A program made the translations under genes and the position numbers. Of a stretch of 33,283 nucleotides of DNA, positions 1 to 33,283 are shown piece by piece. The notes beneath the pieces are model-generated. The model was not told where the DNA came from. It saw only the letters and a program-made list of their open reading frames with translations, and did not search any database. Numbering within the stretch: the first letter of the stretch is position 1; each line of letters starts with the position of its first letter. The stretch is from an uncultured Croceicoccus sp. (GTDB lineage Bacteria > Pseudomonadota > Alphaproteobacteria > Sphingomonadales > Sphingomonadaceae): positions 1 through 33,283 of the forward strand of contig NZ_CANMCP010000016.1 in NCBI RefSeq assembly GCF_947496385.1. Reading direction: 5' to 3'.

Positions 1-123
1 CGTGCGCCTTGATCAATCAGGCACCGCCACATCGCCGTCCGAACAACACGAAGCGGTAGCCTCATGAATAGGACGGGTTAGCAAGTTCGCTCGACATTCT
101 CCCAGTTCCCAGATCGGAAGCGT

Positions 124-339
124 TCAATGGACCTTGCTTGCAATCCAATGTTCGATATCGTCCTCGGTCCAAGCTACGACACGGCCCCCAAGATGGACTG
201 GTTTGGGAAAATTCCCGTGAGCTATCCAGCGGTAAATCGTCGAGCGACCAAGTCCGGTCCGATGCTGAACCTCCCTTATCCTGAGTAGACGAGTCGGTTG
301 CTCGGGCACCTCGACCTGATGAATTGTGAATTCAGACAT
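124..339 (-). CDS. AlpA-family transcriptional regulator
   Basis: 71-residue protein. Nearly its whole length is the AlpA/MerR-like winged helix-turn-helix: LLRIREVQHRTGLGRS, then TIYRWIAHGNFPKP, then a GRVVAWTEDDIEHWI segment. This matches the phage/mobile-element AlpA family, small DNA-binding activators that often control excision or transfer genes. I chose the ATG at 339 because the longer reading frame adds 26 residues that overlap the upstream gene and look non-coding. The start overlaps the end of the XRE-like gene by 8 bases, so the two are probably one operon. The target is unknown; the nearby transfer operon and the element's own control region are reasonable guesses. Confidence 0.85.
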   Translation of the reverse strand: MSEFTIHQVEVPEQPTRLLRIREVQHRTGLGRSTIYRWIAHGNFPKPVHLGGRVVAWTEDDIEHWIASKVH

Positions 340-823
340 TGGATGACTCCCGCTCGCCAGAAAAGAAATTGCCGAGGAACTCGTCCTTGCGCTCAAGTTC
401 AGCGACGTGATCGGCAAGCATCCTTGCGACCCTGTTCGCCGTTCCTTTCGCCCACCGCGATTTCACATCGCCAACATTGTCACCAAGAGATCGCTGTAAT
501 GCTTGCGGAAACTCCGCGCTGAACTCCTCTAAGAACTCAGCCAGGTCCGATTGCAACCAGTCGATTGCCTGGTCCTCTCCGCAAACCAGGAACAGCAGCA
601 GGTGCGCACGGGGCGCAACGCGGCTCGCTTCGAGTACACGAAGGGCTTCGCCCACGGTTGCCGAGCGCTCCCCTTGCAAGACACGCCGCAGGGCATCCTT
701 GTGAAGTCGCGCATCGGCAGCAACATCGCACTTGGCCCGCCCGCTCGCATCCACTGCGGCAGTCAAAAGGCGGGCCAGTCCGAGGCGAATCCGTTCCTCT
801 GAGTATTCTGTTTCGTCAGTCAC
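332..823 (-). CDS. XRE-like helix-turn-helix regulator
   Basis: 163 residues from a GTG start at 823. That start has a good ribosome binding site (AGAAGGGAG, about 6 bases upstream); the longer TTG-started frame to 850 does not. An N-terminal region carries a lambda-repressor-like helix-turn-helix (around CDVAADARLHKDALRRVLQGE), followed by a helical region rich in Leu, Glu and Asp with no catalytic motif I recognise. It precedes and overlaps an AlpA-type gene. The pair sits beside the transfer operon and reads away from it, so it is probably a regulator of the conjugative element. Its own upstream region holds TAGGAA motifs. The specific family is not recognised. Confidence 0.7.
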   Translation of the reverse strand: MTDETEYSEERIRLGLARLLTAAVDASGRAKCDVAADARLHKDALRRVLQGERSATVGEALRVLEASRVAPRAHLLLFLVCGEDQAIDWLQSDLAEFLEEFSAEFPQALQRSLGDNVGDVKSRWAKGTANRVARMLADHVAELERKDEFLGNFFSGERESSNV

Positions 824-881
824 GAACGACTCCCTTCTGCAATCACTCAAGGTTCGACTCGAGAGCTAGAGCGAAGGACGG

Positions 882-899
882 ATGTAGGAAAACGAAAAG
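882..899. repeat. 18-base motif, copy 1 (also at 32991-33008)
   Basis: ATGTAGGAAAACGAAAAG occurs here and, identically, at 32991-33008. Each copy lies upstream of a minus-strand operon start (the regulator genes here, traD-traI there). A shorter form, ATGTAGGAAA, is present in reverse complement at 1109-1118 before the plus-strand tra operon. In all three places the motif therefore has the same orientation relative to transcription, as expected of a shared regulator site or promoter element. Confidence 0.75.
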
Positions 900-1108
900 A
901 ACATAAATGGAACAGATAGGAAGCATCGAATCGCTTCAGCCCGATGATTCGCGCAAAATCCGGTCGCCAAATCTCAAATCCCGGCAACCTGCGCTCAGAA
1001 TACGACAAACACCGCGCATAATCCCACCGTGCTAGCGCGCGATCCGGCCTCGCCTGCGCGATTTGTCGCTTTTTGCTTGGTCACACGCCGCAATCTTGCG
1101 CCGCCCCA

Positions 1109-1118
1109 TTTCCTACAT
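1109..1118. promoter_or_regulatory. TTTCCTACAT motif upstream of tra operon
   Basis: Reverse complement of the ATGTAGGAAA core shared with 882-891 and 32991-33000. It lies about 80 bases before the pilin start codon. It may be an operator, or part of the promoter (TACATC as a weak -10), for the transfer operon. Confidence 0.5.
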
Positions 1119-1123
1119 CGCTG

Positions 1124-1198
1124 CTCCGGTTGAAGGAAAGAACATACAGCGAACACGAAACTCGCTGTTGTCGATCAACCAACCGGAGTTTTCCTTCA
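1124..1198 (+). promoter_or_regulatory. Structured leader of pilin mRNA with sequestered Shine-Dalgarno
   Basis: CTCCGGTT (1124-1131) is fully complementary to AACCGGAG (1181-1188), which contains the pilin gene's ribosome binding site GGAG. TGAAGGAAA (1131-1139) is fully complementary to TTTCCTTCA (1190-1198), which runs into the ATG. Between them lies a 7-base-pair hairpin (1146-1152 with 1162-1168, 9-base loop). The two long pairings are interleaved (A-B-A'-B'), so they form a pseudoknot or exclude each other. Either would affect translation initiation of traA. Confidence 0.55.
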
Positions 1199-1512
1199 TG
1201 ACCACCAAGACCCTGACCCGTTCCACGCCGCGGATGCGCGACTACATGGTGCCCGCGGCACTGGCGCTCGCGATTGCGGGTGCCGCCTATGCCGGTGCCG
1301 ATACGACCTTCGATCCGGCGCTCACCATGTTCACCGACTTCCTCGAAGGCTCGGGCGGCAAGATCATCACCGTGCTCTCGCTGGCGGGCGGCCTGATCGC
1401 GCTTGCTTCGGGACGTTTCGCGCTCGGCCAGGTGGCCGTGCCCGTAGGCGTCGGGATCGGTGTCGGCACCGGCGTTCCGATCGTCACCTCTGTCGTGACC
1501 GCGGTCATCTGA
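1198..1512 (+). CDS. traA: Type IV secretion pilin TraA (MPF_F)
   Basis: 104 residues. An N-terminal signal segment with a basic start (MTTKTLTRSTPRMRDY) and hydrophobic core ends at a likely signal peptidase site after AAYA. The roughly 70-residue mature part has two hydrophobic helices separated by the short basic-flanked loop ASGRFALGQ, the layout of F-type pilins. After cleavage the subunit would sit in the inner membrane and polymerise into the conjugative pilus. The ATG at 1198 is chosen because GGAG lies 9 bases upstream and the signal peptide begins there. It is the first gene of the tra operon, directly followed by traL, as in F. Assignment is by architecture and context more than by sequence identity. 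Confidence 0.85.
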   Translation: MTTKTLTRSTPRMRDYMVPAALALAIAGAAYAGADTTFDPALTMFTDFLEGSGGKIITVLSLAGGLIALASGRFALGQVAVPVGVGIGVGTGVPIVTSVVTAVI

Positions 1513-1546
1513 CGCGTTCCTCGCGGTTCACGACAGGGAGGGCGGC

Positions 1547-1834
1547 ATGGCCGACAGGTATATGGTTCCACGGCGGCTCGACGATCCGGAGCTTATCGGC
1601 TTCTGGACCGTGGACGAGTTTGCGGGGATGCTGATCCCCTTTGCCTGGGGCATCCTCACGCAGCACATCATCATCGGCACTGGCCTTTCGGTCATAGCCT
1701 GGTTCGGCCTGCGGAAGGCGAAGTCAGGTAACAAGGGCGCGAAGCTGGTGCATGCTGCCTACTGGTACCTGCCGGGGTCATTCCTCGGATTGAAAGCCAC
1801 GCCGCCCTCCCATTGCCGCCTGCTCGCAGGCTGA
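1547..1834 (+). CDS. traL: Conjugal transfer pilus assembly protein TraL
   Basis: 95 residues with the TraL pattern: an N-terminal YMVPRRLDDPELIGFWTVDE motif, a hydrophobic segment around residues 25-50, and a second hydrophobic stretch near YWYLPG. TraL is a small inner-membrane protein (VirB3-like) needed for F-pilus assembly. A strong ribosome binding site (AGGGAGG) precedes the ATG. It sits 34 bases after traA and 13 before traE, in canonical order. The last dozen residues are less typical of the family. Confidence 0.9.
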   Translation: MADRYMVPRRLDDPELIGFWTVDEFAGMLIPFAWGILTQHIIIGTGLSVIAWFGLRKAKSGNKGAKLVHAAYWYLPGSFLGLKATPPSHCRLLAG

Positions 1835-1847
1835 GGGGAGGAAACCG

Positions 1848-2414
1848 ATGCAATCCGAATTCGCGCACGAACAGGCCCAGCGTCATCTTGCCCAGCGCAA
1901 CCGCTTTGCCGCGCTGGTGGGCGTGCTCGGCGTCACCAGCCTCATCGGCATCGGCGCCGCCGTCACCGGCGACGAGGCGATCGTGCTGGTCCCGATTACT
2001 GCCGAGACGCTGACTGTCTCGAGCGGCGGGGTGGACGCGCATTATCTCGAGCTCGTCACGCGCGACACCGCGTTGATACTGCTCAATCGTGCGCCCGAAA
2101 GCCTCGACTACTGGATGGAGCAGATCCTCAAAGTGGCCGATCCGGCAGCGCACGGTCGTCTCAAGGCCGAGCTGGTTGCCATTGTCGAGGAGCAACGCGG
2201 CTCGGACATCAGCCAGGCCTTCGTCATCCGCGCAATGGAGGTCGACACCAAGGCGCTGACCTCGACGGTCAGCGGCACGCTCAAGACCTTTGTCGGCGCG
2301 CAGGTGATCGCGAGCCAGGAGCGCAGCTTCACATTCCGCTGGTCGCGGCGGGGGCTCAGCCTCGCGCTCACCGGCTTCGAACAGAATTCAACTCCAGAGG
2401 ACCATGACCAATGA
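1848..2414 (+). CDS. traE: Type IV secretion protein TraE (VirB5/VirB8-type)
   Basis: 188 residues, normal for TraE. A short cytoplasmic N-terminus rich in Gln, His and Arg leads into one transmembrane helix (about 22-42), then a periplasmic domain with the TraE pattern ending in FTFRWSRRGLSLALTGFE. TraE is the VirB8-like inner-membrane component that links the pilus machinery to the core complex. Its stop overlaps the traK start by 4 bases (ATGA). It lies between traL and traK as in the F plasmid. Confidence 0.9.
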   Translation: MQSEFAHEQAQRHLAQRNRFAALVGVLGVTSLIGIGAAVTGDEAIVLVPITAETLTVSSGGVDAHYLELVTRDTALILLNRAPESLDYWMEQILKVADPAAHGRLKAELVAIVEEQRGSDISQAFVIRAMEVDTKALTSTVSGTLKTFVGAQVIASQERSFTFRWSRRGLSLALTGFEQNSTPEDHDQ

Positions 2415-3226
2415 ACCTCCTCAGCAATCCAGCCTCCGCCGTGCTTGCCGCAACCGGTCTCGGGCTTTTCAGCGTAGGCGCGCGCCAACGCCGCGATGTC
2501 GCCTTGAAACTCGCCGGCCTGACCGCGCTCGGGCTTGCGTTCGTGCCGACGCCCGCGCTGGCCGACCAGTTCATCGAGGCGAGCGATGGCTCGACGATCG
2601 ACTGCGAACTGGCGCGCGGTGAGCTCACCCGTATCGCGCTTATCGAGGACGGTTTTGCCAATGTCTCGAAGATCGCCAGCGGCTTTCCCTATAACGACTT
2701 TCAGGTGACGCATGAGCCGGTGCGCGGCGACATCTATATCTCGGTCCCGCCGCAATATGCCTCGGACCGGATCAGCTTCTTCGCCACCAGCCAGGCGGGC
2801 CATGTCTACAAATTCGCCTGCCGCCTTGGCGGCAATGAAGCGACCCAGCTCTTTATCACCAATCCCGCACTTGCCCGTAGCGAAGCGAAAGAATGGCAGG
2901 CAAGTGCAAGTGCGTCGGACAATGCCATCCGGCTGATCGAAGCAATGGCGAGCGATGCGGTCCTGCCTGGCTTTGCCGCGCGCGCCGAACTGTCGCGACC
3001 GCGCCGCACCGGTTCGATCGAAGTGCAGCAGGTCGCGCAATATGACGGCGCCGAGCTAACCGGCCAGCGCTTCCTGATCCGCAATCTTGGCGGCGAAGCA
3101 CTGGACCTTGCCAGCGAACGCGAAGCCCCTGCAGGCGCGCTCGCCTTTGCCTATGGCCGCGAGAGCCTCGCTCCCGGCGAAGCGACCAGCGCCTTCCTTG
3201 TCTTTGCAGCAGGAGGGCTCGAGTGA
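2411..3226 (+). CDS. traK: Type-F secretin-like protein TraK
   Basis: 271 residues. TraK is the VirB9-like outer-membrane core component, a periplasmic beta-rich protein that binds TraV and TraB. The sequence has an unusually long N-terminal region of about 50 residues before a signal-peptide-like core (LAGLTALGLAFVPTPALA, cleavage before DQ). The mature part then has the TraK-type pattern from GSTIDCELARGELTRIAL onward. No later start codon would give a shorter signal sequence, so the long leader appears real. The C-terminal third, rich in beta strands, ends in FLVFAAGGLE. It overlaps traE by 4 bases and traB by 1. Confidence 0.88.
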   Translation: MNLLSNPASAVLAATGLGLFSVGARQRRDVALKLAGLTALGLAFVPTPALADQFIEASDGSTIDCELARGELTRIALIEDGFANVSKIASGFPYNDFQVTHEPVRGDIYISVPPQYASDRISFFATSQAGHVYKFACRLGGNEATQLFITNPALARSEAKEWQASASASDNAIRLIEAMASDAVLPGFAARAELSRPRRTGSIEVQQVAQYDGAELTGQRFLIRNLGGEALDLASEREAPAGALAFAYGRESLAPGEATSAFLVFAAGGLE

Positions 3227-4542
3227 TGGCCGAGGCAGACGACACCAGGGGCAAAAGCGAAACCCGCCCGACCGAACCCAGGGACGCAGGGCGCAAGGAC
3301 ACGCGGCGCAATCTCAATGCCAATATTGCGCAGCGGCAGAAGCTGTTGCTCGCCGGAATTGGCGGCGTGGCACTGCTGGCCGGGGCCTGGTTCATCCTTG
3401 ACGATGACGACAGTGCCTCCGCTGGCAGCGAGGGCGTCGCCAGCATCGACACCGGCGGTCTCGTCAATCGCAACCTCTCGCAGCGCGAGTTCGTCGCCAC
3501 CTATGGCAACCGGCTCGATGCGCAGGGCCGCGCCATCAAGGACCTGCAGGATACCCAGCTCCCGCGCCCCGAGATCGAGCAGGAATTGGAAGCCATGCGC
3601 GCCGAGAACGCGCGGATGATGAGCGACGGGCAGGTCGCGATCGATGCGATCTCGGCGGAGAATGCGGCGCTGAGGACCGAACTCGAGCGCTCGCGCGAAG
3701 CGGTACCTGCTGCGCCTATCATGCCGCCGCCTGCCTACGGGCCCGGCGTGACACCGCCCGGCGAGAGCAATGGCAATGCTATCCCTGCTGCCGCGCGAGC
3801 CGGTGGGCTCGACATGCTGACCTTTGGCGAACGCACACCCGCGAACGCGCGGCCCGCCGCTGCCGAACGCGCGCCAGCGCTGATGCTCGAAGCAAGCCGC
3901 GATTACCTGCCGCCCAATTCCTATGCTCCGGCGCGCGTCATCGTCGGGGTCGATGCCTCGACCGGGGTTGCCAGCCAGACCGATCCGTTGCCCGTGGTCC
4001 TCAGGATCACCGGCCCTGCGCGCTCGGTCATGCGCGGGAACGAACTGCTCTCGACCGATATCACCGGCTGCCTCGTCAATGGCGCGGCGCGCGGCGATCT
4101 CTCGGCGGAGAAGGTCTATGTCCAGCTGGTGCGCATGACCTGCGCCCAGCCCGGCGGCCGCTATGCGGTCTCCGAGGTCAAGGGCTTCATCGCCTTTGCC
4201 GGCAAGTCGGGCGTGCGCGGCCGCGTCGTCAGCCGCGAAGGCAGCCTTGTCAGCCAGGCGCTGCTTGCAGGGATCGTTGGCGGGTTCGGGCGCGGGTTCT
4301 CCGCCAATGCCAACGGCATTTTCACCGGTCAGGTCGGAGCCAATGGCCAGCGCGAGGCGCTCTCGCCAACCGATATCCTTGCCGGCGGCATCGGACAGGG
4401 CGCGGGCGAAGCGGCCGATACGGTCAGCCGCTACCTCATCGAACGCGCCGAACAATACCAACCAGTCGTCGAGATGCCGACCGGCATCGAGGTCGAGATC
4501 GTCTTTCTCGACGGCGTCCATGTCAGGAGCACACCCCAATGA
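3226..4542 (+). CDS. traB: VirB10-like core complex protein TraB
   Basis: 438 residues from the ATG at 3226; a GTG one codon upstream is also possible. AGGAGG at 3211-3216 serves either. The order is: a charged cytoplasmic N-terminus, one membrane helix (about residues 40-58, LLLAGIGGVALLAGAWFIL), a coiled coil (about 95-150, Glu- and Ala-rich), a Pro-rich linker, and the C-terminal TrbI/VirB10 beta-barrel domain. The VSQALLAGIVGGFGRGF stretch fits the outer-membrane antenna. TraB spans both membranes and couples ATPase energy to the outer-membrane pore. The stop overlaps the next gene by 4 bases. Confidence 0.92.
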   Translation: MAEADDTRGKSETRPTEPRDAGRKDTRRNLNANIAQRQKLLLAGIGGVALLAGAWFILDDDDSASAGSEGVASIDTGGLVNRNLSQREFVATYGNRLDAQGRAIKDLQDTQLPRPEIEQELEAMRAENARMMSDGQVAIDAISAENAALRTELERSREAVPAAPIMPPPAYGPGVTPPGESNGNAIPAAARAGGLDMLTFGERTPANARPAAAERAPALMLEASRDYLPPNSYAPARVIVGVDASTGVASQTDPLPVVLRITGPARSVMRGNELLSTDITGCLVNGAARGDLSAEKVYVQLVRMTCAQPGGRYAVSEVKGFIAFAGKSGVRGRVVSREGSLVSQALLAGIVGGFGRGFSANANGIFTGQVGANGQREALSPTDILAGGIGQGAGEAADTVSRYLIERAEQYQPVVEMPTGIEVEIVFLDGVHVRSTPQ

Positions 4543-5402
4543 ACTTTTCCGAGAACCAGCCCGGCCTCAAGGCCCGCCTCGCCCACGTCGCTATTGCCGC
4601 GAGCAGCGCAGCCGCAGTCCTGACCGTTGGCGTCAGCGCGGTCACCGCCATGCCCGCAACCGCACAGGATCTGGCCAGCGAAGTCGCCGAGGCGCTGCAA
4701 CTGCGGCTACCCAAGACGCCGATCGACGAGATCGCCTGCGACCGGTTCGGTCCCTGGTGCGAGGTCGTCTCGGGCGAGACGCTGTTCTATATCGACAAGA
4801 GCGCGCGCTACCTGCTGGTCGGGCGTCTCTACGACATGGAAGAGCGGCGCGATGTCACCGCCTCGCGGCTGCTCGAACTCAACCCCGACCTGATCGCGGC
4901 AGGCGCAGCGCGCGCCAACCCGTCTGCAAATGAAAATGCGGCCGTCGCGCCGGTTGCGGACACAGTCAATCTTTCCACCCTGCCCGCCGAAGGCGCAATT
5001 CATTGGGGGAACAAAAAGGGTCCAAAGCTTATCGTCTTCTCCGATTTCCAGTGCGGCTATTGCCGTCGCCTGACAGGTGAACTCGGCAAGGCGGGTGTGC
5101 TGGTCGAGGAACGACCGATCTCCATCCTCGGCCAAACAAGCCGCCGCCTTGCCGAGACCGTGATCTGCGCCAGTGATCCGGCAAGCGCGCTCCACCAGGC
5201 TTATGAAGGCGCGCTCGATCCGAGCGGGGCAAGCTGTGCCGAGACGCGTGGGCTCGATGCCAACGAGGCCTTCGCGCGCGCCAATGGGTTTGCAGGAACC
5301 CCGGTCATCGTGCGCGCAAGCGATGGTGCGGTGCTTCACGGCTACCGCGATGCGGCCACGCTGCGCGAGTTTGCAGCCCACACGAAGGAGCAGCGCAAAT
5401 GA
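4539..5402 (+). CDS. DsbC-like thiol:disulfide isomerase in tra operon
   Basis: 287 residues. After an N-terminal export signal (about residues 11-42) comes a small domain with Cys at 67 and 74. A thioredoxin fold follows from about 160, with FSDFQCGYC (active-site cysteines 172 and 175) and a TP cis-proline at 254-255. This is the DsbC/DsbG layout, although the usual dimerisation domain is diverged. Such proteins fold disulfide-rich transfer proteins in the periplasm. Here TraU, TraN and TraH, all Cys-rich, are plausible clients. It is coupled to traB and traV by 4-base overlaps, and homologues at this position are common in non-F MPF_F systems. Confidence 0.85.
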   Translation: MNFSENQPGLKARLAHVAIAASSAAAVLTVGVSAVTAMPATAQDLASEVAEALQLRLPKTPIDEIACDRFGPWCEVVSGETLFYIDKSARYLLVGRLYDMEERRDVTASRLLELNPDLIAAGAARANPSANENAAVAPVADTVNLSTLPAEGAIHWGNKKGPKLIVFSDFQCGYCRRLTGELGKAGVLVEERPISILGQTSRRLAETVICASDPASALHQAYEGALDPSGASCAETRGLDANEAFARANGFAGTPVIVRASDGAVLHGYRDAATLREFAAHTKEQRK

Positions 5403-5968
5403 GCGCGCTCTCGTATATGCGCGCACCGGGCCTTGCCTTGCTCATGCTGACGGGCGGCTGCTCGACGCTAGGCGGCAATGTGTCGGGCGACTTTGCCTGC
5501 CGCGCGCCCGAAGGGTCGTGCGCACCGACAACGCTGATCGATGCTGCGGCCACCGGGATCGATGCGCAGGTAAATGCAGTGCCAGTACCGGCAACAGCGC
5601 CCACAAACGCGAGCGGCCAGAGCCTGCGGATCGTGCTAGCCGGCTATCGCGACGAAGCAGGCCGCACGCACGAGGCGCGCGTGGTCCATGTAACCCTGCC
5701 CAAACCGGCAGGCGCAAACTGGCGCGTGCCGCAGCGCACGGGCGAGGTCCTGCGCGCGATTGGCAACTCGATCGAAGCATCCAACGATGCACGATCGAAC
5801 GCTTCCACCCACACCTCCGAGCACATGCCGGACGTGCTGCTTCCCCCCTGGCAGCACGTTCCGGCAGAGCCCGGCGCTGACGCGCCGGCAACAGGGGCAC
5901 CCGGCGCCGAGCAGGCAGCCCGCGTCCGGGTGCCCCACCCTTCCCAGACCCAAGGAGACGAGGAATGA
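5399..5968 (+). CDS. traV: Outer-membrane lipoprotein TraV
   Basis: 189 residues. The N-terminus is a lipoprotein signal: hydrophobic ALLMLTGGC with lipidated Cys at 21. It is followed by the Cys-containing FACRAPEGSC motif typical of TraV. The rest is Ala/Pro-rich and low in predicted structure, ending in a Pro-rich tail. TraV anchors the TraK-TraB core to the outer membrane (VirB7-like role). Both ends overlap neighbouring genes by 4 bases. Confidence 0.85.
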   Translation: MSALSYMRAPGLALLMLTGGCSTLGGNVSGDFACRAPEGSCAPTTLIDAAATGIDAQVNAVPVPATAPTNASGQSLRIVLAGYRDEAGRTHEARVVHVTLPKPAGANWRVPQRTGEVLRAIGNSIEASNDARSNASTHTSEHMPDVLLPPWQHVPAEPGADAPATGAPGAEQAARVRVPHPSQTQGDEE

Positions 5969-8526
5969 ACCTCTCTTTCGCTGCTGCGCGCGACGCGCTC
6001 ATGGCAGGCCTGTTCGCCGATACTGACCGCGCCGAGAAGGGTGCTGCGCATTTCGCGCTCGACATGCTTTCCGACTGGCTTCCATACCGCGTCTATGACG
6101 AGCGCGCGGGGCTCTACCGCAACCGTGCCTCGAAAGGCTTCGTGCTCGAAGTGACGCCGCTTGTCGGGGCGGACGAGCGCACCGGCGAGATCCTCGGGCA
6201 GTTCTTCTCCGAAGGCCTGCCGCCCGGTGCCTGCCTGCAGGTGCTCAACTTCGCCTCGCCCAGGATCGGCAATGTCGTGGCCCCCTGGTTTGCGCCGCGC
6301 TACGAACAGGGCGGGATCTACGAAGCCATCGCCAGGGCCCGCACGAGCCGGTTCTACGATCTCGTTTGGCAGTCAGGGAGCGCGCATGCACCGTTCCATG
6401 CGCGCAGCAGCCGTCTGGTCGTCTCCCTGGGCGTACCGGTACCGGGCAGTATCAGCGATGCGGAGCTAACCGAATGCCGCGAAGGCCTGCTCGGCATGCT
6501 CCATTCACTGGGCCTGCACGCCGCGCCGCTTGAACCCGCTGGACTTCTCGCGCTCATCGACGAACTGACCTCGCCCACCACGGCGCGCGAGCCCGACCGG
6601 ATCGACTGGAACCCGCACGAGACGTTGGATGTGCAAGCCATCCGCCGCGATATCGAACTCGAGGTCGAGGACGACCGGCTGATCTTGCGCACCGAGCGCT
6701 TCCGCGAGACCGGACGCGACCGGCAGGGCGTGCCGCAGGTTGGTGAATGCTATCCCGACCGCTTTGACTTGCGCCACTATGCCTTCCGCACCGCGCCCGA
6801 ACGCTGGGCGCCGTGGGAATGCGCGCGGCTGATCGGCGATATGTTCACCGACAAGCTGCGCTTCCCCTGTCCTGCCGCCACCATGCTGTGCCTCGTCTAT
6901 CCCGACCAGGAAGCCGCCGCCGCGCGAGCGGGCTACAAGTTCATGCGCACGACCAGCCTTGCCGATACCAAGAGCGCGCGCTTCCTGCCGCGTCTTGGCG
7001 AGCAGTCGGCCGAATGGAAGCACGTCCAGGCCGAGCTCCAGGAAGGCAAGAAGCTGGTCAGGCTCTTCTACGGGCTCACCACCTATTCGCCGCTCGGCGA
7101 AGGCGATGCCCACGAACGAGTGGTGAAGGCCATCTACAAGGCGGCAGGCTGGGATCTTGCCGACGAACGCTTCCTGCAATTGCAGGGTCTGGTCGCGGCC
7201 TTCCCGCTGAGCCTTGCCGACGGCCTCTCGGCGGACATGACGCGTTTGAAGCGCCTTCGCACCATGCTCTCGACCACGGCCGCCAATATCGCGCCGATGC
7301 AGGGCGAGTATCTCGGCGGCCCCGTCCCGCACCTGCTGCTCGTGGGCAGGCGCGGCCAGCCCTTCTTCTGGTCGCCGTTCGAGAACGGGGCGGGCAACCA
7401 CAACATTGCGATCTGCGGCAAGTCGGGTTCGGGCAAGTCGGTGCTGCTGCAGGAGCTTTGCGCCGCCCTGCGCGGCGCAGGCGCCAAGGTCGTCGTCATC
7501 GATGACGGGCGCAGCTTCGAGCATTCGGTGAAGCTGCAGGGCGGGCGTTTCGTCGAGTTTACGCTGGCCTCGGGGTTCTCCCTCAATCCCTTTTCGCTGA
7601 TCGACGATGTCCGCGCCGAAGTCGACGAGGATTACCGGCTCGATTGCTTTGCCATGGTGAAAGCGATCGTCGGGCAGATGGCGCGGCCCAGTACCGCGCC
7701 TTCGGACACCGAACGCGGCCTTATTGACAAGGCGATTGCGCAGGTCTGGGCGAGCCTTGGCAGTGGCGGATCGATCGACGATGTCGCCCTTGCCTTGCAC
7801 GAAGGTGAGAACGAGACCGGCAAGGAGCTGGCGCTCGCCATCGCCCCCTTCTGCCGCGGCGGCAGCTATGCCGGGTTCTTTTCCGGCAAGGCTAGCTTTG
7901 CCTTCGACGATGATTTCACCGTCTTCGAGATGAGCGATCTCGCAAGCCGCGAGGAACTCAGGAGCGTGGTCCTCTCGGCGATCATGTTCATGACTGGCCA
8001 GGCGATGACGCGCTCATCGCGGTCTACCAGGAAGCTGCTGCTGATCGACGAGGCCTGGGCCATGCTCAAGGGCGGCTCGATGGGCGAGTTCGTCGAGACC
8101 TATGCCCGCACCGCGCGCAAATATGGCGGCGCGCTCGCTACCGCTACGCAGTCCTTGAACGACTATTACAAGTCCGACGGTGCGCGCGCCGCGCTCGAGA
8201 ACAGCGACTGGATGCTGGTGCTCCAGCAGAAACCCGAGACCATTGCCGATTTTCGAAAAGAGGCGCGCCTCGACATGGACGACCGCACCGAGACGCTGAT
8301 CCGCAGCCTAAAGCGCTCAGGGTCCGAATACAGCGAGCTCTATATCAAGGGCCCCGAGGTCGAAGCGGTGGGACGGCTCGTGCTCGACCCGCTCTCGGCA
8401 ACGATCTTCTCCTCCGATCCCGACACCTACGCCGCGATCCATAGCCATGTCGAAAGCGGCATGCCGCTCGACAAGGCCATCGCGCTCGTCGCCGGCCGCC
8501 CTGACGTTCTTGGGGGAGAGGCATGA
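5965..8526 (+). CDS. traC: Type IV secretion ATPase TraC (VirB4-like)
   Basis: 853 residues, normal for TraC. An N-terminal TraC_F/VirB4-type domain (about 1-440) precedes a RecA-like motor domain. That domain has Walker A GKSGSGKS at 485-492, followed by VIDDGRSFEHSVKLQGG, and Walker B LLLIDE at 691-696 (then AWAMLKGGSMGEFVE). The sequence also has the conserved ATATQSLNDYY segment. TraC is the peripheral inner-membrane ATPase that powers pilus assembly. It is the largest and least ambiguous gene of the operon, coupled by 4-base overlaps on both sides. Confidence 0.97.
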   Translation: MNLSFAAARDALMAGLFADTDRAEKGAAHFALDMLSDWLPYRVYDERAGLYRNRASKGFVLEVTPLVGADERTGEILGQFFSEGLPPGACLQVLNFASPRIGNVVAPWFAPRYEQGGIYEAIARARTSRFYDLVWQSGSAHAPFHARSSRLVVSLGVPVPGSISDAELTECREGLLGMLHSLGLHAAPLEPAGLLALIDELTSPTTAREPDRIDWNPHETLDVQAIRRDIELEVEDDRLILRTERFRETGRDRQGVPQVGECYPDRFDLRHYAFRTAPERWAPWECARLIGDMFTDKLRFPCPAATMLCLVYPDQEAAAARAGYKFMRTTSLADTKSARFLPRLGEQSAEWKHVQAELQEGKKLVRLFYGLTTYSPLGEGDAHERVVKAIYKAAGWDLADERFLQLQGLVAAFPLSLADGLSADMTRLKRLRTMLSTTAANIAPMQGEYLGGPVPHLLLVGRRGQPFFWSPFENGAGNHNIAICGKSGSGKSVLLQELCAALRGAGAKVVVIDDGRSFEHSVKLQGGRFVEFTLASGFSLNPFSLIDDVRAEVDEDYRLDCFAMVKAIVGQMARPSTAPSDTERGLIDKAIAQVWASLGSGGSIDDVALALHEGENETGKELALAIAPFCRGGSYAGFFSGKASFAFDDDFTVFEMSDLASREELRSVVLSAIMFMTGQAMTRSSRSTRKLLLIDEAWAMLKGGSMGEFVETYARTARKYGGALATATQSLNDYYKSDGARAALENSDWMLVLQQKPETIADFRKEARLDMDDRTETLIRSLKRSGSEYSELYIKGPEVEAVGRLVLDPLSATIFSSDPDTYAAIHSHVESGMPLDKAIALVAGRPDVLGGEA

Positions 8527-16162: not shown

Positions 16163-18868
16163 ATGGTCGAAGTCTACACGGTCGGCGGCGGCGAATATCT
16201 CGTCAACGTCTTCAACGCGGTCGCCGCCTGGACCGGTGCGGGAGGTTACAAGAGCCTGATCCAGGTCGCGCTCGTCATGGGCATGGCGCTTGGCGTCATT
16301 GTGCTCGCCTTCAATCAGGACTGGCGCGCCTGGGTGAACTGGTTCCTTGGCGCAACGCTCATCTACATGTGCCTGATGGTGCCGCGCATGGACGTCCATG
16401 TCACGGACCGCGTCAATCCGAGCCTCGCGCCTGCAGAAGTCGCCAATGTCCCGCTGGGCCTTGCGCTGATGGCGAGTTTCACCAGCCAGGCAGGCGACTA
16501 TCTCACCCGCTCGGCCGAACTGGTCTTCGGCCTGCCCGACGACCTCAACTATTCGAAGAACGGGATGATCTACGGCGCCCGGCTCCTGGAAGCGACGCGG
16601 GGCCTGCGCATTTCCGATCCCGAATTCGCCGCCAATCTCGACGAGCATTTCAAGCAATGCGTGTTCTACGACGTGCTGCTCGGCCGCTATTCGATGCAGG
16701 AGCTTGCCGAGAGCGCCGACATCTGGGCGACCATTGGCCCCGGCAGCGAAGCGCGCGCGCAGCGTTTCCTCATCCGCGACGTCAACACCGGCGAGGTGAC
16801 TTCGGTCGTCACCACCTGCCGTGAAGCCTACAACACGCTTGGCACCCAGTGGGCGAGTCTCATCGATGATATGGGCAGCGCCTTCGGGCGCCAGCTCTAT
16901 CCGCGTCAAACCGAAGCACTCGCCCGCGCCAAGCTCTTTGCCGACCTGCCCATTGCCTACAGCTACCTCTCAGGCGTTTCGAGCAATGCCAGCGGCATCT
17001 TCCGCCAGGTCCTCTCGATCAACGCCATGAACCAGGCGATGCACGGTTTTGCCGGGGCGAGCGGCATGGGCAGCATCGATGTCTTCGCCCAGACCCGCGC
17101 CGATATCCAGACCGAGCGCACCTATTCCTCGATCGCGCACAATTCGATGAAATGGGTGCCGATCCTCAATGTCGTGCTGACAGTCGTCTTCTACGCCCTC
17201 TTCCCGGTACTGTTCCCGCTTTTCCTTATGCCGCGGACCGGGCCGATTGCGCTGCGCGGCTATGTCACCGGGTTCTTCTACCTTGCCGCATGGGGACCGC
17301 TCTTCGTGATCCTCCACATGATCCTCATGTTCAAGGGTGCGAGCGATGTGGCTGCTGCGGGTGGCGACACCGGTCTCAGCCTGGCGACTTTTGCCGGAAT
17401 GTCCGATGTAAACTCCGATATCGGCGTGCTCGCCGGCTATCTAGTCGCGTCAATTCCGTTCCTCGCGGGCGGCGTGGCGCGTGGCGCCATGGCGATCTCG
17501 GGCCAGGCGACCTCCTACCTCAATCCCAGCCAGAACGCCGCCGAGGAGGCCGCGCGCGAAGCGAGCACGGGGAACATCTCGCTCGGCAACACCAATCTTG
17601 AGAATTCGTCGGTCTTCTCGCGGCAGTTCGCGCAGGGCAATCTGGCACCCAATATCGCCTATGGCGCGGGCCAGACGCGCAGTTTCGGCGATAGCGGCAC
17701 ACAAACCACGGGCTTTCCAGTTGCCGAGTTCGCTCACGTTCCGACCTCGAGCTATCCCTTCTCGCCGACGCTGGGATCGGACTTCTCGAGCAGGCTGTCG
17801 ACCATTGCCGGGCAAAGCCGCAGCCAGAGCGAGACCTATTCCAACCTCGCGCAGCAATCGACGAGCTCGGCGATCACTCGCTTCTTCGAACTTCGCGATG
17901 CCTATTCGACCGGCCAGTCGAACGAGACCGTCAGCGGCACCTCGTCGGGAGACAGCATCGGCACCGCCTTCAGCGAGATCGACAATGCCTCGCGCACGCT
18001 GCAGCAGCAGTTTGGCCTCTCACGGCGCGCCTCGGACGACATCACCGTCTCGTGGTTCCTGAATGGTGACGCGGGGCTGGGCCTTCGCGGGCAGAGAGGG
18101 CCGTTACGCGGCGATATTGGTTTGCGTGGTGGGCGAAACCAAAGCTGGACTGACAGCGATATCGGCATCGCCTCGGAAGATCGCTCGCGACTCTTGGCCG
18201 CGCTCACACAGATCTCCGAGAGCCGCAACTGGTCGAGCACACGCGAAGGTTTCCTGCGCGAGACGAGCGCAAGTTCGGAGAGCCTGGTTTCGACCACTGC
18301 CTCGGGCCTCAACACCTCGCTCACCGAGGCCCAGAGTTACACTATCGAGGCCCGCCGTGCCGAGGAGCTTGCCAGCCGTCTCGAGGACCAGGCAAGCTGG
18401 TACGAGAGTGCCAATGCTGCGGGTACGCTCAATCTCAGCCAGGCCTATCGCGAATGGGGAATGGCCGAGATCGAGGCCAATCGCGACTATTATGGCCCTG
18501 TCCGCTTCGACGATATCGCGTTTCAGATGAGTCCAGCCGGACAGCAATTGCAGGCTCGCTTTGTCGCCAGCTACGCCGACCGCATCCACGAAGATATCGA
18601 GGGCGAGCTTACCTTGCCCCCGGCCGCACCAATCTCGCGACCGAGTGTTGGGAGCAGAGGTGACGTCCGCGGGTCTGTGCGATTGGGATCGGTGCCAGGA
18701 AGCCTGTCGGAACCTTCATCCGCGCGGGAAGATATCGGCCGCGCGGTAGACCGTGTGCAGAGCCGCGGTGGGGACCGGGTCGATACCGTTGGAGACTACC
18801 TCGAGGGCCGCACACGCAATGCGCGGGGAGCAAGCGCGGAAGCGGCCGACGAGATCAAGGAATGGTAG
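16163..18868 (+). CDS. traG: Mating-pair stabilisation protein TraG
   Basis: 901 residues, close to F TraG. The N-terminal half is an inner-membrane domain with hydrophobic segments near 30-75, 330-360, 365-392 and 420-448. The C-terminal half (about 460-901) is periplasmic, Ser/Thr/Gln-rich and low in hydrophobicity. TraG has two jobs in F: pilus assembly through its N-terminal part, and mating-pair stabilisation and entry exclusion (with TraS) through the C-terminal part. No traS-like gene is recognised beside it. It is the last gene of the long operon; the next genes read in the opposite direction. Confidence 0.93.
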   Translation: MVEVYTVGGGEYLVNVFNAVAAWTGAGGYKSLIQVALVMGMALGVIVLAFNQDWRAWVNWFLGATLIYMCLMVPRMDVHVTDRVNPSLAPAEVANVPLGLALMASFTSQAGDYLTRSAELVFGLPDDLNYSKNGMIYGARLLEATRGLRISDPEFAANLDEHFKQCVFYDVLLGRYSMQELAESADIWATIGPGSEARAQRFLIRDVNTGEVTSVVTTCREAYNTLGTQWASLIDDMGSAFGRQLYPRQTEALARAKLFADLPIAYSYLSGVSSNASGIFRQVLSINAMNQAMHGFAGASGMGSIDVFAQTRADIQTERTYSSIAHNSMKWVPILNVVLTVVFYALFPVLFPLFLMPRTGPIALRGYVTGFFYLAAWGPLFVILHMILMFKGASDVAAAGGDTGLSLATFAGMSDVNSDIGVLAGYLVASIPFLAGGVARGAMAISGQATSYLNPSQNAAEEAAREASTGNISLGNTNLENSSVFSRQFAQGNLAPNIAYGAGQTRSFGDSGTQTTGFPVAEFAHVPTSSYPFSPTLGSDFSSRLSTIAGQSRSQSETYSNLAQQSTSSAITRFFELRDAYSTGQSNETVSGTSSGDSIGTAFSEIDNASRTLQQQFGLSRRASDDITVSWFLNGDAGLGLRGQRGPLRGDIGLRGGRNQSWTDSDIGIASEDRSRLLAALTQISESRNWSSTREGFLRETSASSESLVSTTASGLNTSLTEAQSYTIEARRAEELASRLEDQASWYESANAAGTLNLSQAYREWGMAEIEANRDYYGPVRFDDIAFQMSPAGQQLQARFVASYADRIHEDIEGELTLPPAAPISRPSVGSRGDVRGSVRLGSVPGSLSEPSSAREDIGRAVDRVQSRGGDRVDTVGDYLEGRTRNARGASAEAADEIKEW

Positions 18869-18869
18869 G

Positions 18870-19079
18870 TCAGAGCAGGCCGTCGTAGATCACGACAAAG
18901 ATAACGAATGCGACGAACAGTACGGCAAAGAGGATCAGGCCAGCTCGGCTCCAGGGGTCCGCCCACGCCTTCGTCCAACTGTACGCGGTCATTCGATTTT
19001 CAGCGATAGCTCGATCGATTTCGCGAAAGCCCTGCCAGTCTTCCTTAGATGGCGGCGGAGAGTTGTCAGGATTGGTCAT
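18870..19079 (-). CDS. Small single-pass membrane protein, unknown
   Basis: 69 residues. The N-terminal 45 are hydrophilic and include a Pro-rich NPDNSPPPSKEDWQGFREIDR motif. The C-terminus is a strong membrane helix (GLILFAVLFVAFVIFVV) followed by only a few residues, so it is probably tail-anchored. The start overlaps the preceding regulator gene by 4 bases, so the two are co-translated. Not recognised. Because it follows traG, where F has the exclusion gene traS, surface or entry exclusion is one idea, but the opposite strand argues against a shared operon. Confidence 0.65.
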   Translation of the reverse strand: MTNPDNSPPPSKEDWQGFREIDRAIAENRMTAYSWTKAWADPWSRAGLILFAVLFVAFVIFVVIYDGLL

Positions 19080-19408
19080 CGATTGTCTCCTTCGCCAGAT
19101 CCAGAGTGGCCTCTCCTCTTGGACGCGCCAGTCTCGAGCCTGTCGAGCGTAGCCGAATTGTCCAGATATTTGAATTGCTCACTCGCACGCCCGTTCGTGA
19201 TGCGGTCGTTCCCACACTGGCATGCACACGCCTCGGCGCCACACTCCGCAAGGTAGGCTTCCAGCCGCATCACGGTTTTGCGGCGCGGATTACGGCCATT
19301 CCTGAGATCGAGCACGAAGCGGGGATCGCCGACCGCCTCCCTCCCGAAGGTGGTCGCCGAAATGTCGTTATCTCTCAGATGGTTTTCGATCCGTTCCAGG
19401 AGGGTCAT
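19076..19408 (-). CDS. Putative helix-turn-helix regulator with Cys cluster
   Basis: 110 residues. The first 55 look like a small lambda-repressor-type HTH (LLERIENHLRDNDISATTFGREAVGDPRFVLDLRNGR cut across two helices, then a recognition-helix-like RRKTVMRLEAYL). After it comes ECGAEACACQC, five acidic/Cys residues with four cysteines in ten positions, which could bind a metal or sense redox state. The tail is polar and looks disordered. It is divergent from the S24 repressor across 110 bases and co-translated with the small membrane protein. Family not firmly recognised. Confidence 0.65.
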   Translation of the reverse strand: MTLLERIENHLRDNDISATTFGREAVGDPRFVLDLRNGRNPRRKTVMRLEAYLAECGAEACACQCGNDRITNGRASEQFKYLDNSATLDRLETGASKRRGHSGSGEGDNR

Positions 19409-19518
19409 CTACAACTCGCATCGCTTCAAGAATCACTTGTGTTCTTGTTATGTTCTTAGTAGGAAGACATCCTCAGGTCTAGGAAGAATCCTACGATCCA
19501 GAACGAAGGCACGAGACG
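19409..19518. promoter_or_regulatory. Divergent promoter region with paired TAGGAA palindromes
   Basis: Two similar sites 20 bases apart: TAGGAAGACATCCT (19460-19473) and TAGGAAGAATCCTA (19480-19493). The second is a palindrome TAGGA-N4-TCCTA. The 20-base spacing (two helical turns) is typical of paired repressor dimers. They lie between the Cys-rich regulator (minus) and the S24 repressor (plus), so one or both proteins probably bind here. Upstream, TGTTCTTGTTATGTTCTT also contains a repeated TGTTCTT. Confidence 0.65.
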
Positions 19519-20154
19519 ATGGAACATGTCCGACAAGAGCTCGACCGGCTCCTGCGTGAGCGGGGAAGCGGCTACGCCGCGATCTCGCGGATGCTCGGTC
19601 GCAACCCCAGCTACATCCAGCAGTTCATCAAGCGCGGTTCGCCCAAGACGCTCGAACCGGATGATCGCCGGATGCTCGCTTCCTTCCTGGGCGTCGACGA
19701 ACACGTGCTCGGCGGGCCGGATAAGAGCGACAATGACGGCATGGTCGAAATCCCCATTCTCGATGTCCAGGCCTCAGCTGGGTTCGGGGCGATTGCGGCA
19801 AGCGAAAATGCCTACACAAGGTTCGGCTTCGACGAACGTTGGCTGCGCGCGCTTACCCCTGCCAAGAGCGCAAGCCTGTCGATCGTGCGCGTGCTGGGGG
19901 ATTCGATGGAACCTACCCTCAGCGACGGTGACGAGGTCCTCGTCGATGCATCAGATCATGGTTCCCGGCTGCGCGATGGCATCTATGTCCTGCGCACGGA
20001 CGATGTGCTGGCTGTCAAACGCATCGCCATCAAGCCGGGGGCGCGGCAGATCACCGTTGCCAGCGACAATCCCGCCTATCCGACGTGGAACGATATGGAT
20101 CGTTCCGAAGTGCACGTGGTCGGGCGGGTCATCTGGTTCGGGCGGGCTCTTTAG
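19519..20154 (+). CDS. XRE / S24 LexA-CI-like repressor
   Basis: 211 residues. An N-terminal HTH (about 1-60: YAAISRMLGRNPSYIQQFIKRGSP) is joined to an S24 peptidase domain. The catalytic dyad is visible: Ser129 in GDSMEPTL and Lys167 in LAVKRI. A possible self-cleavage Ala-Gly lies at 87-88 (ASAGFG). Proteins of this kind repress mobile-element genes; some are inactivated by RecA-stimulated cleavage after DNA damage, as in SXT/R391 SetR and phage CI. The promoter holds two TAGGAA palindromes, and related motifs occur before the tra operons, which makes it the best candidate for the element's master repressor (inference). Confidence 0.92.
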   Translation: MEHVRQELDRLLRERGSGYAAISRMLGRNPSYIQQFIKRGSPKTLEPDDRRMLASFLGVDEHVLGGPDKSDNDGMVEIPILDVQASAGFGAIAASENAYTRFGFDERWLRALTPAKSASLSIVRVLGDSMEPTLSDGDEVLVDASDHGSRLRDGIYVLRTDDVLAVKRIAIKPGARQITVASDNPAYPTWNDMDRSEVHVVGRVIWFGRAL

Positions 20155-20178
20155 GTCGCCTGCCGAAGCGACGTCATT

Positions 20179-21843
20179 TCATGTCGTCGGCCTGACTTCC
20201 CCTAGACAAACGTCGAAGCCAAGAGGCAGAAGCAATTGCGATATCAGTCGCGCCTGACTTGCATGAAAGCTATCCGAAGGCGCCTTCACTTCGACAAAGC
20301 GGACCGTTTTGCCCTTCCACAGGGTTAAGTCGGGCCAGCCTGAGCGAAGATCATAGGGCGCGGTAGCAAAGACATTGGCAATCTCTGCAAGACGATCGCT
20401 ACCCAATGCCTCGAAGAGGCCGAAGACATGCTCTGCACGGACGCTGGGATAGAATGCGGGAGTATCGCCTGCGCTCGCTGAGATGATCTTCCAGTTGTCT
20501 TCGATCTGGGACCGGGTCGCTCGGGAAACCGAGGCGAGGAGTTGGTCTTTGGCAAATTTGTCCTGCGCGAAGGCGACATTCTGAGCATAGAGCGCTTCGA
20601 CAAACGTATCGGCGTGGCGCGGATCAAGCCTTGGGAATGATGCAGCCTTGATCAATGTGAGGATCAAGCCGCCTTCGGAGGCAGCACCTGACCATCCTTG
20701 TTCAAGATAGTGTTCGAGCGCGGCGAATTCGACCAATGACCAGTCGTGGACCGTGTAAAGTCTCCAGTCCTTGCCGGTGCCCTTGTCGAGCATGATCACA
20801 TCGTGCCCGATACCAAGACGTTCGGCCTGCTTTTCAAACCGACTCTGTCTCCCTCTCGCGCGTTTGACCTCCTGCTGCCCCGTTTCCTTGCGAAGCTTTT
20901 CAACCCTCCGGGCAACACCCACCTTTGGATCCAGCCTCAGCGCATCATCATAGGCCTTGATCGCCTTTTCCGGCTCGCCTTCTGTTTCATGCAATTCGCC
21001 CAGAAGACGAAACGCGCGGGCCTGGCTCCAAATCTCTCCCTCGCGCGCTGCGCGTCTCAGTCCAGCGGCGATGTCTTGCCGCATTTCGCGGTCAAGGGGA
21101 GCTAGCGATGACAGGACATCCTTGATCACGCCCAGATCACCAGCAGCGATACGGCGGCGCCGCCAGCCCTCTCGATCGACCATGGTGCCGGCAAGGTCGT
21201 AGATCGCTTGCTCGCCGTCCTTCAGGCAAATCACTACCCTGCCGGCATCACAATTCCAATTATAGCCATCGGCCCAACCGGTCTCGACTTCCCATCGCGC
21301 GATCTCCCGACCAGCTTCGAGGTCGAAAAGCATGTATCGACAACTGTCGTCGCTCCCTGGGGCATTGGCTGTCTGGCAGATTGCGTAACGACCGTCGGGA
21401 GACAGGCCGTTACTCATGAGATTGGCAGAAAACTGCTGCGCGATGAGCGTTTGGCCCTGTGAATCGCAGGCTACAAATCGACCGTGCAAGCCATGTCCGA
21501 ACATCCAGTCGTGAAGGATGAAAGTGCCGTTGTCGGCGACTTTCCCCTCCTGCGGTCGCTCAAGCTTGCCCGATTTCACGATACTCTCGTCGAAAAGCAG
21601 CGACCAGGAGCCGTGCCCGCTCTCGCGGTTTCCACCGCGCAAACCGTCAGGCGTTCGGTCGGTCCAGATCAGACGGAACCGGCGATTGGGCGACCTAGCT
21701 TGATGGCCAACAAAATCGAGTTGCGGAATGCTGACAAGACCGTGAGCGAACTCGTCGATCTCGAGCCTTTCCTTTGACCGCGCGACCTGCCCTGCCTGGT
21801 CGGGAGCACGCTTACCGAACAGGCGCTCGAAGAAGCCCGTCAT
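20179..21843 (-). CDS. VRR-NUC domain nuclease with WD-like and TPR regions
   Basis: 554 residues. The C-terminus is a VRR-NUC (PD-(D/E)xK superfamily) domain: GWPDL with Asp505, FVEVKAPSD with Glu518 and Lys520, then conserved Gln530 and a final GFDVCLGEV strand. A TPR-like helical hairpin covers about 271-310 (ending AYDDALRLDP). The N-terminal 60-230 has propeller-like repeats (NGLSPDGRYAICQT, LFDLEAGREIARWEVE). The ATG at 21843 overlaps the AbiEii stop by 4 bases, so it is translated as the third gene of the AbiE operon. It probably cuts DNA, with the N-terminal part sensing a partner. The 3' end is convergent with the S24 repressor, 24 bases away. Confidence 0.85.
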   Translation of the reverse strand: MTGFFERLFGKRAPDQAGQVARSKERLEIDEFAHGLVSIPQLDFVGHQARSPNRRFRLIWTDRTPDGLRGGNRESGHGSWSLLFDESIVKSGKLERPQEGKVADNGTFILHDWMFGHGLHGRFVACDSQGQTLIAQQFSANLMSNGLSPDGRYAICQTANAPGSDDSCRYMLFDLEAGREIARWEVETGWADGYNWNCDAGRVVICLKDGEQAIYDLAGTMVDREGWRRRRIAAGDLGVIKDVLSSLAPLDREMRQDIAAGLRRAAREGEIWSQARAFRLLGELHETEGEPEKAIKAYDDALRLDPKVGVARRVEKLRKETGQQEVKRARGRQSRFEKQAERLGIGHDVIMLDKGTGKDWRLYTVHDWSLVEFAALEHYLEQGWSGAASEGGLILTLIKAASFPRLDPRHADTFVEALYAQNVAFAQDKFAKDQLLASVSRATRSQIEDNWKIISASAGDTPAFYPSVRAEHVFGLFEALGSDRLAEIANVFATAPYDLRSGWPDLTLWKGKTVRFVEVKAPSDSFHASQARLISQLLLPLGFDVCLGEVRPTT

Positions 21844-22886
21844 GCCTGATCGTTAAGACGGTGCTGCAGGTCGGCCACCGCCTCTATCACTTCATCGAAG
21901 GGTGGCGGTTCGCCGAAGATCATGACACTCATTGCGCGATAGTCTTGGCGCAAATCATCGATCATCCCTTTCTCCGGACACAGAGCAAACGTTGGGGCAT
22001 GTGCCGACGCCAGGTCAAACGGCGGCCTGTTGAAGAACATGCGAGCATGGGCGACGCAGTCTTCGCCCAGCGGCTGGTCTGCCAGCGCTGCCTGGCCAGC
22101 GTCGGACTGGAGCAAACGGAACACATCGTAGTAATGGCGAGAAACACGTTGTCCGTTGCCGCGCAGTTGTCCTCGAATGTCGTACCAGCGCCGCAGTCCA
22201 TGCAAGATGACGACCTTGTCCCAGAAGGTACGCTCGGCATCGACAACGGTGACGTTTGGCACGGCGACGTCGATATCCGGCACGTCGGCATCGACATAGG
22301 GTGTAATGGTTCGCAGTGAATTTGGGTCGAGCGCAGATTTCGCCCCTGACTCGATCTTCACGGACTTGGCGATATAGGCGTCGGTCGGAGTTGCACTGGG
22401 ATAAACCAACAATAGTGTCTGTCGGTCTTGTGGGTCGGGCTTCACCTGTAGTGCGCCAGCTTCGATCCCCGTGCGCGCGCACGTTTCGTCGCATATTGCC
22501 GCAAGCCGTTCCAGCAATGACCCGTTGATAAAGGCCTCACAGGCTTCGCGGATTTCGTCGAGCGCGGCTTGCCGTTTCTTGCCACTGAGCGCTGCGAGTT
22601 CTTCGACCGAAGCCGGATGTCCCAGATCATCGCGGAAGACAGTCACATCGATGTCTTCGGAAAAGCGTTCGATCAAACCGAAAGCCTTCGACAGCGAAGT
22701 GCCTCCCTTGAACAGCAGCCGCGGCCCCTCTCCAAGCCCGTTGAACAGCGCATCGAGCGTCCAGCAGACCCAGAGATCCTTTTCTACGTTCTGCGGCGTC
22801 GTACCGAGCCTCTGCGCGGTTGCTGTATATAGCCCGCTGCGTGTTTCTGCATCGGCACGCAGGATTTCATCGAATGAAGGGTTCAC
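21840..22886 (-). CDS. AbiEii-family nucleotidyltransferase toxin
   Basis: 348 residues from a GTG start that overlaps the antitoxin stop by 4 bases (GTGA). Nucleotidyltransferase motifs are clear: LLFKGGTSLSKAFGLI (GGTSLSK at 61-67), then RFSEDIDVTVF with the catalytic pair Asp78/Asp80. The C-terminal MIDDLRQDYRAMSVMIFGEPPPFDEVI matches the AbiEii/AbiGii end motif. AbiEii toxins halt growth by transferring nucleotides to tRNA or another target and act in phage abortive infection. It pairs with the DUF6088/AbiEi protein upstream, and unusually is followed by a coupled nuclease gene. Confidence 0.93.
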   Translation of the reverse strand: MNPSFDEILRADAETRSGLYTATAQRLGTTPQNVEKDLWVCWTLDALFNGLGEGPRLLFKGGTSLSKAFGLIERFSEDIDVTVFRDDLGHPASVEELAALSGKKRQAALDEIREACEAFINGSLLERLAAICDETCARTGIEAGALQVKPDPQDRQTLLLVYPSATPTDAYIAKSVKIESGAKSALDPNSLRTITPYVDADVPDIDVAVPNVTVVDAERTFWDKVVILHGLRRWYDIRGQLRGNGQRVSRHYYDVFRLLQSDAGQAALADQPLGEDCVAHARMFFNRPPFDLASAHAPTFALCPEKGMIDDLRQDYRAMSVMIFGEPPPFDEVIEAVADLQHRLNDQA

Positions 22887-23536
22887 GAGAACGATGCCTG
22901 ATCGCGCAGCAGAGGGCGGAGGAGATCCTGCATCCAGGCGGGAAGCGTAGCGAAGCCATCCGTCAGATCAGCTCGCAACTTTTCGCCGTGCAAAGGATCG
23001 GCGAGGAGGCTGATCAGGCGATCTTGCCAATCTGCAACATCGTCACCAGGCATCGTATCGCGCAGCCAGTGCAGGGCCTGAACGATCCGCATCGCCGGGC
23101 GCCCGGCCCAATAGAGTTTACTCGCAGCCGTCTGCTTGAATTCGATGGTGAGATTGCCAAGCTTGATCAACTTCGGCCTTGCTTCGCTGTGAACGACAAT
23201 TTTCGCCGGCACTGCATTTGTAAGACCGAGGTCGTTTGCGGCCGTCATACCGTCAACCAGCACACGTATCTGATCGCGGCGCGCAACTGCCTCGACAATG
23301 GCACGATGATCGGGTGCACTTTTTTCCCTGGTCAGGCTGTTGATGCCCGGTTTGTCGTACAGTCCACGGTCAATCCTGCGCAGGTCTCCTGCCTTCACCA
23401 GGCGTTGAAGTGTCTTGTCGACAGCATCCCGGCTTGCGAGATCGAGGAAGTCCGATGGCGTCCAGACAGCATTCTTCGCCCCCTTTGCGATACGCTCGAG
23501 GATTTGCGACTTTAGCGGAGAGATTTCAACGCCCAT
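22883..23536 (-). CDS. DUF6088 / AbiEi-family antitoxin
   Basis: 217 residues from ATG 23536. Winged-helix N-terminus (SQILERIAKGAKNAVWTPSDFLDL, then VDKTLQRLVKAGDLRRIDRGLYDKP) and the conserved core DQIRVLVDGMTAANDLGLT, PAKIVVHSEAR and AASKLYWAGRPAMRIVQAL identify the DUF6088/AbiEi group. AbiEi proteins neutralise the partner toxin and repress their own operon by binding inverted repeats. Two such repeats lie directly upstream. A TTG start at 23566 would add ten residues, but these read through the nearer inverted repeat, so they are probably operator and not protein. No good ribosome site precedes 23536, so a near-leaderless transcript is possible. Confidence 0.88.
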   Translation of the reverse strand: MGVEISPLKSQILERIAKGAKNAVWTPSDFLDLASRDAVDKTLQRLVKAGDLRRIDRGLYDKPGINSLTREKSAPDHRAIVEAVARRDQIRVLVDGMTAANDLGLTNAVPAKIVVHSEARPKLIKLGNLTIEFKQTAASKLYWAGRPAMRIVQALHWLRDTMPGDDVADWQDRLISLLADPLHGEKLRADLTDGFATLPAWMQDLLRPLLRDQASFS

Positions 23537-23564
23537 GTCCGAAATATGTAGCATAATTTCGGAC
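23537..23564. promoter_or_regulatory. AbiEi operator-like inverted repeat, proximal copy
   Basis: Perfect 9-base arms GTCCGAAAT and ATTTCGGAC around a 10-base centre containing ATGTAG, ending directly at the antitoxin start codon. It shares arm and centre with the second copy 46 bases away. Paired inverted repeats bound by AbiEi are known from characterised AbiE loci. Confidence 0.8.
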
Positions 23565-23580
23565 AAAGTCGAGCCGGAAG

Positions 23581-23612
23581 CTGTCCGAAAAATGTAGATG
23601 AATTTCGGACAG
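23581..23612. promoter_or_regulatory. AbiEi operator-like inverted repeat, distal copy
   Basis: 10-base arms CTGTCCGAAA and TTTCGGACAG around a 12-base centre containing ATGTAG. The core 23583-23610 is the same length as the proximal repeat. Upstream on the minus strand, TTGCTT and TTATAG 18 bases apart could be a promoter, which would place both operators in the transcript leader. This promoter call is weak. Confidence 0.78.
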
Positions 23613-23736
23613 CACCGAAGGCCAATCCTTCCCGCCCCCTATAACCTTCCAGAATAATCCAGAAGCAAGAATTCGGCATTCGGAATATATGATGCAGAAA
23701 CAGTCAATCAGTCGAATAAGAATGCGCAAAGCCAAA

Positions 23737-24651
23737 TTAGCCCAACCATGAAGAGCCCGGAGTGCGACCAATCATCCGGTCGTAGGTATCTTCGCCCTCT
23801 TCCTCGTCATCGTTCTGAAAACGCCTGACGGGGGCAGGCCCGAGATGAAGCAGCGTATATGTCTTATCGAAACGCTCGGAAAGGAACGTCTCTTCAACGC
23901 AGGGCTCCTTCAGCCAAGTGAAGGCATTGTGTTCGATGCGCCCTTTGCCGTTATCGAGCAAATGCGTCTGCGCGGCCAACGAACCGGATGGCAAGGACAC
24001 AGGCGGCAGGTTTGCCGTCTTGATGAACGCACCCGTCCGCAATGCTTTTGGGCTCGACCTTGCCCAAAGCACATAACCATCTCTCGATACCACGAACATC
24101 GAACGCTTCTCGGTGAACTGTAGCCACCGCAGCGTCGCAGCGGAAAGAGACACCCCGTAGCGCTCGGCACAGGCACCAAGCTCATCGAAGCCGGGTTGGG
24201 CGCTGGGCGTAATCTGCCGCTGGAAGTCGTCCCTTGGCATAAGCAGGCTTGCAGCGAACTCGTTCGCCTGCTGCTCGATCTGGCCATACTCGCTGTCCCA
24301 TTTCGCCATATCTTCGGCGCTGCATTGCAAGCCATCGGGAAACTGGTGCCTGTGTACGAGATAGTGGCCAAACTCGTGAGCGAGGGTGAAGTTGATCCGG
24401 CCGGGGGACTTGATCTCCGAATTGTAGATGATGCCCCAGCCCTTCTTGCCAGGCGGGGCCTTGTAAAGCCCGCCTTCAAAGCGATCGAGGTCGCCACCTT
24501 TGATAAGCGTGACGGGGTCATTGGGGAAAACCTGATGCGAATAGTCCTTTGCCAGCGACTTCACATCAACGGGAAAGCGGTCGTCGCCGTCGCGGGCATT
24601 GAGAAGCAGGGTCAGGTCAATGGCCCAGCGTTGCGGCGACTTGTTATCCAT
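23737..24651 (-). CDS. ImmA/IrrE-family metallopeptidase
   Basis: 304 residues. The zinc-protease motif is FTLAHEFGHYLVH (His92, Glu93, His96) with the third ligand probably Glu126 in QIEQQANEFAASLLMP, the usual ImmA/IrrE signature. A C-terminal domain of about 130 residues follows and ends in an acidic DDEEEGED stretch. Such proteases cleave a partner XRE repressor on receiving a signal (ImmA-ImmR of ICEBs1, IrrE-DdrO). The start overlaps the XRE stop by one base, giving the standard pair. They face the ubiquitin-like operon across a shared control region, so induction of that operon by cleavage of the XRE protein is a reasonable model. Confidence 0.93.
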   Translation of the reverse strand: MDNKSPQRWAIDLTLLLNARDGDDRFPVDVKSLAKDYSHQVFPNDPVTLIKGGDLDRFEGGLYKAPPGKKGWGIIYNSEIKSPGRINFTLAHEFGHYLVHRHQFPDGLQCSAEDMAKWDSEYGQIEQQANEFAASLLMPRDDFQRQITPSAQPGFDELGACAERYGVSLSAATLRWLQFTEKRSMFVVSRDGYVLWARSSPKALRTGAFIKTANLPPVSLPSGSLAAQTHLLDNGKGRIEHNAFTWLKEPCVEETFLSERFDKTYTLLHLGPAPVRRFQNDDEEEGEDTYDRMIGRTPGSSWLG

Positions 24652-24974
24652 TATTCGCTGTCATCCCACATTTCGGCGATCTTGCGGATTTTCTCCCGCG
24701 TTTCGGCGGGCATACTTCTGTATTTCCTGTAGAATTGCGCATCGACGGCATCGACTTCGGCAACTTTGTTCTGGTCATCGAGAAGATACTCAATTGTCAC
24801 CCCCAGCTGTTCGGCAATCTTCGACAGCTTCTCTGCCGATGGGCGGGGTGGATTCTTGTTTTCCAGCTCCCAGATGTAGCTCTTGCTGGAGCCGGTCAGC
24901 TCCGCGAGCTTGTCGAGCGTCAGCTTCTTCTCCTTACGCAAGTCACGAATCTTGTCGCCTAAGACATTGGCCAT
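24651..24974 (-). CDS. XRE-family repressor paired with ImmA protease
   Basis: 107 residues. The N-terminal HTH_3 domain is textbook: LGDKIRDLRKEKKLTLDKLAELTG, SSKSYIWELENKN, PSAEKLSKIAEQLGVTIEYLL. The C-terminal 35 residues (AQFYRKYRSMPAETREKIRKIAEMWDDSE, here spanning the last third) are the extension usual in XRE partners of ImmA/IrrE proteases. GAGGAGGA precedes the ATG. It probably represses its own promoter and the divergent ubiquitin-like operon through the repeated sites at 24994 and 25050. Confidence 0.93.
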   Translation of the reverse strand: MANVLGDKIRDLRKEKKLTLDKLAELTGSSKSYIWELENKNPPRPSAEKLSKIAEQLGVTIEYLLDDQNKVAEVDAVDAQFYRKYRSMPAETREKIRKIAEMWDDSE

Positions 24975-25107
24975 AAGCGGTCCTCCTCAAAAAGTTCGGT
25001 GTAGGCATACAATAACCTCTTGACTTCCGATTTTCAAGCAATATATGATGTTCGGAGTAGGCGCACTTTTTTTGCGTCATAAATGTTAAACAATGAGGTA
25101 TCCGCCA
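24975..25107. promoter_or_regulatory. Divergent promoters and repeated operator between XRE/ImmA and Ubl operons
   Basis: Plus strand: TTGACT (25020-25025), 18 bases, TATGAT (25044-25049), for the DUF2188-Ubl operon. Minus strand: TTGAAA (25037-25032), 17 bases, TATTGT (25014-25009), for the XRE-ImmA genes. A 17-base site is repeated in the same orientation with 14 matches: 24994-25010 and 25050-25066. Each copy overlaps or abuts the -10/start region of one promoter. Copy 1 contains a near-palindrome TGTAGGCATACA (10 of 12 positions symmetric). This is the layout of a repressor controlling both operons. Confidence 0.7.
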
Positions 25108-25347
25108 ATGAGCAAAGGCCCGAAAAGCCACCACGTGGTCCCGAATCCCAACGGGGGCTGGGATGTAAAGAAGGGCGGCGCCAGCCGCGCCAGCAGCCAC
25201 CACAGCACGAAACGCGAAGCCATCGATCGCGGCCGCGAAATCAGCCGCAATCAAAGCACCGAGTTTCGCATCCATAACCAGGACGGAAAGATCGCCCGCA
25301 GCGATAGCCACGGCAACGATCCCTGCCCGCCTAAAGACAAGAAATAG
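25108..25347 (+). CDS. DUF2188-like small protein, first gene of Ubl operon
   Basis: 79 residues from ATG 25108; GAGG at 25095-25098 supports this start over the ATG at 25093. The sequence SHHVVPNPNGGWDVKKGGASRASSHHSTKREAIDRGREISRN followed by EFRIHNQDGKIARSDSHGNDP is the DUF2188 pattern: a small two-strand/helix fold of unknown function. Very polar, rich in His, Lys and Asn, with no membrane or catalytic motif. It ends 9 bases before the ubiquitin-like gene, whose ribosome site overlaps its stop codon. Whether it is a functional part of the conjugation system, for example a substrate or regulator, is unknown. Confidence 0.85.
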   Translation: MSKGPKSHHVVPNPNGGWDVKKGGASRASSHHSTKREAIDRGREISRNQSTEFRIHNQDGKIARSDSHGNDPCPPKDKK

Positions 25348-25356
25348 GAGGTTCGC

Positions 25357-25620
25357 ATGACGAACGACAAAGACAAGAAAGAGAAGGAAACCACGGTCAT
25401 CGTGAACGGTCGCGAGAAGGTCGTGAACGGCAAAGAAATCTGCTTCGACGAACTGGTGAAGCTGGCTTTCGACAATCCGCCGACCGGCCAGAACATCTGC
25501 TTCACGATCACCTACCGCAAGGCGATGGGCAACAAGCCCGAAGGCACTCTTGCCGAAGGCGAATGCGTGAAGGTCAAGAAGGGAACTATCTTCAATGTTA
25601 CCGCAACTGATAAGTCGTAG
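25357..25620 (+). CDS. Ubiquitin-like protein, multiubiquitin family (single domain)
   Basis: 87 residues, preceded by AGGAGG. After a charged N-terminal tail (1-11), one ubiquitin-like domain of the multiubiquitin type runs to the end: TTVIVNGREKVVNGKEICFDELVKLAF, then ICFTITYRKAMG, LAEGECVKVKKGTIFNVT. Family members often carry several repeats; this has one. The C-terminus is TATDKS, without a terminal Gly-Gly, so it must be trimmed or used in a non-standard way. Its last 26 bases overlap the E1-like gene. Expected role: a small protein modifier activated by that enzyme. Confidence 0.9.
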   Translation: MTNDKDKKEKETTVIVNGREKVVNGKEICFDELVKLAFDNPPTGQNICFTITYRKAMGNKPEGTLAEGECVKVKKGTIFNVTATDKS

Positions 25621-26764
25621 CGACGATCTGAAGCGGCTGTTTGATGATGGCTATGAGCTGTCCATCGTGGGTGGGCAGCTCGTAGTCAGCAACATTCCCT
25701 ATGTTGCGGCGGACAAGACCGTGAAGCGCGCCGCGCTGGTAAGCGAGCTGCGCCTGTCCGATGACACGACGCTGGCACCAAAAACCCATGTGATGAAATT
25801 CACCGGCGACCATCCTTGCGACAAGAATGGCAAGGAGCTGGCATACATGAAGCACAGCATCAAGAACGAAGTGATTGGCGACGGGAATACCGTCACACGT
25901 TCGTTCTCATGCAAGCCGACCACAGGCCCCTACCCTGACTATTATGCGAAGGTAACGACCTACGCCGAGATGATATCGGTTCATGCGCAGCAGCTTGAGC
26001 CAGGAGCAACGGGGCGCACTCATGCTGTGACCCAGATTGATGAACCCGACAGTCCCTTCCGCTACCTCGACAATGCCTCCGGCCTCGCTGGTATTACCGA
26101 CATGGCGCAGCGCGTTGCTGGTAAGAAGGTGGGCATTGTCGGCCTTGGAGGAAGCGGTTCCTTCGTCCTCGACCTGATTGCCAAGAGCTGGGTGGCCGAG
26201 ATCCACCTCTATGATGGCGACGACCTTATTCAGCACAACGCTTTCCGCTGCCCTGGCGCGGTATCGGCTGAGACGTTGCGTGACAGGCCGATGAAGGCCG
26301 ATCATTACGCAGCCATCTATGACGTTTTCCGCAAGGGCGTCGTGCCCCACCCCTATTACATCACCGAAGCCAATCTGGCCGAACTGGACGAACTCGACTT
26401 CATCTTCATCTGCGTCGACAAGGGAAGCGCGAAGGAGAAGATCGTCGACCATCTGGAAGCAACGGGAAAGAGCTTCATCGATGTCGGCATGGGCGTCGAA
26501 ATCGCCGACGGGAAGCTGCTTGGCGTGGTCCGCACCAGCACCAGCACGCCCGAGGACCGCGACACGTTGCGGAAGTTCGTCCGGTTCGGCGATGGCGAGG
26601 AAGATGCCGCCTACACGAAAAATGTGCAGATTGCGGAACTTAACGCGCTCAACGCGTGCCTTGCCGTGATAAAATGGAAAAAACTGAACGGGATTTATCT
26701 CGACCTCGAAGGCGAGATGAACGCGAACTACACAATAGACGGGAACCACATGTCGAATGAATAA
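25595..26764 (+). CDS. ThiF/E1-like adenylyltransferase with N-terminal E2-like-position domain
   Basis: 389 residues. Residues 1-135 form a domain (LKRLFDDGYELSIVGGQLVVSNIPYV, HVMKFTGDHPCDKNG) that I believe is DUF6791, found at the N-terminus of such ThiF proteins; its role is unknown to me. Residues 165-360 are the E1/ThiF fold: GIVGLGGSGS nucleotide loop (183-189), YDGDD (207-210) and N215/R218 in HNAFR. The loop where E1 and MoeB enzymes place their catalytic Cys reads TSTSTPE (314-320) with no Cys; remaining cysteines are at 75, 106, 219, 273 and 354. It should adenylate the ubiquitin-like protein's C-terminus. Overlaps neighbours on both sides. Confidence 0.9.
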   Translation: MLPQLISRSDDLKRLFDDGYELSIVGGQLVVSNIPYVAADKTVKRAALVSELRLSDDTTLAPKTHVMKFTGDHPCDKNGKELAYMKHSIKNEVIGDGNTVTRSFSCKPTTGPYPDYYAKVTTYAEMISVHAQQLEPGATGRTHAVTQIDEPDSPFRYLDNASGLAGITDMAQRVAGKKVGIVGLGGSGSFVLDLIAKSWVAEIHLYDGDDLIQHNAFRCPGAVSAETLRDRPMKADHYAAIYDVFRKGVVPHPYYITEANLAELDELDFIFICVDKGSAKEKIVDHLEATGKSFIDVGMGVEIADGKLLGVVRTSTSTPEDRDTLRKFVRFGDGEEDAAYTKNVQIAELNALNACLAVIKWKKLNGIYLDLEGEMNANYTIDGNHMSNE

Positions 26765-27185
26765 GCGCGCCCACCTCAGTCCAGAATTTGTAGACACCAT
26801 TCCAGCGACAATCGAACAAGGCAAAATCTACATCTCGATTGATTTTGCGACGGCTATTCATAGCTGCGCCTGCGGGTGCGGGATGGAGGTGGTCACCCCC
26901 TTCTCGCCGACCGACTGGAAGCTGGTGTTCGACGGAGTTTCCATTTCGCTGTCACCATCAATCGGGAACTGGAGCTTCCCGTGCCGTTCGCATTACTGGA
27001 TCAGGCAGAATCAGGTCCACTGGGCGGGAGACTGGACCGACGAAGAGATTAACGCCGGACGCGCGAATGATCGCAGAAGCAAGGAGCATCACTACGGAAT
27101 CGGCACCCTAAGTAGCACATCAAGCAAGAAGACGCTGAAAAAGCCGGGGTTCTGGAAGCGTTGGTTCGGCTGGCTAATAAATTGA
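26757..27185 (+). CDS. DUF6527-family protein of ubiquitin-like operon
   Basis: 142 residues. Key features: HSCACGCG with Cys37, 39, 41 and His35; SISLSPSIGNW (62-72); CRSHYWIRQNQVHW with Cys76, Ser78 and His79. This matches DUF6527, a family regularly next to multiubiquitin and E1-like genes. The cysteines probably hold a metal. The invariant-looking Ser/His residues suggest a catalytic site; I recall reports of DUF6527 proteins as peptidases for the ubiquitin-like partner but cannot verify them here. The C-terminus is basic and aromatic (KKPGFWKRWFGWL). The start overlaps the E1-like gene by 8 bases. Last gene of the operon. Confidence 0.85.
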   Translation: MNKRAHLSPEFVDTIPATIEQGKIYISIDFATAIHSCACGCGMEVVTPFSPTDWKLVFDGVSISLSPSIGNWSFPCRSHYWIRQNQVHWAGDWTDEEINAGRANDRRSKEHHYGIGTLSSTSSKKTLKKPGFWKRWFGWLIN

Positions 27186-27287
27186 TCGGGCTTATTGGCC
27201 TTGGGGCGTGCCATCATGGTGGTTTGACACCATCCAAGTGGTCGGCTCAATGGAGCTCAAGCTCACCATTGCGCGGAGGACCTCCCC

Positions 27288-30197
27288 TCAAATCCCAAAG
27301 TCCATGGAGCGATTGCGCTCCTTGGCGAGTTCCGGCTCGGGAGCCTTGGGGTTCTTCTCAGTTACATCCTTGCCCGCCCCGACCTGCGCGGCCACTTTCA
27401 AACGCTCAGTCACCTCAAGCGCCGATGATTTCTCGCCCCTGTTCTTCGAGACTGCCGCCCCGAGTCTTGCGGCGCTGTCGACCACGAGAGTCAAATGATC
27501 ACGCAAGCGCGTGACAGTCACGAGGAAGGTCTTCTGGTTGGCAAGGTTGCGCTCGCGGCTGTCCATCACGGCAATGCCGCGGTCGGAGGTGAGGCCCTGA
27601 GCCATGTGAGCGTTGAGGGCGTAGGCAAGATCAAGGCGCTTCAGCATCGGATCGTCTTTTCCGAGCCTTTGCTCAACACCCTTGGAGGTCTCGACGGTGA
27701 CGCGATCGCCATCGATCTGGACAACCCGGGCCTGGTCGGCATTGAACAGCCCGCGCCGATGGTCGTTCCGGGTCCAGCGAACGCGCTCACCTTGATGTAT
27801 TTCGAGCTTGCGCAGGTCGAACAGCGACAGGTTGTCGTCCTTGCCCGTTCTGCCGATCCGAGACGGCTTGAGCTTGTGCAGCTTGCCTTGCCTGTCCTCA
27901 AGCTCAACGGTGTCCTTACGGTCGTCGACCTTCCGCACCGCATATTCGCCGCGCTTGAGGCCAAGTGCGCGCTCAAGTTTCGCGACCTCGAGAACCATTC
28001 CAGGCTTGTAGGCGGCAAGGTAGCGTAGTTCCTCGCGCGTGAGATTGACGCGGTCGAGAACCTCCAGCTGGATCTTCTCAGGGCCGATCTCGCCAATGGC
28101 GGCAAGGCCGGTCTGGACTGCCTCGTTGACGGCGGCGCGGATCTTGCGGCCCGAGGCATAGATCGCTGTCCTCTCCCGCTCTTCCGGTGAAAGCGCCAGC
28201 CATCGTTCGGCAGCGAGTATGGCCCCATCGCCCTTGGCTTCGACCGTGTTCTCCTTGAGGTGGTCTAGCGCCGTGCGAACCAGCCCCGCCTGCGCCGCTG
28301 CCTGTGCCTCGCGCAGGACCGGATCGCGGCCGCGCAAATTGGTATTCATCTGCGCCTGGGCAATGCCTCCCTGTTGCAGGAGGTCGAAAGGCTTGCCGGC
28401 ATCGACCGCACCCAACTGCTTGCGGTCCCCCATCAAAGCAAGCCGCTGGGCACCGGCGCGATTGGCGATGCGGATAAGCTGTTCCTTGTCGGCGTTGGAG
28501 ACCATCGAGGCCTCGTCGAGGATGAGGACGCTGCCGCCTAATTCCTTGCGCGCCTCACGATCGAGGCCGGACCGTGCTTCCCCCTCGCTGATCGCTCCCC
28601 ACCGCTTGAGGAAGCTCGCGAGGGTCTGCGCCTCGATCCCTGTGTCGCGTTCGAGCATCTGCACCAGCGTGTTCTGCACCGAGATACCGAGCACCTTGTG
28701 ACCTTCTTCCCGCAGCACATCGGCGACGGGCTTCAAGACACTCGACTTGCCCGCACCGGCAACGCCCTGCACTGCAATGGTCCGATCGCGCGAAGTCAGG
28801 ATAAGCCGCGCAGCGCCAAGTTGCCCCTCGTTCAGCTTGAAGCCCTGATTGGCGAGAGCCGATGCCTGTACGCTGGCGTCAGCTCTGCGTTCGGTGATGA
28901 TGGGTTCGACCGCACCCTTGCCTTCGTTTGCCCAGGCGAGGATCCGCGCCTCGCGCTCGACTTCCTCGTGGCTTGCCAGCCATCCCTTGTGCTCGCCCTT
29001 GCCCCGCAGCAACTGCCCCGAACGTACGAGCGAGCGGACCGCCTTCTCGACGTGCGCGATGGTCGTGGGCAGGCCAAAATCGAGCGCTGCCTTGTACAGG
29101 TCTTCGCGCGCAAACCCCGCCTCGCGTTGCGACAGGTGGCGCATGGCAGATGCGACAGCCTGGGCCGCCGCTATCTCTTGAGGACCTCGCTTCAGGACAT
29201 GATCCGGAACAAGCGGATCACGTTCTTTGCCTTTGATGCGTTCGGCAAAATCCTTGAGCAGCGCCAGCCCGCGCTCGGCCAGGCTGGGCATTTTCGTATC
29301 GGCAGCGTCGCGTTCGCTTGCTCTCGTCTTCGCGGTATCGATCAGTCTCGGAAGATCGAGGCCGACTGTCTGCGCCGCCGCCTGCCACTGCTCACCGAGG
29401 ACCGCGCGATCCTCGATCGGGTGCTTGGGCGAACGGGTGGCAAGTGCCGCCACTTTGCCTGCTTCCAGCCCCGGACCACGGCGCGCTTCAAGCACCTCCT
29501 TGCGCCGCGAGGAGAAAGCCATCACCTGCTCGCGCGAAATTCCGCGCGCCTCGAAATTGCCGTGCTTGCCAACCGGGCCGGTCTCGTAGCCAAGCTTTTC
29601 GACCGCGATCCGGAAGCGCGCCATGGCCATCGAGTTGAGCAGCGTGCCGAGCGCAAAGAGCCTGTCGTTCTTCAGCGTGCGCCATTTGCCGTCCTTGCCT
29701 TGCGTCACATTGGCGATCACCGCGTGGAAGTGCAGGTTGGGTTCCTGGTTGCGGTTGGTGTCGTGCTGGAAGAGGCCGATGGCAAGGTTGCCGGTCGCCA
29801 CGGTCCTGACCTTACCGCGTTCGACAAGGCGGGTTTCAGCAGCGTTCTTTTCGGCCCATTTGAGGGCCTCGGTTACCGCCTCGCGGTAGGCAGCAACAAT
29901 CCGCTCGTCCTTGCCGACCAGCGCCAGCAGCGACCAGCTCTTGGGCAGCGAGAAGGTAAGATCTGTGCCCGGCCGATGCGCCTGGCCGGGATTGCCGACG
30001 CTCGACCCATCGGGGAGCTCACCGCGCAACAAGGCATCGAATTGCTTCGTCTCGACGCGTCCCGAAAGACCGAGCGATTTCGCGCCTTCGCCGACCCATT
30101 GCCCGGACCGATCGGCATCGGCCCGGGCATAGTAATTGTCGTCGGCAAAGTAGCTGGCCGCAGCCGAGGGCGAACGCACATTGGCGATTGAGAGCAT
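27288..30197 (-). CDS. traI: MOB_F relaxase/helicase TraI (TrwC-like)
   Basis: 969 residues, close to TrwC of R388 and much shorter than F TraI. The relaxase domain has N-terminal tyrosines Y16, Y22 and Y23 (nucleophile candidates) and the metal triad His145, His156, His158 in EPNLHFHAVIANV. A superfamily 1 helicase follows with Walker A GVAGAGKS at 478-485 and further motifs (LILDEASMVSN, LMGDRKQLGAVDAG). The C-terminus carries the late helicase motif AYALNAHMAQGLTSDRG and a charged tail. It nicks oriT and unwinds the transferred strand. GGAGG precedes the ATG; traD ends 44 bases upstream. Confidence 0.97.
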   Translation of the reverse strand: MLSIANVRSPSAAASYFADDNYYARADADRSGQWVGEGAKSLGLSGRVETKQFDALLRGELPDGSSVGNPGQAHRPGTDLTFSLPKSWSLLALVGKDERIVAAYREAVTEALKWAEKNAAETRLVERGKVRTVATGNLAIGLFQHDTNRNQEPNLHFHAVIANVTQGKDGKWRTLKNDRLFALGTLLNSMAMARFRIAVEKLGYETGPVGKHGNFEARGISREQVMAFSSRRKEVLEARRGPGLEAGKVAALATRSPKHPIEDRAVLGEQWQAAAQTVGLDLPRLIDTAKTRASERDAADTKMPSLAERGLALLKDFAERIKGKERDPLVPDHVLKRGPQEIAAAQAVASAMRHLSQREAGFAREDLYKAALDFGLPTTIAHVEKAVRSLVRSGQLLRGKGEHKGWLASHEEVEREARILAWANEGKGAVEPIITERRADASVQASALANQGFKLNEGQLGAARLILTSRDRTIAVQGVAGAGKSSVLKPVADVLREEGHKVLGISVQNTLVQMLERDTGIEAQTLASFLKRWGAISEGEARSGLDREARKELGGSVLILDEASMVSNADKEQLIRIANRAGAQRLALMGDRKQLGAVDAGKPFDLLQQGGIAQAQMNTNLRGRDPVLREAQAAAQAGLVRTALDHLKENTVEAKGDGAILAAERWLALSPEERERTAIYASGRKIRAAVNEAVQTGLAAIGEIGPEKIQLEVLDRVNLTREELRYLAAYKPGMVLEVAKLERALGLKRGEYAVRKVDDRKDTVELEDRQGKLHKLKPSRIGRTGKDDNLSLFDLRKLEIHQGERVRWTRNDHRRGLFNADQARVVQIDGDRVTVETSKGVEQRLGKDDPMLKRLDLAYALNAHMAQGLTSDRGIAVMDSRERNLANQKTFLVTVTRLRDHLTLVVDSAARLGAAVSKNRGEKSSALEVTERLKVAAQVGAGKDVTEKNPKAPEPELAKERNRSMDFGI

Positions 30198-30241
30198 GGC
30201 CTAGTCCTCCAACGAGCCCACTGCTGCCCCGCGCCCCCGCA

Positions 30242-32596
30242 TCAGATATCTGGCTCGATATCGCCCACGTCGGGCTCGTCCCGATCGGACTTGTCGTGGT
30301 CCCTGTCATGCGCGGCACCACCAAGCAGACCCTGCTGACGGCGCTCCTGGTCGGCACGGTTGCGCCCCTCTCTGCTCGCCTTGTCGCGGTGCGGATCATG
30401 ATCTTCACCGCCCTTCGCGGAGCGACCCTTGGCGGTTTCATCGCGCGCCCGATCCTTGTCGGTCCCAAGCGGCAGTTCGCTTTGCCGATTACCCTCTTGG
30501 TCTGCGCGCCCATGCGCCTTAGCGGGGTCTTCGCTGCGACCCGACCTGTCACGTTCGTTGGCCAAGTCCTTGTCCCGCGCTTCCTCGCGCGACCGGTCTC
30601 GTGCGCGCTTGCGCCGTGCCCCCCGATTTGGACGCTTGTCCTTATCGCTATCGAGTTGCTGACCACGGTGCTTCTCGTCACGGCGACGGCGTTCACCGGA
30701 ATCGTCATTGTCGCCGCCATGCTGCCCGGTATCGTCGTCATCGTCGCAATCGTCGGGCTCGATGGTGACGGGCCTGGCAGCAGGTTTTGCGAGCTTCGGT
30801 GTGTTGCGTGGGATGAACCCCTCGGCAATGCGGGGCCAGTCCTGGGGCTCAAGCGTGATGGGTGCAGTCGGAAGCCCTTCGGGAAACTTGATGTAACCCT
30901 CAAGGCTTTTGAGGCCCATGAACTCGTCGGGCAGCAACAAGGGTGCGATCTCGCGGCGGGCGGTAAGGCTCACCGCATCGCGGGCACTGTTGTGCCCATA
31001 GCTCTGGTTCTCTTCGACCTCGCGCACTTCGCGGTGACCGACAGTGTCCGAGCACCAGGTGGCCGTCTCGCGGTCGGCCGTTCCGAGCATGAGCTTGGTC
31101 TTGGCGAGCGACGACAAGGTCATCGCCATGTTTTCTCCATAGACCTCCTTCAGCTTGGCATAGGCATGCACGCCGGTGACAATGGCGCCGCCGTAATTAC
31201 GCGCGGTCTGCAGGCCTTTCTCGAGCGAAGGGAGCCGATGAAGCGCGCCAAGTTCGTCGATCAGGAACCACAGTTTGAGGTCAGACGAGGTCCGCCCGGT
31301 CATCAGGGTATTAATCGCCGTGTCGAGCCAGAGGGTGAGCATTTGCGAGAGAACCGTGAGGTCAGCGTAGCGCGCCGAGAGGAACAGGAACGATCCCTCC
31401 TTGCCGCCACCCTTGACCCAGTCGCGGATCGAGAAGGCCTTGCCTTCGGTCGGCAGCAGTTGCAGCGCCTTGGCGTTGACGTTGAATACCGCGCGCACCG
31501 ATTCCGCCATCTTGGCGGCCTGCGGATCGGTCATAGGCCCCGCCATCGTGTCCTCGAGCAGCTGGTGCAGATCGGAGAGATTGGCGTTCATCAGGTCGCT
31601 TGCGAGCGCCGCGTTTGTGCCCTTGCCCTTTTCGACCAGCTTGAGGCAGGTCTCGACAAACAGGGTACGTGCTGCGAGCACCCAGAACTGCTCTGCCCCG
31701 CCGCCGTCATGCGGCACCAGGGACTCTGCTGCAGCATGGAACTCGGAACTGGTGGTGCAGTCGTTGAACACGCTCCAGGCCGGACACCGGGCATCAAGCG
31801 GGTTCAGGATGACGTCTCGTTCGGGCTCGTAGAAGGCCTCGATAAAGGCCCCCGTGAGGTCGAAAATGACCGCGCGTTCTCCCCTCTGTCTGATCTCGTC
31901 GACGAGTTCGAAGAGCGCCACGGTCTTGCCCATCCCGGTGGTGCCGACGAGCATGGCGTGGCCCTGTTCCTGCCGCCACGGATAGCTTACGCCTGCGAGG
32001 TGCGCGGGCGCATAGAGGCCGGCATCTTGCAGCGCCTTGCGACCAGCAAGTCGCCATTTCCAACCCAGTTCGCGGCCATACTCGAGCGCGCGCTTGCCGC
32101 GATTGTGGCGAGCGATGTCGGCCTTGAGTTCGGGCAGCGATACAAGCTTGGCACCACGCAGATGGCGCCTGGCTTTGGACTTCTCGCCGAAGTGCTCTGC
32201 GACCCACCAGAAGAGCGCCATGAGCGGCACAAGGCAGACCGTGGAGAGCACTACCGCCTGCTTCACCGTGGCGAAGAACAGGTCCCAGGCTTCGCGCATC
32301 GGCGGGAAGTCCCGGACCACCGCCATGGGGAAGGCAATCATGTCGCCATCGGGCAGGCGCAGGTTCACGAGCTTGGCCGGATCGAACTCCATGAACATGT
32401 AGCCCGAGGCATAAAGATGCATCCACAACAGGTAGGCCTGGTAGTCATCAAGCGCGCTGCTGACCTGCCACCAGCAGATCCCCAGCATAACCAGTGCAGA
32501 GATGATAAGCGGCAGCTTGAAGCCGGCTGCAAACATGAAGCCGAAGTGTCCCAGGAGCTGGGTGCCGCGGGTGAAGTTGACGATACTATTCTTCAT
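30242..32596 (-). CDS. traD: Type IV coupling protein TraD
   Basis: 784 residues from ATG 32596; the longer open frame to 32812 is a shadow of the accessory gene. Two N-terminal membrane helices (about 15-45 and 100-125) precede the VirD4/TraD motor domain with Walker A GTTGMGKT at 218-225 and Walker B FLIDE at 444-448. From about residue 610 the protein becomes a strongly charged, low-complexity tail (DDCDDDDD, then alternating Arg/Asp/Glu/Lys) ending in an acidic EPDVGDIEPDI. TraD hands the relaxosome to the secretion channel; in F the extreme C-terminus binds TraM. The start overlaps the accessory gene by 11 bases. Confidence 0.96.
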   Translation of the reverse strand: MKNSIVNFTRGTQLLGHFGFMFAAGFKLPLIISALVMLGICWWQVSSALDDYQAYLLWMHLYASGYMFMEFDPAKLVNLRLPDGDMIAFPMAVVRDFPPMREAWDLFFATVKQAVVLSTVCLVPLMALFWWVAEHFGEKSKARRHLRGAKLVSLPELKADIARHNRGKRALEYGRELGWKWRLAGRKALQDAGLYAPAHLAGVSYPWRQEQGHAMLVGTTGMGKTVALFELVDEIRQRGERAVIFDLTGAFIEAFYEPERDVILNPLDARCPAWSVFNDCTTSSEFHAAAESLVPHDGGGAEQFWVLAARTLFVETCLKLVEKGKGTNAALASDLMNANLSDLHQLLEDTMAGPMTDPQAAKMAESVRAVFNVNAKALQLLPTEGKAFSIRDWVKGGGKEGSFLFLSARYADLTVLSQMLTLWLDTAINTLMTGRTSSDLKLWFLIDELGALHRLPSLEKGLQTARNYGGAIVTGVHAYAKLKEVYGENMAMTLSSLAKTKLMLGTADRETATWCSDTVGHREVREVEENQSYGHNSARDAVSLTARREIAPLLLPDEFMGLKSLEGYIKFPEGLPTAPITLEPQDWPRIAEGFIPRNTPKLAKPAARPVTIEPDDCDDDDDTGQHGGDNDDSGERRRRDEKHRGQQLDSDKDKRPNRGARRKRARDRSREEARDKDLANERDRSGRSEDPAKAHGRADQEGNRQSELPLGTDKDRARDETAKGRSAKGGEDHDPHRDKASREGRNRADQERRQQGLLGGAAHDRDHDKSDRDEPDVGDIEPDI

Positions 32597-32915
32597 CGCC
32601 GGCCTCCTTCGCACGCGCAGGAATGAAGCCGAGCTGGGCCAGGCGGCGGTGGTAGGCGGCATGGGTTCGCTTGCGCAGATTGTCGTCGGAATGGCTTGCC
32701 AGCAGCGCATCGAGCGCCGTGGTGAGGAACACCATCTGGCGAGCCGGATCGCTCCCGCCGGGACGGTCAGCGCTATCGTTGTCGCGGTTCCATGCCGTGA
32801 CGAGGTGGTCACGAATGACCACGCTCACGCTTGTATCGCGGGTGTTTGACTGCTCCAGAATCCAGTCCGCAATCAGCTGCGGGACGTAGGTCTGGAGGAC
32901 CCTGTAACGTTGCAT
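32586..32915 (-). CDS. Putative relaxosome accessory protein (TraM/MobC-like, RHH-like N-terminus)
   Basis: 109 residues. The N-terminus MQRYRVLQTYVPQLIADWILEQS resembles a ribbon-helix-helix start (a beta strand followed by an amphipathic helix), then VSVVIRDHLVTAWN. The rest is helical and polar (LTTALDALLASHSDDNLRKRTHAAYHRRLAQLG). It is the first gene of the traD-traI operon and adjoins a non-coding region, the usual place for a DNA-binding accessory protein next to oriT. Family assignment is from context and shape, not a firm sequence match. SD-like GAGCTTG lies upstream of the ATG. Confidence 0.65.
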   Translation of the reverse strand: MQRYRVLQTYVPQLIADWILEQSNTRDTSVSVVIRDHLVTAWNRDNDSADRPGGSDPARQMVFLTTALDALLASHSDDNLRKRTHAAYHRRLAQLGFIPARAKEAGDEE

Positions 32916-32990
32916 TTTTCCAAGCTCCTTGTGCTCAAGAAGCCTGGTTCGACCTGCGGAAGGCGAGGATCACACTAAATAGGAAAGGCC

Positions 32991-33008
32991 ATGTAGGAAA
33001 ACGAAAAG
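32991..33008. repeat. 18-base motif, copy 2 (also at 882-899)
   Basis: Identical to 882-899 (ATGTAGGAAAACGAAAAG). An additional TAGGAAA lies 14 bases before it. A GGTTCGAC also occurs a few tens of bases before the motif at both places (851-858 and 32945-32952), so the similarity of the two control regions extends beyond the 18 bases. Confidence 0.75.
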
Positions 33009-33064
33009 TTCCCTAGCTATTCCAGCGTGTTAGACGAAAGTGAATTGTCGCCAATTTGCGAATC

Positions 33065-33078
33065 CAAATCGCGATTTG
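33065..33078. repeat. Perfect 14-base palindrome
   Basis: CAAATCGCGATTTG is its own reverse complement. AATTTGCG, GATTTGCG and CAAATCG occur repeatedly within the surrounding 60 bases, so this looks like a cluster of related protein-binding sites in the putative oriT region. Confidence 0.6.
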
Positions 33079-33283
33079 CGGTCAAATCGGTCGATGCACA
33101 TGCCGAATTTGCACCGGAACCGATTGAGAACATTAGAAGAACAATGGCGGCCCCGCTGCGTACGGTGTGCACATCGTCCCCAATTGCTCGGGTGGTGACC
33201 AGTGACTGTCCGTCGTCAGAACATTTGGCACAAGTCGCGGCGTAAATTAGCGGAGTGCGGGCCTCGTCTCAGGGTTGATGTTA

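Follow-up and report, generated by a model that had tools for sequence, protein, structure and literature searches.

We read the operon described here as a real and conserved sister class of Bub that has neither an E2 nor a JAB domain and is carried on a mobile element. It lies in the window, the whole stretch of 33,283 nucleotides that was analysed, and encodes a DUF2188 protein, a ubiquitin-like protein (Ubl), an E1-like enzyme (E1) and a DUF6527 protein. With a probability of about 0.6, it is a DNA-damage-inducible ubiquitin-like conjugation operon, sister to Bub, on an F-type conjugative element. The gene content, its conservation, the promoter repeats, the E1 fold, the alignment of a tyrosine, the DUF6527 residues and the absence of PF14462 were observed directly. 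The first-pass annotation of this DNA overlooked the divergent capH and capP genes, the repeats at the promoter and how closely the operon is related to Bub.

Gene content of the operon

The first-pass annotation had described four compact genes on the plus strand at 25108-27185, and both the open reading frames and the Pfam families agree with this. HMM searches matched PF14452, ThiF, DUF6791, DUF6527 and DUF2188 in the window (Table 1). In E1, PF20590 (DUF6791) covers residues 10-159 (6.6e-49) and ThiF residues 171-312 (5.9e-8), and the protein matched NCBIfam NF004805 with 486 bits, above the cut-off. The Ubl consists of one Multi_ubiq domain in 87 residues. The Ubl and E1 reading frames overlap by 26 nt and those of E1 and DUF6527 by 8 nt; the 26-nt overlap of the Ubl tail with the E1 start is kept in 77 of the 79 aligned loci. 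For the DUF2188 gene an alternative in-frame ATG is found at 25093, and since the GAGGT at 25095-25099 fits the start at 25108, just before which it lies, 25108 is most likely the start. The description of the set as minimal and lacking a recognisable E2 also held: a profile search of the whole genome of the window with PF14462 (Prok-E2_E) did not find this E2.

Table 1. Features of the operon and of its control region in the window
Feature	Coordinates	Strand	Evidence
capP-like zinc metallopeptidase, IrrE/M78, HEFGH	23737-24651	-	PADLOC capP 6.3e-69; PF06114 8.3e-17
capH-like HTH repressor, divergent from the operon	24651-24974	-	PADLOC capH 2.2e-31; HTH_19 3.4e-14
Operator-like repeat, copy 1, GTTCGGTGTAGGCATAC	24994-25010	+	exact pattern match
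Sigma-70-like operon promoter, TTGACT-18-TATGAT	25020-25049	+	10/12 positions
Operator-like repeat, copy 2, immediately downstream of the -10 box	25050-25066	+	exact pattern match
DUF2188 small protein	25108-25347	+	PF09954 5.4e-24; PADLOC PDC-S16 1.5e-37
Single-domain ubiquitin-like protein (Ubl), C-terminus ...TATDKS	25357-25620	+	PF14452 1.6e-19
E1-like enzyme, N-terminal DUF6791 then ThiF domain	25595-26764	+	PF20590, ThiF, NF004805
DUF6527 protein, beta-rich, likely zinc site C37/C41/C76/H79	26757-27185	+	PF20137 1.8e-25

Conservation of the gene set

Conservation was examined in the best 80 of at least 578 relatives, a sample hence biased to close relatives. Both Ubl and DUF6527 were present within 4 kb of E1 in all 80 genome loci, and Ubl, E1 and DUF6527 were consecutive in 78 of them. 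The two exceptions, L056 and L068, carried extra ORFs between E1 and DUF6527, one of 654 aa in L068. DUF2188 was found within 4 kb in 10 of these 80 loci, directly upstream of Ubl in nine and downstream of DUF6527 in one. Its background of 34 matches in 200 genomes gives an estimated chance share of well under one of 80, and DUF2188 is a recurrent minority partner. The earlier proposal that the four genes are conserved together thus stands for Ubl, E1 and DUF6527 and only in part for DUF2188, which is the first gene in those nine loci and is missing within 4 kb in 70. The alignments used for residue conservation, A4 and A5, comprise 79 rows each of 82 (the window and L012-L092), A4 without L026, L050 and L056 and A5 without L026, L028 and L050; L152, which has no annotation, was left out.

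In a sample of 398 genomes from the phylum, all eight genomes with DUF6791 and all five with PF14462 above the cut-off had DUF6527 on the same contig, and these two groups did not overlap. DUF6527 occurred in 19 genomes of this sample, six of which had neither DUF6791 nor PF14462 above the cut-off; the three genomes with PF14462 below the cut-off gave no DUF6527 match.

Several neighbours were noted in individual loci. Upstream of Ubl, the annotation gives a UvrD-helicase or uvrD gene (~1,130 aa) in L008, L010 and L011 and in the Bub-class locus L148; an IS5 transposase separates it from Ubl in L008, where tnsA is nearby, and tnsD is nearby in L010. ORFs of ~1,130-1,170 aa occupy the uvrD place upstream of Ubl in L042, L079, L080, L128, L129 and L133. 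The viral contig L094 carried a divergent copy of the core and, on the other strand, one more Ubl-like ORF.

E1 and its DUF6791 domain

By sequence profile, the best solved match of E1 was Citrobacter BubCD (2.3e-9; the next, 1.1e-6). BubCD was also the best Foldseek match (6.5e-13), and ThiF, MoeB, MccB, PaaA and Cap2 of type II CBASS (7to3) were among the others. VIA-align gave 24.1 for BubCD vs 23.2 for ThiF, a tie. Y340 of E1 was invariant in 79/79 rows. When E1 was aligned by hhalign with 7 of 15 Bub-type E1s (the motif filter missed the other 8) at a loose realignment setting, Y340 fell on a Tyr conserved in all seven (E 7.8e-13). In L143 this Tyr is residue 370 and the JAB Asp is residue 104, which are the positions of the BubCD PDB mutants Y370F and D104A; judging from the mutant name, the Tyr aligned with Y340 is probably catalytic. 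Bub runs via oxyester intermediates. The tyrosine chemistry put forward below for the window draws on the BubCD alignment, the PDB mutant name and the Bub literature.

In DUF6791, H65 and S105 were invariant and C75 was present in 77 of 79 rows. Comparison of DUF6791 with the Bub E2 by hhalign was not significant (P 0.18, 0.059 and 0.076 with 3, 14 and 19 E2 domains, respectively); among the controls of the 19-E2 set-up, the reversed E2 gave P 0.11, DUF2188 0.025 and the rest 0.18-0.82. A comparison with the JAB profile gave P 0.6, and a Pfam search with DUF6791 returned nothing but PF20590 above chance. Because homology to the Bub E2 was not detectable, it is from the gene content and the replacement pattern that we infer an E2-like role for DUF6791.

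Ubl, DUF6527 and DUF2188

Ser is the last residue of the Ubl in 92 of 93 loci and is encoded by varied codons. The 93 comprise the window and 10 plasmid, 80 genome and 2 viral loci, near copies being included; L001, which duplicates the window, and L093, L095 and L096 are not counted. In contrast, three of four stand-alone Bub-type Ubls that were compared end in Gly (TTTEG), the fourth ending TTEGGAE with a short extension after Gly-Gly. The window Ubl aligned with the last 79 residues of the ZDHYS365 multi-ubiquitin protein (PDB 9cd2; 1.4e-10), a protein of 222 residues compared with a single domain in the window. Since 9cd2 also ends TDKS, this class of Ubl, or one near it, is already in structural work. 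The overlap of the Ubl tail with the E1 start may constrain part of this tail, and a JAB protease may be dispensable since the Ubl already ends where needed.

The DUF6527 protein of the window shares a C-x3-C/C-x2-H pattern with the Bub-type DUF6527 proteins, and within the E2-less class some of its C, S and H residues are fully conserved. The AF2 model has a mean pLDDT of 87.9, and zinc binding is predicted from the sequence. In the DUF6527 of Rhizobium phaseoli (L142:7112-7480) several otherwise common Cys residues are missing, and this protein is either degenerate or divergent.

DUF2188 was also seen beside E2-type Bub operons, upstream in L142 of R. phaseoli and downstream in L158 of Bradyrhizobium quebecense, so it can accompany either class. 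Literature searches for DUF6527, DUF6791, PDC-S16 and Prok-E2_E returned no matches, and the matches for DUF2188 were unrelated by title.

Promoter and control region

A promoter scan found two promoter-like sites in the region against 1.1 expected, which is not significant alone. The promoter position is conserved across 12 aligned intergenic regions, which are those of the window and of 11 relatives with closely similar capH and include several near copies. In all 12 regions a repeat built on a GTTCGG core precedes the -35 box, and in 11 of them one follows the -10 box, the copy there being degenerate in L021. In the window the repeat has two exact matches against 0.08 expected (up to two mismatches allowed); the pattern was drawn from the same aligned regions, and the count shows only the absence of a third site in the window. 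Three of the 12 repeat-bearing regions (L005, L041 and L057) are without DUF2188, which indicates that the repeats belong to capH and the promoter.

An HTH repressor and an M78 peptidase with HExxH are thus present beside the operon promoter as in the CapH-CapP type, and CapH-CapP control of the operon is strongly suggested at the level of sequence. Cleavage of CapH by ssDNA-binding CapP, with derepression, is reported for other CapH-CapP pairs in PMC13373217, and by analogy with those pairs CapP would cleave CapH in the window. Narrow models placed capP no more than 4 kb away in 29 of the 80 loci and capH in 16 (best 80 of at least 578 relatives). Among 107 divergent upstream proteins of relatives, taken from 123 upstream proteins, PADLOC capP matched 36, Pfam M78 36 and WYL one.

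Setting in an F-type transfer region

As the first-pass annotation had proposed, the operon is inside a tra locus; it lies between traG and the relaxase and traD genes of an F-type element. Nine of ten scanned transfer-region proteins were matched and one gave no match: TraE, TraK, a TrbI/TraB-type protein, TraC, TraU, TraN, TraH and TraG upstream on the plus strand and TraD downstream on the minus strand, with a TrwC relaxase adjoining. Between traG and the relaxase lie, besides the operon, a TPR/VRR-NUC gene, AbiEii, AbiEi, capP and capH. The proposed presence of other defence genes nearby was borne out by AbiEi and AbiEii, matched by both Pfam and PADLOC. They form a type IV toxin-antitoxin pair at 21840-23566 (PADLOC 7.5e-101 and 8.8e-103). 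Beside AbiEii, the TPR and VRR-NUC protein (20179-21843, minus strand), without a PADLOC match, is possibly more defence-type cargo.

Plasmids of Sphingobium, Novosphingobium, Sphingomonas and Sphingopyxis have transfer regions that resemble the first 20 kb of the window; there are 38 such records, each covering less than 80% of the query. One of these related plasmids, pCAR3, has a PrlF/YhaV toxin-antitoxin pair and some small genes between traG and mobF, and from this single comparison the traG-relaxase interval would seem to be a place for cargo. Another operon in such surroundings is of the Bub type and lies ~2.3 kb from the transfer gene trhU on a Citrobacter koseri IncHI2A plasmid (L161).

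Relation to Bub and other known systems

Bub is the closest known system (PDB 9ea4, 9ea5, 9ea8, 9eae and 9eav; parts BubA, BubB and BubCD). Both have a Ubl of the multiubiquitin family, an E1 of matching fold with a Tyr at the aligned site (Y340 in the window, Y370 in BubCD) and a downstream DUF6527, on the Bub side as seen in the PF14462 loci examined here. HTH and ImmA/IrrE regulators occur in several Bub loci, and DUF2188 is occasional. Unlike Bub, the window has neither the PF14462 E2 nor JAB, and DUF6791 occupies the E1 N-terminus instead. Prok-JAB had one match above the cut-off and two weaker ones in the genome of the window, all on other contigs and without linkage to the operon. Two of the 15 Bub-type E1s (L144 and L151) showed no HxHP JAB motif, so some Bub operons may lack JAB as well. 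By annotation, the row in L142 of R. phaseoli runs HTH, ImmA/IrrE, DUF2188, Ubl, E2, ThiF and DUF6527, with a JAB motif in the ThiF protein; it is the set of the window with an E2 and a JAB-ThiF protein replacing DUF6791-ThiF.

Bil and type II CBASS are defence operons with an E1-like enzyme and Ubl-type chemistry. The likeness of the window to these systems, including Cap2 (E2-E1), consists of weak PADLOC E1-E2 matches (best 7.3e-7) that cover the ThiF part only. A PADLOC scan of nine window proteins found no E2 domain, CD-NTase or effector. According to PMC13373217, CapH-CapP or CapW accompanies 219 of 544 Bub operons, phage protection was not shown for Bub, and a role in stress responses is possible.

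Discussion

In the proposed mechanism, CapH would repress the promoter via the two repeats, and upon DNA damage or the arrival of invading ssDNA, CapP would cleave CapH and the operon would be expressed. E1 would then adenylate the C-terminal Ser carboxylate of Ubl, and Ubl would pass to Tyr340 of E1 as an oxyester, not as a cysteine thioester. DUF6791, in place of the Bub E2 and at the position of JAB in BubCD, would hand Ubl to the target, and DUF6527, common to Bub, would help as a ligase-like or target-binding factor. DUF2188 would be an optional accessory. We infer each chemical step, the operation of the switch and the biological function from the comparisons above. The enzymatic core, a tagging pathway without E2, JAB protease or a conserved catalytic Cys in the E1 domain, in which a Ser-ended modifier and a Tyr-using E1 are joined by DUF6791 (H65, S105), which would carry out the last transfer assisted by DUF6527, is a tentative proposal to which we give less than even odds.

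The readings that compete with the conjugation operon are not all mutually exclusive with it, and the probabilities that we attach to them do not sum to 1. The Ubl activated by E1 could be a ThiS/MoaD-like carrier or part of a peptide-modifying set, the outcome being a small product or a modified peptide and not protein conjugates. The structures of ThiF, MoeB, MccB and PaaA match E1, with ThiF within the VIA tie, the PF14462 E2 is missing from the genome, and some E1-like enzymes, such as MccB, do modify peptides. We nevertheless consider this improbable: BubCD is the best match by both profile and Foldseek, DUF6527 is common to loci with an E2, and the Ubl ends in Ser without Gly-Gly, whereas sulfur carriers end in Gly-Gly. 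It also seems rather unlikely that, within the same pathway, DUF6791 serves to recognise targets or to regulate, and that Ubl moves from E1 to the target directly or via DUF6527 as a carrier. The lack of significant homology between DUF6791 and E2 is consistent with such a recognition role, as is the full conservation of C, S and H in the DUF6527 of the E2-less class with a carrier role; the invariance of H65 and S105 and the near invariance of C75 (77/79) in DUF6791 argue against the former, and the presence of DUF6527 beside the PF14462 E2 too indicates that it does not simply replace that E2.

A different question is what the pathway is for. It may be real and serve as a general DNA-damage stress response of the host or of the element instead of defence, a reading that we regard as quite conceivable while not favouring it. 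The capH-capP-like control region fits such a response, and PMC13373217 considers a stress role for Bub, for which it reports no demonstrated phage protection. The AbiE neighbours, the PADLOC candidate family (PDC-S16) for DUF2188 and the mobile-element setting are circumstantial points against it. For an anti-phage or anti-plasmid role of the conjugation operon there are hints, namely AbiE, the capH-capP-like switch and the PADLOC candidate family for DUF2188.

If the conjugation reading is true, the operon would be a very small ubiquitin-type conjugation pathway, with one modifier, one fused enzyme and one partner, and a simple test case for how ubiquitin-like tagging pathways work. Comparison of the R. 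phaseoli locus with the window, in the same gene setting, would separate the constant parts (Ubl, E1 and DUF6527) from the swappable ones (E2 and JAB vs DUF6791), and candidate residues are named in DUF6791 and DUF6527, neither of which has a known function. The operon would also link ubiquitin-like conjugation on a transfer element to a switch of the ssDNA-responding kind, and an anti-phage or anti-plasmid role would become directly testable.
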